Positions 1 through 64,000 of a stretch of DNA of 64,000 nucleotides are shown in pieces. The DNA comes from Paenibacillus sp. Soil522 (lineage in GTDB: Bacteria; Bacillota; Bacilli; Paenibacillales; Paenibacillaceae). The stretch lies in the NCBI RefSeq assembly GCF_001428245.1, contig NZ_LMRV01000033.1:2388-66387 (forward strand), given 5' to 3'. Below the pieces are notes generated by a model, which saw only the letters and a list, made by a program, of their open reading frames with translations, ran no database searches and had not been told where the DNA came from. The position numbers and the translations under genes are program-made. Positions within the stretch are counted from its first letter, which is position 1, and each line of letters starts with the position of its first letter.

Positions 1-542
1 GGAGTCCCCCTTCTTATCTTTCACCTTTTACCAACCGGGCGAAATCCTGCGAATAAGCGAGCATTCGTGAGAAAATCATATCTTACCGAGGGAGTTCAAC
101 TTTGGTACAAGCTTCTTATAAAGTTGGCTGTATCATGTTCACATAAAATAATAATACGGATATTTTTTGGTGGAACAAATGAAATGGAAAACGGTTTTGA
201 CCGGAATAGATGGTGAGAACCTCCAAGGGCATCGTAGAGAATGTGTGCGCAAAATGGAATTTTATGGATAATTATATAATTGCTCTATAATAAGATCCGT
301 CCCTCGGGATAGCTGATTGAAGCGATTTTTTTGTAAATAGAGAAAAATGGTTTCGCTATTTCGAGAAAACGAGCCCGAAGGATGGGAATAGAGAAAATTT
401 GTTTCTCTATTATGAGACCCGTCCCTCGGGATAGCCTGGATGCAGCCATTTTTTCGAAAATTGAGAAAAATGGTTTCTCTATTCGTTAGGTTCGCTTGCA
501 AGTGAAAGGGATTGTCAGTCATTTCTCACCGGAATGGATTGC
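1..542. other. Intergenic region at left edge
   Basis: No convincing coding region is seen. The reverse strand of the first 30 bases is purine-rich (AAGAAGGGGGA) and could be the ribosome binding site of a leftward gene beginning outside the window; this is a guess. The right half holds the palindromic repeats annotated separately. Confidence 0.5.
297..483. repeat. Three palindromic intergenic repeats with two companion repeats
   Basis: Three near-identical 25-bp palindromes lie at 336-360, 387-411 and 459-483. Each starts AATAGAGAAA or AATTGAGAAA and ends with a TTTCTCTATT or TTTCGCTATT arm, so each can fold into a hairpin. A 17-bp direct repeat (CCGTCCCTCGGGATAGC) occurs at 297-313 and 419-435, giving a composite unit of about 80-120 bp that is partly duplicated. 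The region looks like a multicopy extragenic repeat family. An open frame on the minus strand across it only reflects the repeat. Confidence 0.75.
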
Positions 543-2075
543 CTACCGTGGCAGGTTAACCGGCAGTAATATCCGGAACGTCGTGCCTTCTCCGGGCTGG
601 CTGTCGACCTCGATCGTTCCCATATGCGCATCCACGATTGATTTCGTGATGGCAAGACCTAGTCCGGCACCGCCGGTTTTGCGCGTTCTGGACGATTCGC
701 TGCGGTAAAAGCGTTCGAACAAATGAGGCAGATGCGCGGCCTGAATGCCGGCGCCATTATCGGCAACGGTTAATTCGGCTTGGTCAGCCTTCCGGGCAAG
801 CGAAATTGTGATCACGCCCGATTCTGAATCGGTATGCTGCACAGCGTTAAGAAACAAATTTAATAAAACCTGCTTAAGCTTGTCGGCATGGAATCGTCCG
901 CTTACGTTAGGGACAAGCGCAAGCTCTACCTTTCGGCTGCCGGCAAGCAGCTGCAATTGCGGCTCCATCTCCAGCAGCAGCTCATCAAGCCGGATATCGG
1001 CCAGCTGCAGCTGCGGGTCTTGATCCAGCTTTGCCAGTGCGAGCAAATCCTCGACAAGCTTGTTAATGCGCTTTGATTCAAGCTGCATGCTGTTCAACGC
1101 GCGATGGAGCTGCTCGGGATTTGCCGCCGCCCCGCGCAGCAGCACCTCCAGAAAACCGTGAATGGACGTGAGCGGCGTTCGAAGCTCATGCGAGGCATCG
1201 GCAACGAACCGGCGCATTTTTTCTGTCGTTTTCCGCTCGGTCTCAAAGGAGGCATCCAATCGCTCAAGCATTCCGTTAAAAGCGTTCGACAATCGATCGA
1301 TCTCCTCTTGTCCCTGGCTGGCAGGAATTCGCTTCGTTAAGCTGCCCGCATCGGTTTGTTGAGCGGCCAATACGACTCGGGATAACGGTTTTAGCGTCCG
1401 GCGGAGCAGAGGCAAATAGAGCGCGAGCCCTGCAGCGAGCGCCAAAACAGACAAACCGGCAAATATAGCCAGCTGGGTCATGAGCAGCTGCTTAAGTGAA
1501 TCCGTTTCCGTGCTCACTTGAATGATGCCCTCGGGATTGTTTGGCGGACCTGCGAGCCGGTAGACGACGAGCTGCTCCGTTCCTTGCGCATTGTTTACTA
1601 TTTTGTAGCCGACTTGCTTATGCTGCTGAAGCTGATATCTAATTTGCTCATATTGTTCCGCCGATAAGAGCGGAGCATTGGCCCCGGTATCCTTCGATAC
1701 GTCGGTTACGGTACCGTTCAGATCGATAAATACGATGGATAAACCTGGTTGATAGAACAAGGGTGAATCCCGGCGATTTCTTTGCGGTCGATCAGCCGGA
1801 GCGGTATAGCCATTCTGATATACGGAATCAGGATGATTATTGCCCATATCGGGATTCGTTCGATCTGTAAACCAATCCATTGGCATGGACATCATTTGCG
1901 TGTTCAAGGACTCGGCTTTATTTTTGAAAACAAAATCTTTCATTATCACGTATTGCAGAACGCCGATGAGCAGGAACAAGGCGGCTAAAATAAGCAAGGA
2001 GCGGTTCAATAGCTGGTAACGGAGCGAACGGGGGGCAAAGAGCCTAGTGATTGCGGCTAGCCTTGGCCTCATCAT
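543..2075 (-). CDS. HAMP-domain sensor histidine kinase
   Basis: A membrane sensor kinase of 510 residues that should phosphorylate the response regulator encoded just upstream. A first membrane segment lies near residues 24-44, followed by an extracytoplasmic loop of about 150 residues, a second membrane segment near 200-223, a HAMP linker, the HisKA helix with the phospho-acceptor in VADASHELRTPLTS (near residue 298), and a C-terminal HATPase domain with its N box (NLFLNAVQH) and G boxes (DNGAGI, GGAGLGL). This is the EnvZ/BaeS-like class. It overlaps the regulator gene by 4 bp, so the two are translationally coupled. The signal cannot be read from the sequence. The convergent-looking frames inside it are shadows. 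Confidence 0.93.
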   Translation of the reverse strand: MMRPRLAAITRLFAPRSLRYQLLNRSLLILAALFLLIGVLQYVIMKDFVFKNKAESLNTQMMSMPMDWFTDRTNPDMGNNHPDSVYQNGYTAPADRPQRNRRDSPLFYQPGLSIVFIDLNGTVTDVSKDTGANAPLLSAEQYEQIRYQLQQHKQVGYKIVNNAQGTEQLVVYRLAGPPNNPEGIIQVSTETDSLKQLLMTQLAIFAGLSVLALAAGLALYLPLLRRTLKPLSRVVLAAQQTDAGSLTKRIPASQGQEEIDRLSNAFNGMLERLDASFETERKTTEKMRRFVADASHELRTPLTSIHGFLEVLLRGAAANPEQLHRALNSMQLESKRINKLVEDLLALAKLDQDPQLQLADIRLDELLLEMEPQLQLLAGSRKVELALVPNVSGRFHADKLKQVLLNLFLNAVQHTDSESGVITISLARKADQAELTVADNGAGIQAAHLPHLFERFYRSESSRTRKTGGAGLGLAITKSIVDAHMGTIEVDSQPGEGTTFRILLPVNLPR

Positions 2076-2758
2076 GGAAAATCCATCCGATAGCCTGCGC
2101 CCCGGAGCGTACGAATTAACCGATGCTCCTTATCGTTCAATTTATCCCGGAGGGAGCGGATGTACACTTCAACAATATTTTCTTCACCGCCGAATTGATA
2201 GCCCCACACCTTGTCCAAAATAAGCGATTTGCTAAGCACGACGCCATTGTTCATAATGATGAACCGGAGCAGCTCGTATTCGGTAGGCGACAGCTCGAGC
2301 ACCTGCTCCAAGTAAATCAGCTCCTTGCGCCGGTCATCGAGGCGAAACGGCCCATAGACGACTTCACCAAGCAAATTGGGAAACTGATTGCGAAGCCTTG
2401 CCCCAATGCGCGCGAGCAGCTCGCTAAAGCTAAACGGCTTAACCAGATAATCGTCTGCGCCAAGCGTTAACCCTTTCACGCGATCCTCGATCTCATCCTT
2501 GGCCGTCAGCATGATAACGGCAATATTGTCTCCCGTTGCCCTGAGCGCCTGGCACACCTCAAACCCGTTCATGCCCGGCATCATAACGTCCAATATAACG
2601 ACATGAGGCGAAAAGACGGACGCTTCCTGCAGAGCGGCCTCCCCGTCATAAGCGACCCGAATGTCAAATCCTTCATTTATAAGTCCCAGCTCCAAAAACT
2701 GGACGATGTTCGGTTCGTCATCAACGAGCAATATTTTAATCCCCTTAAAGGATGTCAT
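2072..2758 (-). CDS. OmpR/PhoB-family response regulator
   Basis: A 228-residue transcriptional regulator with a receiver domain followed by a winged-helix DNA-binding domain. The acidic pocket is DD at residues 13-14, the phosphorylated Asp is D57 in VVILDVMMPG, and the switch Lys is in the VKPFSF motif. The C-terminal half carries the typical LSPTEYELL and RGAGYRM signatures of the OmpR wing. It is first in a two-gene operon with the histidine kinase that follows with a 4-bp overlap. The stretch of T-free purines (AAAGGGGATTTTGAC read on the minus strand) ahead of the ATG supplies the ribosome binding site. Its targets are unknown. Confidence 0.95.
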   Translation of the reverse strand: MTSFKGIKILLVDDEPNIVQFLELGLINEGFDIRVAYDGEAALQEASVFSPHVVILDVMMPGMNGFEVCQALRATGDNIAVIMLTAKDEIEDRVKGLTLGADDYLVKPFSFSELLARIGARLRNQFPNLLGEVVYGPFRLDDRRKELIYLEQVLELSPTEYELLRFIIMNNGVVLSKSLILDKVWGYQFGGEENIVEVYIRSLRDKLNDKEHRLIRTLRGAGYRMDFP

Positions 2759-3125
2759 GTCAAAATCCCCTTTCGCTGTATACCACTCTATTATCGGCCT
2801 TTTTCAGAAAAGATGCACCTGTTTGCGCGATGATTCAGCAAACTTTCAGCGGCCCGGTCTAGAGAAATATATTAAATTTATGCACTTCATTCTAAAGAAA
2901 CCTGCATACGATTTTTTTTTGATCATGATACGATAGTTAATATTTAAAGAATCGTTAGATTTTAAATACGATATTCGAAAAATTTGTAATCAATCGTTAA
3001 TATCTGCACTTTTGCTTAGAGAATAGATGCTTCATTATTAATGTAGCTTTCAAGCTGTCTGGAAAATGTGAGATATAGGCGTGCATAGGAAGAAAAATAG
3101 TAAAACGTAAAAAGGAGAGTCAGCC
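2759..3125. promoter_or_regulatory. Divergent promoter region between two-component pair and GH88 gene
   Basis: This 367-bp gap separates the leftward regulator from the rightward hydrolase and must hold both promoters. Three similar AT-rich words occur on the plus strand: CGATAGTTAATAT at 2931-2943, AATCGTTAGAT at 2950-2960 and AATCGTTAATAT at 2992-3003. They could be binding sites for a regulator, but the spacing is irregular. A good ribosome binding site (AAAGGAGAG) precedes the GH88 start at 3126. Confidence 0.4.
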
Positions 3126-4316
3126 ATGTCAAACGTTCATTTTGAGCCTATAAATAACCTGGAGCTTTTTAATAAACCGCCGCAATGGGAGCAATCTGAC
3201 GTAGAGAAAGCGATTCAATTCGTTCTCAGTCAAATCGACCGCAATTTGAACACCTTTACCGAGCAGTTTCCCGATGCGGCAAGCACCGGAAATGTCTATC
3301 CGGCTATTGGCAACATCGAATGGACCTCGGGCTTTTGGACAGGAATGCTGTGGCTTGCCTACGAGGTAACAGGTGACGAAAAGTACCGCCAAACAGCGGA
3401 AATACAGCTAAGCAGCTATCGGGAGCGTGCCGAGCAGAGGCTGTACACAGATACGCATGATCTCGGATTTCTGTATTCGCTATCCTGCGTGGCCGCTTAT
3501 AAATTAACGGGCAATGAAGAGGCGAAGCGGATTGCCCTGCTTGCTGCCGACTTGCTCATGGAGCGTTATTTTGACAAAGCAGGCATCGTGCAGGCATGGG
3601 GAGCGCTTGATGATCCTGAGCAGCAGGGGCGTATGATCATTGATTGCAATTTGAATTTGCCTCTCCTTTATTGGGCTTCCGAGATTACGGGCAACCCGGC
3701 ATATGCGGAGGCCGCAGCCAGGCATATCGGGCAGGCGGCACGTTATATCGTGCGCGAGGATGCCTCGACCTACCACACCTTCTATATGGATGTGAACAGC
3801 GGCGGTCCGAAATTCGGACGTACGCATCAGGGCTATGCCGACGATTCCTGCTGGGCGCGCGGTCAGGCTTGGGGAATTTACGGCTTTCCGCTCAGCTATA
3901 TTTATACGGGGGATGAATCTCTGCTTGACCTGACGAAAAAACTTTCCAATTATTACTTAAACCGTCTGCCGGATGATCTTGTAGCTTATTGGGATCTGAT
4001 ATTCCAAGAAGGGACGGAGCAAGAGCGCGACACCTCTACCGGAGCGGTAGCGGCTTGCGGCCTTCTTGAGCTTGCGAAGCATTTGCCTATGCTTGATCCT
4101 TCCAAGCGAATTTACGAAAATGCGGCGCTCCATACTTTAAAAGCTTTAAGCGAAAATTATACGGCGGCTTCCGCCCCGGAATCAAACGGCATTCTTTTGC
4201 ACGGTGTATACAACAAACCGCGGGGAATGGGTATCGACGAGTGCAATATTTGGGGCGATTATTATTACTTTGAGGCGCTGGTAAGGATATCGAAGGACTG
4301 GCAGCTATATTGGTAA
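3126..4316 (+). CDS. GH88 unsaturated glucuronyl hydrolase
   Basis: A 396-residue cytoplasmic glycoside hydrolase, close in length to the Bacillus sp. GL1 enzyme. GH88 enzymes hydrate and cleave the unsaturated uronic acid left at the non-reducing end by polysaccharide lyases. The two Asp residues essential in the family are visible: D112 in THDLGF and D173 in MIIDCNLNLP. The alpha6/alpha6-barrel signatures WTSGFWTGMLW, FGRTHQGYADDSCWARGQAWGIYG and NIWGDYYYFEAL are present. No signal peptide is seen, so it acts on imported oligosaccharides. The start is set by AAAGGAGAG 8 bases upstream. The GH43 gene follows after 30 bp, probably in one operon. The related GH105 family is a less likely alternative. 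Confidence 0.92.
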   Translation: MSNVHFEPINNLELFNKPPQWEQSDVEKAIQFVLSQIDRNLNTFTEQFPDAASTGNVYPAIGNIEWTSGFWTGMLWLAYEVTGDEKYRQTAEIQLSSYRERAEQRLYTDTHDLGFLYSLSCVAAYKLTGNEEAKRIALLAADLLMERYFDKAGIVQAWGALDDPEQQGRMIIDCNLNLPLLYWASEITGNPAYAEAAARHIGQAARYIVREDASTYHTFYMDVNSGGPKFGRTHQGYADDSCWARGQAWGIYGFPLSYIYTGDESLLDLTKKLSNYYLNRLPDDLVAYWDLIFQEGTEQERDTSTGAVAACGLLELAKHLPMLDPSKRIYENAALHTLKALSENYTAASAPESNGILLHGVYNKPRGMGIDECNIWGDYYYFEALVRISKDWQLYW

Positions 4317-4346
4317 TCGTTCAAAACACAAAGGAGGCAACACAGC

Positions 4347-5921
4347 TTGTTTATAAACAATCCGATTTTACCCGGCTTTAATCCCGATGCATCCTTCCTG
4401 CGCGTCGGCGAGGATTATTATATTGCGACGTCAACCTTCGAATGGTTTCCAGGCGTTCAGCTCTATCACTCGAAGGATTTGGCGAATTGGGAGCTGCTTC
4501 CGCATGCATTGACGCGCACGTCGCAAGTGGATTTGAGAGGCAATCCGAGCTCGGGAGGCATTTGGGCGCCCGCGCTCTCTTACGATAACGGGCTCTTCTA
4601 TTTATTATTTACGGATGTAAAGGCACGGAAAGGCGTCTACAAGGATTTGCACAATTATTTGGTAACGGCGGAGAATATCAACGGGCCTTGGTCCGAGCCC
4701 GTTTACTTGAATGGCAGCGGTTTTGATCCTTATTTATTTCACGATACGGATGGAACGAAGTGGCTGCTTAATATGCAGTGGGATTTCCGGGACAACCATT
4801 CCAGGTTCGGCGGCATTGTTTTGCAGCAATATGATCCGGGGGAGCAGCGCCTTGTCGGTTCGGTTAAAACCATCTATAAAGGCACGGACATCGGCGTAAC
4901 CGAAGGACCTCAGATATTTAAGCGCGGCGGCTATTATTATTTGCTGGTGGCAGAGGGTGGAACAGGCGTCAATCATGCGGCTACGTTAGCCCGCTCGCGT
5001 CATTTGGAAGGGCCGTATGAAACGGATCCGGACTATCCGATCATGACGACGCGCGGCGCTCCGGAATATCCGCTGCAAAATGCGGGTCATGGCATGGTAG
5101 TAGAAACACAAACAGGCGAATGGTATATGACGCATATTTGCAGCCGGCCTTTCGCGGGAACGAAGCTTAATCCGCTCGGCAGAGAAACGTCGATTCAGCG
5201 CTGTGTGTGGACGGAGGACGGATGGCTCAGACTGGCGCATGAAGGCAGGTTACCGGCCCTTGCGGCGCCTGCGCCGGACCTTGCGCCGCATCCATTCCCT
5301 GAACAGCCGGCGAAGGATGATTTTGATGCTCCGGCCCTAGGGCTTCAATATCAAACGCTTCGCGTTCCAGCAGAGGAGTCATGGCTTAGCCTTAGCGAAC
5401 GTCCGGGCTATCTGCGCCTTCGCGGCCGGGAATCGCTGAATTCGTGGCATCGTCAAAGCATGGTTGCGCGTCGACTGGAGCATTTTAACTGTACGGTGGA
5501 GACGCGTATGGATTATGAGCCGGACCATTTTATGCAAATGGCCGGGCTTGTCTTCTACTACGATGAGCAGGATTATTATTATTTAAGAGTCACCCGGGAC
5601 GGAGAGAATGGACGGAAGCTGGGTGTCGTGTGCTCGAAGAGCGGGAAGTATCAGGAGGACAGAGCCGGCGAGCTTGACGTTGAAGGCTGGCCGACCTATT
5701 ATTTGCGGGCAATCGTCAAGGAGCAATCGCTTCAGTTCTATGTTTCCCCTGACGGCGGGCAGTGGCAAGCAGTTGGCGGTGAGCTGGATATGGGCGTGCT
5801 GTCAGATGAATACGGCGGCAAGCTTGGCTTCACCGGCGCGATGATCGGCTTATGCGCGCAGGACATAAACGGTACGAAGAAGCATGCGGATTTTGATTAT
5901 TTGTCTTATTCGATTGGTTAA
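4347..5921 (+). CDS. GH43 family glycosidase (beta-xylosidase/arabinofuranosidase type)
   Basis: A 524-residue enzyme that starts at TTG with the ribosome binding site AAAGGAGG 9 bases upstream. The five-bladed propeller catalytic domain comes first, with the three acidic residues of the family: D14 in NPDASFLRV, D127 in GSGFDPYLF and E186 in GVTEGPQIF. From about residue 330 there is a C-terminal beta-sandwich of the GH43 C2 type (KDDFDAPALG onwards), as in intracellular beta-xylosidases. No signal peptide is seen. It probably removes xylose or arabinose from imported oligosaccharides and shares an operon with the GH88 gene. Exact sugar specificity cannot be told from sequence. Confidence 0.92.
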   Translation: MFINNPILPGFNPDASFLRVGEDYYIATSTFEWFPGVQLYHSKDLANWELLPHALTRTSQVDLRGNPSSGGIWAPALSYDNGLFYLLFTDVKARKGVYKDLHNYLVTAENINGPWSEPVYLNGSGFDPYLFHDTDGTKWLLNMQWDFRDNHSRFGGIVLQQYDPGEQRLVGSVKTIYKGTDIGVTEGPQIFKRGGYYYLLVAEGGTGVNHAATLARSRHLEGPYETDPDYPIMTTRGAPEYPLQNAGHGMVVETQTGEWYMTHICSRPFAGTKLNPLGRETSIQRCVWTEDGWLRLAHEGRLPALAAPAPDLAPHPFPEQPAKDDFDAPALGLQYQTLRVPAEESWLSLSERPGYLRLRGRESLNSWHRQSMVARRLEHFNCTVETRMDYEPDHFMQMAGLVFYYDEQDYYYLRVTRDGENGRKLGVVCSKSGKYQEDRAGELDVEGWPTYYLRAIVKEQSLQFYVSPDGGQWQAVGGELDMGVLSDEYGGKLGFTGAMIGLCAQDINGTKKHADFDYLSYSIG

Positions 5922-5946
5922 CCTAAGACGCGATCATATCTTTTTT

Positions 5947-6008
5947 AAAAAACGGTGTCTCAATGCCTGGCTGTGATATGGAGCCTGGTGTTTGGGCGCC
6001 GTTTTTAT
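5947..6008 (+). terminator. Possible terminator after GH88-GH43 operon
   Basis: AAAAACGGTG pairs with CGCCGTTTTT across a loop of about 40 bases that can fold further, and the structure ends in a T-run. The rest of the gap to 6231 shows no gene. Confidence 0.5.
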
Positions 6009-6231
6009 GCTGCTTATTAAGGCATGTATGAAGGGGAGCTGTGCGTTTAAGTCGGTTTGGTCGAACTAATGTAGATTTTCCTGCCCTGGATAGATGGACT
6101 CGGAGAAAACCACTATAATGAACATTGGAGCAGCAGATCGGTAAGAAGTTATAAAAACTGATATTATTGCTTAAAAAAATGAGATTGGGATGGAAATGGC
6201 TATGTTAAAGTTAGAGAAAGGGGGCAGGCTT

Positions 6232-7989
6232 ATGTTAAACGGATGGAAGCAAAAATGGCGCAGCATGTTCGTCAAATTTTCGGCAGCGTTCATTCTTGTA
6301 GGACTTATTCCACTGCTTGCACTCAGCTTCTTTTCGGTGCGAACATTTACGGGCCATGTCGAGCGGTATACATCTAACAATTTGCAGCAAATGATTTTGT
6401 ACATGAGCTATAATTTGAATTCGGTGTTCAAGGAATATGATGAAATATCAAAGCTCATGTATACGGGACGGTATGATGCCATTTTTGAAAGCTCTAAAAA
6501 TAATCAAACCCGCAATGTAAATGAGCTGGAGCAAATTAATTCGGTACCGATCAATGGTTTTTTGAAAACGATCCTTTACAGCGATTCCTTTATTAGAAGC
6601 ACTTATTTTGTGAGGGCGATGGACGGTAAGCTCTATTATCAGGCGAAGGAGAATCTCGCTTTTAAGCCCGAGGAGCTTCCGGTCGGGAAATGGCTGGAGC
6701 CGCTCCGCAAGGAGCCGAACCGTGTCGTTTCCTTTCCGATGCATCCCGAAAACTATTATTACGGTTCAGATAAATCGGTCATAACGATTGGCCGGAATTT
6801 AATTGATGTTTCCGGTACGCTGACAAGCAAGCCTAAGGTGATCGGAACGCTCTTTTTTGACGTCGACGTGGCTGTATTCGATCAGTTCTTTAAGGAGCTG
6901 AGACTAGGAGAAAACGATGAGTTCTATGTGCTGGACGAGGCGGATAATATTTATTTCAGCAATTTAAATATGGTAGGCGCGAAGCAAGACGTCTTGACGG
7001 ATTCCGACGAGGAGACGCTTGTGCTGAATGATCCGGTATCTTTCTTGAATGGCCGGGTCGTAGCTTTATTCAAGAAAAAAAATCTTTACGAGCAGCTCGA
7101 TACGACCAGATTTGCCGTTTATTGGGCGATTGCCATCTCAGCAATTGTGCTAATCGTGATGGGCGGCTGGTTTTCGCGCAAATTGGCGGAGCCGATCAGC
7201 CGCCTCATTAAACAAATGATCAAGGTGGAATCGGGAAATCTCGACGCAAAGGTTGAAATTAAAGGGAATGACGAGATGGGACGGCTCGGCCATGGCTTTA
7301 ACCGGATGGTAGAGCATTTGCAAATTTTCATTAATGAAGCTTATGTGGCGGAAATTAAACAGAAGCAGGCTGAACTAAACGCCTTAAAAAGCCAAATCCG
7401 GCCTCATTATTTGTATAATACGCTTGAAGTGATCCGAATGAATGCCGTGCATAATGATGCGGATGAAGTAGGAGACATGATTCTGTCTTTGTCCAATCAG
7501 CTCAAATATGTCATTGATTATGGGGAGGACTGGGTTCCCCTCCAAAGTGAAATTGATCATCTCAGAGACTATTTCTATATTATTCAGGTGCGTTACGAGA
7601 ACCGGTTCGAGCTCCGGGTCGACATTTCAGAAGAGGTGCAGCTGAATTGGTCGATTCTGAAGCTCTCTCTGCAGCCCATTGTGGAAAATGCGATACAGCA
7701 CGGCGTTCGTCAAAAGGGAAAAGGTACGGTCGGCATTACGGTAGAGGTAGCGGAAGAGAAGCTGGCCGTAACGATATATGATGATGGCGTGGGAATGGAG
7801 AAAGAGGAGCTGCAGCGTCTGGAGGAAATGCTTGCAGATCCGGTCGCGCCGTCTAAACATGTCGGCATTAAAAATGTTCACGAACGGATTAAATCCGTCT
7901 GCGGCAAGGAATATGGATTAACGGTCAATAGCCGGAAGCATGTCGGGACTTCTGTCCATATGATTTTGCCGATAAAGGAGGGCATGTAG
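6232..7989 (+). CDS. YesM-type sensor histidine kinase
   Basis: A 585-residue membrane kinase of the LytS/YesM class found with sugar ABC transporters in Bacillota. A membrane segment lies near residues 16-36, then an extracellular dCACHE-like sensing region, a second membrane segment near 290-312, a HAMP linker, the His_kinase domain with the acceptor in QIRPHYLYNTLEVIRM, and a HATPase domain with NAIQHG and DDGVGM boxes. The ATG at 6232 is preferred over the upstream ATG at 6190 because GAAAGGGGG precedes it and the following residues match a typical N-terminus. The YesN-like regulator follows after 1 bp. The signal is probably an oligosaccharide handled by the adjacent transporter. Confidence 0.92.
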   Translation: MLNGWKQKWRSMFVKFSAAFILVGLIPLLALSFFSVRTFTGHVERYTSNNLQQMILYMSYNLNSVFKEYDEISKLMYTGRYDAIFESSKNNQTRNVNELEQINSVPINGFLKTILYSDSFIRSTYFVRAMDGKLYYQAKENLAFKPEELPVGKWLEPLRKEPNRVVSFPMHPENYYYGSDKSVITIGRNLIDVSGTLTSKPKVIGTLFFDVDVAVFDQFFKELRLGENDEFYVLDEADNIYFSNLNMVGAKQDVLTDSDEETLVLNDPVSFLNGRVVALFKKKNLYEQLDTTRFAVYWAIAISAIVLIVMGGWFSRKLAEPISRLIKQMIKVESGNLDAKVEIKGNDEMGRLGHGFNRMVEHLQIFINEAYVAEIKQKQAELNALKSQIRPHYLYNTLEVIRMNAVHNDADEVGDMILSLSNQLKYVIDYGEDWVPLQSEIDHLRDYFYIIQVRYENRFELRVDISEEVQLNWSILKLSLQPIVENAIQHGVRQKGKGTVGITVEVAEEKLAVTIYDDGVGMEKEELQRLEEMLADPVAPSKHVGIKNVHERIKSVCGKEYGLTVNSRKHVGTSVHMILPIKEGM

Positions 7990-7990
7990 C

Positions 7991-9586
7991 TTGATAAGAA
8001 TTGTACTAGCCGATGATGAGCCGCTCATTATTAAAGGTCTTCGCAAGCTGATCGATTGGGAAGCGTTCGGCACTCAAATTGTTGGACAAGCTTATGACGG
8101 CAATGAATTAATGGAGCTGATTGAGGAGCATAGGCCCGAAATTGTTTTTAGCGACATTAGTATGCCCCACCGGACGGGTATTGATATACTCAAGGAACTT
8201 AAAAGCAAAGAAATAGCTACAAAGATCATCTTTATTACCGCGTATCAGGAGTTCTCCTACGCAAGAGATGCCGTCGCCTACGGTGCCGTTGATTATTTAG
8301 TGAAGCCTGTCGTTAAGCAGCAGCTTGAGAATGTACTCGCTAAAGCCATCTCGCTCATAACGGAGCAGCATGAACAGACCATTCGCAAGAGCAAGCTTCA
8401 GCATCTCGAGCGAAAAAGCAAAAGCGATGAGCTGCAGGAGTGGCTGCTCGGTCTCATAGACGGTACGCTCCCCGCCAATCCGGACGCTTGCAGGCAGCTT
8501 GAAGAAGAGCTGCGTGGACCGCTGCTGTCTGCTGTCATCGTCGAAACCGACCATATAACTGAGAGCCCGGACCGCTGGAAAGAGAAGGAGCGGCGGTTAA
8601 TTGCGTTCGCTATCGGCAACATTTTACAAGAGCTTGTCGTTGCTTCTGGAAATGGGCAGGTCATGCATAAAAATGGGAAATATATCATCGTTATGAATCA
8701 TGAAGAGGTTCATACTTCTGTGAACATCGCTCAGGATATCCGGGATAAAATCAACGCTTTTTTAAAGCTGAGCGTTTCAATAGGAATAGGCCAGCCGGTG
8801 AAGCTCATTACGGAGCTGGAGTATTCGGGCAAGCAAGCAGAGCAGGCGCTTCAGTTGAAATATTTTAACGGGTTGAACCGCATTCATCTCTTTAAGCCTC
8901 TGGAATCCAAGCCGCCATTCGATAAGGAACTGTATGCCCTGCAAATGGCGGTTGTCAGCGGGCTGACGGTCAATCAATGGCCGGAAGCGGAAACAGCGAT
9001 GAATAAGCTGCTCGAAACGATAAGGACAGCGGCATACGGAAACCGCACATTAGCGGTCTCAACCTGTTTCTCTTCCATATTGTTTATCATACAGGAGCTA
9101 ACGAAATCGGGTATGACCCTGGCGGCGGAGAGCGTGGATTTGCATGATTTGCAAAATAGGCTGGGCGCGTATGAAACCTTTGAGGAGATGAAAGAAGAGA
9201 CCGTGCGTGCCATCGAGCAAATCTTTTCCATGCAGGAAGTAGATAGCGGCAACAAGGACAAGGTGCTAATGGCAAAAGTTAAGCAGTATATCGATGAGCA
9301 TTATGCGGAAGAGTTAACGCTTGAGTCGGTCGCGGGGCTTGCTTTCATCAATCCGTATTACTTCAGCAGCTTCTTTAAAAAGCATACCAAACAAAATTTT
9401 AAGCAGTACGTGACGGAAGTCAGAATGAAGCATGCCGTTCGGCTGCTCATCCATACCGATCAAATGGTTTATGAAATAGCAGAGAAAGTCGGTTATAATA
9501 ACGCGCGTCACTTCAGCGATATGTTTAAGAAGCAGTATGGGCAATTGCCGCATGATTTCCGTCAGGAAAGGAAAAAACAAGAATGA
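7991..9586 (+). CDS. YesN-type response regulator with AraC DNA-binding domain
   Basis: A 531-residue regulator. An N-terminal receiver domain (LADDEPLI, phospho-Asp in VFSDISMPH, Lys in YLVKPV) is followed by a long linker region and a C-terminal AraC/XylS helix-turn-helix pair from about residue 425 (LTLESVAGLAFINPYYFSS and IAEKVGYNNARHFSDMFKK). The TTG start has AAGGAGGG about 8 bases upstream, and that site lies inside the kinase gene, so translation is coupled. Phosphorylated by the neighbouring kinase, it probably activates the ABC transporter operon just downstream and perhaps the hydrolases on either side. Confidence 0.93.
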   Translation: MIRIVLADDEPLIIKGLRKLIDWEAFGTQIVGQAYDGNELMELIEEHRPEIVFSDISMPHRTGIDILKELKSKEIATKIIFITAYQEFSYARDAVAYGAVDYLVKPVVKQQLENVLAKAISLITEQHEQTIRKSKLQHLERKSKSDELQEWLLGLIDGTLPANPDACRQLEEELRGPLLSAVIVETDHITESPDRWKEKERRLIAFAIGNILQELVVASGNGQVMHKNGKYIIVMNHEEVHTSVNIAQDIRDKINAFLKLSVSIGIGQPVKLITELEYSGKQAEQALQLKYFNGLNRIHLFKPLESKPPFDKELYALQMAVVSGLTVNQWPEAETAMNKLLETIRTAAYGNRTLAVSTCFSSILFIIQELTKSGMTLAAESVDLHDLQNRLGAYETFEEMKEETVRAIEQIFSMQEVDSGNKDKVLMAKVKQYIDEHYAEELTLESVAGLAFINPYYFSSFFKKHTKQNFKQYVTEVRMKHAVRLLIHTDQMVYEIAEKVGYNNARHFSDMFKKQYGQLPHDFRQERKKQE

Positions 9587-9611
9587 CCGGGCTGCCGGTC
9601 ATTTTCATTTT
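9582..9611 (+). terminator. Terminator after kinase-regulator operon
   Basis: AATGACCGG pairs with CCGGTCATT around a GCTG loop, followed by a T-rich tail. The stop codon of the regulator lies in the left arm. Confidence 0.8.
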
Positions 9612-9713
9612 TTATAGGCCAATTTGCCTGTCTCATAGTTCTTAAAATACCCGCATATGCGGCTTAAAAAAGTTCATTCTATCCATATCTTATCGGTGTT
9701 AATCTAAGTACAG

Positions 9714-9727
9714 GGAAAGCGGTTACG
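9714..9727 (+). promoter_or_regulatory. Candidate cre (CcpA) site upstream of ABC transporter
   Basis: GGAAAGCGGTTACG resembles the catabolite-responsive element consensus (TGWAARCGYTWNCW) at 11 of 14 positions, and lies about 70 bp ahead of the substrate-binding protein start. This fits glucose repression of a sugar transporter. It is inferred from the motif alone. Confidence 0.4.
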
Positions 9728-9795
9728 ATCAATGCTGCGCACATCGTATCTTTCATCCCAATCTTTGAAACATATAAGGGGAGGCATTTAGACAC

Positions 9796-11145
9796 ATGAT
9801 GAAAAAATCATTCACACAGCTATTCGTCCTCGTGATGGCATTCGTTCTTGTATTGACAGCATGCGGAGCCAACAACAACGGCGGCAATTCAGGCAGCAAA
9901 AATGAAGGAACGACACCGGAAAGCTCGGCGCCTGCAGCCGAAGAAAAGAAAGAAGTCAGCTTCACGATCGGATATGCGACAGGCGATCCTGCTACCAAAA
10001 AAGCAATTACGGATGCTATCAAAGCCTTCACGGATGCAAACTCGAATATTAAAATCGTAGATATTAGCGAAGGTACCACAACCTCTTACCTCGACTGGTT
10101 GAAAACGAAGGATGCGGTTGGCGAATTCCCGGATTTAGTGGAAATGCGCGACACGGAGCTGTTCGCAAATGCGGGTAAAATTGCTGAGCTTCCTACAGAT
10201 TTGGTAGAACTGTTCAAAGAAATGCCGCAAGTGAATGGAAAATTATACAATGCACCGCTAACACTAAACGCACCTCAAGGTATTATTTACAGCAAAAAAG
10301 CTTATGCGGACGCCGGCATCACTGAGCTTCCGAAAACATACGACGAGTTTCTCCAAGCGCAGGAAAAATTAGCCGCTACCGGCATTACACCGATAGTAGT
10401 AGGCGGTAAAGACATTTTCCACATGGGCTTTTGGCTTAACAAATTTTTGATTGACCAGGTATATTCGAAGGATGGGGACTGGAACTCTAAGCGTACGGCT
10501 AAATCCGTCAGCTTCACAGATGCAGCCCCAGTTCAAGCGATGACAGATTATAAAGAATTGTTCACAAAATATGTAGACAAAGGCTGGCTCAGCACGGCTG
10601 ATAACCAAACGGCTTCCATTCTTGTATCGGGAAAAGCGGCACAGCTGTTCTCTGGTCCTTGGATGTTCACTCAAATCAAAGAAGCAGATCCAAGCTTTGA
10701 ATTTGGTTTCTATGCTTTACCGGACAGAGAAGGCAAAATTAATGTAATCGGTTTGCCGTCTCCTGCAGGCTGGACATTGTCCGCTGAAGCAGCGAAGGAT
10801 GCGGATAAAGCGGCGGCAATGAGCGAGTTCATCCGTTTCTTCTTCAGCAAAGAGCAATATTCCAAATTCCTGCAAGCTGCAAACGGCGTTCCATCTACGA
10901 AAGAGGAAGTGACGTACGAATCGACCGAGCAAATGCAGGAAGTGCTTAAACTTATGGCCGATCCTAACGTAACGAAATCGCTCGCAATCAATAACTGGTG
11001 GGGAGAGAATCTCATTCCTCCGCAATTCCGCAACTGGTACTACAAATTGATGCAGGAGCTTGTCCTGAGTGGCGGCGACGTTGCAGAATATATGAAAAAA
11101 GCGGATGCTGAATATGACACGCAAGTGAAAGCAAACCAACAGTAA
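9796..11145 (+). CDS. Sugar ABC transporter substrate-binding lipoprotein
   Basis: A 449-residue extracellular solute-binding protein of family 1. The signal peptide ends in a lipobox (LTAC, Cys23), followed by a Gly/Asn/Ser-rich linker, so it should be lipid-anchored outside the membrane. The mature part shows the family features ITDAIKAFTDANSNIKI near the start and GLPSPAGWTLSAEAAKDADKA in the C-terminal lobe. A GGGGAGG ribosome binding site lies about 9 bases ahead of the tandem ATG codons. The two permeases follow. No ATPase gene is present, which is usual where a shared MsmX-type ATPase powers several sugar importers. The ligand is probably an oligosaccharide released from pectin or hemicellulose. 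Confidence 0.93.
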   Translation: MMKKSFTQLFVLVMAFVLVLTACGANNNGGNSGSKNEGTTPESSAPAAEEKKEVSFTIGYATGDPATKKAITDAIKAFTDANSNIKIVDISEGTTTSYLDWLKTKDAVGEFPDLVEMRDTELFANAGKIAELPTDLVELFKEMPQVNGKLYNAPLTLNAPQGIIYSKKAYADAGITELPKTYDEFLQAQEKLAATGITPIVVGGKDIFHMGFWLNKFLIDQVYSKDGDWNSKRTAKSVSFTDAAPVQAMTDYKELFTKYVDKGWLSTADNQTASILVSGKAAQLFSGPWMFTQIKEADPSFEFGFYALPDREGKINVIGLPSPAGWTLSAEAAKDADKAAAMSEFIRFFFSKEQYSKFLQAANGVPSTKEEVTYESTEQMQEVLKLMADPNVTKSLAINNWWGENLIPPQFRNWYYKLMQELVLSGGDVAEYMKKADAEYDTQVKANQQ

Positions 11146-11165
11146 ATAGAAATCGACGGATATGA

Positions 11166-11191
11166 GAAGCCTCCGCTCCGGTGGAGGTTTC
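11166..11191 (+). terminator. Intercistronic hairpin between lipoprotein and permease genes
   Basis: GAAGCCTCC pairs with GGAGGTTTC around an 8-base loop. There is no strong T-run, so it probably acts as an mRNA-stabilising or attenuating hairpin that favours lipoprotein over permease synthesis, a common arrangement in such operons. Confidence 0.65.
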
Positions 11192-11227
11192 CTATTCATC
11201 AGGATTCAATAGGAGGAGGAGAGCACC

Positions 11228-12133
11228 ATGGCAATGCCGCTTGCAAACAAAAAGAAAAAGAAAAAATGGCAGACCTATGCGGTTTTGTTCATCTTGCCGT
11301 CTTTCTTGTTATATTTAGGATTTGTCATTATTCCTACTTTAAGCAGTTTATATCTTAGCTTTACCTCTTGGGACGGAGTAAGCAGCGATGTGCGTTTTAT
11401 CGGATTCAACAACTTTATTGAAATTTGGAACAGTGAAAGGGTCCATAACGCTTTAAAAAATACGCTGTTAATGGCTGTCGTTCTTGTTATTCTTGAAAAT
11501 ATTGTGGCCATGGCGCTCGCCATGCTTGTCGATCAAGTGAAGTGGTTCCGCAACATTTTTCGAAGCATCTTTTATTTTCCCGTCCTGCTTAGCGGCATTG
11601 TAATGGGTTTCGTATGGACCATTATTTTGAACTACAACTTTGGTGTTCTTAATCAGCTGCTAGATCATATCGGTCTAGGATCCATCAAGGCTGATTGGCT
11701 CGGTAATCCCGATTTTGCCCTCATTTCGATTATTTTGTCTACGGTGTGGAAATCCGCAGGGTATTACATGATCATTTACTTGGCAGGACTCCAAAGCATT
11801 CCGCAGGATTTGTCGGAAGCGGCGGGCATCGACGGAGCAAACCGCTGGCAGCAGTTCCGCCACATTACGTTTCCGCTGCTTGCAGGCGCGATGACCGTAT
11901 GTATCGTGTTGTCCATGATCAGCGCACTCAAAATTTTCGATCAAATTGCCGTAATGACCGATGGAGGCCCAGGATTCGCAACCGAGACATTAACCTATAT
12001 CATTTACAAAGTAGGCTTTGGAGAATTGCGTCAAGGCTTCGGTACAGCGCTTGCCCAACTTCTATTTGTCCTTATTCTTATCGTAACGGTTATTCAAGTT
12101 AAGTTTCTCCGGAAGAGGGAGGTGCAGCTGTAA
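11228..12133 (+). CDS. Sugar ABC transporter permease (MalF/UgpA type)
   Basis: A 301-residue inner-membrane permease with six predicted membrane segments. The first is near residues 17-38, after a Lys-rich N-terminus. The EAA loop that contacts the ATPase is visible as LSEAAGIDGANRWQQFRHITFPLL. The GAGAGGAG-rich site just ahead of the ATG is a strong ribosome binding site. The second permease begins 1 bp after the stop, so the two form the heterodimeric channel of one importer that works with the lipoprotein upstream. Confidence 0.93.
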   Translation: MAMPLANKKKKKKWQTYAVLFILPSFLLYLGFVIIPTLSSLYLSFTSWDGVSSDVRFIGFNNFIEIWNSERVHNALKNTLLMAVVLVILENIVAMALAMLVDQVKWFRNIFRSIFYFPVLLSGIVMGFVWTIILNYNFGVLNQLLDHIGLGSIKADWLGNPDFALISIILSTVWKSAGYYMIIYLAGLQSIPQDLSEAAGIDGANRWQQFRHITFPLLAGAMTVCIVLSMISALKIFDQIAVMTDGGPGFATETLTYIIYKVGFGELRQGFGTALAQLLFVLILIVTVIQVKFLRKREVQL

Positions 12134-12134
12134 C

Positions 12135-12965
12135 ATGCAACAACGCAGACGATTGAACGATATGATTATTCTCGTATGTACGCTGCTGCTCGCTGTCTTG
12201 TTTTTCTTTCCGATCTTCTTCAATATCATGTCAGCCTTTAAGAGCAACGGGGAAATTATGAAGGATGCCATTGCGTTCCCAAAGACGGTTTATTTGGAAA
12301 GCTTCAAATATCTGTTGACGGAAACCGAGTATCCGAAAGCCATATTAAACAGCCTTATTTTGACGGCGGTATCGATACTTTTCATGATCCTGCTCATCCC
12401 GATGGCCGGCTACGCGATCGAACGCCATGATACGAAATGGACAAGATTCGTCTTCGTGTTCTTCTTGGCAGGCATGATGATTCCGTTCCAAGCGTATATG
12501 ATTCCACTCTTCAGAGAGCTCAAAATACTTGGGTTATACGGTAATCTGGCTGGTCCGGTTATCATTTATATTTCGGGTTCTGTCGGCTTCGGCTGTTTGT
12601 TATACACAAGCTTCCTGAAGGGCATACCGAGAGAAATCGAGGAATCGGCGGAAATTGACGGCTGTTCGAAATACGGTATCTTTTGGCGCATCGTATTTCC
12701 GCTGCTCGGGCCATGTACGGCAACCCTCGTCGTATTGAACGGACTAGGCATTTGGAACGACTTCCTTATGCCGATGCTGGTGCTGCCGTCCGGCCACACC
12801 AAAACGATGATTGTAGAAATCTTCTATTATGTAGGTGAGTTCTCTTCCCGCTGGGATATGATTTTCGCAGGTACGACGATGTCGATCGTGCCGATTCTGA
12901 TCATCTTTCTGTCGCTGCAAAAATATTTCGTTAAAGGAATCGCGTCGGGTGCGATTAAAGGCTAG
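12135..12965 (+). CDS. Sugar ABC transporter permease (MalG/UgpE type)
   Basis: A 276-residue permease of the CUT1 class, partner of the preceding gene. Membrane segments are seen near residues 11-31, 70-95, 105-128, 138-160, 185-205 and 240-262. The EAA loop reads IEESAEIDGCSKYGIFWRIV, and the C-terminus has the usual KYFVKGIASGAIKG ending. Its ribosome binding site (GGAAGAGGGAGG) lies in the end of the first permease gene. A strong terminator follows, closing the transporter operon. Confidence 0.94.
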   Translation: MQQRRRLNDMIILVCTLLLAVLFFFPIFFNIMSAFKSNGEIMKDAIAFPKTVYLESFKYLLTETEYPKAILNSLILTAVSILFMILLIPMAGYAIERHDTKWTRFVFVFFLAGMMIPFQAYMIPLFRELKILGLYGNLAGPVIIYISGSVGFGCLLYTSFLKGIPREIEESAEIDGCSKYGIFWRIVFPLLGPCTATLVVLNGLGIWNDFLMPMLVLPSGHTKTMIVEIFYYVGEFSSRWDMIFAGTTMSIVPILIIFLSLQKYFVKGIASGAIKG

Positions 12966-12978
12966 TCCGGTAAAAAAT

Positions 12979-13034
12979 AAAGCTGGTGCATCTCTTCATA
13001 ACCTTGGGTTATGCGGTGATCACCGGCTTTTTTC
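12979..13034 (+). terminator. Terminator of ABC transporter operon
   Basis: AAAGCTGGTG pairs with CACCGGCTTT, with a secondary hairpin in the loop, and a run of T follows. Confidence 0.75.
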
Positions 13035-13061
13035 GATTTCAAGCGTTAAGCCGCTTATATG

Positions 13062-13104
13062 AAAAAAAACGAACCGGTCGGGATTTCTCCTAACCGGTTC
13101 GTTT
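13062..13104 (-). terminator. Terminator of GH28-like gene
   Basis: ACGAACCGGT pairs with AACCGGTTCGT across a short loop. Read on the minus strand the stem is followed by a run of eight T, so it ends the leftward gene at 13137. Confidence 0.8.
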
Positions 13105-13136
13105 GTTATTACAGTAATAAGCATGAATGATTTTGA

Positions 13137-14573
13137 TTACTCAAAAGCTACATGCTGAGCGAATTCGTTTATATCCAGGGATGGATGCGAAGCGTCCGTG
13201 ACTGCTTGCCCGTTGACCGTCAAATTGCGAATGGTGACGCCGACTACCGGCCGTTCCCCGCTAAATCCGTGAATGCGAGACGGGTTAGCGTTTTGGCCAT
13301 TGTATGAAATATTTTGGAAAACAATATTTTCGATGCGGTTGCCGGGTACGGGGTTATAATCCTTGTTCCAGACGACCCGGATATCGAACAGGCGGCCAAG
13401 CTCGAAATGCTCAATGCGGATATTGTCATAGGTGACGTTTCGAACGGTGTTAAGATCGCCTGCGTTGATTGTCATGGCGCCCTGATAATTCGGCTGAGGC
13501 TCATGATGCTCAAGAATGTCGATGTTTTCGAAACGGATGCCCTCGATCGTATCTCCGTTATGATGATGATCGCCGTGCGTTCCGATCATGAGGGGATGCG
13601 CAACATCGGCCCAGAAGCTCGAATTACGGACCGTTACATTGCGCGAATCGCCATAATAATCCCACCGGCTGCCGTAAATGGCGATGCAATCATCGGAGGT
13701 TCGAAGAAAGCTGTCATCGATATCGATATGGGAGCTGGCCATCATGTCAATGCCGTCGCTCCAGCCTTTGCAGCTGAATGATTTAAAGTTGCGGATTCGG
13801 ATATGGTCCGATTTGCCGATATAGATGCTGTAATGTGGGGGATTCACGGTTGTGATTCCCTCTACTTCGATATTGCTGGAGAAAAGAATGCGAACGCCGC
13901 GGAAGGCGGAGAAGCGGTGGAAATCAGCAAGGTAAAGCATGCCTCGCCCGCGAATGGTCACATTCTCCACATGATCGCACACCATAGAGCCCGCTACGGC
14001 CGCACCGCCCGCGATATAGACGGTTTTGCCGGACGGTATGCGCAGCAGTGTCTCCTCAATATAATGAACGCCCGGCAGGAAATAGAGGATGTCCGGCTCC
14101 GCTCCCGTTTCTTGTAAAGGAGTCGTTAGCGGCCGCAGCAGATGCTCGGTCCGGTGAATGCCGGGCTTTACAACGAGCACGTTGCTGTCCTCCGGATTCG
14201 GAGCGTCCTGCTCCAGGGGGTTCGCGAATAAGTGCAAATTAGAAAAGCGCTCGCCGTTGATTTCAATCGAAAGCTTGCGCGGGCGGTCAAGCAGAAAGCG
14301 GATCGTACTGCCGTCCTGCTGGTATAAGACGTTATAGGACAGCGGGCGGATAACGGCCGTATCGATGCTGCCTCCGTGATACGTCACTTCAACCTCGACG
14401 TTATCGTCCATATCGAAGGAAGCGAGCGATGCTTGCCGGACGTTATGCATGTCCACGTTTACTTCAAACGTTTGGAGCGCGGTCCATTGTCCCTCGGGCT
14501 TGCGGATGCGGACGGAAAAGTCGCTGCGAAGCGGGATGCCTGTCAGTTCGGGGTAAGTATGGATAGTCATCAT
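13137..14573 (-). CDS. Right-handed beta-helix glycoside hydrolase (GH28/GH49-like)
   Basis: A 478-residue protein with an N-terminal beta-sandwich of about 150 residues and a parallel beta-helix. The active-site region resembles polygalacturonases: GWSDGIDMMASSHIDI followed by TSDDCIAIYG supplies the paired Asp residues of the family. The classical GHG motif is not present in its usual form; the equivalent region reads HPLMIGTHGD. It has no signal peptide, so the substrate is probably an imported oligosaccharide. The N-terminal domain followed by a beta-helix also recalls GH49 dextranases, so the exact family is open. It is encoded against the transporter operon, with its own terminator. Confidence 0.82.
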   Translation of the reverse strand: MMTIHTYPELTGIPLRSDFSVRIRKPEGQWTALQTFEVNVDMHNVRQASLASFDMDDNVEVEVTYHGGSIDTAVIRPLSYNVLYQQDGSTIRFLLDRPRKLSIEINGERFSNLHLFANPLEQDAPNPEDSNVLVVKPGIHRTEHLLRPLTTPLQETGAEPDILYFLPGVHYIEETLLRIPSGKTVYIAGGAAVAGSMVCDHVENVTIRGRGMLYLADFHRFSAFRGVRILFSSNIEVEGITTVNPPHYSIYIGKSDHIRIRNFKSFSCKGWSDGIDMMASSHIDIDDSFLRTSDDCIAIYGSRWDYYGDSRNVTVRNSSFWADVAHPLMIGTHGDHHHNGDTIEGIRFENIDILEHHEPQPNYQGAMTINAGDLNTVRNVTYDNIRIEHFELGRLFDIRVVWNKDYNPVPGNRIENIVFQNISYNGQNANPSRIHGFSGERPVVGVTIRNLTVNGQAVTDASHPSLDINEFAQHVAFE

Positions 14574-14776
14574 TAGCCTCCAGAAAAAAGGGATAATCGT
14601 TTCGTTTGAACGACTATCCCCAATAGTAACTCATTTTGCGCCTTTTTCGGGTGCACGGACCAAAGTTGTTAAAAAAACGCTATAAAATCTTAAAAATATA
14701 CCATTCATAAAAAATGGCCAAACCGGATTCATTAGTTTTTGGCATGTTAATCTTAGTTTCAACCATCGCGCTGCAA

Positions 14777-14790
14777 GGAAAGCGCTATTA
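14777..14790. promoter_or_regulatory. Candidate cre (CcpA) site
   Basis: GGAAAGCGCTATTA matches the catabolite-responsive element consensus at about 12 of 14 positions. It lies in the gap between the GH28-like gene, for which it would be about 200 bp upstream, and the end of the AraC gene. Motif evidence only. Confidence 0.35.
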
Positions 14791-14814
14791 TAATCGGGGT
14801 AGCGCTTATGAATA

Positions 14815-15648
14815 TCACGTTAACGTATTGGCTGTGCGATATTCGGTCGGCGTCAGATTCGTTTCTTTGCGGAAAAATTTCGTAAAATGATTCGTTTCCT
14901 TGAAGCCGGTTCGATCCGCTATCTCCTTGATGCTCAGCGGTGTTGCGGTCAGCAGCTGCTTGGCGCGATCGGCGCGTTTACGGCTAACGTACTTTAACGG
15001 CGGCACTCCGAAATGCTTTTTGAAATAGGAGATAAAGTAGTTCGGGTGAAGATGAACGGCTTCAGCCATCTGGTCAATGCTGATCGCCGTATGCAGACGG
15101 CTGTCCACAAAATGTTGAATGATGCTCAGACGGCTCATTTCCTCGGAACGGTGCTGAAGCACGCGAACAGGGGCGCAGCGTAAAAATTCGCTTACGATTT
15201 CAAGCAAGAGCGCTTTCTCGCGAAGCCGGGCAACGATCGTGTCCTTTTGGCGCCAGCTAATCATCTCCTGAAACAGACGAGTCATCTGCTCGGGATCGTC
15301 TGCACCGATGCAAAGCGGAACGCCGATCCATTGGAAGAGGTCGAACGGGCCTGCCGTAATGTTGAAATGGCACCAGTATTTTAAGTAAGGCCGATCGTTA
15401 AGCGAAGAAAAGGATACTGTCGTGTGAGCGGGCGTAAGAAACAGCTGGCCGGGCTGCGGGTAATAGTCGTTATCGCCGATTCGAATCCAGCCCTCACCTT
15501 TGCAAATAAAGTAAAGCTTATTGTACTCAGGAATGGAATTCGTTTCGCCCCAGCTGCTGGATACTTGAGTCCGATGCGCAATCAACAGCTCAATTTGTAG
15601 CGATTGCAGCAAATCGGATAAGGCGTGTTGTTCGCTACCGTTCATCAT
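14815..15648 (-). CDS. AraC-family transcriptional regulator
   Basis: A 277-residue regulator with an N-terminal cupin-like sugar-binding domain (GEGWIRIGDNDYYPQPGQLF) and a C-terminal pair of helix-turn-helix motifs (ISIDQMAEAVHLHPNYFISYFKKHF and IKEIADRTGFKETNHFTKFFRK). It is divergent from the GH95 gene, with about 100 bp between starts, and probably controls that gene and perhaps the leftward GH28-like gene. Either of two adjacent ATG codons could be used. Confidence 0.9.
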   Translation of the reverse strand: MMNGSEQHALSDLLQSLQIELLIAHRTQVSSSWGETNSIPEYNKLYFICKGEGWIRIGDNDYYPQPGQLFLTPAHTTVSFSSLNDRPYLKYWCHFNITAGPFDLFQWIGVPLCIGADDPEQMTRLFQEMISWRQKDTIVARLREKALLLEIVSEFLRCAPVRVLQHRSEEMSRLSIIQHFVDSRLHTAISIDQMAEAVHLHPNYFISYFKKHFGVPPLKYVSRKRADRAKQLLTATPLSIKEIADRTGFKETNHFTKFFRKETNLTPTEYRTANTLT

Positions 15649-15749
15649 GTGGGGGCACCTGCATCCGAAAGATTTTTGTAATATCTCCTTTCATAGTAAT
15701 AGATTGTCCATTCAAAAAAAAGGCTAACGCCGGAATTGGGGAGTAGAAG

Positions 15750-18071
15750 ATGACTTTGCATGCAGAAAATCGTATTTGGTACAGACAGCCGGCCTCGGTG
15801 TGGGAGGAAGCGCTGCCCGTGGGCAACGGAAAGCTTGGCGGAATGGTGTTCGGAGATACGCAGCGCGAGCGGATTGCGCTAAATGAAGACAGCGTCTGGT
15901 ATGGCGGTCCCCGGGACCGCAATAACCCGGATGCGCTGCCTCATTTGGAGCAAATACGCGGGCTCCTGAAGGAAGGGCGGCTGCGCGAGGCGCATACTTT
16001 ATCGGCAATGGCACTTTCCGGCGTTCCGGAGACGCAGCGCCATTACATGCCGCTTGGCGATTTGCAGCTCCAATTCCGCTACGGCAACGAGAGCGAGACA
16101 AAAGGATATGCAAGGGAGCTTGACTTATTAAGCGGCATCGCGACGGTTACGTACAGCAAAGGCGGAACGGTCTATAGCCGCGAAACGTTTGCAAGCTTCC
16201 CGGATGAGGCGCTCGTCACAAGGCTGACAGCCGATAAGCCGGGAAGCATCAGCTTCACAGCCCGTTTGCTGCGCGGAAACAATCGTTACTATGATGAATT
16301 GGTGAAGGCCGACGAGTGCACGATTTTGATGCGCGGCGTAAGCGGCGGCTCAGGCGGCTCGGATTTTCGAACGGCATTGCGTGCGGTTGCGGATGGCGGC
16401 TCTGTGAAGATTATCGGCGAGCATCTCGTCGTAGAGGGAGCAGACAGCGTGACGCTGCTGCTCACGGCGGCCACGTCGTTTCGCTATACCGATCCGGAGG
16501 CTTACGTCTTCAGCACGGGCGCGAAAGCAGCCCAAGCCGGTTATGAGACGTTGAAAACCCGTCATGTCCGCGATTTCGCTGCGCTTTCGGAGCGTGTGAA
16601 GCTTTGCTTAACGGCTGCTGACGATGCAGCATTAGCGAATGAGCCGACGGATGAACGGTTGAAGCGTGTTCAAGCGGGCAAGCCGGACAATGGAATGACA
16701 GCGTTATATTATCAGTACGGCCGTTATTTGCTCATATCAAGCAGCCGGCCGGGCTCGCTGCCTGCCAATCTGCAGGGCATTTGGAACGAGCAGATGCTCC
16801 CGCCTTGGGACAGCAAATATACGATAAATATTAATGCGCAAATGAATTATTGGCCGGCAGAGTCGGGTAACCTGGCTGAATGCCATGAGCCTTTGTTCGA
16901 GCTGATTGAACGGATGCGCGAGCCCGGCAGAGTAACCGCGCGGGCGATGTATAATTGCGGGGGCTTTGTTGCCCATCATAATACCGATATTTGGGGGGAT
17001 ACGGCGCCGCAGGACATTTATTTGCCGGCTTCTTATTGGACGATGGGCGCTGCTTGGCTTTGCCTGCATTTGTGGGAGCACTATGAGTACGGGCTGGATC
17101 TTGCGTTTCTCGAGCGGGTCTATCCGACCTTGAAGGAGTCTGCGCAATTTTTCATGGATTTCTTGACCGAGACGGAAGAGGGCTTGCTTGTTGCGAATCC
17201 TTCCGTGTCACCGGAAAATACGTATTTGCTGCCAAATGGCGAATCGGGCACATTATGCATCGGAGCGACGATGGACAGCCAAATTTTGTATGAATTGTTC
17301 ACCGCCTGCGCGGAAGCGGCAGAAGCGCTCGGCAAGGATCTGTCGGAGCAGCAGCAGTGGCGGCAATTGCGTGCTCGGCTTCCGGAGCCGGCGATCGGCA
17401 GGCACGGTCAAATACAAGAGTGGATGGAAGACTACGAGGAAGCGGAGCCGGGTCACCGCCATATTTCGCATCTGTTTGCTCTTCATCCCGGCAAGCGCTT
17501 TACGGTGAGAGGGACTCCGGAGTGGGCGGCCGCTTCCCGGGTGACGCTTGACCGCAGGCTGGAGAGCGGCGGCGGACATACGGGCTGGAGCCGTGCTTGG
17601 ATCATAAACTTCTGGGCCAGACTCGAGGATGGCGAGAAGGCGTACGAAAATATTCAAGCCCTGCTGAGCCATTCGACGCTTCCGAATTTGTTTGACAATC
17701 ATCCGCCATTCCAAATTGACGGCAATTTCGGCGGGGCAGCAGGTATCGTGGAAATGCTGCTTCAATGTCATACAGGAAGCATAAATTTACTTCCGGCTCT
17801 GCCTGCCGCATGGGCGGACGGCGAGATAACGGGCCTGCGTGCGAGAGGCGGCTTCGAGGTCGATATCCGCTGGTCGCAAGGGAAGCTTGTAGAGGCGCGC
17901 ATCCGTTCGAATGCTGCTGCTGCCTGCGCAGTTCAGGCAAGCGTTCCGCTTGTCGTAACGGAGAACGGCGTTAAAGTAGATGACGTAGAGAACAGGGACG
18001 GACTGGTTTCATGGACTGCCGCAGCCGGAAGCGAGTATGTGGTGGCATCACCCTTCATCGCCGATGTATGA
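15750..18071 (+). CDS. GH95 alpha-L-fucosidase / alpha-L-galactosidase
   Basis: A 773-residue inverting glycosidase with the GH95 architecture: an N-terminal beta-sandwich ([27 protein letters not shown]), a helical barrel and a C-terminal beta domain. The Asn pair of the active site is in [12 protein letters not shown] (near residue 360), the catalytic acid region is QEWMEDYEE with [11 protein letters not shown] (near 556), and the Asp region is [12 protein letters not shown] (near 655). It has no signal peptide. GH95 enzymes remove alpha-1,2-linked L-fucose or L-galactose, for instance from xyloglucan or rhamnogalacturonan II side chains. The start has a weak GGGGAG site upstream. A second GH95 gene lies at 56219. 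Confidence 0.93.
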
Positions 18072-18131
18072 GAAGCTGCTGCCGTATTCCGGCATTCGAT
18101 ATCAATTTATAAGCTAAGTCTACAGTCTCAT

Positions 18132-18158
18132 GAGCCTCCCGGTAAGGGAGGCTCTTCT
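18132..18158 (+). terminator. Terminator after GH95 gene
   Basis: GAGCCTCCC pairs perfectly with GGGAGGCTC around a GGTAA loop, followed by TTCTT. Confidence 0.8.
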
Positions 18159-18274
18159 TATGCGATTTACGGAGTAAGAACGGGAAAATACGCGGAAAGG
18201 AAGCTCCATTGTTTCATACCCTTAAGATATGGGATAATTATGAAGGTAACGATCATCAGGAATGGAGCTTATCT

Positions 18275-19555
18275 ATGAACAAATTGAGTATGAAGAAAAA
18301 AGCGGATTTAGCGCTGCTCTTCTCAGCTATCGGAATATTCGCTGCTTTTCCCTTTCACCATACGTTCGTTGGAGGACTTTTCTTTTCTCTTTTTAGCGCT
18401 GCAACGATAGGAGGGTTGGCTGATTCCTTCGCGGTAAGCGCGTTGTTCGGAAACCCTTTGCGGATCAATTGGCCCGCCTGGATGGGAACCAACATTATTT
18501 CACGCAATCGGGAGCGCTTGATTGGCGAGCTGGTTAAGATGGTGCAAAATGAACTGCTGACCATTACGAACATTAAGGAAAGGCTGGACGAATACAATAT
18601 TGCCGACGTTCTCGTGACCTATTTGAAGCAGCATGGCGGGGAAGAGGGCGTCAACGACATTTTGCAGCAGCTGGCGGATGATGTCATTACAACTATCGAT
18701 TTGCGGGAGCTCTCCAAAACACTGCAAACCTTCCTGCTCGAGCATGCCGATTCGATCCCGGTTGCGGATATCGCTGCCGATGCCGGTGATTGGACGATCA
18801 AAAACGGTTATGACGACCGCATCATCGAATTTATCATTCCGGAGCTTATTAGGATTGTAAAGTCAGCGCCATTTGGCTCCGTCGTAGATCAAATTGTAAA
18901 TTCCGCGATTCGTTCCTATGAGGGAGATAAATTCAGAAGAAAACTGATTAATTTTACGGCCGGCTTGGAATCGGCGAATATTAGCGGTAGATTGCAGCAG
19001 TGGATCGTATCGTTTCTGGAGAAATTCCATTCCGAGGAGCATCCGCAGCGTAAGCAAATCAAAGCGTTTATTGCGCAGTTCGCCGGCAGGCTCCGTACGG
19101 ACGAGCAGCTGCGTTACCGAATTGAAGCGGGCAAGACAAGCCTCCTGGCGTCATTGAAGGATGAGCTCAAGCTTGACGAATACATCCAGCGCGGACTTGA
19201 GGTTATCCGCCAAGCTGCGGCAGCGAATGCGGAAGGACAGCTGGTGCGCTATCCTTGGATCAAAGCGAAGGTGCATGAAGGCATTGCCTATTTGGAGGGA
19301 AATGAAGAGCTGCTCACTCGCCTCGATCAATACGTGAAGAATACTCTGCTGAAGTGGATGGAGCAAAAGCATTCATACATCGGCAAGCTCGTAACGGATA
19401 AGCTGAACAGCTTCTCCGAGATGGAGCTTACCCAGCTGGTGAGAGAGAAAGCGGGACGTGATTTGCAATACATTCGGATAAACGGAATCGGAGTCGGAGC
19501 GCTTATAGGCGTGGTGCTGTATCTAGCGACCTTTTGGATAGGAGGGCAGGCATAA
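18275..19555 (+). CDS. DUF445 family membrane protein (first of two)
   Basis: A 426-residue protein of the DUF445 (YheB/YjiN) family. An N-terminal hydrophobic stretch covers about residues 10-45 with the family signature GGLADSFAVSALFG, then comes a long, mostly helical region, and a C-terminal membrane segment (GIGVGALIGVVLYLATFWIG). The layout suggests a helical body anchored at both ends. The ATG at 18275 is preferred over an upstream TTG because GGAG precedes it. The next gene is a paralogue whose start overlaps this stop by 1 bp. No biochemical role is established for the family; a link to the cell envelope or spore surface has been suggested for relatives. Confidence 0.85.
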   Translation: MNKLSMKKKADLALLFSAIGIFAAFPFHHTFVGGLFFSLFSAATIGGLADSFAVSALFGNPLRINWPAWMGTNIISRNRERLIGELVKMVQNELLTITNIKERLDEYNIADVLVTYLKQHGGEEGVNDILQQLADDVITTIDLRELSKTLQTFLLEHADSIPVADIAADAGDWTIKNGYDDRIIEFIIPELIRIVKSAPFGSVVDQIVNSAIRSYEGDKFRRKLINFTAGLESANISGRLQQWIVSFLEKFHSEEHPQRKQIKAFIAQFAGRLRTDEQLRYRIEAGKTSLLASLKDELKLDEYIQRGLEVIRQAAAANAEGQLVRYPWIKAKVHEGIAYLEGNEELLTRLDQYVKNTLLKWMEQKHSYIGKLVTDKLNSFSEMELTQLVREKAGRDLQYIRINGIGVGALIGVVLYLATFWIGGQA

Positions 19556-20889
19556 TGGCAATGAGAAAAAAAGCAAATCGCAGCCTGATTTTGTTAGCTG
19601 TCTTGTTTGTTTGCGCCGCATTCTGCTTGTATGCCTTTCAGGGCCAATGGTGGACGCGCTTGCTGCTCTACACGGCCGAGGCGGGACTTGTTGGCGCGTT
19701 GGCTGATTTATTTGCCGTAACGGTGCTATTCCGCCATCCGTTTGGATGGAGATGGATTCCTCATACCGCAATTATTCCGAAAAATCGCGATAAGCTGATC
19801 GAAGGCGTCGCGAATATGGTGGAGCAGCAGCTGCTCAGCAAGGATTTATTGAAGGCAAAGGTGAAGCAGATTTCACTTGTGGAGATCGCGATTGCCTGGG
19901 TCGACCGAAGGCCTGGCGGCATGCTTGCAGAGCAAGGCTGGAAGCTGGTGTCGGGGCTGCTGGCTAAGCTGGATATACAAGGTTTATCCATTAAGCTGGA
20001 TGAGCAAGCCCGCAAAAGCTTAGGCAAGGTCAACTTGTCGCCGTACGCCGGCAAAGCGCTGAAATGGGTAATGGATAAGGGCAATTTCCAAAGCTGGCTC
20101 GGCCTTGTGGTCGAGTTTGCGGCTGCCCGCGCAGCAGATGAACAGACGAAGCTTGTTATTCGGGAAATGCTGGGGAAGGAAAAGGAGAAGTTCGTAAACC
20201 AAGGAAGCGTTTTCTCCAAATGGCTCAAAAAAATGGCAGTGGAAATCGCAGAATCAACCAATTCCCTTAACCTCGACGATGCTGCGGAGGTCCTTTATGA
20301 TGATTTGCAAAATTTAATCAACGATTTGCGAAATCCTCAGCATGAGCTTCGGGTTTTACTTCAGGATATGCTGTATCAGCTTGCCGATAATTTGCAGCAT
20401 CGCGAGGACGTTTCCGCCGCCGTTAACGAATGGCGGGATGAGATGGTCGAGAAGATCTCCCTGCTGCCGTCCATTGAAGCTTTATTGGGCAACTTGAGAC
20501 AGCTGCTGATAAAAGAGCCGGGGATGCAGCTAGCTGTGCAGGAGAAGCATTCCGTCAATCAAGCGGATATTAAACAGCTGATCAATCCGATTATTGCGTC
20601 ATACTGGGAATGGTTCAAAGCCAATGAGGAAACGAAGGGCTGGCTGGAGCAATATGCCCAGCAATTCGTTCATAAAATGATCGAGACGGAGCATGCGATC
20701 ATCGGGGTCATCGTGCGCAGGACGCTCGACAGCTTTACGGAGCAGAAGCTGGTGCATTTTATCGAGAGCAAGGTCGAGACCGACCTGCAGCGTATCCGCT
20801 TGAATGGAGCGTATATCGGCTCTGCTTTAGGCGCAGCTTTTTATCTCCTCTTATATGGGGTGTATGAGCCGCTCTTGAGCCTGCTATAA
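19555..20889 (+). CDS. DUF445 family membrane protein (second of two)
   Basis: A 444-residue paralogue of the preceding protein with the same plan: an N-terminal hydrophobic segment (LILLAVLFVCAAFCLYAF), the conserved GLVGALADLFAVTVLFRHP box, a helical middle and a C-terminal hydrophobic segment. The start ATG overlaps the previous stop (TAATG), and AGGAGGG lies 7 bases ahead of it, so the two are coupled. The paired arrangement suggests that the products act together, but that is inference. Confidence 0.86.
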   Translation: MAMRKKANRSLILLAVLFVCAAFCLYAFQGQWWTRLLLYTAEAGLVGALADLFAVTVLFRHPFGWRWIPHTAIIPKNRDKLIEGVANMVEQQLLSKDLLKAKVKQISLVEIAIAWVDRRPGGMLAEQGWKLVSGLLAKLDIQGLSIKLDEQARKSLGKVNLSPYAGKALKWVMDKGNFQSWLGLVVEFAAARAADEQTKLVIREMLGKEKEKFVNQGSVFSKWLKKMAVEIAESTNSLNLDDAAEVLYDDLQNLINDLRNPQHELRVLLQDMLYQLADNLQHREDVSAAVNEWRDEMVEKISLLPSIEALLGNLRQLLIKEPGMQLAVQEKHSVNQADIKQLINPIIASYWEWFKANEETKGWLEQYAQQFVHKMIETEHAIIGVIVRRTLDSFTEQKLVHFIESKVETDLQRIRLNGAYIGSALGAAFYLLLYGVYEPLLSLL

Positions 20890-20893
20890 CGAG

Positions 20894-20944
20894 AAGCGGC
20901 CGTCCCGGCAGGTGTTTGATACCTGTCGGGGCGGCTGTTTTTTA
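20894..20944 (+). terminator. Terminator of DUF445 operon
   Basis: AGCGGCCGTCCCGGCAGGT pairs with ACCTGTCGGGGCGGCTGTT-type sequence around a short AT-rich loop, followed by a T-run. Confidence 0.85.
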
Positions 20945-20972
20945 TTTCGGATATGCCCGCCGATCCATTTGA

Positions 20973-21014
20973 AGGACATCTTTCTTCCTTTGGAAGAGAG
21001 AGGATGTTTTTTTT
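20973..21014 (+). terminator. Second hairpin with T-run before GDPD gene
   Basis: An ACATC(TTTCTTCC) arm pairs with a GAAGAGAGAGGATGT arm across a TTTG loop, followed by eight T. With the terminator upstream it makes a double stop, or a leader structure of the GDPD gene. Confidence 0.55.
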
Positions 21015-21118
21015 GCAGCGCGCCGATTCGACTTGGGGGGAGGGTCATACGTTATAATAACGAAGAGGAGATGCGGGGCACACCCCGCCTCGCTCCTTTA
21101 TTATGAAGAATAGGATGA

Positions 21119-22906
21119 ATGGCCATGATTCAACTATTTGAAAGAAGTATTCGCGACTTTCGCGACACGTACAAGAAACATCTTTTGTTTGAATATTTAT
21201 TTTTGCTGCTGACTAGCTCTGTCATCATGCCGATTATTTCGTTTATATTTAACCGGATAATCCGCGTGGTGGGCTCCGGCTCCGTATTGAATGGCGAGGT
21301 ATATCAGGTTGGTCTTAGCTATACGGGAGCAGCCGGCTTAATCGCGATTGGTTTAGTCGCTGTGCTTGCGCTGTTTATCGAGTTTGGCGTCGTCATAACG
21401 ATTGCCCAGCAGCATTATTTCGGCAAGGAAGTGCTGATATCAGATGCGGTGCTGACGACGCTGCGGCAAACGCCTAAGCTGTTCGGCTTCGGTATTATTC
21501 AGCTGCTGTTCTTCCTGCTGTTTTTCGTCCCTTTTATCGATTCGCCGCTGTCGTCATCTTTATTTGCATTGTTCAATGTACCGATATTTTTCAACAGCCG
21601 TATATTGAACTCTTCCTTTATGATGCTGGCTTTGTACGGCATTTTGTTTTTAGCGGGCGTCTATATCATATTGCGGTGGATTTTCGTTTTGCATTTCATT
21701 ATGATCGAAGGCAAAACGATTCGTAGGGCGATCAGAAGCAGCCTTGTGTTAACGAAGGGCAAGCGCCTCGTCATCTTCATTCATTTATTTATTCTTAACG
21801 CCGTTGTGTTCACACTTGGCTTTGTGGTGATTTCTTCTGTCGCTTATTTGCCATCCTGGCTTGACATCAACGTGCTTAAAGCGATGACGGATCATTATTC
21901 CTTAACGTTATCCACCGTGCTTACGTATATGTTTACGCTGCTGCTCGTACCGGTCAATATCATTTTTTTGACTAGATTATTTTATCATTTCAGCCTCAGG
22001 CAAGGCGTTATGCCGCGCGATCAGCTGCGGGTTTACGAAAGCCGCTTTGCGGGCTCTATTGAGAAGCGTCTTCTGGCGTTCATAAAAGGAAGAACCCGAA
22101 AGCGTATGTTGTACGTAACTATACTAGTCTCCTATTTAGCGTTGGCGCTATTCGTCAGCTATGCAGCCAACGATAATTTGGTTTATGTCAAATGGAGCGT
22201 GCTGTTATCCGCTCATCGCGGCGATACGCAGAGCGCACCGGAAAACTCGCTTCAGGCTGTCCGCAGCTCCGTTGATCAGGGCGTGGATGCCGTCGAGATC
22301 GACGTTCAGCTTACGAGGGACGGCGTTGTCGTGCTGCATCATGATTATAATTTGCGGCGGATGGCGGGGGTAGCGAAACGGGTGAGCGAGCTGACTTATG
22401 ATGAGGTCGCCCGGCTGAACATCGGCAATCGGGGCGGCGAATTAGATCAAATAGAGCGTATTCCGATGCTTGCCGAGGTGCTTGCCGAGGTGCAGGGGAA
22501 GGCGAAGCTTATTATCGATCTTAAGTCTTACGGGCCCGGCGAGGAGCTGGCTAGACAAGTCGTAACGCTAATCGAACAATTCGACATGGTTCAGGACTGC
22601 TATATTCAATCATTTGACAGGCAGACGCTGCAGCAAATCAGGCAGCTGAACCCTGACATTAAGATCGGTCAAATTATTTATTTTGCCATAGGGGATCTCT
22701 CGCTGCTCGATGTTGATTTCTACACGGTCGAGCAGGTGATGCTGACAGAGCAGCTCGTTGAGAGCGCGCATAAAAAAGGCCGTGAGGTATGGGTGTGGAC
22801 GGTTAACAGCGAACGCAATTTGAAAGAGGTGCTTAAATTCGAAATCGATGGCATCATTACGGATTACCCCGCACGCGCGCACAATATGGTGGAGCTCAAT
22901 TTATAG
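21119..22906 (+). CDS. Membrane-anchored glycerophosphodiester phosphodiesterase
   Basis: A 595-residue two-domain protein. Residues 1 to about 340 form a multi-spanning membrane domain of the GDPD-associated type, with roughly seven hydrophobic segments. A cytoplasm- or wall-facing GDPD TIM barrel begins with LSAHRGDTQSAPENSL (near residue 362), which carries the catalytic His-Arg and metal-binding Glu, followed by DAVEIDVQLTRDGVVVLHHD. GDPD enzymes hydrolyse glycerophosphodiesters to glycerol-3-phosphate and an alcohol; membrane-fused ones have been tied to lipoteichoic acid or phospholipid turnover. Two ATG codons are possible, at 21119 and 21125. Confidence 0.9.
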   Translation: MAMIQLFERSIRDFRDTYKKHLLFEYLFLLLTSSVIMPIISFIFNRIIRVVGSGSVLNGEVYQVGLSYTGAAGLIAIGLVAVLALFIEFGVVITIAQQHYFGKEVLISDAVLTTLRQTPKLFGFGIIQLLFFLLFFVPFIDSPLSSSLFALFNVPIFFNSRILNSSFMMLALYGILFLAGVYIILRWIFVLHFIMIEGKTIRRAIRSSLVLTKGKRLVIFIHLFILNAVVFTLGFVVISSVAYLPSWLDINVLKAMTDHYSLTLSTVLTYMFTLLLVPVNIIFLTRLFYHFSLRQGVMPRDQLRVYESRFAGSIEKRLLAFIKGRTRKRMLYVTILVSYLALALFVSYAANDNLVYVKWSVLLSAHRGDTQSAPENSLQAVRSSVDQGVDAVEIDVQLTRDGVVVLHHDYNLRRMAGVAKRVSELTYDEVARLNIGNRGGELDQIERIPMLAEVLAEVQGKAKLIIDLKSYGPGEELARQVVTLIEQFDMVQDCYIQSFDRQTLQQIRQLNPDIKIGQIIYFAIGDLSLLDVDFYTVEQVMLTEQLVESAHKKGREVWVWTVNSERNLKEVLKFEIDGIITDYPARAHNMVELNL

Positions 22907-22936
22907 CAGGGAGGGGAAGGGAAGCCGCCGATCAGT

Positions 22937-23665
22937 ATGACACAAATTGAGAAATACAGGTCATTTATTATGACGCTCCCTCCGGGCAGCTTGTCGAAAG
23001 AGCAGCTGCTCGTTAAGGAGCTGCTTATTCAAGAAGATAAGGATATGTCCATTTATTACGTGCCTTATGAATACGTGAATAAGCGGGCTAAGGTGATGAT
23101 CATCGGCATTACGCCCGGCTTTACCCAAATGGAGCTGGCGATCAGAAGCGCGCGTGAAGATCTTTTGCAGGTAGTGCCTTCTGATCTAATCGATCAACGG
23201 GCAAAGAAGCTCGCCAGCTTCGCGGGCTCGATGAGAAAAAATTTGATCGAAATGTTAAATCAAATCGGATTGCCTGGCGCCACTGGGATCGATAGCAGCG
23301 AGCTGTTGTTTGAAAAGCGCAGTGATTTGCTGCATACGACCTCTGTCATTCGCTACCCCGTGTTTCGGCAAGGCAAAAACTATACGGGTCATAGTCCCGC
23401 TATTCTGAAATCGGAAACTCTTTACCGATACGCGGAAAGCATCCTCCTGCCGGAATTGCAGGAGGTGAAGGATGCGCTTGTCATTCCGCTCGGCAAGTCG
23501 GTTTCGGACGTTATACAAGCCTTCGTTAATAAAGGATGGTTGGCCGGTGAACGCTGCTTATTCGAAATGCCGCATCCGTCCGGAGCCAACGGCCATCGGA
23601 AAAAGCAGTTTGAGCAAAGCGGCTCCGGCATGCAGCAGAAGGTTATCAATTGGTTTAGCCGTTAA
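22937..23665 (+). CDS. Uracil-DNA glycosylase-fold protein
   Basis: A 242-residue protein. The phosphate-side motif VMIIGITPGFTQ and the late MPHPSGANGHRKKQF motif recall motifs 1 and 2 of the uracil-DNA glycosylase superfamily. The usual polar residues of motif 1 are not clearly conserved, so catalytic activity is uncertain. It opens a cluster of closely spaced genes: the SGNH hydrolase starts 28 bp later and the ABC genes overlap. Function in DNA repair is possible but not shown by the sequence. GAGGGGAAGGG upstream serves as ribosome binding site, a little far from the ATG. Confidence 0.65.
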   Translation: MTQIEKYRSFIMTLPPGSLSKEQLLVKELLIQEDKDMSIYYVPYEYVNKRAKVMIIGITPGFTQMELAIRSAREDLLQVVPSDLIDQRAKKLASFAGSMRKNLIEMLNQIGLPGATGIDSSELLFEKRSDLLHTTSVIRYPVFRQGKNYTGHSPAILKSETLYRYAESILLPELQEVKDALVIPLGKSVSDVIQAFVNKGWLAGERCLFEMPHPSGANGHRKKQFEQSGSGMQQKVINWFSR

Positions 23666-23693
23666 GCGAAACGAAAGAGAGGTGTAATATTTG

Positions 23694-24482
23694 ATGCATA
23701 GCAGAAAGGTCCGCTTCATTACCGCCTTCGCCGTTCTCACCTGTCTCCTATGGCTGTTTGGATTAGGCTGGTCGGTAAAGGATTATTTATTCGGAACAAA
23801 AAACGTCTCGGCGCGGCCGGCCGTTGCGGAGCAATCGGCCGGGCGGTCCGGTGAGCTGAAAATCATCGCACTCGGAGATTCGTTAACGAGAGGAACCGGC
23901 GACATTGAGGGCAAGGGCTATGCAGGCTATGTCAGCGATCAGCTTAAGCAGGCCGGCACGGAGGTTTCCTTGATCAACTTAAGCATTAAGGGACTGACCT
24001 CCTCTCAGCTTGCGGAGCAAATGAAGCAGAAGGAAATCGGGCGTCAAATCGGACAAGCAGACGTTATTTTGATGACGATTGGCGGCAATGATCTGTTCCT
24101 TGGCGGGCAGACGCTTTCGGATCTTTCCGAGGCCAGCATAAAGGATCTGGAGGAGTCGTACCTGATTAACCTAAAAACGATTATATCGGGCATTCGGACA
24201 GTCAATGCGGAGGCGAGCGTTTACTTATTAGGTCTGTACAATCCGTTCAGCGAGCTTCAGAACGGAGAGCTCATGTCCAGCGTCGTAAGGGACTGGAACT
24301 ACAACACGGCGGAGACGCTGGCGCAGGATTCCAAGTCGGTATTCGTGCCGACCTATGATCTGTTTCAGCAGAATACGGCCGACTATTTGTTTACGGATCA
24401 TTTTCACCCGAATGAAAAAGGGTATCGGCTGATGGCTGAGCGGGCGGCCGCATTGATCACCGGAACAGGAGGACAACGATGA
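23694..24482 (+). CDS. SGNH/GDSL-family hydrolase
   Basis: A 262-residue lipase/esterase-like protein anchored or secreted by an N-terminal hydrophobic segment (FAVLTCLLWLFGLGWSV). All four SGNH blocks are visible: the nucleophile Ser in ALGDSLTRGTG, the Gly, the Asn in TIGGNDLF, and the Asp/His pair in DHFHPNEKGY. The family cleaves esters of lipids, polysaccharides or peptidoglycan. The gene overlaps the next (ABC ATPase) by 4 bp, so it may serve the same process as the exporter. The ATG at 23694 is chosen over the adjacent TTG. Confidence 0.9.
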   Translation: MHSRKVRFITAFAVLTCLLWLFGLGWSVKDYLFGTKNVSARPAVAEQSAGRSGELKIIALGDSLTRGTGDIEGKGYAGYVSDQLKQAGTEVSLINLSIKGLTSSQLAEQMKQKEIGRQIGQADVILMTIGGNDLFLGGQTLSDLSEASIKDLEESYLINLKTIISGIRTVNAEASVYLLGLYNPFSELQNGELMSSVVRDWNYNTAETLAQDSKSVFVPTYDLFQQNTADYLFTDHFHPNEKGYRLMAERAAALITGTGGQR

Positions 24483-25390
24483 GCGACATTACGTTATCCG
24501 TTCAGGGACTGCGGAAGGTTATCGGCAAGCGCATGATCATTAAGGATTTAAGCTTCGAGCTGAAGCGCGGTGAAGTATTCGGCTTCTTGGGGCCTAATGG
24601 AGCAGGGAAAACGACGACGATCAGAATGCTGGTTGGCTTGATTAAGCCGACCTCCGGAACGATTCAAATATGCGGATTGGATATATCGAAGCATTTCACG
24701 CGGGCAATGAAGCATTTGGGCTGTATCGTTGAAAATCCGGAGCTGTACCCGTTCTTAACCGGCATGGAAAATCTTCGCCACTTTGCCGTTATGATAAGCG
24801 GGATTTCGCAGGAGCGGATCGATGAGGTCGTTCGTTTGGTCGGCATGCAGGATCGGGTGAACGATAAAGTGAGCACCTATTCACTCGGGATGCGGCAGCG
24901 GCTTGGAATCGCGCAGGCGCTGCTCGGCAAGCCTGACGTCCTGATTTTGGATGAGCCGACGAATGGACTCGATCCGTCCGGCATCCGGGAAATGCGCGCG
25001 TTTATTCGGTTTTTGGCGGAGGAGGAAGGACTAACTGTACTCGTATCCAGTCACTTGCTCCATGAAATTCAATTGATGTGTGATCGGGTAGCGATTATTT
25101 CCAAGGGAGAAATTATTCGAGTCGATTCCGTAAATGATCTATTGTCCAGTGAAGAACGGCTTATCTGGCGCATGATGCCGCATACGCTCGGCAAATCAAT
25201 TCTTAACGAGCTAACGGCTGTCGTAGAAGAGGCAGAGGATACGGTTACGACGGTTTACTCGGAGCATGCTGTTGGCGAGTGGAACCGCAGGCTTGTGGAA
25301 GCGGGAGTGAGCGTGCTGGAGATGAACCGGAAGCTTCCGGCGCTTGAAGATTTATTCCTCGAGCTGACAGGGGGCGATTCGATTGATTAA
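24479..25390 (+). CDS. ABC exporter ATP-binding protein
   Basis: A 303-residue ATPase of the BcrA/ABC-2 class. Walker A is GPNGAGKTTT, the signature is YSLGMRQRLG, Walker B is VLILDEPTNGLD and the switch His is in SSHLLHE. A C-terminal extension of about 80 residues follows. It overlaps the SGNH gene by 4 bp and the permease gene by 8 bp, so it forms a coupled unit. The exported substrate is unknown; relatives move antibiotics, lipids or peptides. Confidence 0.94.
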   Translation: MSDITLSVQGLRKVIGKRMIIKDLSFELKRGEVFGFLGPNGAGKTTTIRMLVGLIKPTSGTIQICGLDISKHFTRAMKHLGCIVENPELYPFLTGMENLRHFAVMISGISQERIDEVVRLVGMQDRVNDKVSTYSLGMRQRLGIAQALLGKPDVLILDEPTNGLDPSGIREMRAFIRFLAEEEGLTVLVSSHLLHEIQLMCDRVAIISKGEIIRVDSVNDLLSSEERLIWRMMPHTLGKSILNELTAVVEEAEDTVTTVYSEHAVGEWNRRLVEAGVSVLEMNRKLPALEDLFLELTGGDSID

Positions 25391-26354
25391 TCTCGTTCAA
25401 AATGAAATGACAAAGCTGATCGGGAAACGCCGGTTTATCATTATTTCAGTCATTATTATCGTCCTTCTCTCCATGTTTTCGTATGCGCAGGCTAAGCAGT
25501 CAGAGTCGACAAAGGAGCGGTTAGGCACCGTCGATTGGCGTACCGAGCTGCAGCAGGAAATCGTCGATATGCAAAATAGGTTAAGCAGCGCAGGGCAATG
25601 GCGCGAGCAAATTCAAATTCAAATCAAGCAGTCGCAGTACTATTTGGACCATGACATAAATCCTGCCGAGCCAGGCGCTCCGTCCTTTATAAGGGGCTTC
25701 GTTCAAAATTCCGCGGAGCTGTTTCTGCCGCTGCTGATCATGATCATCGCTGTTGATCTGGTGTCATCGGAGCGGAGCATGGGAACGATTAAGCTGCTGC
25801 TCACCCGTCCGGTAAGCCGCTTTAACATTTTGCTCAGCAAATATATCGCGCTTGTTTTGTCCGTTTCACTCGTCATATTTCTATTCGGTTTGTTCTCTTA
25901 TTTGATCTCCGCGATGATGTTCGGCAACCAGGGCTGGTCGGCACCGGTATTGACCGGCTTCTCCTCCCAGGGAGGCGAGCTCGACATATCGGGCGTTCGT
26001 CTGGTATCGCAGTGGCAGTACATCATTCAGCAATTCGGGCTCGCATGGTTTATTGCTTTGGTCGTCGGGACGTTATCCTTTATGCTGTCCATTCTGATGC
26101 GAAGCAGCGCTGCCGGCATGGGCACGATGTTTGCCTGCTTAATTTCGGGAGCGATACTGAGCAATATGGTGTCCTCGTGGGAATCGGCGAAGTATTTGTT
26201 CATGGTCAATCTTGGCCTAATGGACTACGTTAGCGGATCGGCTCCGCCAATCGAGGGCATGACGCTCGGCTTCTCGCTTGCGGTGCTTGCGGCATGGATG
26301 ATCGGCTCGCTGCTCGTTTCGTTTACGGTGTTTATGAGGAAGGACATTTATTGA
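25383..26354 (+). CDS. ABC-2 type exporter permease
   Basis: A 323-residue membrane protein with an N-terminal membrane segment, an extracellular region of about 90 residues, and five further segments. The ABC-2 signature SSERSMGTIKLLLTRPVSRF precedes the second membrane segment. Its start lies inside the ATPase gene. It should form the channel driven by that ATPase. Multi-gene spacing suggests the transcript begins at the UDG-fold gene. Confidence 0.92.
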   Translation: MINLVQNEMTKLIGKRRFIIISVIIIVLLSMFSYAQAKQSESTKERLGTVDWRTELQQEIVDMQNRLSSAGQWREQIQIQIKQSQYYLDHDINPAEPGAPSFIRGFVQNSAELFLPLLIMIIAVDLVSSERSMGTIKLLLTRPVSRFNILLSKYIALVLSVSLVIFLFGLFSYLISAMMFGNQGWSAPVLTGFSSQGGELDISGVRLVSQWQYIIQQFGLAWFIALVVGTLSFMLSILMRSSAAGMGTMFACLISGAILSNMVSSWESAKYLFMVNLGLMDYVSGSAPPIEGMTLGFSLAVLAAWMIGSLLVSFTVFMRKDIY

Positions 26355-26427
26355 TTAACGTCCGGTATGGCTATCTTGTCGTAAAATTTTTCTCTTCCGC
26401 ATAAGCATGTAGCAGAAGAGGAGCGTG

Positions 26428-26781
26428 ATGATGATGGACAAGACTGTGCGGAGATATTATCAGCAAAAACAAAAGCAAAAAGAAATAGAGCAGGAGCTGA
26501 CCGGGCTGCGCAATGAAATTATGGCTTATTTTACAGAGCAGGACGCGAGCGAGCTGGAGATCGGGAGCCATAAAGTGAAAATTGTCGTGCAGGAGCGGAA
26601 AGAATACGATGAAAACAAGCTGTTCGAGGCGCTGCCGGATCCGGAGCTGTGGCGGATGCTTTCGAAGCCGGATACTTCCAAAATCGCAAGCCTGCTTAAG
26701 CTGAACGTCATTACGGAGGAAAGGCTGAAGAACACATTTTCCACGAAAACGGTAAAGCTGCTTCAGGTCGATAAGAAGTAG
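26428..26781 (+). CDS. Conserved hypothetical coiled-coil protein
   Basis: About 117 residues, not recognised with confidence. The first 35 residues are rich in Lys, Gln and Glu and likely form a coiled coil; the remainder is a mixed alpha/beta region (ASELEIGSHKVKIVVQERKEYD). It somewhat recalls Gp157-like phage proteins. AGAGGAG lies ahead of four possible starts (GTG then three ATG); the first ATG is used here. It stands alone and ends in a strong terminator. Confidence 0.6.
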   Translation: MMMDKTVRRYYQQKQKQKEIEQELTGLRNEIMAYFTEQDASELEIGSHKVKIVVQERKEYDENKLFEALPDPELWRMLSKPDTSKIASLLKLNVITEERLKNTFSTKTVKLLQVDKK

Positions 26782-26804
26782 ACCAAACGAGAGAATCTTC
26801 TATA

Positions 26805-26852
26805 AAGCATCTGCTTGTACTTCTGTAAGAAGTACAAGCAGATGCTTTTTTT
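26805..26852 (+). terminator. Strong terminator
   Basis: A perfect stem of about 19 bp (AAGCATCTGCTTGTACTTC and its complement) with a tiny loop, followed by a T-run. Confidence 0.9.
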
Positions 26853-26978
26853 ATGTGAGGCCTAATAAAACTAGCTATGGAGGTTCCACTTATAAGTGCC
26901 TTTCTGTCATACACGAATACGGCATCAAAGGTCGCATAAATATGGGATATGAATGGTTTGTAGAAAGGAGTGAAATCA

Positions 26979-28472
26979 TTGAACATTACCAGAAGACCGT
27001 TTAGCCCTTCTCCGTCATCCGTTCCAGCTCATCAGTCACTGAATATTCCTGTTTGCCCAATTCCTTCATCTGAGATTATTTATCCTTGGACGCCGCTTGA
27101 GACAATGGAGAAAACCGACTACGACGTGATCATCGTTGGCACCGGGGCTGGAGGAGGCTCGGTCCTTTGGCGATTGGCCGAACAGTGGGGAAAAAACGGA
27201 AAACGTATCGATGTTATTGAAGCCGGAGACTATCTTCTGCCGGCAAATAAGTTCGATCTGCCTAATTGGCTTCCTCTTTGGGCCAATGTAGAACCGCCTA
27301 ATCCGCTGAACTGGGAGTCGATTCCGATTTTTCCGTCTGACCGTCTGGCGCCTCCGTCTCCCCTGCTTACAACCTTTGAACAAATACTCGCTTTAGGCGG
27401 CAGGTCAATCGAGTGGGGCATGGTAAGCCCCCGTATGAGTCCAGTCGATCTTGCAGGCTGGCCCGTCACCGAAAAAGAGATGAACATGTACTATAACATT
27501 GCCGAGGAACTCATGAATGTCAACCGGTCTTTTTATAGAACAGCTGAATTTCTTCTAGACCGGCTTCGCCAAAACGGCTTTCCTGAAGCGGCTAATAAGC
27601 CGGTGGCGATCAATATCCGGCCAACCGCAAATGGAGAGTACAATTCCACTCCCCGGTTTAGTACTATTTCGCTGCTCGCAAACGCCGCGAATCGACGGCC
27701 GTTCGATATCGCGATCAAGGCCCGCGCCGTTCAAGTATACGCCGAAAGAGGAAAAGTGGAAGGCCTCAAGGTCATGGATCGGGATAAGAAACCGTATTTC
27801 CTGAAATCCAAGGCCGTTGTCTTGGCCGCGAGCACATTTGAAACGCCGCGGATTTTGCTTAACTCGGCGATTCGCGGGGAAGCTATCGGCCATTACTTAA
27901 CGAACCATTCCTTTGCATATACGACAGCTAAAGTTGCGCCCAGTGATTATTCGCAAATTCCGGGACTTTATGCTGTTTATATTCCCCGTACGGCCGACCG
28001 GCCGTATCAGATGCAAATGCGCGGCTTCCCGCCGCTTGGCCAGGAGTTTGATATTCTTGCTTTGGGTGTGCTGGAATCGCGGTATGAAAATAGAGTCACC
28101 CTGAATCCCCTGAAGGTTGATGAATACGGGGTACCCGAACCAGTAGCTTTATTCTCGTTCAGCGGTACAGATCTGGAAGTCATCAGGCAAATGGAACAGG
28201 GCATGAAGCAGGCAGCGGAAGCCATGAAGGTTACGGTGGAACCCATTTGTGCTCTGCCCCTTGGGCTGGTCATGCACGATATGGGCACCTGCCGCATCGG
28301 TACTGATCCCTCTACTTCGGCAGCCAATCCTTATGGGCAGATACATGGAGTATCCGGCCTCTATGTCGCCTGCAGCAGCATGATTCCAAGCAGCGGAGCT
28401 GCAAATCCGTTCCTTACTATAACGGCCCTTTCCATTCGGACGGCGGATTATATCATCGAGCAAATGAAATAG
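26979..28472 (+). CDS. GMC-family FAD-dependent oxidoreductase
   Basis: A 497-residue flavoprotein. The dinucleotide-binding fold is VIIVGTGAGGGSVLWRLAEQ, followed by the ribityl-contact VIEAGDYLLP. The C-terminal GMC domain includes MGTCRIGTDPSTSAANPYG and SSGAANPFLTITALSIRTAD. GMC enzymes oxidise alcohols or sugars; close relatives are sugar or polyol dehydrogenases. TTG at 26979 is chosen because AAAGGAG lies 10 bases upstream, whereas the GTG at 26970 sits on top of the site. A broken second copy of the same N-terminus lies at 52210-52526. Confidence 0.88.
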   Translation: MNITRRPFSPSPSSVPAHQSLNIPVCPIPSSEIIYPWTPLETMEKTDYDVIIVGTGAGGGSVLWRLAEQWGKNGKRIDVIEAGDYLLPANKFDLPNWLPLWANVEPPNPLNWESIPIFPSDRLAPPSPLLTTFEQILALGGRSIEWGMVSPRMSPVDLAGWPVTEKEMNMYYNIAEELMNVNRSFYRTAEFLLDRLRQNGFPEAANKPVAINIRPTANGEYNSTPRFSTISLLANAANRRPFDIAIKARAVQVYAERGKVEGLKVMDRDKKPYFLKSKAVVLAASTFETPRILLNSAIRGEAIGHYLTNHSFAYTTAKVAPSDYSQIPGLYAVYIPRTADRPYQMQMRGFPPLGQEFDILALGVLESRYENRVTLNPLKVDEYGVPEPVALFSFSGTDLEVIRQMEQGMKQAAEAMKVTVEPICALPLGLVMHDMGTCRIGTDPSTSAANPYGQIHGVSGLYVACSSMIPSSGAANPFLTITALSIRTADYIIEQMK

Positions 28473-28582
28473 AAAGTAGAGGCAGGCGTTAATCCCGCTT
28501 ATACACGTGTTCAAGCATTAGAGGATTAAATAGGCGTTACTCACATAATTTTCCGTTAATTTGGTGATATTACTTAAGTAAG

Positions 28583-28652
28583 CCTTGAGCACCGTGACTG
28601 AATCTGCGGCTAAGCTCAAGGTTAGTCAAGGTTTGTAAGCTGCCTTGGCTAA
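28583..28652 (+). promoter_or_regulatory. Two consecutive hairpins in the leader of the glucan synthase gene
   Basis: The first has an 8-bp perfect stem (CCTTGAGC with GCTCAAGG, 28583-28621). The second has a 10-bp stem (TTAGTCAAGG with CCTTGGCTAA, one G-U pair, 28622-28652). Neither has a T-run, so they are not ordinary terminators. They end about 30 bases ahead of the ATG. The arms share CAAGG/CCTTG words, so alternative pairings are possible, as in an attenuator or riboswitch. No known class was recognised. Confidence 0.5.
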
Positions 28653-28682
28653 AGTAATGACTCACGGATTAAGGGGGAGCCT

Positions 28683-31600
28683 ATGATTCCAACAATCGAG
28701 CAACTTGAGCAGAAAGCGCGTGAACTGGCTCTTATTCATCATCCCGGAAAAGCTGTCTTTCGTTCGTCCGCCCCAATGTGGCATGCCTTTCGCCGAAATT
28801 TGGATGTGCTGCGGGATTTCGCGACGGAGCTCAAGCAGGATGGCGCGCCATGCTTTCAACCCGCTGAGCAATGGCTGATTGATCACGCAGATTTGGTCGA
28901 ATCCGAAGCGTTTACGGTTCAGTCTGAATTGACGAGACGATTTTCCAGTCAATTGCCGCGGCTTAAGACCGGAGCGGAGCCTCGCGTATTGGCGATGTGC
29001 TCCGAATATGTAAAGCTGGTCGACGGCTTGCTTGAAGCCGATGCGTTTGCGCGTTTTTCGAATGCCTATCAAGAGGTCACTGTGCTGTCGATCGCCGAAG
29101 TATGGTCGATGCCATTGATGCTGCGCATTGCCGTTATCGGAAAGCTGGCCGAAGTGATGGAGGAGGTCAGGGAGCGGCGGCGGGCTTGTCTCGAAGTAGA
29201 CAAACTGCTTGTGCCTTTCACAGAAGGAAATACAAAGCCGGATGCCGGTAAAATAAAAGATGCTTTGGAAAATGCCGGCCTGCAAATGCCGCTGTCAGCT
29301 CCGGTCATCGTTCATTTGGTCAGCCATTTGAATGAATGGGCGGAGGAAGCGGGAGAAGTCCGCAGCTGGCTGCTATGCAAGCTGGACAACGGCGTCGAAA
29401 GCCTGAGCCGCATCATTCTTTACGAGCATCAGCTGCAAGCATCTTATGAATTAACAGCCGGTCACCTCATTCAATCGCTTCGCACATTGTCCCGCACAAG
29501 ATGGGACTCTCTATTCGAGAGGATGAGTGTGGTGGAGCGCACACTGTCCGAGGAGCATGCCGGAACCTATCCGCTTATGGACGGGAAGAGCCGCGCCACG
29601 CTGAGAGGGCAAGTCGAGCGGTTATCCCGCTCATCCGGCATGCCGGAAAATGTGATTGCGCAGCAGGCAATCGCTTTGGCAAGCAAATATTACAATGAAG
29701 ATACATACCTCACGGATGTTGCCGGATCCGAAGGGGCCGCAGCTCAAACAGATGTTTTGCCGCCCCGTCAAGCTTACGCTGCTTATTATTTGCTTGACCG
29801 GAAAGGGAACAGGAAGCTGCTGGATTCCGCGCGTGAATGTACCGAGCCGAAACGTTATTTGAGGCCGATTCAGCTTGGTCCAAGAATTGGAATGTATTTA
29901 GGGACAATGGCTGTTATTTTTGCTGCTTTTCTTTTTGTTTCTCTTTGGAGCGCAGCGGCTGTAAATGATACGGCTATCCGTATCGGCGCTTGGACGGCTG
30001 CCGCTCTTGTACTGGTAATTCCGGTTAGCGAATGGACGGTTACCGTCATTCATGGATTAATCGGCAAACTATCCGTCACGCAGCCGCTGCTTAGATATGA
30101 TTATGCGAGCGGCATAGACGAGGACGCCGCTACGATCACGGTTATACCTGTTATTTGGTCGAAGCCGGAGGAAGCCGAGGAAATGGCGGACAGGCTGGAG
30201 CTTCATTATTTGGCGAACCTGGACCCTCATATGGGCTTTGCATTGCTTGGCGATTTTGCAGATGCTGCAACTGAGCATGCAGAGGCAGATGAGCGGATTA
30301 CTGAGGCGGCGCGCCGCCGGATTGAGGCGCTCAACCGATTATATGGTAATCCCGATACCGGAACGGGGCCTTTCTATCTTTTTCAGCGGGGCCGCAAATG
30401 GAATGAATCGGAACAAGTCTGGATGGGATGGGAGCGCAAGCGGGGAAAACTCGTCGAGTTTGTCGAGCTGCTGAGCGGCCGCAGCGACACTAGCTGCGTT
30501 TGCATCGTCGGCGACTGCTCTGCGATTACACGCTACAAATATGTCATTACACTTGATGCGGATACGGAGCTGCCGGTTGGGGTGGCGGCCCGGATGATCG
30601 GCACGATGCATCTGCCCTATAACCGTGCGCGCTTAAATGCCGGCGGAACACGCGTTTTAGAAGGCTACGGGGTGCTTCAGCCGCGTGTCGGCATCAGCTA
30701 CGAATCGGTATCGTCATCCCGCTTGGCAAGATTGTGGTCGGGTAAGCCGGGAATCGATCCTTATTCGTTCGCTATGTCGGATCCTTACCAGGATGCTTTC
30801 GGACAAGGTATTTTTACCGGCAAAGGAATATTCGATATCGCCGCATTCAAGCAGGTGCTTAATGACCGGATTCCGGAAAATTCCGTGCTCAGCCATGATT
30901 TGCTGGAAGGCGGCTTCCTGAGGGGCGGGCTGCTGTCGGACATCGAGGTTGTGGACGGCCACCCGGTTACCTTTCAAGCTTACCAGCAGCGTCTGCACCG
31001 TTGGGTTCGTGGCGATTGGCAGCTGCTTTGCTGGATTGCTTCCCGCAAGCACGACCGCTGCGGCAATTTGCAGCCAATAGATTTATCACTGCTTACCCGC
31101 TGGCAGATCATCGACAATATGCGGCGCAGTCTCGTTCACCCCGCCGTATTCATCCTGCTCGCAGTCAGCATGTTTATTTCCGGTGCTGCAGGAGCCGTAC
31201 TTATGGCTGCAGGGCTGGTGACGCTCGGGCTGCCGCTGATCCGGGCCTTGTTAGCGCTTAGGCGCTTTAATCGTAAACCGGCCCTGGTTCTGACGGCGTT
31301 CTTGCAATCGCTGGTTCAGCTTATTGCGCTTCCCTATCAATCCGTTGTGCTCGCTGACGCCATCGCGAGAACGTTATACAGGCTTGCCGTTAGCAAAAGA
31401 AACCTGCTGGAATGGACCAGCTCTGCCGAAGTGGAGCGGCGCAGCCGCAGCGCATCGGCTTCGGCCATTTCAGGGATTTGGTCCGGCCATGCGCTAAGTG
31501 TTTTGTTCGGGGCTGCGGCATTGATGTACGCTACCGGCACTTTAAGGGCATTCGGCTTGGCGATCGCGGTGCTCTGGCTGCTCGCTCCCTTTGCGGTGCG

Positions 31601-34600
31601 CTGGCTTAACGGCCCGCCTTCCATCCCGAATATCGCTCCATCGGAGTCGGAAGCCAATGAGCTTCGGCAATTGGCGGCGCAGATGTGGGCTTATTATGAA
31701 GACTTTGCGGGGGAGAACGACAACTGGCTGCCGCCGGACAATGTACAGATGGAGCCGCCGAACGGTATTGCGCACCGGACATCGCCGACCAATATCGGAC
31801 TGCTGCTCGCCTGTACGGTTGCTGCCCGCGATTTCGGTTTCATTGATACGCGAGGCATGCTTGACCGCGTTGGACGAACGATTGGAACGATCGAGAAGAT
31901 GGAGAAAAGGTTCGGCCATCTGTACAACTGGTACGATACGCAGACGCTGCGGCCATTGCCTCCGCTCTACGTCTCAACCGTTGATTCCGGCAACTTTGTC
32001 GCCTATTTGATTGCGCTGAAGCAGGGCATTCTTGAATGGGCGAAGAAGGACGGGGCGAATGGCGACGGAAGCGAGCTTCTGCACTGGGCCGAAGCGCTCG
32101 CCGGCCGCATCGAATCGATCGTTGCGGGCACCGACTTTCGTCCCTTGTATGATGATCGCGCCGAGCTGTTTACGCTTGGGTATCATGCTGCGCTTGACCG
32201 CAGGGAGGATATTTTGTACGACCTGCTTGCATCCGAAGCCCGGCAGGCGAGCTTTCTGGCGATTGCGTTCGGGCAAGCGCCGGTATCGCATTGGTTTAGG
32301 CTCGGAAGGGCGATGGCAAAGTCGGGTAAGCACCCGACGCTGTTATCATGGTCGGGCACCATGTTTGAATATTTGATGCCGTCTCTCTTGATGCGCACCT
32401 ATCGTCACTCGGTTTGGGACGCCACCTATCGTGGAGTCGTCAAGCGTCAGATTGAATATGCGCGGCAGCGGGGCGTTCCATTCGGTATTTCTGAATCAGG
32501 CTATTTCGCCTTCGATTATCAAATGAATTACCAATACCGCGCTTTCGGCGTACCGGGGCTCGGGTTTCAGCGGGGGCTTGAGAACGATCTCGTTCTCGCG
32601 CCTTACGCGGCGATTATGGCGCTTCCCATTCAACTGGGGGATTCGCTGGCTTCTCTGAAACGGATGGAAGAGATGGGCGCCAAAGGAAAATACGGCTATT
32701 ACGAGGCGATTGATTGCACCGCCCAGCGCATGCCGGAGGATACGGGGTATATCATCGTGCGCAGCTTCATGGCTCACCATATCGGGATGAGCTTTCTTAC
32801 CTTGGGCAATCTGCTGCTGCCGCGCACAATGATTGACCGGTTTCACGCAGATAAGCGCATGCAGGCCGCAGAGCTGCTGCTGCAGGAGCGTATTCCAGAG
32901 CGCCCTGCTATTATAAAAAATGCGGCCAAGCCGATGCTGGAACGGACGAAGGAGCCTCTTACAGGCACCCGCGTTCCTCTAAGGGAATTTACCAAGCCGC
33001 GCGAAGTTCCCGAAGTATGCGTGTTATCCAACGGGTCATTTACAAGCGTTATATCCGATACCGGGGGAGGGTTCACGCGGTACGGCGGAATGGCGGTATC
33101 CCGCTGGCATGAGGATCCTATTGCGGAGACACCCGGAAGCTGCATTTATATTCGGGATGTGTCAACAAATGCCGTATGGTCGCCAGCCTTTGAACCTTGC
33201 CGCGTGCTTGCGGAGGAGCAAAAAGCCCAGTTTGCGCTCGATAAAGCGTCCTTTACAAGGCGGAACGGATTTATCTCTTCGATGCTGGAAATTTGCGTAC
33301 CGCCCGATCAAAACGCCGAGCTTCGCCGCTTGTCCTTGACGAATACAGGAGAGGATGCCCGGGTCGTTGAGGTGACAACTTATTTGGAAATTGCGCTTGC
33401 TCCTCCCGCTGCGGACGAGGCGCATCCCGCCTTCAGCAAGCTGTTTGTCCAGACCGAATATGACGCTGCGGCTGAATGTCTGCTCGCCGTCCGGCGGCCC
33501 CGCGATATGAAGGAGCGGCCGAAGTGGGCGGTGCACAATCTGTCAATCGGTTGTGATGCGCTTGGATCGGTCGAATTTGAAACGGACCGTTCCTGCTTTA
33601 TCGGAAGAGGTCACACCCTCGCCTACCCGGCGAGCCTGGAATGCCGCCTCTCCGGTACAGTCGGCGCTGTGCTCGATCCCGCTTTTGTTATGCGCCGCCG
33701 CATATCGATCGGACCGGGAGAGACCGTCAAGCTGTTCACGGCTACCGGTGTGGCTGACAGCCGTGAGGAAGCTTTGGACGTGGCGGCAAACTTGTGCAGC
33801 GAACAGCAAGTGGAGCGTGCATTTCAGCTGGCATGGACGCACAGCCGGATCGATCTGAGGCATCAACGACTCAGCGCTATGGAAGCTGCTCAGTATCATA
33901 CGATGGCAGGCCGGCTGCTATACCAGTCGCCTCTTCGAGAGGAGCGGGCAATCAGCATTGCCGCCAATCAAACCGGGCAGTCTAGCTTGTGGCCGATGGG
34001 CATATCGGGCGATCTGCCGATTGCGCTTGTGCGAATACAAGATAAAACACAAATGCCTTTTGCGCTAAAAGCGCTGATCGGCCACTCGTATTTAAGGCAA
34101 AAGGGAATAGCTTTCGACCTTGTGTTCCTTATTGAAGAGGCCGGAGGTTATTACCAGGAGGTGCAGGATGCGCTGCGCCGTTCCGCAGAGCAGACCGTAA
34201 GCGGTTCGTCAACGCCCGGCGGCGTGTATCCGGTTATGGCCGACAGGCTGTCGCAGGAGCAGCTTCATTTGCTCCAATCCGTTGCCCGCATGACGCTCCG
34301 GGCTGACGGGCCCAGCTTTAAAGCACAGCTTTCCATTCGCTCAGCAAGCCGTAAGCCAGCCGGATTATCAGGTGAAGCAAATGCGGTGCATAGAGCAAGG
34401 GAGCTTGAGAAAATGAATTCGAAAGAGTCGGAGTCGCTGCCAACAATTGGAGGACTTCCGCCGCAATTTCGGCTTCGTCCAGAGCGGGTGGCTGAAGCAG
34501 TCTCGACTCTAAGCGAGCCTGCGGATTACGCGCCTGAATCGCTCGAAGTATATAACGGCTCTGGCGGGTTTGCAAATGAAGGGCGCGAGTATGTTATAGC

Positions 34601-37043
34601 GATGAGAAAAGGGAAGTTTTTGCCTGCTCCATGGAGCAATGTGATGGCCAACCCAAATTTCGGCTGTCTCATTACCGAGCTTGGGACAGGTTATACCTGG
34701 TGGCGCAACAGCCGGGAGTTCAAGCTGACGCCATGGTCGAATGATCCGGTACTCGATCTGCCCGGCGAGGTATGCTATATCCGTGACGAAGCAACCGGAG
34801 ACCTATGGACGGGAGCGCCTTCTCCGGAGCTGGGCAAGGACGCGTTTGATGCGACCCATGGCTTCGGGTACACACGCTTCAAGCGGCAGACGAGAGGGAT
34901 CAAACAAAGTATGACGGTCTACGTAAGCAAAGAGGATCCGGTCAAATTTGTAACTCTCGAGCTGGAAAATAGAAGTGATGATCCGCGCAGCTTGTCTGTC
35001 ACTTATTATTGCAACTGGGTGCTAGGCGTACGAAAACAGATGAATGCGCCGTATATTATTTCCGAATGGGATGCTGAAACCCATACCTTGCTTGCCCGCA
35101 ACGCGTACCAAGAAACGTTCCGTGATGCGGTCGCCTTCCTTCAAATGCACGCAGAGAAGGAAGAGGGGGGAGCGGATTACGATAGTTCGAGCGTCACCTA
35201 TACGACGGACCGGTCGGCGTTCATCGGCCGCTCCGGCTCGTTAGCTTTCCCTGAAGGGATGCGGCAGGAGAGCCTCTCGAATGCTGACGGTGTTTTCGCT
35301 GACAGCTGTGGAGCAATTCGGCTGAAGCTGACGATACCTCCCCGCTCTGTACGCACGGTGTACATTCTTGTAGGGGCAGACGCGAATAAGGAAGCGGTCC
35401 AGAAGCTTATTCGGCGCTACGCCACGGCGGAGAGCTGTGAGGCGGCGCTGACGGATGTAACCAATTATTGGAACCATACGCTTAACCAGATCGAGGTTAA
35501 GACGCCAAATCGTGAGCTTGATCTGATGCTGAACGGCTGGCTGCTGTATCAGGCGCTGTCGTGCAGGATGTGGGCCCGTACCGCTTTTTACCAAGCAGGC
35601 GGTGCATACGGCTTCAGGGATCAGCTGCAGGATTCATTATCGCTGCTGCATACGCTGCCGGAACTGACAAGGAAGCAAATTGTGCTGCATGCATCGCATC
35701 AATTCATTGAAGGCGATGTTCAGCACTGGTGGCATGAGGAGACGGAACGGGGTATTCGCACCCGGTATTCGGACGATCTGCTTTGGCTGCCATATGCCGT
35801 ATCGAGGTATATCACGCATACCGGCGACATCGGCGTGCTTGATGAGACGGCGCCGTTTCTGAAGAGTGAAATGCTGCTGGATGATGAGCACGAACGTTAC
35901 GAGGCGACTGTCGTATCGGAAGAAACCGCTTCGATCTACGAGCATTGTATCAGGTCCATTGAGCGGGCATCCAGCTTCGGAGAGCACGGCATCCCGTTAA
36001 TGGGTATCGGCGATTGGAATGACGGAATGAACTCGGTCGGTGACGAAGGCAAAGGCGAGAGCGTGTGGCTCGGATGGTTTTTATGCGAGGTATTGCGAAA
36101 ATTCGCCGATGTATGTCAGCGGAAAGGGGATATCGAGCGCGCGGACCTTTACCGTGCCCGGAGGGCTTCCATTGCTGAAGCGTTGAACAAGCATGCATGG
36201 GATGGCGAATGGTACCGCCGGGCACGTACGGATGATGGCGTATGGCTTGGTTCGGTGCGCAATGAGGAATGCCGGATCGATGCGATCGCCCAGTCATGGT
36301 CAGTCATTTCCGGAGCTGCTCCGCAGGAGCGGGCGAGACAAGCTATGCAGTCGTTCGACCGTGAGCTGGTTGATCGTGACCTCTCCGTTGCGCGGCTTCT
36401 TACGCCGCCGTTCGATAGGACCGATCCGAGCCCGGGGTATATTCAAGGCTACCCGCCGGGCATCCGGGAGAATGGCGCCCAGTATACGCATGGGGTGATC
36501 TGGAGCATCGTTGCTTGGTGCGAGCTCGGCGAAGGAGACAAAGCAGTTGAGCTGTTTCATTTGCTGAATCCGGTCACCCATGCCCAAAGTCCGTCGGAAG
36601 TGCGTAAATACGCTGGCGAACCCTATGTAATGGCCGCTGATGTGTACACGCGGGATCCGGTGAAAGGCAGAGCGGGATGGACGTGGTACACCGGCGCATC
36701 GGGTTGGATGTATCAGGCGGGGATCGAATGGATACTCGGTTTGAGCCGCGAGGGCAGCAAGCTGTTTGTGCGTCCGAACGTACCGAAGGATTGGCCGTCT
36801 TACTCCGTGAAGTACCGATACGGCAGCTCTGTATATCACATAACCGTGCAGGCGAACGGCGCTGCGAAGGATAAGGACGAAGGCGTTACGGTCGACGGCA
36901 GGCAGGCAGAGCAAGAGCCAGCCGTGAATGAAGCCGGGAAGTCTGCCGGATTCTATATTCAGCTCGTCGATGACGGACAAGAACACAAGGTTGAAGCGGT
37001 TTTTCCGCTTAGCGGCTTTAAGACCTCGGTTGGTATGGCTTAG
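28683..37043 (+). CDS. Cyclic beta-1,2-glucan synthase-like protein (GT84 + GH94)
   Basis: A 2786-residue membrane enzyme with the layout of NdvB/Cgs. A helical N-terminal part (1-395) precedes two membrane segments (400-465). The glycosyltransferase 84 domain follows, with VITLDADTELP near 618, DAFGQGIFTGKGIFDI, and the QXXRW-like QQRLHRWVRGDWQLL. More membrane segments lie near 820-980, then a glucoamylase-like domain (about 990-1400; NDNWLPPDNVQ). Two GH94-type beta-sandwich/barrel parts come next, the last with AGGAYGFRDQLQDSL near 2300 and the catalytic Asp in GIGDWNDGMN near 2440. The family makes cyclic beta-1,2-glucan and trims chain length by phosphorolysis. It is monocistronic, with AAGGGGGAG just ahead of the ATG. 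Confidence 0.92.
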   Translation: MIPTIEQLEQKARELALIHHPGKAVFRSSAPMWHAFRRNLDVLRDFATELKQDGAPCFQPAEQWLIDHADLVESEAFTVQSELTRRFSSQLPRLKTGAEPRVLAMCSEYVKLVDGLLEADAFARFSNAYQEVTVLSIAEVWSMPLMLRIAVIGKLAEVMEEVRERRRACLEVDKLLVPFTEGNTKPDAGKIKDALENAGLQMPLSAPVIVHLVSHLNEWAEEAGEVRSWLLCKLDNGVESLSRIILYEHQLQASYELTAGHLIQSLRTLSRTRWDSLFERMSVVERTLSEEHAGTYPLMDGKSRATLRGQVERLSRSSGMPENVIAQQAIALASKYYNEDTYLTDVAGSEGAAAQTDVLPPRQAYAAYYLLDRKGNRKLLDSARECTEPKRYLRPIQLGPRIGMYLGTMAVIFAAFLFVSLWSAAAVNDTAIRIGAWTAAALVLVIPVSEWTVTVIHGLIGKLSVTQPLLRYDYASGIDEDAATITVIPVIWSKPEEAEEMADRLELHYLANLDPHMGFALLGDFADAATEHAEADERITEAARRRIEALNRLYGNPDTGTGPFYLFQRGRKWNESEQVWMGWERKRGKLVEFVELLSGRSDTSCVCIVGDCSAITRYKYVITLDADTELPVGVAARMIGTMHLPYNRARLNAGGTRVLEGYGVLQPRVGISYESVSSSRLARLWSGKPGIDPYSFAMSDPYQDAFGQGIFTGKGIFDIAAFKQVLNDRIPENSVLSHDLLEGGFLRGGLLSDIEVVDGHPVTFQAYQQRLHRWVRGDWQLLCWIASRKHDRCGNLQPIDLSLLTRWQIIDNMRRSLVHPAVFILLAVSMFISGAAGAVLMAAGLVTLGLPLIRALLALRRFNRKPALVLTAFLQSLVQLIALPYQSVVLADAIARTLYRLAVSKRNLLEWTSSAEVERRSRSASASAISGIWSGHALSVLFGAAALMYATGTLRAFGLAIAVLWLLAPFAVRWLNGPPSIPNIAPSESEANELRQLAAQMWAYYEDFAGENDNWLPPDNVQMEPPNGIAHRTSPTNIGLLLACTVAARDFGFIDTRGMLDRVGRTIGTIEKMEKRFGHLYNWYDTQTLRPLPPLYVSTVDSGNFVAYLIALKQGILEWAKKDGANGDGSELLHWAEALAGRIESIVAGTDFRPLYDDRAELFTLGYHAALDRREDILYDLLASEARQASFLAIAFGQAPVSHWFRLGRAMAKSGKHPTLLSWSGTMFEYLMPSLLMRTYRHSVWDATYRGVVKRQIEYARQRGVPFGISESGYFAFDYQMNYQYRAFGVPGLGFQRGLENDLVLAPYAAIMALPIQLGDSLASLKRMEEMGAKGKYGYYEAIDCTAQRMPEDTGYIIVRSFMAHHIGMSFLTLGNLLLPRTMIDRFHADKRMQAAELLLQERIPERPAIIKNAAKPMLERTKEPLTGTRVPLREFTKPREVPEVCVLSNGSFTSVISDTGGGFTRYGGMAVSRWHEDPIAETPGSCIYIRDVSTNAVWSPAFEPCRVLAEEQKAQFALDKASFTRRNGFISSMLEICVPPDQNAELRRLSLTNTGEDARVVEVTTYLEIALAPPAADEAHPAFSKLFVQTEYDAAAECLLAVRRPRDMKERPKWAVHNLSIGCDALGSVEFETDRSCFIGRGHTLAYPASLECRLSGTVGAVLDPAFVMRRRISIGPGETVKLFTATGVADSREEALDVAANLCSEQQVERAFQLAWTHSRIDLRHQRLSAMEAAQYHTMAGRLLYQSPLREERAISIAANQTGQSSLWPMGISGDLPIALVRIQDKTQMPFALKALIGHSYLRQKGIAFDLVFLIEEAGGYYQEVQDALRRSAEQTVSGSSTPGGVYPVMADRLSQEQLHLLQSVARMTLRADGPSFKAQLSIRSASRKPAGLSGEANAVHRARELEKMNSKESESLPTIGGLPPQFRLRPERVAEAVSTLSEPADYAPESLEVYNGSGGFANEGREYVIAMRKGKFLPAPWSNVMANPNFGCLITELGTGYTWWRNSREFKLTPWSNDPVLDLPGEVCYIRDEATGDLWTGAPSPELGKDAFDATHGFGYTRFKRQTRGIKQSMTVYVSKEDPVKFVTLELENRSDDPRSLSVTYYCNWVLGVRKQMNAPYIISEWDAETHTLLARNAYQETFRDAVAFLQMHAEKEEGGADYDSSSVTYTTDRSAFIGRSGSLAFPEGMRQESLSNADGVFADSCGAIRLKLTIPPRSVRTVYILVGADANKEAVQKLIRRYATAESCEAALTDVTNYWNHTLNQIEVKTPNRELDLMLNGWLLYQALSCRMWARTAFYQAGGAYGFRDQLQDSLSLLHTLPELTRKQIVLHASHQFIEGDVQHWWHEETERGIRTRYSDDLLWLPYAVSRYITHTGDIGVLDETAPFLKSEMLLDDEHERYEATVVSEETASIYEHCIRSIERASSFGEHGIPLMGIGDWNDGMNSVGDEGKGESVWLGWFLCEVLRKFADVCQRKGDIERADLYRARRASIAEALNKHAWDGEWYRRARTDDGVWLGSVRNEECRIDAIAQSWSVISGAAPQERARQAMQSFDRELVDRDLSVARLLTPPFDRTDPSPGYIQGYPPGIRENGAQYTHGVIWSIVAWCELGEGDKAVELFHLLNPVTHAQSPSEVRKYAGEPYVMAADVYTRDPVKGRAGWTWYTGASGWMYQAGIEWILGLSREGSKLFVRPNVPKDWPSYSVKYRYGSSVYHITVQANGAAKDKDEGVTVDGRQAEQEPAVNEAGKSAGFYIQLVDDGQEHKVEAVFPLSGFKTSVGMA

Positions 37044-37144
37044 GAAGGAAAGAGGGAGAGGAGAGCCTTATCTGAGGGCCTTGAAAAAGTATTGTTTTTG
37101 GTAAAATCAAAGATTTAAGGGGATTCGAATAGGACTCCCGATAA

Positions 37145-37190
37145 ACAAAACGAGCCTTAGAAGCGATTCTAATGGCTCGTTTTGTTTTTT
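37145..37190 (+). terminator. Terminator after glucan synthase gene
   Basis: CAAAACGAGCC pairs with GGCTCGTTTTG across a 17-base loop, followed by six T. It could work in both directions. Confidence 0.85.
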
Positions 37191-37224
37191 GGTTTATTTG
37201 TTACAAAAAGCACGAGCTGTATTT

Positions 37225-37398
37225 CTATCCTGCATAATTGCAATAACTTATCCCTTATAAGCGCCAAGCCTTGCTCTATCCTGCACATTTGCATGATAAA
37301 ACCAAGTATTTCGGCAGTATGATGAAAAAGTAGGCGTCTATGTTGTACGGGATGCAGGATAGACGCACCACCTCACTGAAAACGAGCTCCTATCCTGC
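37225..37398. repeat. CTATCCTGC-type repeats upstream of sigK
   Basis: The word CTATCCTGC(A) occurs at 37225-37234, 37276-37285 and 37390-37398, and inverted at 37353-37362. The first two are followed by a TTGCA word. They lie in the 600-bp non-coding stretch between the glucan synthase and sigK, which shows no other gene. They could be a multicopy extragenic repeat or regulator sites. Confidence 0.55.
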
Positions 37399-37548
37399 GA
37401 CGATACAATATAGCTGTTTATCTTAGGCTCCTTCATTAAAGCTCGCCTGACGATGCAATGTAGTGCGAGGATGAACTTTATGATAAAGTAACAAGTTCAA
37501 TGATTTAAATAATAACTGTTTTCCTGCTTCCTTCACCCTCGTACATGC

Positions 37549-37575
37549 ACTTCTAGGCCGTTGCCCACATACAAT
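37549..37575 (+). promoter_or_regulatory. Mother-cell (sigma-E/sigma-K type) promoter of sigK
   Basis: AC, 17 bases, then CATACAAT. The -10 element matches the sigma-E consensus (CATACANT) exactly, and the AC-N17-CATA layout fits the sigma-K consensus. It lies about 75 bp ahead of the sigK start. In Bacillus subtilis the sigK promoter is used by both factors, so this placement is what biology predicts. Confidence 0.7.
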
Positions 37576-37648
37576 GTAGAACTATGCTACTTGTGCGCTG
37601 GAGCAATAGCGAATGCATCCAGCAATTCAGCTTGGGGGTGTCCGGTTC

Positions 37649-38321
37649 ATGGGATTGTTTGCAGCTATCGCACTGTTCATTAAGCAACTGTCGCTTCTTG
37701 TGTCATATGTTAAAAATAATGCATTTCCTCAGCCGCTGCATGAGGACGAGGAAACGAAGCATCTTCAGCTAATGGCGGAGGGTAACGCACGCTCGCGCAA
37801 CCTGCTAATCGAGCATAATCTCCGGTTGGTCGCGCACATCGTCAAAAAATTTGACAATACAGGGGAGGATTTGGAGGATCTTATCTCCATTGGCACGATC
37901 GGCCTCATTAAAGCAATTGAAAGCTTCCAAACCGGTAAAGGGACAAAGCTCGCTACGTTCGCAGCTCGTTGTATCGAGAATGAAATACTTATGCATTTGC
38001 GCTCCTTAAAGAAAACCCGGAAAGACGTATCTCTTCACGACCCAATAGGTACGGACAAAGAAGGCAATGAAATTACGCTGATAGATATCCTCGGCACGGA
38101 GGCCGATGATATTGTCGATAAGGTGCAGCTGAAGATTGAGAAAAGCAAGATATATAAAAACCTCGATATATTGGATGACCGGGAGAAGGAAGTCGTGCGG
38201 GGATGAGCGGACGCAAAGGGAGATTGCGAAGGAGCTCGGGATCTCGAGGAGTTACGTTTCAAGGATAGAGAAAAGAGCGCTGATGAAGCTTTATCATGAG
38301 TTTTATAAGGCGAAGCGGTAA
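37649..38321 (+). pseudogene. sigK: sigK copy 1: promoter-proximal RNA polymerase sigma-K, frameshifted
   Basis: The late mother-cell sporulation sigma factor. The N-terminus ([10 protein letters not shown]...[12 protein letters not shown]), including the short pro-sequence, regions 2 and 3, and all residues to VV at 182-183 are intact. Then the DNA lacks 26 bp found in copies 2 and 3 (right after 38196), removing IGRFGLEHG of region 4 and shifting the frame to a TGA at 38204. The rest of region 4 ([27 protein letters not shown] region) is still encoded out of frame to 38321. Intact length would be about 232 residues. GGGGGTG precedes the ATG. Without the -35-recognition helix the product should not work. 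The assembly should be checked here. Confidence 0.9.
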
Positions 38322-38397
38322 CAAAGTTATAAACTTAGAATAATCAGTGGTGTAGATATTCATGTAATATATTTTGCTCATCCATATGCAAACTTTT

Positions 38398-38424
38398 AAA
38401 CCCTTGGGAATCAAGGGTTTTTTT
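38398..38424 (+). terminator. Terminator downstream of sigK copy 1
   Basis: AAACCCTT pairs with AAGGGTTT around a 7-base loop, followed by a T-run. Confidence 0.8.
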
Positions 38425-38594
38425 GATTCTATATACAATGAAAGTTTTGAGGCTATGTCAGTGTCCATCTATTCAGGGCAAGGTCAATTCATAAATATAA
38501 GTCATTTGTCTACAATTTTCGACATACTTCTCAATCTCGAATGAATAAAATGAGTCTATATAAACTTGAGAAAGATGGGGGGCAAGCATGTAGT

Positions 38595-40844
38595 ATGATC
38601 AAAAAACTTAGTATTAAAAATGCAGCTACATATAATCATTTAGGTATTACGATGGATAGTTTAAAGAAGGTCAATTTCGTTTATGGAAACAATGGTACTG
38701 GAAAAACTACATTAACAGAATATCTACGAAGACCAGAAGTGTATCCTGAAAGTACCATGGATTGGAATGGTAAGGTACTTAAGATTTGTGTTTACAATCG
38801 AAATTTTGTGGATGAAAACTTTAGGATAGGTAATTCCATTAGAGGGATATTTACATTGGGTAAAGAGTCTGTGGAGCTGCAGTCTCAGATTACTGAACTT
38901 AGAGAGAAAATAAGAAAACATGATGAAGCAATTTTAAAATTAAAAGAGACAATTTCTGAAAAGAAATCCGTTTTAATTGGCATTAGTGATGATTTTAAAG
39001 ATTCATGTTGGGAGATAAAAAAGAGAATAGATGACTCTTTTAAAGAGTCGATTGAAGGAGTTAGAAATTCACGAGATAAATTTATGGCTAAATTTTTAGA
39101 GGAAGCCACAAATAATTCAAGAGAAATTCGTTCGCTAGAAGAATTGGGAAAACTCAAAAGCAGTCTCTACGAGTTGAAAGGTGAAATGATCAAAAAAAAT
39201 AACAGAATATTACTAGAGGAACGATTAGATGATGACCATATTTTCAGAAGAAAAATCATCGGAAAAGAAGATGTAGATATTGCTAAGTTGATTACAAAAT
39301 TACAAATAAGTGACTGGGTTAAACAAGGTCAAATTATTGTGAAAAAGACAGATGACGTATGCCCTTTCTGCCAGCAAACACTTCCATCTATGTTTGAGGA
39401 GAAGCTGAATTTATATTTTGATCAATCTTATATTGCTAACATTCAACGATTAGAGTTGATATCAAAAAAATATATTGAGAATGTAGAGAATGTAATCATA
39501 CAAATTGAATCCTTGTTGGATTACTCTAAAGGTGAGTTCACTAATAAACAAAAAATCGAGATTAGTCTAAAATTAATTAAATCGAAGCTTGAAGAAAACA
39601 AATTGTTAATTGAAGGTAAAATAAAGGAGCCCAGCAGAAGTATTGAGTTGGCAGAGATAGAGGCTTTGATTTTTGAAATAAATCAAGAAGTAAACGAATC
39701 CAATCAAAAGATTGATAAGCATAATAAACTAATTGAAAATATAAAAAATGAAAAAGAAAATCTGTCCAGAGATATATGGAGATACATAATCGAACAAAAT
39801 AACTCGAACTATCAAGCATTTATGAAAAAGAAAGGAGATATCGAAAGGGTAGTATTAGGATTAGAAAATAGTAAACAACAAAAAACAAATTTCAAGAATC
39901 AGTTTGAAGAAGATTTATATCTAAAGCAACAGCAAGTAACAAGCGTTGATCACTCCGTAGCCGAGATTAATAAGATATTACATTCATTTGGCTTTAAATC
40001 ATTTCGTTTGGCTTCCGCTGCTGAAAAAGGTAATTATAGGATTGTTCGAGAGAATGGTGAAGATGCTCATGACACCCTTAGTGAAGGCGAAAAAACGTTC
40101 ATCACTTTTCTTTATTTTTACCAATTGTTAAAAGGTAGTAATGAAATTAAGGATATACAGTCCGAGAAAATTGTAGTTATTGATGACCCCATTTCCAGTC
40201 TGGATAGTAGTGTTCTCTTTATGGTTAGTAGTCTTATTAGAAAAATAATTTTTGAAATAAAAGAGGATTCGTCCGATATCAAACAATTATTTGTTCTAAC
40301 GCATAATATTTATTTTCACAAAGAAGTTACCTTCAACCAAGGGAATAAAGGTTTCGGAGAAGCAACTTATTGGATATTAAGAAAGAATGATGACACAACA
40401 ACAATTGAGCCATTTCCTAAGAATCCAATTAGGACATCTTACGAATTACTCTGGAAGGAACTAAGGAATCCAAATAATTATAATTTTGTATCAATCCAAA
40501 ATACAATGAGACGAATTCTTGAGAATTATTTTAAATTCTTTGGCGATTCAAACATTGATGATCTTGAAAATGAGTTTGATAATGAAGAAAAAATGATTTG
40601 TCGTTCATTACTTTCCTGGATAAATGATGGATCTCATTCTATTAGTGAGGATTTATATGTAGAAAGTAACCTGGACATAGCAAGCAGATATTTGAGTGTC
40701 TTCAAGAGCATATTTGAAAAGAAAAATCATCTTGCTCACTATAGTATGATGATGAAGGAATTTGAGTTTGATGCAACTTCACAATCTCAAGTCGTTTCTG
40801 AAGTAACTGCTGGGATGAGAGAAGCAGCTGGTGCAACAGAGTAA
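38595..40844 (+). CDS. RloC/PrrC-like AAA ATPase (predicted anticodon-nuclease-type defence protein)
   Basis: A 749-residue AAA_13-type protein. Walker A is GNNGTGKTT (near residue 30). Long coiled coils flank a zinc-hook-like CPFCQQTL near 255. The ABC signature is LSEGEKTF near 494 and Walker B is IVVIDDPISSLDS near 524. The C-terminal region has MRRILENYF (near 637; an R-x3-E pattern) and SWINDGSHSI (near 679). That matches the Arg-Glu-His triad layout of PrrC and RloC anticodon nucleases, which cleave tRNA in phage-infected or DNA-damaged cells. The length fits RloC. The gene is strikingly AT-rich compared with its neighbours, a sign of transfer. The start at 38595 follows GGGGGG; an ATG at 38541 has no site. 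Confidence 0.82.
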   Translation: MIKKLSIKNAATYNHLGITMDSLKKVNFVYGNNGTGKTTLTEYLRRPEVYPESTMDWNGKVLKICVYNRNFVDENFRIGNSIRGIFTLGKESVELQSQITELREKIRKHDEAILKLKETISEKKSVLIGISDDFKDSCWEIKKRIDDSFKESIEGVRNSRDKFMAKFLEEATNNSREIRSLEELGKLKSSLYELKGEMIKKNNRILLEERLDDDHIFRRKIIGKEDVDIAKLITKLQISDWVKQGQIIVKKTDDVCPFCQQTLPSMFEEKLNLYFDQSYIANIQRLELISKKYIENVENVIIQIESLLDYSKGEFTNKQKIEISLKLIKSKLEENKLLIEGKIKEPSRSIELAEIEALIFEINQEVNESNQKIDKHNKLIENIKNEKENLSRDIWRYIIEQNNSNYQAFMKKKGDIERVVLGLENSKQQKTNFKNQFEEDLYLKQQQVTSVDHSVAEINKILHSFGFKSFRLASAAEKGNYRIVRENGEDAHDTLSEGEKTFITFLYFYQLLKGSNEIKDIQSEKIVVIDDPISSLDSSVLFMVSSLIRKIIFEIKEDSSDIKQLFVLTHNIYFHKEVTFNQGNKGFGEATYWILRKNDDTTTIEPFPKNPIRTSYELLWKELRNPNNYNFVSIQNTMRRILENYFKFFGDSNIDDLENEFDNEEKMICRSLLSWINDGSHSISEDLYVESNLDIASRYLSVFKSIFEKKNHLAHYSMMMKEFEFDATSQSQVVSEVTAGMREAAGATE

Positions 40845-41471
40845 CTCTCAACGAACGGAAAGAGGCTTTTAAAAACAGAAGGTAATCGGATAAAAGTCCG
40901 AAAATCTTTGTTGTCTTCCAATTGTAACAGATTAAATCGTAAATCGATATATTCCATCCGCGGTTTCATGATCGAGTAAGTATACCATGGTATAGTCCTT
41001 TTTCAGGGAGCTATTCAGCATGACGATTGGGATGCTAACGGAATAATGGCGCACTTATGAAAGGTTACATTAAGATTATATTTTGTTAAAACTATGCTTT
41101 CGAGCCTCTGATCCGGTGGTTCCGATAGGTAGAAATGAGAGATAGATTTCTTTTCATTAACGCCAGATACGCTGGAGCGGATCGATTCGCGAATGGGGCA
41201 AATGTCGTTGTTTTGATGGAGTATATATGTGCAACAGGCGACCTCTCAGTCAGGAGGACGTCTGTTTTTTGTTAGAATAGATATTCCGATACATGTTGTA
41301 TTCCGGTCGTTAGTATTGAATTCGCAGCTATGACACATCGGTAACCTCTTTATATTCACATTATGTGGGCTTCTCGAATGTACTAGTGTAAAACGGTTTG
41401 TGTTATACTTGTGATATTAGAAATGCTCCGGTTTTAATATTAATTGCATAATGAAATGGAGGGGATGAAGA
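40845..41471. other. Non-coding stretch between ATPase gene and small TA gene
   Basis: No gene of useful length is seen. It holds a terminator-like hairpin at 41234-41270 and probably the promoter of the small gene at 41472 (a TATACT-like -10 near 41405). Possible short frames of about 40 codons have no support. Confidence 0.45.
41234..41270 (+). terminator. Terminator-like hairpin
   Basis: ACAGGCGACCTC pairs imperfectly with GGAGGACGTCTGT across a short loop, followed by six T. No upstream gene matches it, so it may be the end of a lost gene. Confidence 0.6.
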
Positions 41472-41651
41472 ATGAATCGTCGAATACAAGATTTAAGTAA
41501 GTTCATCAAGCTTACTGGTGATCGAGCAAAGCTTGATGCTAAAGCAAACGGCACTTATATTGTATACAAAACGAATGACGGCCAATTTGTAAGAGAGTAT
41601 AGCAATGGTGAAATAGAACGGATTAATGAACAGGATCTTGAGCATGAGTGA
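41472..41651 (+). CDS. Small antitoxin-like protein next to a zeta-type P-loop gene
   Basis: 59 residues ([20 protein letters not shown]...), with the strong site GGAGGGGATG ahead of the ATG. Its stop overlaps the next ATG (ATGAGTGA), the coupling expected of a toxin-antitoxin operon. The following gene begins like a zeta-family kinase toxin. The small protein is therefore probably the antitoxin or an accessory partner, now without a full-length toxin beside it. Too short to be listed among long frames. Function is inferred from position. Confidence 0.6.
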
Positions 41652-42165
41652 GCCAATCGCAACTATGTTTGTGTTTGCGGGGAACAATGGGAGCGGTAAG
41701 AGCACGATTGGGACAATCGGTTTGATTAAAGCGATTGAGAGCTTCCAAACTGGAAAAGGAACGAAGCTCGCGACTTTTGCAGCTCGTTGTATTGAGAACG
41801 AAATACTGATGCACCTTCGTTCTTTGAAGAAGACTCGAAAGGACGTGTCTTTGCATGATCCGATTGGCACGGATAAGGAAGGAAATGAGATTACGTTGAT
41901 CGATATCCTCGGCACGGAGGCCGACGATATCGTCGATAAGGTGCAGCTGAAGATTGAGAAGAGCAAAATATATAAAAACCTCGATATATTGGATGACCGC
42001 GAGAAGGAAGTTGTTATTGGCCGCTTCGGGCTGGAGCATGGCGGGGATGAGCGGACGCAGCGGGAGATTGCGAAGGAGCTGGGGATTAGCCGCAGCTATG
42101 TATCGCGGATTGAGAAGCGGGCGTTGATGAAGTTGTATCATGAGTTTTATAAGGCGAAGAAGTAG
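41644..42165 (+). pseudogene. sigK copy 2: zeta-toxin N-terminus fused in frame to sigK 3' end
   Basis: A 173-residue hybrid frame. Residues 1-22 (start [15 protein letters not shown], then GSGKSTI) are the N-terminus and Walker A of a zeta-type toxin. From 41707 the frame is sigma-K from its residue 81 ([13 protein letters not shown]) to the natural end ([11 protein letters not shown]). The junction is in frame and both sides encode similar words around it, suggesting deletion through short homology. This copy keeps the IGRFGLEHG stretch lost from copies 1 and 4, and its sigma-K part is identical in protein to the others except for the last residue. The hybrid has no sigma N-terminus and should not be a working sigma factor; it also lacks the rest of the toxin. 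Confidence 0.85.
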
Positions 42166-42166
42166 G

Positions 42167-42210
42167 AAAAGCTTGAGAATGCTAATGTCAGAGCATTCTC
42201 AAGCTTTTTT
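42167..42210 (+). terminator. Terminator downstream of sigK copy 2
   Basis: AAAAGCTTGAGAATGCT pairs with AGCATTCTCAAGCTTTT around a short loop, continuing into a T-run. Confidence 0.9.
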
Positions 42211-42269
42211 GGTGTCGACAATCATCGTCTGAACAAGGTATGAGGCAGTAATGAAAGGACTGGCGTTTT

Positions 42270-43022
42270 TTAACTTAAGCAGCGATCCATGTAGTAAAGG
42301 ATTTGCTTCCTCCACCAGTACCAGTCATGATTGACATCGTACCCCCAAAATTCAACGCTTGCCGGGATGTGTTTCTCCTGCAGCACTTCCTTGAGCTTCT
42401 GCGTCTCCGATCGCATTAAATCTTCATGAGCGCCTTGGCCTGTGCAAATGATGATTTTGCTGTTCCTGTATTGATTCAGATAAAAAGCGTCCTCCAAGTT
42501 TCTTAAATAGTGAAGCGGTGAATGGAAATAAGCTGAAGGAGGGACCTCTTCTCCAAAAAATCGATTGGTCGAATACAAACCGCTTAAAGCAATTAAACTG
42601 TCAAAATATTGCGGGTGCCGGAAAAACATATTGGTACTGTGATAAGCCCCGAGCGAACATCCCGTCGCCAAGATCTTCTGCGTGCCTCCACCGTTGTTCT
42701 CTTTGCTTTGACGGAGAATGGAAGAAATGAGTTCATCTTTCACATAGGCATCATATTGGTCATGGAGTTTCATCTTCTCATCGGTCGTCGAGTTCTTGGC
42801 ATAAAAAGTCTCTTCGTCAATACTGTCGCATGTCCAAACTTGAATTTTTCCTTGTTCAATATAACTTTCCAACGTGCTGATCATGCCGGATTCCTCATAC
42901 TGATAAAACCGTCCGCAGGAGGTCGGAAAAACAAGTAAGGGCTTCCCTTGATGTCCGTATATTTTGTATTCCATGTCCCGATGCAAGTTGCCGCTATATA
43001 CTTTGTGATAGGTTACTTTCAT
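42270..43022 (-). CDS. Esterase family alpha/beta hydrolase
   Basis: A 250-residue cytoplasmic esterase of the PF00756 type. The nucleophile elbow is ATGCSLGAYHS (Ser in GCSLG), with the acid and His supplied late in the chain (HEDLM region and VNHDWYWW). It overlaps the upstream ATP-grasp gene by 4 bp, so the two are co-translated. No signal peptide is seen. Pairs of such an esterase with an ATP-grasp ligase occur in other Bacillota, which points to a shared ligation/hydrolysis task, but the substrate is unknown. Confidence 0.85.
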   Translation of the reverse strand: MKVTYHKVYSGNLHRDMEYKIYGHQGKPLLVFPTSCGRFYQYEESGMISTLESYIEQGKIQVWTCDSIDEETFYAKNSTTDEKMKLHDQYDAYVKDELISSILRQSKENNGGGTQKILATGCSLGAYHSTNMFFRHPQYFDSLIALSGLYSTNRFFGEEVPPSAYFHSPLHYLRNLEDAFYLNQYRNSKIIICTGQGAHEDLMRSETQKLKEVLQEKHIPASVEFWGYDVNHDWYWWRKQILYYMDRCLS

Positions 43023-44206
43023 GAGAACACCTTGATTCTATTTTCCACTGCATGAATATAAGCTGTAATTTGTTTCACTTTATCAAAGTCCTTTGAACGA
43101 AATTGATACGCATAATTTCCTCTAGATTGGCTTTGCACATCCGTAATGCTGTCGTGTTTGACAATTTCATGATGATATCGCTGCATGATCTCTTCGTGCT
43201 CATGAGCGTAGGTGAGGTGGTTTTTTTTACTGGCAAACCCGGTATAATACTTACCGGCAAAAGGTCCTTCCACCTGATTGTTAACAATCATATTCGCCCA
43301 TAGCTTGTAAATATCGATATCGTAAGTGAAGTTGATCGCATCCGTCATCCACGTACCCGGCGGCCTCATATTGACTTCTAACGCAATAATATTTCCATCT
43401 GCATTGGATTTAAAAAACTCGAGATGAAAAAAGCTTTCTTTGATCCCATAGGTTCGAATGATCCTTCTTCCGGATTCCTCGATTTCCTTACTTACTTCCT
43501 TTAAACCATAATAGCTGAAATGATTTCCAGAATTTACGGTATCCATGATGCTATGCGGAAATTCGTGGCTTGCTGCGAATACGATTTCTCCATCTTTGTT
43601 GACAAGACCGTCGTAGGTTAGCAAGACGCCGTCTATAAACTCTTGCATAATAAATTCGACTTCCGATGGTTTGGTATGCAAGAAATGCTCCAGCTCCGAC
43701 TCGCTCGCGAGTTTGTAAGTCATGTTCGCTCCCACGCCTTGATTTGGCTTTACGACGACGGGATAGCCGATCTTCTCGATAAATTTTTTTGCCTTCACCC
43801 GATGGAATTTCGTTATGGAACGTATGGACTCGACCTCGCTTTTATTGAAAAACTTTTCCATTTTCGATTTTTGTTTTAAATTGGATATAAAATCGAGCTT
43901 CGTACCGAAAATGTTGAAATCCGTTCGAATGCGCGCGTCAAGATCCAGCCAATGCTCGTTAAGTGATTCAAAACGATCGATTTTACCATATTTATGGGTA
44001 TAATAACCGACCGCGCGCAGAACCTCGTCGTAATTTTCCAGACGATTAATTTTGATGTACTCCGTAAGGGAATTTTTCAGTTTTTCGTTGAGATCGTTAT
44101 AATCTGCATCGCCGATGCCAAGCACATTCACTCCGCAGTTTTTCAAGTGAAAGCAGAATTCGGTGCAGTACTTTGGGAAATTCGGCGAGAAAAAAATAAA
44201 GTTCAT
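43019..44206 (-). CDS. ATP-grasp domain protein
   Basis: A 395-residue ATP-dependent carboxylate ligase-like protein. The N-terminal pre-ATP-grasp fold (MNFIFFSPNFPKYCTEF) is followed by the ATP-grasp parts: a nucleotide-binding Lys in GYPVVVKPNQGVGANMTYKL, the hinge EFIMQEFIDG, and the metal-binding FFHLEFFKS and ALEVNMRPPGTWMTDA. It is first in a two-gene operon with the esterase. The products of such ligases range from peptides to modified cofactors; nothing here fixes the substrate. Its promoter lies in the gap to the branching enzyme, which is transcribed divergently. Confidence 0.87.
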   Translation of the reverse strand: MNFIFFSPNFPKYCTEFCFHLKNCGVNVLGIGDADYNDLNEKLKNSLTEYIKINRLENYDEVLRAVGYYTHKYGKIDRFESLNEHWLDLDARIRTDFNIFGTKLDFISNLKQKSKMEKFFNKSEVESIRSITKFHRVKAKKFIEKIGYPVVVKPNQGVGANMTYKLASESELEHFLHTKPSEVEFIMQEFIDGVLLTYDGLVNKDGEIVFAASHEFPHSIMDTVNSGNHFSYYGLKEVSKEIEESGRRIIRTYGIKESFFHLEFFKSNADGNIIALEVNMRPPGTWMTDAINFTYDIDIYKLWANMIVNNQVEGPFAGKYYTGFASKKNHLTYAHEHEEIMQRYHHEIVKHDSITDVQSQSRGNYAYQFRSKDFDKVKQITAYIHAVENRIKVFS

Positions 44207-44438
44207 CCTTTTTGTCCCCCTCAGACTCCAGTTTTGAAATTTTATCCTAAAGATTCCATGATTTCAAGAAAATATATTGTAAAGATCATATGATGAGCTC
44301 CCGTTTTTATTGAATTAATGTTAAGGGCAGGAGTGTTTAACTACTGGGCGAATAATTCTTTATAGAGAAAGAGAGAACGCACCAAGAGATGCTGCAAATG
44401 TACCATAGATACAATAGATACAATAGTGAGGTGTGACT

Positions 44439-46415
44439 ATGGAAGTTGCGACGATAAACGAATCATTAAAAATTTTGGAGATTGACCAGTGGCTGGCACC
44501 GTTTGAGGGAGACTTGCGGCTACGGATGTCGGAATTTGAGCGGACGAAAAATCGGCTGTTGAGTGGTGAAAATCAGACACTTTCGGATTTTGCGAATGGC
44601 TACAAATATTTCGGTTTTCATCAGGACGGCGACAGCTGGACTTTCCGTGAATGGGCGCCGAATGCGGAGATGATGTATCTGGTCGGCGATTTCAACAGCT
44701 GGAATGGGCTTTCGCACGAGATGACGCGGCTGAATGGCGGTGTTTGGGAGCTGCGCATGCCGGGCAGCCTACCAATCGGCTCGAAGGTTAAGGTTCAACT
44801 GATCGTGGATGGTGAGCCGCTCTATCGCGTGCCGAGTTACATCAGCTACGCCATACAAAATGATAATTATCAATTTGATGGTGTGATTATGCAGCCAACC
44901 TATCAGTTCAAAAATGCCGCGCCCGACCTGTCAACTGAAGCGCCGCTGATTTATGAGGCGCACATTGGTATCTCTTCAGAGGAGCATAAGATCAATAGCT
45001 ACGAGGAATTTACGCGCGACGTGCTGCCGCGGATCAAGGCGGCTGGCTACAACACCATCCAGCTGATGGCGATTATGGAGCATCCGCTCTACGCGAGCTT
45101 CGGCTATCAGGTATCAAATTTTTATGCAATCAGCTCCCGTTTTGGAACGCCTGACGAACTGATGGAATTGATCGACACAGCGCACGGGCTGGGGCTGCGT
45201 GTCCTATTAGACGTCGTCCATTCGCACGCGGTGAAAAATGTGGGCGAAGGACTGAATTTATTTGACGGCACGACGTCGCAATATTTCCACGAGGGCGATC
45301 GCGGAGAGCACGAGGCTTGGAACACAAAGCTTTTTAACTATGGCAAGGACGAGGTCATTCATTTTCTGCTATCGAATCTGAAATTTTGGCTCGAAGTTTA
45401 TCATTTTGACGGCTTCCGCTTTGACGGCGTGACGAGTATGCTTTACCACCATCATGGGCTCGGGACGGGCTTTGACAGCTATGAGAAATATTTCTCAATG
45501 GATAAGGACATCGAGGCAATCGTCTATCTGATGCTCGCAAATGAGCTGATCCGCGAGGTCAATCCATCAGCGCTGACGATTGCTGAAGATATGTCTGCGA
45601 TGCCAGGTATGGCGCTCCCGCTGGCTGATGGTGGCATTGGATTTGACTATCGTCTGTCCATGGGCATTCCTGACTACTGGATCAAGCAGCTCAAGACGAA
45701 ATCGGATGATCAGCTGAACCTGATGGGGCTTTGGTGGGAGCTGACGACGCGGCGGCCAGGAGAGAAAAATATCGGCTATGCGGAAAGTCACGATCAGGCG
45801 CTTGTCGGCGACAAGACGCTCATGATGTGGCTCGCGGATGCTGAGCTCTACTGTTCGATGGATGTTCATTCGCAGTCGCTGATTATTGACCGTGCGATCG
45901 CGCTGCATAAAGTTTTGCGGCTTGTCACTTTTTCGCTTGCAGGCGAGGGCTATTTGAACTTTATGGGCAATGAATTTGGCCATCCTGAATGGCTCGATTT
46001 TCCGCGCGAGGGTAATGGCGACTCGTTTGACCATGCGCGGCGGCAATGGTCGCTTGCGACCAATCCAGAGCTTCGCTTTCAGTATTTGCTCGATTTTGAC
46101 AATGCGATGATTGCGCTGGAGCACGATTCAAAATTTTTACAGAAGACCGCAAGCCTGCAACAGAAGTGGATTCAAAACGACGATAAATTGCTAGCCTACC
46201 AGAAGGGCGATTTGCTCTTTGCTTTCAATTTCCATCCGACGGACACGAAATTTGTCAGTTTTGACTCAACGCCTGTTGAACTGATTTTTGATACGGACGA
46301 CGCGCGTTTTGGCGGTTTTGGACCGCGCTCGCAGTTCAAATGGGCGGCTGGTAAGCTCGAATTACAGCTCGCTAGCCGTACGGCGATGGTGTTTAGGGTG
46401 ATGTATCAGTTGTAA
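44439..46415 (+). CDS. Eukaryote-type 1,4-alpha-glucan branching enzyme (GH13)
   Basis: A 658-residue branching enzyme with an N-terminal CBM48 domain ([21 protein letters not shown]), the GH13 barrel and an all-beta C-terminus. The nucleophile Asp is in [16 protein letters not shown], the acid Glu in [11 protein letters not shown], and the third Asp in [13 protein letters not shown]. The [11 protein letters not shown] and SMLYHHHG words mark the eukaryote-type subfamily rather than the usual bacterial GlgB. It forms alpha-1,6 branches in glycogen. No other glycogen gene is nearby, so it is probably cargo. GAGGTG lies ahead of the ATG at 44439; an in-frame GTG at 44433 is less likely. Base use differs from flanking genes. 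Confidence 0.9.
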
Positions 46416-46423
46416 AACTCAAA

Positions 46424-46460
46424 TTACATTGGGTTGTGTTCATAACGTCAAAAAATTCGA
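46424..46460 (+). other. Putative attachment arm at sigK copy 3
   Basis: A 37-bp sequence beginning TTACATTGGGTTGTGT and ending CGTCAAAAAATTCGA recurs at 51120-51156 with three or four single-base differences. Only the final part (CGTCAAAAAATT, 46446-46457) is also present in sigK copy 1. The preceding part therefore belongs to the element, and the shared 12 bp may be the crossover core. Confidence 0.6.
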
Positions 46461-46953
46461 CAATACTGGTGAGGATTTAGAGGATTTGATTTCGATCGGA
46501 ACGATCGGTCTAATCAAAGCAATCGAGAGCTTTCAGACCGGTAAAGGTACGAAGCTTGCTACATTCGCCGCTCGTTGTATTGAAAACGAAATACTTATGC
46601 ATTTGCGTTCCTTGAAGAAAACACGGAAAGACGTTTCACTTCACGATCCGATCGGCACGGATAAGGAAGGCAATGAAATTACGCTTATAGATATCCTCGG
46701 TACGGAGGCCGATGATATTGTCGATAAGGTGCAGTTGAAGATTGAGAAATCGAAGATATATAAAAACCTCGATATATTGGATGATCGCGAGAAGGAAGTC
46801 GTCATCGGCCGTTTCGGGCTCGAACATGGCGGTGATGAGCGGACACAGCGGGAGATTGCGAAGGAATTGGGAATTTCGCGTAGCTATGTATCGCGGATTG
46901 AGAAGAGGGCGCTGATGAAGCTATATCATGAGTTTTATAAGGCGAAGAGATAA
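46446..46953 (+). pseudogene. sigK copy 3: intact 3' portion of sigK without 5' end
   Basis: Encodes sigma-K from VKKF (residue 65) to the natural C-terminus (YHEFYKAKR) with no frameshift and with the IGRFGLEHG stretch present. The open frame extends upstream to a TTG at 46429 that adds only GCVHN, so no sigma N-terminus or pro-sequence is present. In the 29 codons at 46507-46593 it differs from copy 1 (37901-37987) at 15 positions, all synonymous. If joined to the 5' half of copy 1 at the shared core it would give a complete 232-residue sigma-K. Confidence 0.92.
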
Positions 46954-47001
46954 TAATTATTTTTAAAAATGTCCGTTTATGTTATAAAGTTAAGCATGAT
47001 G

Positions 47002-47027
47002 GCCACGTCCTAGAACGTGGCTTTTTA
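47002..47027 (+). terminator. Terminator downstream of sigK copy 3
   Basis: GCCACGT pairs with ACGTGGC around CCTAGA, followed by TTTTT. The loop and inner stem resemble the terminator after copy 4, so both may descend from the native sigK terminator. Confidence 0.8.
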
Positions 47028-47039
47028 TATGACGGTTTG

Positions 47040-47273
47040 TCAAGCTAAGTGCGACACTTCGGCCATTAAAGATACGTGAGCGGACTTCCAGCCCAGACAT
47101 TTTTGAGGAGGGTTGTTAATTAGGCGAATGGCATCAGCCAATTCCTCATCACTGACCTCTGTGAAATCGTGTCCCTTGGGAAAGAACTCCCACAGGAGAC
47201 CATTGCCGTTTTCGTTGGAGCCTCGTTGCAAGGAAGGAATACGGTCCGCGAAGTAGACGCAGGAAAGAAGCAA
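47040..47273 (-). pseudogene. IS30-family transposase C-terminal fragment
   Basis: The minus strand encodes VYFADRIPSLQRGSNENGNG, then LLWEFFPKGHDF, and a LINNPPQKCLGWKSA ending, the hallmark C-terminus of IS30-type DDE transposases, including the catalytic Glu region (NENGNG). Upstream on this strand the frame breaks down within a few codons and no DNA-binding domain is seen. A remnant, not a working element. Confidence 0.8.
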
Positions 47274-47323
47274 AGCGAATCGTTTGTTTTAAGACCATCT
47301 ACAGATAGCTCTATGCAGGTCTT

Positions 47324-47520
47324 CTTGCATCGGGTGAGATTCGTCTTTTGCAACAAAAAGGGAAGAGCCGTAAATCTACGGAAACACGAGGCCGTTTCCT
47401 TGTTGGTACTTCAATCAGCCAGCGCCCCAAAGAGGTTGGTAAACGGAAAACGTTTGGTCATTAGGAACTCGATACAGTGGTATCCAGCCGTGGCAAAAGC
47501 AAAGCTTGTGCTACCAAGGC
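47324..47520 (+). pseudogene. IS30-family transposase middle fragment, opposite strand
   Basis: The plus strand encodes ETRGRFLVGTSISQRPKEVG, then KRKTFGH, a stop (TAG in place of the usual Trp), and ELDTVVSSRGKSKACATK, which is the central catalytic part of IS30 transposases. It faces the C-terminal fragment at 47040-47273. The two pieces come from one family but lie in opposite directions, so an inversion or two separate insertions took place. Confidence 0.75.
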
Positions 47521-47547
47521 GATGTCTACATCAGCGTAGACATCGCC
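47518..47547. repeat. Perfect inverted repeat at junction of IS30 and permease fragments
   Basis: GGCGATGTCTAC and GTAGACATCGCC form a perfect 12-bp stem around a 6-base loop (ATCAGC). It lies exactly where the IS30 fragment ends and the permease fragment begins, as expected of a palindromic rearrangement junction. There is no T-run. Confidence 0.75.
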
Positions 47548-47673
47548 AAATTTCCGGGTTTATCCGCATGGATGGCGCTGGCCGTGCTCGTTGCCGGTCC
47601 GATGATGTTTGTGTTTCCTTTTTTCCAGATAGAAATGATGCAAGCTGGTGATGCGCTGCACCTTTGGAACTGA
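47521..47673 (+). pseudogene. Sugar ABC permease C-terminal fragment
   Basis: The plus strand encodes VDIAKFPGLSAWMALAVLVA then GPMMFVFPFFQ, which matches the last membrane segment of MalG-type sugar permeases. The expected KYFVKG ending is replaced by unrelated codons up to a stop at 47671. No start is present. A stray fragment within the debris zone. Confidence 0.55.
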
Positions 47674-47790
47674 TAATTAATGGCACTAAAATACGATTTA
47701 GTACGCATGTTCTTGTTACTAGTTCGAGTATATTGTTTGGCAATTATGGAAATACCTAAATCTAGTAATCATTAGAGGAGGTGTGGTTGG

Positions 47791-47880
47791 TTGATAGATA
47801 TTATGAGTATATTAAGCACTCTTTTTCAAAAATCATATAACACTCGGGGCCAAGTCCACGCAACAGGAGAGAACCGATGA
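47791..47880 (+). CDS. Short leader frame coupled to dehydrogenase gene
   Basis: 29 codons starting at TTG behind a strong AGAGGAGGTG site. The first ~18 residues (MIDIMSILSTLFQKSYNT) come from AT-rich DNA, and the rest (RGQVHATGENR) from GC-rich DNA continuous with the next gene. The stop overlaps the dehydrogenase ATG (ATGA). It looks like the truncated start of a resident gene into which the GC-rich gene was inserted, and which now drives its translation. Confidence 0.5.
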   Translation: MIDIMSILSTLFQKSYNTRGQVHATGENR

Positions 47881-48752
47881 CCGAAAGGAGCTTTGAGACG
47901 GCCACGGATGCGCTGCAGGCTACTGCAATCATCACCGGCGGGACCGGCGGCATGGGGCTAGCAACGGCAAGACTCATGGGTCACGACCACCGAATCGTGC
48001 TGGCAGACCTCGACCAGACGCGCCTCGATGATGCGGTGCGCGAGCTGGCCATGGCCGGAGTTAAAGCAATTGGCGTGGTTTGCGACATCACCGACAAGGC
48101 ATCCGTCGAGCAACTGTTTCAGCGCGCGGAGTCCGAAGGAAGTCACGTTCGTGCAGTAGTCCACACCGCTGGAATCAGTCCGCACATGGGTACGGCTGAA
48201 CGCATTGCCCGCATAAACGCAACCGGCACCGTCAACATTGCGCAGGCATTCTTCGCGCGGGCTGCCGACGGTGACGCACTCGTCAATGTGGCATCAACCG
48301 CCGGGCATAGCATTCCCAAGCTCCTCATCCCGCTCCGTGCTTTCCGCCTTGCCGAGCAACGACCCGACGACTTCGAGAAAGCAATCGTCAGTCGCGCGAG
48401 GTTCGTCGGCCGAAAGCTGAAACCCGGACTGGCCTACGCGATCAGCAAGAACTTTGTCCACTGGTACAGCCGTTTCCTTGCGGCCAGGTTCGGCGAGCGA
48501 GGAGCCCGGGTTGTTTCTATCTCTCCAGGGAGCTTCGATACAGCGATGGGGCGTCTAGAGGAGAACCACGGCGCAGGCGACCTAGTGAAGTCGGCAGCAA
48601 TCAAGCGATTCGGCAAGCCCGAGGAGGTCGCGGCTGTTATCGCGTTCTGCGCAAGCGAAGCACCCGGCTACCTGACTGGGGTCGACATCTTGGTTGATGG
48701 GGGCACCAAGGCTGGGCAAGAGTTTGCAACGGCTCAGAAAAGGGCTCTGTAA
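47877..48752 (+). CDS. GC-rich short-chain dehydrogenase/reductase
   Basis: A 291-residue SDR. The cofactor fold is ITGGTGGMGLATARL with the downstream LADLDQ suggesting NAD preference, the Asn-Ala region is VHTAGISPHMG, the catalytic Ser is in VNVASTAGHS, and the Tyr-Lys pair is in YAISKNF. It ends with the usual GYLTGVDILVDGGTKAG. Its high GC and codon use are unlike the surrounding DNA and recall actinobacterial genes, so recent transfer is likely. The substrate is unknown. It is coupled to the short frame upstream. Confidence 0.88.
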   Translation: MTERSFETATDALQATAIITGGTGGMGLATARLMGHDHRIVLADLDQTRLDDAVRELAMAGVKAIGVVCDITDKASVEQLFQRAESEGSHVRAVVHTAGISPHMGTAERIARINATGTVNIAQAFFARAADGDALVNVASTAGHSIPKLLIPLRAFRLAEQRPDDFEKAIVSRARFVGRKLKPGLAYAISKNFVHWYSRFLAARFGERGARVVSISPGSFDTAMGRLEENHGAGDLVKSAAIKRFGKPEEVAAVIAFCASEAPGYLTGVDILVDGGTKAGQEFATAQKRAL

Positions 48753-49137
48753 AGCGACGCGTAGCCGACCTACTCGACCGGTGTTGCACAGGAACGGAGT
48801 TCCTTCCCCCGCCACGCTCAGAGGTGGCGAAGCGCCCTTGGAGTGGGCAGACGTGGAGGGTACGCCGCTCCGGCGATTGAAGACACCGCCCGGCGGCTGA
48901 AAGCCGCGCCAAGGCTTCGTTACTTGCGGAAATCGCGGCATATATCGAAAAACATAGGGACGGGACGGCGTGAGCTGCCCCGTTTTTCTTATTATCAGCC
49001 GCCCGGAATCGCCGCATATGGCGTTGTAGGACGTCGGGAATACGTTCCTGCGCAAAAGAAAAGACGCCGTATAAGGCGCCTATAAAGTCGTGGGCAAATG
49101 CCATTCCGTTAGTAATAAAAGCCTGTACTCCCTGTCA

Positions 49138-49155
49138 ACTCAACACATGTTGAGT
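49138..49155. promoter_or_regulatory. Operator-like palindrome
   Basis: ACTCAACA-CA-TGTTGAGT is an 18-bp perfect palindrome with a 2-base centre, typical of TetR-type operators. A ribosome binding site (GGGAGGAC) and TTG start follow, but the frame ends after ten codons, so the regulated gene is probably lost. Confidence 0.5.
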
Positions 49156-49204
49156 GTAGTACGGATATAACGGGAGGACATTGAAAAGTAACTGCTTGAA
49201 CAAG

Positions 49205-49231
49205 GTCTGCTGAGAAAGCAGGCTTTTTTTT
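49205..49231 (+). terminator. Terminator
   Basis: GTCTGCT pairs with AGCAGGC (two G-U pairs) around GAGAA, followed by eight T. Confidence 0.75.
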
Positions 49232-49428
49232 ATGAACTATCCTAAAGAGTTAATAGTTAAAATAAGAGTTGAATGGTAACCACATTGATAGCAAGCATTA
49301 AGTTGCTTTCCCCTCAGCGATGGAGGTATTTTCATTCGAACATAGAGGATTGATGTTGGTTATAGTATTATGGATAATAGAACAACCGCCTCAATAGGTA
49401 GTTATTAATATAGAACAAGGAGTAGTAC

Positions 49429-49998
49429 ATGGCCTGGAGCAAATTGAAACAAAATCTGGAGAGTTTTCTCTGTCCTGCGTTATATGGAAGGGTCGAATAC
49501 CGTGCAACGAGCTACCGTTATTTACCCGATAAAGCAGGGCTTTGTTATATTGCAGTAGATAAAAAGAACGTACTTAATATGAGTGATACAACTAACTTAA
49601 TCAGATGGTATCAGACGGAGCTGGAAATTAAGAATGATTCAGATATCCAAATTCCTATCAACAATGAAGAAATTGAAGCAGTCAGAAAAGATACCAAGGG
49701 GATAGTTCCGGAGGATCGTCTAAAAGTAATTGTAAGAAGTAGAAAAAAATCAGAATATGCAAAGGAGCTTTTGTCGGCACAGTCATCATTAAGTAAATCA
49801 AATTTTATCGTTATAGCTAATAAGTTTTTATCCATTTCTATAGAGGAAAGCATAGAGAGCAATAATATCTTATTGAATATTCTAGCTTTGGTGGACAGAC
49901 GAGCTGGAAAAAAGCGAATTTTAAATATGAGCGAGAAGATGAAGTTAAAGCATCCAATTGTGCAGTATTTTTATGAACTACGGCTTAGTACGTTATGA
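49429..49998 (+). CDS. SF0329 family conserved protein
   Basis: A 189-residue protein of a conserved Bacillota/Proteobacteria family of unknown function. Typical words are WSKLKQNLESFLCPALYGRV, EYRATSYRYLPDKAG and ALVDRRAGKKR, and it ends ...HPIVQYFYELR. It has no signal peptide or membrane segment. AAGGAG lies about 9 bases ahead of the ATG. It appears intact within the debris zone, which suggests recent arrival or some selection. No function is claimed. Confidence 0.8.
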   Translation: MAWSKLKQNLESFLCPALYGRVEYRATSYRYLPDKAGLCYIAVDKKNVLNMSDTTNLIRWYQTELEIKNDSDIQIPINNEEIEAVRKDTKGIVPEDRLKVIVRSRKKSEYAKELLSAQSSLSKSNFIVIANKFLSISIEESIESNNILLNILALVDRRAGKKRILNMSEKMKLKHPIVQYFYELRLSTL

Positions 49999-50079
49999 AA
50001 ATAAATTACTCATTCACCTTTACCAGGGGCTGCTTTTTCTTTTACTCATTATACAGATATCTGTATTGGCGGAAATAGT

Positions 50080-50110
50080 AAAGAGGGGCGAAGAACCCCT
50101 CTTTTTGTTT
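50080..50110 (+). terminator. Terminator after SF0329 gene
   Basis: AAAGAGGGG pairs with CCCCTCTTT across CGAAGAA-type loop, followed by TT-rich sequence. Confidence 0.7.
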
Positions 50111-50152
50111 TTAGAAATGTTATCGTACAATGATGTTATTTAAACAAAAAAA

Positions 50153-50713
50153 TCAGATTACTTCCCTGCTATCTTCGAAACTGTTTCGATTCAAATAAAA
50201 ATATATTAAATTATCTCTAAGTTCAATTTCCCTTTTGAATCCTAATTTCCTCAATAAACTAATTGACCTTTCATTCTCTGGTTCAACAGTTGCATCAATA
50301 ATCGTTAGTCCCATTTTTGTATATCCGAAATCAATTACTACTTTCATTACTTCAGAGATTAATCCTTTGCCCCAGTATCACTTAGATAAATCGAATCCGA
50401 CTTCTGCTATAAAGACATCATTCGTTTTTCTTAAATAGTGGTATCCACATGTACCGATTAAACTATTATTGTTTTTGTCAAACAGCCCCCACCGACAGCC
50501 CGAATCCTCTAGATGAAATCTAATAATTTCCTCAGCTTCTTTTATATCCTTACATGATTCAATATCCATAAATCTTGTAATTTCTTCATCTGAGAAATGT
50601 TTAAATACTGCTCTGGAATCTTGTAGTGTTAAAAGCCTAAGATTTAGTCTTTCTGTTTCTAATGAAGGAAACTCAACTTTTCTATTGACCGACACAATTC
50701 CTGGCCCCCTCAT
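50153..50713 (-). pseudogene. GNAT-family (RimJ/RimL-like) N-acetyltransferase with nonsense codon
   Basis: The N-terminal part (VEFPSLETERLNLRLLTLQD through FIAEVGFDLSK) and the C-terminal part (YWGKGLISEVMKVVIDFGYT through LLRKLGFKREI) are in the same frame and would make a 186-residue acetyltransferase, but a TGA separates them just before the acetyl-CoA-binding YWGKGL motif. A point mutation is enough to explain it. The residual N-terminal product would lack the cofactor site. Confidence 0.85.
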
Positions 50714-50809
50714 TTCTAATCAAATCATTATCAAAATATAATTCTATTCAGGACCTAATTAATCCTTTTCTAGCAAACAAGCCTAGCCGTAGGGGTAGTT
50801 ATTTACATC

Positions 50810-51141
50810 TTGTCAAAGCATAAGGCTTGGCTTGAGGTAAAGACCTTACAAGCAAGAAAACAATCAGAAAAGCAAGTGCAGTTACTTCAAAGGCGCATTA
50901 AAAAGTTGAAGGAACTTAATACAAGCTTAATTAGACTGTTGGCTAGCGGTATGATTTCAGAGACGGAATATAAGGAAGCAACGGAGAGTGGAAATGCAGA
51001 ACTGTATAGCCTAGACCAGTTAAAAGGCTTCCAGTCTCTACAAGGGAATAAAAGTTTGGAAGAAAGTATTGTTAGATTGAAGAAAGAAGGGACGAACTGG
51101 ATTGAGTTCACGTTTAGTTTTACATCGGGTTGTGTCCACAA
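50810..51141 (+). pseudogene. Tail of a large serine recombinase-like gene fused to sigK copy 4
   Basis: About 110 codons: a charged coiled coil ([20 protein letters not shown]), the phrase [15 protein letters not shown], and an ending that runs into sigK without a stop. This resembles the C-terminal coiled-coil region of large serine recombinases, which usually end next to their attachment site. The catalytic domain and zinc ribbon are missing. The assignment rests on composition and position, not on a conserved active site. Confidence 0.55.
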
Positions 51142-51156
51142 CGTCAAAAAATTCGA
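51120..51156 (+). other. Putative attachment arm at sigK copy 4
   Basis: Second occurrence of the 37-bp arm seen at 46424-46460, starting TTACATCGGGTTGTGT. The CGTCAAAAAATT core is at 51142-51153. It overlaps the end of the recombinase-like frame. Confidence 0.6.
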
Positions 51157-51630
51157 TAATACAGGGGAAGATCTGGAGGATCTAATCTCGATCGGTACGA
51201 TTGGATTGATTAAGGCAATCGAGAGCTTCCAAACCGGCAAAGGCACGAAGCTCGCGACGTTCGCGGCTCGTTGTATCGAGAATGAAATACTTATGCATCT
51301 GCGGTCGCTTAAGAAAACTCGGAAGGACGTTTCTTTGCATGACCCGATCGGCACGGATAAGGAAGGAAACGAAATTACGCTTATAGATATCCTCGGCACA
51401 GAGGCCGATGATATTGTCGATAAGGTGCAGCTGAAGATTGAGAAAAGCAAGATATATAAAAACCTCGATATATTGGATGACCGGGAGAAGGAAGTCGTGA
51501 GCATGGCGGGGATGAGCGGACGCAGCGGGAGATTGCGAAGGAGCTTGGGATCTCGCGGAGTTATGTTTCAAGGATAGAGAAAAGGGCGTTGATGAAGCTT
51601 TATCATGAGTTTTATAAGGCGAAGCGGTAA
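51142..51630 (+). pseudogene. sigK copy 4: 3' portion of sigK with a 19-bp deletion
   Basis: Encodes sigma-K from VKKF (residue 65) through EVV identically to the other copies. It then lacks 19 bp, starting at the same codon as the 26-bp gap of copy 1, and the frame shifts; the rest of region 4 continues out of frame to the natural stop at 51630. In the serial-integration model this would be the oldest, native 3' end. Its 3' end shares GTTTCAAGGATAGAGAAAAG with copy 1 rather than with copies 2 and 3. Confidence 0.88.
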
Positions 51631-51646
51631 AACTGAAGTTTTCATT

Positions 51647-51676
51647 AAAAACACGTCGACTAGGACGTGTTTTTAA
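51647..51676 (+). terminator. Terminator downstream of sigK copy 4
   Basis: AAAAACACGTC pairs perfectly with GACGTGTTTTT around GACTAG. Confidence 0.85.
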
Positions 51677-51712
51677 TTTGAAACAATTTAGATAGCTAAA
51701 GCTAGAAGATGG

Positions 51713-51895
51713 CAGCTCGACGAGCTTGTCGATGAACCAGGCGTCACGTATGTGTTTGACCGCGGATACATCGACTACGCGGCATTCGATCGCTATTGCG
51801 AGAAAGATATCTCTATTTCTGTCATACGCCTCAAGAGGAATACATGCTTGGAGCCTCTTGATTCACATGCTCTTGCTCGTGAATCTAGAAGATGA
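51713..51895 (+). pseudogene. IS4-family transposase fragment
   Basis: The plus strand encodes QLDELVDEPGVTYVFDRGYI then DYAAFDRYCEKDI and RLKRN, matching the second catalytic Asp region of IS4-type transposases (YVFDRGYxDY). The frame begins without a start and ends in unrelated codons at 51893. A remnant. Confidence 0.7.
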
Positions 51896-52125
51896 AGGTT
51901 GAGCATAATCTGTTACAACTGAACCGATGGATGACGAAATTACTGTGGCAGCCCTACACCCAGTGGTTGCGACGGATGAAGCAAAAGCCGAGCTGAGAAT
52001 CCAAAGGAAGGCGACGAAGAGAAGCAATCGTTTAACCGGCTAGTCGCCCAACCACTTACTCACGTGATATATTTACATAATTCATCCAAATGGAAAGTGC
52101 TATCTTTAAGAGGCGTTCGACCTTT
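51896..52125. other. Unassigned remnant sequence
   Basis: A broken plus-strand frame encodes NRWMTKLLWQPYTQWLRRMK, which looks protein-derived but was not recognised. It may be the end of the transposase above. No intact gene is seen. Confidence 0.35.
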
Positions 52126-52526
52126 CTAATTTACGGCCTGGAAAACGTTGTCAAGAGCGAGGATGATGGATACCTCACGGTCTTCCGGAACGTATTTCCC
52201 TACGACATCGACATTGCCGAATTTGAGCTTGTAGACTTGTTCCCCGATAAGCGTCGTAATATTGCCTGAATGAGTGGGAAGCAAGGCATTCCAGCCTCTA
52301 TGACGCCGATCCGTTTGCCTTCCCGCCCCCATTGCTCGCACAAACGCCAGAGCGCGGCACCGCCTCCGGCGCCGCTGCCGACGATGAGCACGTCGTAATC
52401 CGTTTGTTCCATTTTATCGATGGGTATTAGAGGTATCCGGCTGTCTAGATAATCAGGTCCTTCAACGGATGAGAATGGTGGCAGCGCAGGCTGAGCAGCC
52501 GGTAATTCCGGCGGTGGAAGCACCAC
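52126..52526 (-). pseudogene. GMC oxidoreductase N-terminal remnant
   Basis: The minus strand encodes MEQTDYDVLIVGSGAGGGAA, then LWRLCEQWGREGKRIGVIEAG, which closely parallels the N-terminus of the intact GMC gene at 26979. One base is missing after EAG; in the other frame the sequence goes on as DALLPTHSGNI. After that the similarity ends, and about 43 codons of unknown origin run to a stop at 52126. Only the FAD-binding start survives. Confidence 0.8.
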
Positions 52527-52717
52527 TTTTGAATCGGCGGCAATAGGGCTGTCCGCATGCGCAAATTGCTTATTGAGAGCGAGGAGCTGAGCCTATAGGT
52601 ATATGCTCAGCCAGGCACGTTTATGTGAGTTGAAGGACGAACAATTACTAGGTTTGTTATGCCGAAATGCTAGTGAAAAAGTAGAGAAGATCGGTTGTTT
52701 TTTGTACGCTATAGCAT

Positions 52718-53566
52718 TTATCCTTTCATATGATTGCTTCTGAATTCACCCGGTGTCATTCCCTCGGACTCCATAAATTTTTTGTTGAAATAGCTGAAGC
52801 CCGGATAGCCGGCTCGTTTCGCGACTTCTTTAATCGGGATGATCGGATGGCTAACCAATAAATGCTTGCTTAGCTGAATTCTGCATTTCGTAATATAGGA
52901 GACGGGTGTCATCCTCGTTACTTTCTTGAATAAGCTGCAAAAATAATTCGGAGTATAGCCGGTTGCAGCAGCCCAATCCTCGAGAATGAACGGAAGATGG
53001 GCTTTGCGCTGCATCTCGGGCAGCAAGGCCAGCATTTTCTCGGCATTGTCTACCCCGCGGTAATGAGAGAATGGAGTGGCGCTGCTAAGAAATTCAATAA
53101 GCACGCTATAAGTGAGTGCGGATATGCGCGAAGGGCGCAAAAAGTTGTTTTGTTCGATTTCATCGAGAAGGCTTATGAAATTACTCTCGAGCAGACTGCC
53201 GTCCTTGATGTTCCAAATGCCCGATTGATGATAGCCGTTCTCCGCGACAAACGCAGGCAGCGTGCTGCCGTACATTTGTATCCAAAAAATATTCCACGGT
53301 TCCTCTTCCGAACGATAATACCGCATTCTGTCATTTGGAATATGCCAGAACACATCTCCTTCGCGAAGCTGGAACGTTTCGCCATCGAGCTCTATATACC
53401 CGCTTCCGCTTGCCACATAATGCAGGCTGTAATCTCTGACGCCGTCGGGGCGATTTACGTTATGATCCGTTGGCTGCACGAAATTGCCAACGGAATGAGG
53501 AAAGCAGAAGAAACGAAACTCAGAGAAGTTAGGCAAGTAGAATTCTCGTTCAGACAAGGAGATCAC
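52718..53566 (-). CDS. AraC-family transcriptional regulator
   Basis: A 282-residue regulator with an N-terminal cupin domain (YVASGSGYIELDGETFQLREGD) and two C-terminal helix-turn-helix motifs (LEDWAAATGYTPNYFCSLFKK and IKEVAKRAGYPGFSYFNKKF). It is divergent from the GH2 gene, with 142 bp between starts, and probably controls the GH2-GH95 operon in response to a sugar. The second half of the window from here on is intact carbohydrate metabolism again. Confidence 0.92.
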   Translation of the reverse strand: MISLSEREFYLPNFSEFRFFCFPHSVGNFVQPTDHNVNRPDGVRDYSLHYVASGSGYIELDGETFQLREGDVFWHIPNDRMRYYRSEEEPWNIFWIQMYGSTLPAFVAENGYHQSGIWNIKDGSLLESNFISLLDEIEQNNFLRPSRISALTYSVLIEFLSSATPFSHYRGVDNAEKMLALLPEMQRKAHLPFILEDWAAATGYTPNYFCSLFKKVTRMTPVSYITKCRIQLSKHLLVSHPIIPIKEVAKRAGYPGFSYFNKKFMESEGMTPGEFRSNHMKG

Positions 53567-53708
53567 CTCTAATAAAGTTATTTAAACAAATCATAATATA
53601 GTTTTAAAAATATTAAAATAGAGTTATATAAAATGGTTCATATTCTAATTATACTAGAAACATAAAATCATATATTTATTTTACTACTGGAAGGGATGAA
53701 AACAAAGC

Positions 53709-56159
53709 ATGGCAACAAGCTTGACCAAAAGGCATCAGACGTTAATCAACAACGATTGGACCTTTATGTATGGGGATATTGCCGAGGGCAAAGAAGTTTC
53801 ATTCGATGATTCGAGCTGGTATGATATCGGGATTCCGCATTCGTTCGGCATTCCTTATTTCATGGAGAATGAATTTTATGTAGGCTACGGGTGCTATCGC
53901 AAGCATTTTGCCATTCAGTCGGAATGGCTAGGCAAGAGAATATCGCTAGAGTTTCAGGGGGCGTTCCAGGATGCCGACATCTATGTCAACGGCGAATGGG
54001 CCGGCAATCATAAGGGCGGATATACGGCATTCCATATCGACATATCGGAACTCGTACATGAGGGAGATAATTTGCTCTTTGTGCGGTTGAATAATCTGTG
54101 GAATCCTCGTCTTGCTCCGCGAGCGGGAGAGCATGTGTTTAACGGAGGCATCTACCGTGACGTCAGCCTCATTGTTACCGAGCGCGTGCACGTCGCTTGG
54201 TATGGCACTTTCGTTACGGCTTCCGATGTTTCCGCTGAAAGCGCTGCTTTGAAGGTCAAAACCGAAGTCGTGAACGAAGCGGCGAACACGGCGGACTGCT
54301 TGCTTGTATCCGTCGTGGAATACCAAGGTACGGACATTTGTGAGATGAGGAGCCGGCAGTCCATTGAAACGGGACAAAGCTTTGAATTTAGTCAGCAACA
54401 GCTGTTGGCTGAGCCAATGTTATGGCATCCGGATTCGCCTAACCTATACCGATTAAAGAGCTATGTGTATGTGGACGATGCGCTGCAAGACGAATATGAA
54501 ACCAATTTCGGGGTGCGCTCGATTACCTTTGATGCCAAGGAAGGTTTCTTCTTGAACGGGGAGCATTATGACATCATCGGCGCCAATGTGCATCAGGATC
54601 ATGCCGGGTGGGGCGACGCCGTAACAAGAGCCGGCATTGCACGCGATGTTAAGCTGATCAAGGACTGCGGCATGAATTTTATAAGAGGCTCTCACTACCC
54701 GCATCATACACATTTCTCAGCAGAGTGCGACAAGCAAGGACTGTTGTTCTGGTCGGAGCTCTGCTACTGGGGAATCGGGGGCGCTAACACGGAAGGTTAT
54801 TGGGCAAGCAGCGCGTATCCGGTTCGTGAAGAAGATAAAGAAGAGTTCGAAGCCAGCTGCATGAGGACGCTGCAAGAGATGATCCGTACAAATCGCAATC
54901 ATCCCAGCATCATTACATGGAGCATGAGCAATGAACCGTTTTTCAGCGATGCCGAGGTTATGGATGACGCGCGCGCGCTTATCGTCCGGCTCGTAGAAGA
55001 GTCGCATCGCCTTGATCCGTCGCGCCCTGCCTCTGTTGGCGGCGCACAGCGGCAAGGGTTCGATGTGCTCGGAGACATCGCAGGCTATAACGGAGACGGA
55101 GCCTCATTATATATTGATCCAGGCTTCCCTAGCTTCGTGTCGGAGTACGGCAGTGCCATAGCGGTAAGGCCGGGAGAATATGAGCCAGGCTATACGGACG
55201 GAGTGGAGAGCAACCCGCGCTGGAGATCTGGCAAGGCATTATGGTGCGGCTTCCATCATGGCAGCATAGCATCTAATATGGGTTATATGGGGATGATCGA
55301 TTATTATCGTTTGCCATTAAATGCTTGGTATTGGTATCGCAACGAGCTGCTTGGCATTGCGCCGCCGCAGCCTGCCTCTGAAGGGATGGCTTACGCGCTT
55401 AGGCTGACGGCTGATAAGCATGTGATTGCCACCGACGGTACAGACGATACGCATATTATCGTTGAAGTCATTGACCGAGATGGCAAGCGAATCAGCAATC
55501 CGCTGCAGGTCGAGCTTGAGATTATCCACGGGGGCGGGTTTTTCCCTACAGGGAAGTCGATACGGTTTTCACCGGAAAACAATAGCTTCCTCGACGGTAT
55601 GGGAGCCATTGAAATGAGGTCCTATTACGCGGGGACGATCAAGGTTGAGGCAAGGGCAGAAGGGGTGCGGTCTGCGGAAATCAGCTTCGAGGCCGTTGGC
55701 GGAACATTATGGAGCGGTCAGTCCCTTCGCCTTCAGCCGCCTCCGCCTTCAGTGATGAAGGCGCCGGCACACGGATCCAGCTACAATATTGCAAGAAGCA
55801 GACCCGTATTTTGCAGCAGCTACGAAGCGGGGCATCCTGCAATGAACGTAACCGACGACCTGGCGGATACGTATTGGAAGCCCTCCAATGAAGCGGAAGG
55901 GCAGTGGATTATGGTCGATCTAGAAGGACGCAAGAAGGCTGAACATGCTGTAATTACTTTTGCAGGAACTATTGCTCTTTCACTTCAAGAACTATTTTAC
56001 TCGTTGGATGGTAAGACTTTCTTCCCGCTGGAAGCCAGCAAGTATGAGGAAACAAACAAAATCACTATCGATAAGCTGCCGAGCGAAGGCCTGCGTTTCT
56101 TGAAGGTGGTATTCAAGGCAGCATCTGCTGTGGTTAAACAAATCGAAATATTTACCTAA
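53709..56159 (+). CDS. GH2 glycoside hydrolase with C-terminal discoidin-like domain
   Basis: An 816-residue retaining glycosidase. In order: a GH2 sugar-binding jelly roll (1-180), an Ig-like domain (185-290), the TIM barrel (290-590) with the acid/base Glu in WSMSNEP (near 408) and the nucleophile Glu in FVSEYGS (near 477), a linker beta domain, and an F5/8 type C-like domain from about 700 (NIARSRPVFCSSYEAGHP). The family includes beta-galactosidases, glucuronidases and arabinopyranosidases; the exact sugar is not clear. No signal peptide is seen. GGAAGGG precedes the ATG. GH95 follows after 59 bp in the same operon. Confidence 0.9.
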   Translation: MATSLTKRHQTLINNDWTFMYGDIAEGKEVSFDDSSWYDIGIPHSFGIPYFMENEFYVGYGCYRKHFAIQSEWLGKRISLEFQGAFQDADIYVNGEWAGNHKGGYTAFHIDISELVHEGDNLLFVRLNNLWNPRLAPRAGEHVFNGGIYRDVSLIVTERVHVAWYGTFVTASDVSAESAALKVKTEVVNEAANTADCLLVSVVEYQGTDICEMRSRQSIETGQSFEFSQQQLLAEPMLWHPDSPNLYRLKSYVYVDDALQDEYETNFGVRSITFDAKEGFFLNGEHYDIIGANVHQDHAGWGDAVTRAGIARDVKLIKDCGMNFIRGSHYPHHTHFSAECDKQGLLFWSELCYWGIGGANTEGYWASSAYPVREEDKEEFEASCMRTLQEMIRTNRNHPSIITWSMSNEPFFSDAEVMDDARALIVRLVEESHRLDPSRPASVGGAQRQGFDVLGDIAGYNGDGASLYIDPGFPSFVSEYGSAIAVRPGEYEPGYTDGVESNPRWRSGKALWCGFHHGSIASNMGYMGMIDYYRLPLNAWYWYRNELLGIAPPQPASEGMAYALRLTADKHVIATDGTDDTHIIVEVIDRDGKRISNPLQVELEIIHGGGFFPTGKSIRFSPENNSFLDGMGAIEMRSYYAGTIKVEARAEGVRSAEISFEAVGGTLWSGQSLRLQPPPPSVMKAPAHGSSYNIARSRPVFCSSYEAGHPAMNVTDDLADTYWKPSNEAEGQWIMVDLEGRKKAEHAVITFAGTIALSLQELFYSLDGKTFFPLEASKYEETNKITIDKLPSEGLRFLKVVFKAASAVVKQIEIFT

Positions 56160-56218
56160 CCCTCTAAAATGGAAGACTGCAGCATTTTCTCAACTATACT
56201 TGGAAAGCAGGGCAGAAT

Positions 56219-58597
56219 ATGAAACTACAATATACAGTGCCGGCAAACGTATGGACGGAAGCACTTCCAATAGGGAACGGCAGACTAGGCGGCATGATCT
56301 TCGGCAGTGTTCATCAAGAACGAATTCAGTTTAATGAAGATACGTTATGGTCCGGTCCCCCGGTGGATGGCGATAATCCGAATGCGAAAGAGGTTTTGCC
56401 TCAAATCCGTGAGCTTATCAACGACAAAAACTATAAAGAGGCCGATAAGCTATCGAAACAAATGATGGGGCCCTACACGCAATCCTACCTTCCTTTCGGC
56501 GAGCTTCATCTGACGATGGAGCATGGAAACATCTTTCACTCTTACAGCCGCGAGCTGAATCTTGAAGAAGGGATAGCAGCGGTGCGGTACAACGTGGGCA
56601 GTATACAGTATACCCGCGAATATTTAACCTCATTTCCAGATCAAATTATGGCCGTTCGCATAACCGCAAGCGAGCCCGGAGCATTGAGTATGCATGTAGG
56701 GCTTATTAGCCCTCTGCGCTATGATACGGCATACGAGCAAGATGTCTTTATTATAAAAGGATTTGCGCCCGAGCATGTATCGCCAAGCTACTGCAATACG
56801 AGTAATCCGGTGCAATATGGTGACGGCGAGCTAACGAGAGCGATGCGTTTCGACGCTCGGGTAACCGCTTCGCATGATGGCGGATCGATGAAAACGACGC
56901 ATAGCGGCATTCAAATTACCGGGGCAACAACGGTCATGCTATATCTTAGCGCGGCAACGAGCTTCAACGGCTTCGACCAATTGCCGAACCAAAGCGGGAG
57001 AGATGAAGCAGTTATTGCCATGCAGGCTCTTTCGCAAGCCGTAGTCAAAGGCTATGACCTCATACGCGCTGCCCATGCCGAGGATTACAAGCCGCTTTTT
57101 GAACGCGTATCGCTAAAGCTGGGTGATCGGGTATCGCCGCCCGCCATGTCAACAGATCTGAGAATTTCGGAGTTCGGCGCTAACGATCCAGAATTGGTTG
57201 AGCTGTTGTTCCAATACGGGCGCTACCTGATGATTTCCAGCTCCCGTCCCGGGACGCACCCAGCCAATCTGCAGGGTATATGGAATGAAGAGCTGCGTGC
57301 GCCTTGGAGCAGCAATTATACGCTTAACATCAATGCGGAAATGAATTATTGGCCGGTTGAAAACTGTAACCTGAGCGAAATGCACACTCCATTTCTTGAT
57401 TTTATTGGAAACGTGGCGAAGAACGGCAAAAAGACGGCTGAGATCAACTATGGTTCAGGAGGCTGGGTCGCGCATCATAATTCCGACATTTGGGCGCAAT
57501 CCGCACCTGTAGGCGGCTTCGGAGACGGCGATCCTGTATGGGCGCTTTGGCCGATGGGCGGCGTATGGTTGACCCAGCATTTGTGGGAACACTTTGCTTT
57601 CGGGCGAGATTTAGAATACTTGCGCACCTATGCCTATCCCATCATGAAGGAAGCGGCTATATTCTGTCTTGATTGGCTGCATGAGGATAACGACGGTAAT
57701 TTGATCACTTCACCATCTACATCGCCCGAACAAAAATTCGTCATTAACGGCGAGCGATTTGCCGTCAGTAAATCGGCAACGATGGATACCTCATTAATAT
57801 GGGAGCTTCTTACGAACTGTATCGAAGCGTCGGAGCTGTTGACAGCCGACGACTCGTTCCGCGAGAAACTAAAGGCAGCCCGTTCAAGGCTTTATCCGAT
57901 GAAGATTGGAGCCGAAGGGCAGCTTCAAGAGTGGTACGAGGACTTTGAAGGGGAAGCGCTGGATCATAGGCATATTTCACACTTAGCAGGCGTGTATCCT
58001 GGAAGACAGCTCACGGAGAAGGGGACACCTGAGCTATTCCAAGCCGCAAAACGGTCGATGGAGCTCCGCGGAGACGGCGGAACGGGCTGGAGCCTAGGCT
58101 GGAAGGTAAACACGTGGGCAAGATTTAAAGACGGGAACAGAGCCAAGGCTTTAATTTCAAACCTTTTGTCATTAGTTAAAAGCGATGATCCGATCAGCTT
58201 TACGAAAGGCGGTGTGTACGGCAACCTGTTCGACGCGCACCCGCCGTTCCAAATTGACGGCAATTTCGCCGTTACGGCAGGCATAGCGGAAATGCTCGTG
58301 CAGTCACACCAAGGGTACATCGAGCTGCTGCCCGCGTTGCCCGATACTTGGGCGGAGGGATATGTGAAGGGCCTCAGAGCAAGAGGCGGCTTCCAGGTCG
58401 ATATCCGTTGGAAGGATGGTCAATGGGAAGAGGCGGAAATCAAATCGGGCGGCAATGAAGAATGCGTGTTGTATTCGGATAAAGCGATTGCCGTTTACGC
58501 TGTGAGCGGCGCTGTAGTTCCGCTCCATCATAACGGAGATGGTCTGTACCGTTTCCCTGCGGCAGCAAGGCAAACCTATCTCATAAAAGCTATTTAA
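56219..58597 (+). CDS. GH95 alpha-L-fucosidase / alpha-L-galactosidase (second copy)
   Basis: A 792-residue GH95 enzyme. Opening words KLQYTVPANVWTEALPIGNG and LGGMIFG match the family. Active-site regions are NINAEMNYWPVE (near residue 370), QEWYEDFEG with LDHRHISHLAG (near 570) and QIDGNFAVTAGI (near 678). It resembles the enzyme at 15750 in layout but is clearly diverged, and has an extra insertion (PVGGFGDGDPVWALWPMGG) near 430. It is cytoplasmic. Together with the GH2 enzyme it should dismantle a fucosylated or galactosylated side chain. It ends in a terminator. Confidence 0.93.
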   Translation: MKLQYTVPANVWTEALPIGNGRLGGMIFGSVHQERIQFNEDTLWSGPPVDGDNPNAKEVLPQIRELINDKNYKEADKLSKQMMGPYTQSYLPFGELHLTMEHGNIFHSYSRELNLEEGIAAVRYNVGSIQYTREYLTSFPDQIMAVRITASEPGALSMHVGLISPLRYDTAYEQDVFIIKGFAPEHVSPSYCNTSNPVQYGDGELTRAMRFDARVTASHDGGSMKTTHSGIQITGATTVMLYLSAATSFNGFDQLPNQSGRDEAVIAMQALSQAVVKGYDLIRAAHAEDYKPLFERVSLKLGDRVSPPAMSTDLRISEFGANDPELVELLFQYGRYLMISSSRPGTHPANLQGIWNEELRAPWSSNYTLNINAEMNYWPVENCNLSEMHTPFLDFIGNVAKNGKKTAEINYGSGGWVAHHNSDIWAQSAPVGGFGDGDPVWALWPMGGVWLTQHLWEHFAFGRDLEYLRTYAYPIMKEAAIFCLDWLHEDNDGNLITSPSTSPEQKFVINGERFAVSKSATMDTSLIWELLTNCIEASELLTADDSFREKLKAARSRLYPMKIGAEGQLQEWYEDFEGEALDHRHISHLAGVYPGRQLTEKGTPELFQAAKRSMELRGDGGTGWSLGWKVNTWARFKDGNRAKALISNLLSLVKSDDPISFTKGGVYGNLFDAHPPFQIDGNFAVTAGIAEMLVQSHQGYIELLPALPDTWAEGYVKGLRARGGFQVDIRWKDGQWEEAEIKSGGNEECVLYSDKAIAVYAVSGAVVPLHHNGDGLYRFPAAARQTYLIKAI

Positions 58598-58638
58598 TTG
58601 ACGATATATATATTGCTGAAGCTATAATGACGAGTAAA

Positions 58639-58682
58639 GCAGAGACTGCCGGTTTATACTAAACGGCTAGTCTTTGCTTTTC
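58639..58682 (+). terminator. Terminator of GH2-GH95 operon
   Basis: GCAGAGACTGCCG pairs with CGGCTAGTCTTTGC (one bulge) around an AT-rich loop, followed by TTTTC. Confidence 0.75.
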
Positions 58683-59290
58683 TCCATTTTTTAGTTAACT
58701 TCGTTTTGTTTCACACCATAGAAGGGAAAGGCCTTCTTTTTGAAAGCAAAACTGTCTAAGGTTTATCAGCGATTTTTGATACGGATTCTGGCAAAGGAAC
58801 CTTGGAGCGATCCAAGATTCCTTTACTAAGTAATTTTATGCTGTTATCGGTTTCGTAAGCATATTTTAGTTGGGCATTGTCTGTTTGACTAAATACATGA
58901 TAAAGAAGAATGCGATCTCGCAGGACCTGCCCAGCATCTTTGCTAAATGCCGGTGAAAACTCATTGGGACAAAATCAGGGCAGAATTGCTGAAGCAAATT
59001 CGAACGTACCTCGATAACGGCGGCATAATTTTGAAGTTTTAGCAGTACAGCCGGCGGCCAAATTCGTTTGGTTGACGCCGGCTCTTTTAGTAACTCGCAC
59101 AAAAGGGCCCTCGGCAAATGTCGAGAGGTTATAGCTTACGAGGAGTATTCACATAATACGTAGAACTGAACTTTATTTCATAAAATGTAATCGCCTACTG
59201 AAAAATAGGTTAAAGGACCTCGGAATGGACAGTCTCTTAATCCCGTTCAGACAAGATGAAACAAACGAAAAGAAAGCGGGGAATGACAAT
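58683..59290. other. Intergenic region ahead of second kinase-regulator pair
   Basis: About 600 bp without a recognisable gene. A minus-strand frame of 83 codons (58866-59117) and a short plus-strand frame are open, but neither resembles a known protein nor has a good ribosome binding site. The promoter of the kinase gene should lie near the right end. Confidence 0.45.
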
Positions 59291-61045
59291 ATGGGCCTGT
59301 TTCGCAAGCTGAGCCTAACCAGGCAAATCCTGTTTTTGGTATTGATGATGCTGGTCATTCTGCTAATTTCATTCATCATCTCGAATAAAATCGCGGAGCG
59401 GATAGTCGAAAGAAAGGTTACGGACACCGTCGGCAAAATTTTGCTTCAGGTTGAAGAAAAGATGACCAGCTTTTATGCGGACATGGGAGGAATCTCGATA
59501 TCGCTGCTGTACAGTCCGACGATTCAAACCTTGTTGAAATCAGAAGATATACTGACGGTAATTCAAATGAATGAAGAAGTTACATCGATGTTCGCCAACA
59601 CGATGTCGCTGAAAGAAAGTATTAGCGGCATCCGGCTTTATAACAACAAAGGGACGGTGGTGGCCAATTCCGGGGCGGGATTTGGTGATTCCGTTCAGCA
59701 TCCGTTGCAAACGACCGAGTATTCCGGCTTATTGTCGACTAACGATCCCTATTACACCATCGCTGTTCCGATTTATAACCTGAAGAGCGTCCAGATTCGG
59801 GATTATCGGGGAGCTTGCATATTTATCATGGATATCAGCAATTTCAACAGCATATTGCAAAATGCGAAAATCACCCCCAATTCCCACTTACTGCTCCTTG
59901 ATCAAAACAATAAAATCCTGGCGAGCGAAGGAGAGGCGTCCAACATCGATACGAACGACTTGGCCGAATGGAAGAACGATGAACGGTATATTGTGCAAAC
60001 GGTGACGCTTTCCCGCACCGGCTGGAAGCTGATCAGCGCCATCCCGAAGGACGAGCTGCTGCAGGATTTGAATACGGTGCAGAGGCTGAATATCGCGACA
60101 TACCTGGTCATGATCGTCATGCTCGGTTTATTCCTGCTGCTCTTTTTCACCCGAATCATGAGGCCGATTAAAGCTCTGATGGATTTTATGAAGTCGTATT
60201 CGAAAAAGGGTGGTGAAACGCGCTTCAACATCGTGTACCACAATGAAATCGGCGTGCTCGCCGCCCATTTGAATAAAATGCTGGACGAAATCGCTTCCCT
60301 TGGCAAAGAGATTCGGCTTACGCAAATACGGATGTATGAAATTGAAATTGCGAAAAATCAGATGGAAATATCGGCTTACCGCAATCAGATCAACCCGCAC
60401 TTTTTGTACAATACGCTGGACTGTATCCGTGCCATGGCATTATACAACAAAGGTGCGGAGATTGCCGAAATAACAGTTTCATTATCCAATTTGTTCCGAT
60501 ATTCGGTGAAAGGAAACGATTTTGTGACGATTCTGGAAGAACTCTCGCATGTCCGGGAGTATGCCAAAATCATCGAATTCCGCTTTATGGGGAGGATCCG
60601 GGTGGAAATCGAAGCCGACGACCGCCTGCTCGGCATGAAGACGCTGAAAATGCTGCTCCAGCCGATTGTCGAGAATGCCGTCTTTCACGGTTTGGAGAAA
60701 AAAAGAGGCAACGGCATCGTTCAGATAACGATACAATTGTTGGCAGAAAACCGGGTACGATATATCGTACAGGATAACGGTTGCGGCATGGATGAGAGAC
60801 AGTTGCAGGAGCTGATTCAACGCTTGAAAAAATCTGATGCGCTCGTGCCTGCGGTGACGGATGACAAGCAAGGAATCGGACTCGCCAATATTTATCGAAG
60901 AATCAAGCTGTTTTACGGCGATGTGGCGGAGATGGACATTCAAAGCCAATTAAATATTGGAACGATGATCAGCATTTCCATTCCGTTGCATAATAATGCG
61001 GAACAAGAGGAGGGAACGATTCGTGTACAGGGTATTGATTGTTGA
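59291..61045 (+). CDS. YesM-type sensor histidine kinase (second pair)
   Basis: About 584 residues. A membrane segment lies near residues 12-34 (ILFLVLMMLVILLISFII), then an extracellular dCACHE-like domain, a second membrane segment near 275-297, a HAMP linker, the His_kinase domain (NQINPHFLYNTLDCIRAMAL) and a HATPase domain (NAVFHGLEKK, DNGCGM). The ATG at 59291 gives the usual N-terminus (MGLFRKLSLTRQ); an in-frame ATG at 59225 with AAAGGA ahead is possible. It is coupled to the regulator, whose start lies inside this gene. It probably senses the ligand of the lipoprotein at 62591. Confidence 0.92.
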   Translation: MGLFRKLSLTRQILFLVLMMLVILLISFIISNKIAERIVERKVTDTVGKILLQVEEKMTSFYADMGGISISLLYSPTIQTLLKSEDILTVIQMNEEVTSMFANTMSLKESISGIRLYNNKGTVVANSGAGFGDSVQHPLQTTEYSGLLSTNDPYYTIAVPIYNLKSVQIRDYRGACIFIMDISNFNSILQNAKITPNSHLLLLDQNNKILASEGEASNIDTNDLAEWKNDERYIVQTVTLSRTGWKLISAIPKDELLQDLNTVQRLNIATYLVMIVMLGLFLLLFFTRIMRPIKALMDFMKSYSKKGGETRFNIVYHNEIGVLAAHLNKMLDEIASLGKEIRLTQIRMYEIEIAKNQMEISAYRNQINPHFLYNTLDCIRAMALYNKGAEIAEITVSLSNLFRYSVKGNDFVTILEELSHVREYAKIIEFRFMGRIRVEIEADDRLLGMKTLKMLLQPIVENAVFHGLEKKRGNGIVQITIQLLAENRVRYIVQDNGCGMDERQLQELIQRLKKSDALVPAVTDDKQGIGLANIYRRIKLFYGDVAEMDIQSQLNIGTMISISIPLHNNAEQEEGTIRVQGIDC

Positions 61046-62477
61046 CGATGAGCCTTGGGTTGCAAAAGGTTTGAAAGTATTGATCGACTGGGAGAGTCTA
61101 GGCTACACCGTTATTGGAGATGTCCACGACGGAATTGACGCTATGGAAGCGATTCGGGAAATGAATCCCGAGGTCGTTATCTCGGATATCCGTATGCCCG
61201 GATTAAACGGGATTGAGCTGATCGAAAGCATTCGCCTTCATGGGCTGGAAACGAAAGTAATCCTGATCAGCGGCTATGCGGAGTTCGAATATGCGCAAAA
61301 AGCGCTTCAGCTAGGCGCCTTCGATTATTTGCTCAAGCAGGTCGACAGAAACACGCTGACTGAGACCTTGCTGCGGCTAAAGATCGAGCTGGAGGACATG
61401 CATAAGGGGGAACGTAAGCCGGATTTGCACCTGGAGGATCTGTTCGAATTGCTCGAGCCCGACAACAACATCAAAATCAGCAATTTCATGATCAATAAAG
61501 GAATGGAATTCGAGTTTCCCCACTACCGATTCATCAGCTGTTTATATTCGCATTCGGCTGCTTGGGATACCGTCAACGAACAAGCGGCGCAGGACGGTAT
61601 CCAATGGATACGTTTTCGCACGGGGCAAAATAAAATGTCGTTTCTGGTCAATTATGACGAACAAAAAAATCCGGTCGGCTTGCTTGATTTCATCTCAGTT
61701 AGCCTTGCCGGCGCTCAGTACATGGGAATCAGCGGCATCGGGCTTTACTCGACGCCAATCGGCAGACTGTATCAGGAATCGGATATCGCCCTGTCCAGCT
61801 CCTCCTTTCTACAGGAGCAGAGAATAATCGAATACAAATCGGCAGACCACGTAGCAGCGCTGACCAAGCTGGTCCTTAAAATTGAGCTGGCAATTAAAGG
61901 ATATAAACGGGACATTATTCGGCAAGGGCTGGACGAGCTATGCGAGGAATGCGAAACGCGGAGCATGCTGATCGACCAAATCTCTACGGTCTATAACCAG
62001 ATCGTCTTGTTCGTATACAAATATTACGGTAACAGCGATCTTGTTCAAGGCCTTGAGTACTTGACATATTCCCAAATCGTCCGATCCTGCGAGTCGGTTC
62101 AGCAGCTCTTTGAAAGGATCGGAGTCATCTTCGAACGGCAGCCGGGCGAAGAGATGCTCCTTTCCAAAGAGACGGTGAAGAAAATCATCGATTACATCGA
62201 TTCCAGCTATACAGAAGATATTTCGCTCAGCATGTTATCCAGACAATTCAATGTCAGTCTCGGTTACTTAAGCGCCTTAATCAAGAAGGAGACGGGAACT
62301 ACCTATACGGATTACGTGGTCGCCAAGAGATTGAATTTGGCCAAGGAATTGCTGAGCAACATTTCGCTATCGATACAGGAAATCGTAGAGCGGGTAGGGT
62401 ATAAAGATTATTTTCATTTCAACAAGCTGTTCAAAAAGCACTTCGGCATCACACCGAGCAAACACCGAAAAATATAG
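61023..62477 (+). CDS. YesN-type response regulator with AraC domain (second pair)
   Basis: About 484 residues. The receiver domain has VDDEPWVAKG, the phospho-Asp in VISDIRMPG and a YLLKQV ending in place of the usual KPV; the AraC domain is C-terminal (ISLSMLSRQFNVSLGYLSALI and IQEIVERVGYKDYFHFNKLFKK). The GTG at 61023 is chosen because AGGAGGG lies 8 bases upstream, so it overlaps the kinase gene by 23 bp. Its likely target is the transporter operon beginning at 62591. Confidence 0.92.
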   Translation: MYRVLIVDDEPWVAKGLKVLIDWESLGYTVIGDVHDGIDAMEAIREMNPEVVISDIRMPGLNGIELIESIRLHGLETKVILISGYAEFEYAQKALQLGAFDYLLKQVDRNTLTETLLRLKIELEDMHKGERKPDLHLEDLFELLEPDNNIKISNFMINKGMEFEFPHYRFISCLYSHSAAWDTVNEQAAQDGIQWIRFRTGQNKMSFLVNYDEQKNPVGLLDFISVSLAGAQYMGISGIGLYSTPIGRLYQESDIALSSSSFLQEQRIIEYKSADHVAALTKLVLKIELAIKGYKRDIIRQGLDELCEECETRSMLIDQISTVYNQIVLFVYKYYGNSDLVQGLEYLTYSQIVRSCESVQQLFERIGVIFERQPGEEMLLSKETVKKIIDYIDSSYTEDISLSMLSRQFNVSLGYLSALIKKETGTTYTDYVVAKRLNLAKELLSNISLSIQEIVERVGYKDYFHFNKLFKKHFGITPSKHRKI

Positions 62478-62590
62478 CGCAACAAAAATCTGCACCAAAA
62501 TAAAAAAAAGATAAGAATATGGCAGGTCAGGGATTCAAGCTAAGATAGAGACGTACCAACCAACACACATTACAGGGGTGATCAGCAATT

Positions 62591-64000
62591 ATGAAGAAGT
62601 TGAAAGTGCTTACAGTATTGGCCCTGGCGGGCGTCATAGCTCTGTCGGGCTGCAGTTCCGGTAGTAAGGTCGAAAACAGCAACAGCGCAACGCCAAAGGA
62701 ATCGGCAACAGCTACGAATTCGGAAGAGCCGGTAACACCGGAAAAGCTTACGTGGTTTGCGGACGGAAGCTACTGGAATCCGCCTTCGCCATGGAGCACC
62801 GATCCGAATACGGTAGAAGGAGCCATTACACAGAAGACCGGACTTACGTTTGATTTTAACGTTCCGGCGCAGGATGGCGTCATGAAGCTCAGCTTGATGC
62901 TTACGACTTTAGAAGATCTTCCGGACATCATTACGCTTACGGATGGCAAAATGCAAAAGAAGCTGGTTGATTCCGGCAAAGTTTGGAATTTGGAAGAGTT
63001 TATGCAGAAGTACAATCCCGAATCGACATTGATTAAGACATTTCCGGAAGACGTAAGGAAAGCGATGATCAGAAAGGACGGCGCTTGGTACGCCATTCCA
63101 AGCCATATAAATTCTGAGGATTTAAAAAAAATGTATCCTCCCGCAAGCGAATTAGTGGCCGACGCAGGCAACTATGCCCACAATCATAATGCCATGTTCA
63201 ACGAGAAGATTATGAAAGAGGCCGGCATATCCGTTGATGATCTCAAAACCGAGGACGGTGTACTGGCTGCTTTCGAAAAAGTCAAGAGCTTGAAGGTCGA
63301 CGGCGCGCCTGTCATCCCGTTGCATATCGGCGGCAAATTTTATCAGGGTGATACGTTTTACACGCTTCAGGAACAATTTGGCGCAATGAACGTGGACAAG
63401 GATGGCAATTACCGGGATGTGATTTTTTCTTCAGAGATGAAGCATGTGATGGAATTCTTAAACAAGACATACCGTAACGGATATTTAGATCCAGGTCAAA
63501 TGATCTTAGATCATGCGGGTATTGCTGCGGCTATAGCGACCGGACGCGTCTTCTGCTTTATCGGAAATGTGGCGATCACAAATTATACTAATAAAGATCT
63601 CAATATGTCCTGGGTCAGTCCGGGACCGATCCAGTCGAATCAGAATACAAAACCGGTATTTGGCCGTAATTTGCAGACGGGGACAGGCTGGATGCAAACC
63701 TACGTTGCCAAGACAGCCAAGCATCCGGAACGAATTGCCAAATGGCTTGATTTTATGACCAGCGATGACGGAAAAGCACTTCTCTTCTATGGTTTTGAAG
63801 GCACGCATTACACGGTGAAGGATGGTCTCTTCATCAGAACCGAGCAAGGAATAAAAGGTCGAACCGATCAAACGAAAACAGGGATAGATATGTTCTGGCA
63901 ATTCGACAATAGGGCTTGGTGGGACCATGTGACACCTGCTCCTTCTGACCCAATCGATATTATGGGCATACAGGTGATGACGGCGGCTGCAAAAGCATCC
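62591..64000 (+). CDS. Sugar ABC transporter substrate-binding lipoprotein (cut by window edge)
   Basis: At least 470 residues, continuing past the right edge. A signal peptide ends in a lipobox (ALSGC, Cys near residue 21) followed by a Ser/Asn-rich linker. The mature protein resembles the LipO/YtcQ-type family of large (about 550-residue) solute-binding proteins in Paenibacillus, with QKTGLTFDFNVPAQDGVMK near the start and LIKTFPEDVRKAM in the middle. It lies directly after the kinase-regulator pair, the standard arrangement for oligosaccharide importers. The permease genes should follow outside the window. Confidence 0.9.
   Translation, partial: MKKLKVLTVLALAGVIALSGCSSGSKVENSNSATPKESATATNSEEPVTPEKLTWFADGSYWNPPSPWSTDPNTVEGAITQKTGLTFDFNVPAQDGVMKLSLMLTTLEDLPDIITLTDGKMQKKLVDSGKVWNLEEFMQKYNPESTLIKTFPEDVRKAMIRKDGAWYAIPSHINSEDLKKMYPPASELVADAGNYAHNHNAMFNEKIMKEAGISVDDLKTEDGVLAAFEKVKSLKVDGAPVIPLHIGGKFYQGDTFYTLQEQFGAMNVDKDGNYRDVIFSSEMKHVMEFLNKTYRNGYLDPGQMILDHAGIAAAIATGRVFCFIGNVAITNYTNKDLNMSWVSPGPIQSNQNTKPVFGRNLQTGTGWMQTYVAKTAKHPERIAKWLDFMTSDDGKALLFYGFEGTHYTVKDGLFIRTEQGIKGRTDQTKTGIDMFWQFDNRAWWDHVTPAPSDPIDIMGIQVMTAAAKAS

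Follow-up and report, generated by a model that had tools for sequence, protein, structure and literature searches.

The sigK locus of Paenibacillus sp. Soil522 carries, behind one promoter-proximal gene, three further co-oriented 3' halves of the same gene. We consider it probable (roughly 0.7) that this array is a scar record of successive insertions of large serine recombinase (LSR) elements at one sigK site, near codon 78. Two or three insertions would be recorded, namely those that left the orphan 3' halves c3 and c4, each with an attR arm, and probably a third that left c2, where the arm is missing. The DNA analyzed, referred to as the window, is a stretch of 64,000 nt (contig 33, positions 2388-66387) of a 6.4-Mb draft assembly (G000; 120 contigs, 99.9% complete). 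Its closest named matches are Paenibacillus species, and the genus set used for comparison comprised 51 genomes. The features of the array are the following.

37541..37579, plus strand: sigK promoter-like segment, GTACATGCACTTCTAGGCC..CACATACAATGTAG
37613..37840, plus strand: 5' half of sigK copy c1, likely start ATG 37649, the sole 5' half in the assembly
37841..37854, plus strand: core GTCAAAAAATTTGA, at the attB position, codons 77-81 in 244-codon numbering
37841..38321, plus strand: 3' half of c1, frameshifted by a 26-bp deletion at 38196/38197
38541..40844, plus strand: AAA_13 ATPase, cargo (Pfam PF13166, E 3.3e-175; PADLOC PDC-S06, E 2.1e-258)
41472..41704, plus strand: cargo remnant, a small ORF (41472-41651) and an N-terminal fragment of a zeta-toxin-like kinase fused into c2
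41705-42165, plus strand: orphan 3' half c2, with an intact region 4 but without its first ~50 bp and attR arm
42270-43022, minus strand: esterase, cargo (Pfam PF00756)
43019-44206, minus strand: ATP-grasp protein, cargo (Pfam PF13535)
44433-46415, plus strand: branching-enzyme-like protein of the alpha-amylase family, cargo (Pfam CBM_48/Alpha-amylase)
46424..46446, plus strand: attR arm of c3, TTACATTGGGTTGTGTTCATAAC, 21/23 to the consensus arm
46447-46953, plus strand: orphan 3' half c3, intact, starting at the core
47877..50713: c3-c4 interval with an SDR dehydrogenase, an SF0329-family protein and a GNAT acetyltransferase (Pfam)
50810..51142, plus strand: probable LSR C-terminal remnant, reading in frame into c4
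51120..51142, plus strand: attR arm of c4, TTACATCGGGTTGTGTCCACAAC, 22/23 to the consensus arm, a zero-mismatch pattern match
51143-51630, plus strand: orphan 3' half c4, with a 19-bp deletion at 51498/51499

The sigK copies of the window and of the genus

In the front copy, c1, the 5' half, core and 3' half are contiguous, and sigK is not split by an element in the window. Its promoter-like segment, with a CATACAAT box that we take to be of the SigE/SigK type, recurs 5' of the split 5' half in four relatives (G372, G358, G371, and G362) and 5' of an element-borne sigK in two others (G212 and G364). The c1 ORF (37613-38206) passes into another frame after ..EKEVV at 38196/38197, which affects region 4, and alignment with c2 and c3 places the cause in exactly 26 absent bp, as a sequence-only reading of this DNA had proposed. 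Relative to the complete sigK of G024, the identity of c1 switches from 97% before the core (221/228 over the 5' half) to 84% from the core on. Among the 65 3' halves compared, c1 is closest to c4 (12% different), whose 19-bp gap has the same left edge as the gap in c1; the latter may have been copied from c4 and then lengthened by 7 bp. The frameshift looks like either a strain-level lesion, by which the strain may have lost SigK, or an assembly error.

The three orphans all lie downstream of c1 in the same orientation. A 300-nt block (84%) and a 128-nt block (80-82%) recur in three copies between 37400 and 47600, and on these blocks their likeness is not chance. The window's 3' halves differ mutually by 10-17%. 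As proteins, c3 and c4 are 98% identical to the intact SigK of G024, and c2 is identical to it at residues 93 to 243, with its final ~110 alignment columns free of mismatches against the complete G024 gene. That c3 is a complete 3' half behind the same core, such that a crossover with c1 would yield a complete gene, was also correctly foreseen: the two cores lie 8,606 bp apart and, by arithmetic, a gene joined there would run to 232 codons from ATG 37649, c2 being the closer repair partner for c1. The window likewise holds no intact recombinase, as had been claimed, its only trace being the probable LSR C-terminal remnant. This remnant itself had no Pfam match; among the fetched loci it resembles only one (L159, in G006; 69% identical), where a weak PF07508 remnant (E 2.3e-5) lies 368 bp away from the similar region. 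Beyond the window, the 5'-half search found no second sigK 5' half, and hence no intact sigK, in the assembly, and a Pfam search of the draft returned no PF07508 match. An intact sigK elsewhere, which would have made the lesion harmless, and an LSR elsewhere, two prospects raised by the sequence-only reading, are thus both missing from the assembly. The attL pattern had no match in G000 either, and the lone 5' half runs straight into sigK.

Similar arrays are common in the genus. With the c1 protein as query, sigK was matched at E 1e-60 in 49/51 genomes and at least twice in 20/51, the extra copies mostly starting at query residues 71-79 (exceptions, 59-67 and 88). The 60 stretches fetched from part of the genus genomes, together with the window, provided 37 front copies and 49 core-reaching 3' halves (47 orphans and two that belong to the split genes of G020 and G038). 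Thirty-four of the 37 front copies are complete and stop-free behind the likely start; the other three are split at residue 127 (G021, another insertion site), split at residue 78 (G038), and frameshifted (the window copy). The region-4 spacing, measurable in 35 of the 37, is normal in 34 and abnormal in the window copy alone, the remaining two front copies being split genes. The 5'-half search gave exactly one match in 49/51 genomes and zero in the two least complete (84% and 63%). All further copies on the contig of the front gene are downstream and co-oriented (37/37 with short-query-range copies left out, 41/41 with these included).

The 3' halves also bear marks of exchange. For 45 of them, the nearest relative lies in the same genome in 24 cases and in another genome in 21, a mixed picture; in G050, the front gene and an orphan are near-identical for ~250-300 columns from the core and then diverge. 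Such mosaics indicate that the copies do recombine. A common downstream neighbor that would mark the native end of the arrays was considered and rejected, given that downstream DNA differs between most genomes and is common to only a few pairs (G024/G014 and G049/G001). At L138, in G001, a short ORF located ~1.2-1.5 kb behind the front sigK terminates in a stretch resembling the sigK core, an orphan fragment that is absent from the main search listing.

Attachment sites and intact elements in relatives

Directly before the core of the 3' halves lies a 23-nt arm (TTACATCGGGTTGTGTTCACAAC or close variants), which is present at 15/23 or more matches in 40 of the 49 core-reaching 3' halves, offset by one base in 2 more, and missing from 7. 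None of the 37 front copies has it (4-10 of 23 matches). The DNA upstream of the arm, compared in 48 sequences, is mostly unrelated between copies, with some related pairs. Across the family, the arm-plus-core pattern occurs in 75/394 genomes, with 0 matches to a reversed-pattern control in every row, and relatives of the G020 LSR occur in 32/394 at E 1e-70, five of these being only ~34% identical. The LSR end adjoins the arm in G020, G125, G358, G371, and G362, with a similar junction in G281 and G160. Its placement is not uniform: the LSR lies ~1.5 kb from the arm in G372, and in G136 and G188 it sits in reversed orientation at the 5' half. The opposite element end, attL, consists of the inverted arm behind the sigK 5' half. 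Joining the left side of attR to the right side of attL inside their common GTCAA gave an attP with 23/25 inverted-repeat matches in G372 and 16-18/25 in G358, G371, and G362, while the joined host flanks gave one continuous sigK ORF in all four, restoring the core sequence. On these reconstructions, the 23-nt arm is one half of a near-palindromic attP, so that c3 and c4 sit behind attR scars. The core shared by the window's copies had been suspected to be a recombination site, and the intact elements, which split sigK at that very core, bear this out; insertion at the core of codons 77-81 with a shared attP arm is what we found for the sigK-targeting LSR elements of the family. Within the genus, the attL pattern matched the split gene of G020 and, with 3 mismatches, G030, where no sigK match is listed. 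It had no match in any array genome of the genus, but it missed the true split of G038, so the stronger evidence is that every array genome has a single 5' half, which runs on into sigK.

A complete sigK stands beside the split 5' half in seven relatives (G372, G358, G371, G362, G212, G364, and G281). Ten splits have no second complete gene (G020, G038, G120, G204, G128, G136, G188, G181, G160, and G279). All elements with a complete sigK come from other genera of the family, and no genome of the window's genus holds one inside an intact LSR element. The first four relatives have the order split 5' half, complete sigK, cargo, LSR, arm, and 3' half. The start codon of their element sigK lies 62 nt (G372) or 53 nt (G358, G371, and G362) behind the core; between the two lie the attP half-arm and a GGAGG-like ribosome site, leaving little room for a promoter, and the element gene apparently depends on the promoter of the host sigK. 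Its identity to the split halves is 80-87% as protein and 71-77% as DNA where aligned. G212 and G364 have their complete sigK behind the LSR, preceded by a promoter-like segment. In G281, the 5' half is followed after 7 kb by a complete sigK and, after another 43 kb, by the LSR with the 3' half. DNA identity is 96% between the two 5' ends of G281 and 78% between its 3' ends, which suggests exchange between the 5' ends. Judged by coordinates, G305, G282, G337, and G208 (two contigs) look similar. The G337 locus (G337:C12:743155-773691) has two split 5' halves, one 524-aa LSR match, and one complete sigK in 31 kb, and possibly represents stacked insertions.

These elements outline how a scar array could form. 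A sigK-bearing, skin-type element with an LSR would insert at the core (codons 77-81) and split the resident gene, whose role the element's complete sigK would take over. The duplicated 5' ends would then recombine homologously, removing attL, and the LSR where it lies between them, so that each round would leave a single complete sigK, part of the cargo, and an orphaned attR arm with its 3' half. Repeated rounds would build a co-oriented array, and homologous exchange among the 3' halves would make mosaics of them. The front gene c1 would later have gained its 26-bp deletion, possibly from c4, unless the assembly is wrong there. Such a collapse predicts one 5' half, co-oriented orphans, attR without attL, and unrelated cargo. 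It further predicts that orphans were once functional, in line with a median dN/dS of 0.014 between orphan and front gene against 0.017 between front genes across species (65 ungapped, stop-free copies; 26 orphan-front pairs, 24 with a finite ratio), values drawn from a set biased toward intact copies and with synonymous sites near saturation between species. We infer the collapse itself, for which no before/after pair was found; G125, whose one 5' half belongs to a complete sigK and which has additional 3' halves, one of them next to an intact LSR, is plausibly a state past collapse and before loss of the LSR.

Several observations stand against the scar record, among them that the sigK-bearing intact elements all come from outside the window's genus. 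The switch in the identity of c1 falls at the core, a position not predicted by a collapse at any point of the 5' half but expected from gene conversion by the orphans. Nine of the 49 copies, two of them by a one-base offset, lack the arm in register, as does c2, where it is missing. The 3' halves and the cargo have not moved as one block, and some pairs of complete and split 5' ends are only 71-73% identical and would be poor substrates for collapse. The comparison with G024, described below, is not a clean one.

Cargo of the array and competing explanations

The interval with the esterase, ATP-grasp, and amylase genes measures 4,272 bp in the window, G024, and G050 alike. Aligned from 41705, this cargo block is 97.7% identical in G024 and 96.5% in G050, and its last 2 kb before c3 reach 99.8% and 99.3%, respectively; in long matches, the genes that lie 12-19 kb upstream of sigK show 71-77% identity to those of the two genomes. 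The sigK 5' half of G050 is 74% identical to c1 (155/209). In G024, identity is 97% for the 5' half and 86% for the end of the upstream gene, so the sharing with G024 extends beyond the cargo alone and G050 is the cleaner comparison. The block lies directly behind the front gene in G024 and G050 but behind c2 in the window, from which the c1-c2 interval, with its AAA_13 gene and zeta-like fragment, is probably a later insertion in the window's lineage. Beside this near-identical block, the 3' halves are only 82-88% identical and mosaic, a pattern by which their recombination is separate from the cargo.

The AAA_13 ATPase is a candidate member of the phage-defense family PDC-S06. In the fragment fused into c2 (fusion ORF 41626-42165), 22 residues are 86% identical to a 201-aa protein of G039, and for both we presume the kinase name "zeta-like". 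A P-loop kinase at L123 (3545-4147), behind the front sigK of G039, is presumably of the same zeta-like kind; it lies <4 kb behind 8 sigK copies, recurs in 5 genomes, and is perhaps part of a stabilizing toxin pair. No recurrent cargo recombinase was recognized by eye among the 20 listed protein clusters, of which one (G008 and G018) resembles what we take to be an IS30-type transposase and the widest (7 genomes) are large chromosomal-type genes. Elsewhere in the window, 47040-49400 is a patchwork with a minus-strand transposase-like fragment (by eye) and a foreign-looking SDR gene. A GMC-type oxidoreductase-like gene (by eye) lies upstream of the array at 26970-28472, and an inverted N-terminal fragment of a similar GMC-like protein lies downstream at 52200-52526.

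Four other explanations compete with, or qualify, the scar record. The sequence-only reading had offered a skin-like developmental switch, in which programmed excision during sporulation joins c1 to c3 (or c2). The core is indeed common to the true split genes of G020 and G038, and c2 and c3 are intact in region 4, yet we regard such a switch as highly improbable. For excision, attL, attR, and the LSR must all be present; the lone 5' half lacks an attL junction, and the assembly has neither an attL pattern match nor a PF07508 LSR. The attB-like core of c1 is paired only with attR-type sites (c3 and c4), and attB x attR is, to our knowledge, not a known LSR reaction. Further, 34/37 front copies of the genus set are complete genes that need no excision. 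With neither LSR nor attL, only homologous recombination could rejoin sigK. Of the two routes to repair once proposed, homologous exchange of c1 with c2 or c3, to which the mosaics lend credence, could restore the frame, whereas a trans-acting recombinase lacks an LSR in the assembly and site-specific c1-c3 rejoining is not expected. A quite different possibility is that the 26-bp gap is an assembly or sequencing error among four similar copies and that sigK is intact. The draft state of the assembly (120 contigs), the likeness of c1 and c4 around the gap, and the position of c1 as the sole abnormal front gene among 35 measured make this a substantial possibility, though not the one we favor, given that 3' halves 10-17% different should separate reads over most of their length and that the 19-bp gap of c4, with its shared left edge, makes a real common lesion plausible.

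The remaining two explanations concern how the arrays spread, and we think each of them unlikely. Cassettes carrying only a 3' half might integrate at the core and restore the gene end, with an LSR acting in trans. This would fit the repeated unit of arm, 3' half, and mostly unrelated cargo, the cargo block common to different species, and the arrays in PF07508-free genomes (e.g., G007, G008, G009, G018, G024, and G050). The intact attP, however, is a two-armed near-palindrome, so that arm plus 3' half amounts to attR rather than attP, and some intact relatives carry whole genes. Nor did a free element with a lone sigK 3' half appear among the matches in phages (80 records, all <60% identity), plasmids (41 records, 3 at 60-80%, the best, at 77%, annotated as sigK), or 27 viral-contig loci, most of which are gene pieces split near residues 107-124 or 152-157; only 2/27 (L196 and L201) have the window's core, as an LSR followed by an attR-like junction. 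Alternatively, homologous recombination alone might have spread units of arm and 3' half after one ancient insertion, the 500-bp 3' halves serving as homology arms. The mosaic 3' halves, the G050 pair that diverges away from the core, and the 24/45 copies with their nearest relative in the same genome all accord with this, but it leaves unexplained why LSR, complete sigK, and orphans occur together in G212, G305, and G281.

Among these matches, the IMG/VR contigs L196 (881-2765) and L201 (1604-3341) run from an LSR through the attR-like junction to sigK residues 75 to ~155, with a second recombinase-like match beyond the sigK piece on the other strand, so that sigK is seemingly interrupted twice. 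The best plasmid match, a 75-kb record of Bacillus licheniformis (NZ_CP021671.1), has its annotated sigK and four matching places.

Comparison with known sigK elements

Beyond the scar record itself, we give even odds to a broader proposition, that these elements serially own sigK: a complete, sometimes promoterless copy would capture the host promoter at attL, displace the resident gene, and leave a datable orphan scar, with candidate defense and toxin-like genes as cargo. Element-borne complete sigK, found in 7 relatives, is absent from splits such as those of G020 and G038. The textbook picture, set by skin elements, is that the mobile element has to be excised before its host can sporulate. 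If the proposition is true, bringing along a replacement gene would be a second way around the interruption of sigK, the stray 3' halves of sigK found in many of the genus genomes (20/51 with a second match) would be explained, and an insertion history could be read at one site. For annotation, orphan sigK pieces are likely scars and not spare genes.

The open-access literature yielded no Paenibacillus sigK with a serine recombinase, no skin element with a complete sigK copy, and no LSR-disrupted gene beside an intact copy, each of which is weak evidence of absence; titles and opening lines of abstracts there held nothing pertinent on Paenibacillus sigK pseudogenes in sporulation. In C. difficile skin, the LSR gene lies immediately upstream of the sigK 3' part, an order also seen in G020 and G038 (PMC5025042). 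Prophages are described in sigK of Alicyclobacillus MMB025 and, as cited there, in C. perfringens (phiS63), likewise by site-specific insertion; the excerpt of that account mentions neither a replacement sigK nor orphan arrays for them (PMC13141910). Other recombinase-bearing elements sit in sporulation genes, namely gin in gerE (PMC5595907) and yin in yabG (PMC10747680); their target is restored by excision.

Other parallels exist. Islands that restore a gene end, as at the icd, prfC, and trmE sites, integrate without loss of target function; these bring the end of a gene, whereas some of the family's elements bring a whole gene and scars accumulate. SCC cassettes of staphylococci also combine a serine recombinase with tandem arrays and members without a recombinase, but they have a different target, and each sigK scar is a 500-bp gene half. 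Skin itself, in Bacillus subtilis and Clostridioides difficile, is, like the elements of this family, an LSR element inside sigK. Unlike skin, the family's elements share a core at codons 77-81, and several of them bring a complete sigK, so that excision would be unneeded; and the window, in turn, holds scars only, with a sigK that is not split, no LSR, and no attL.
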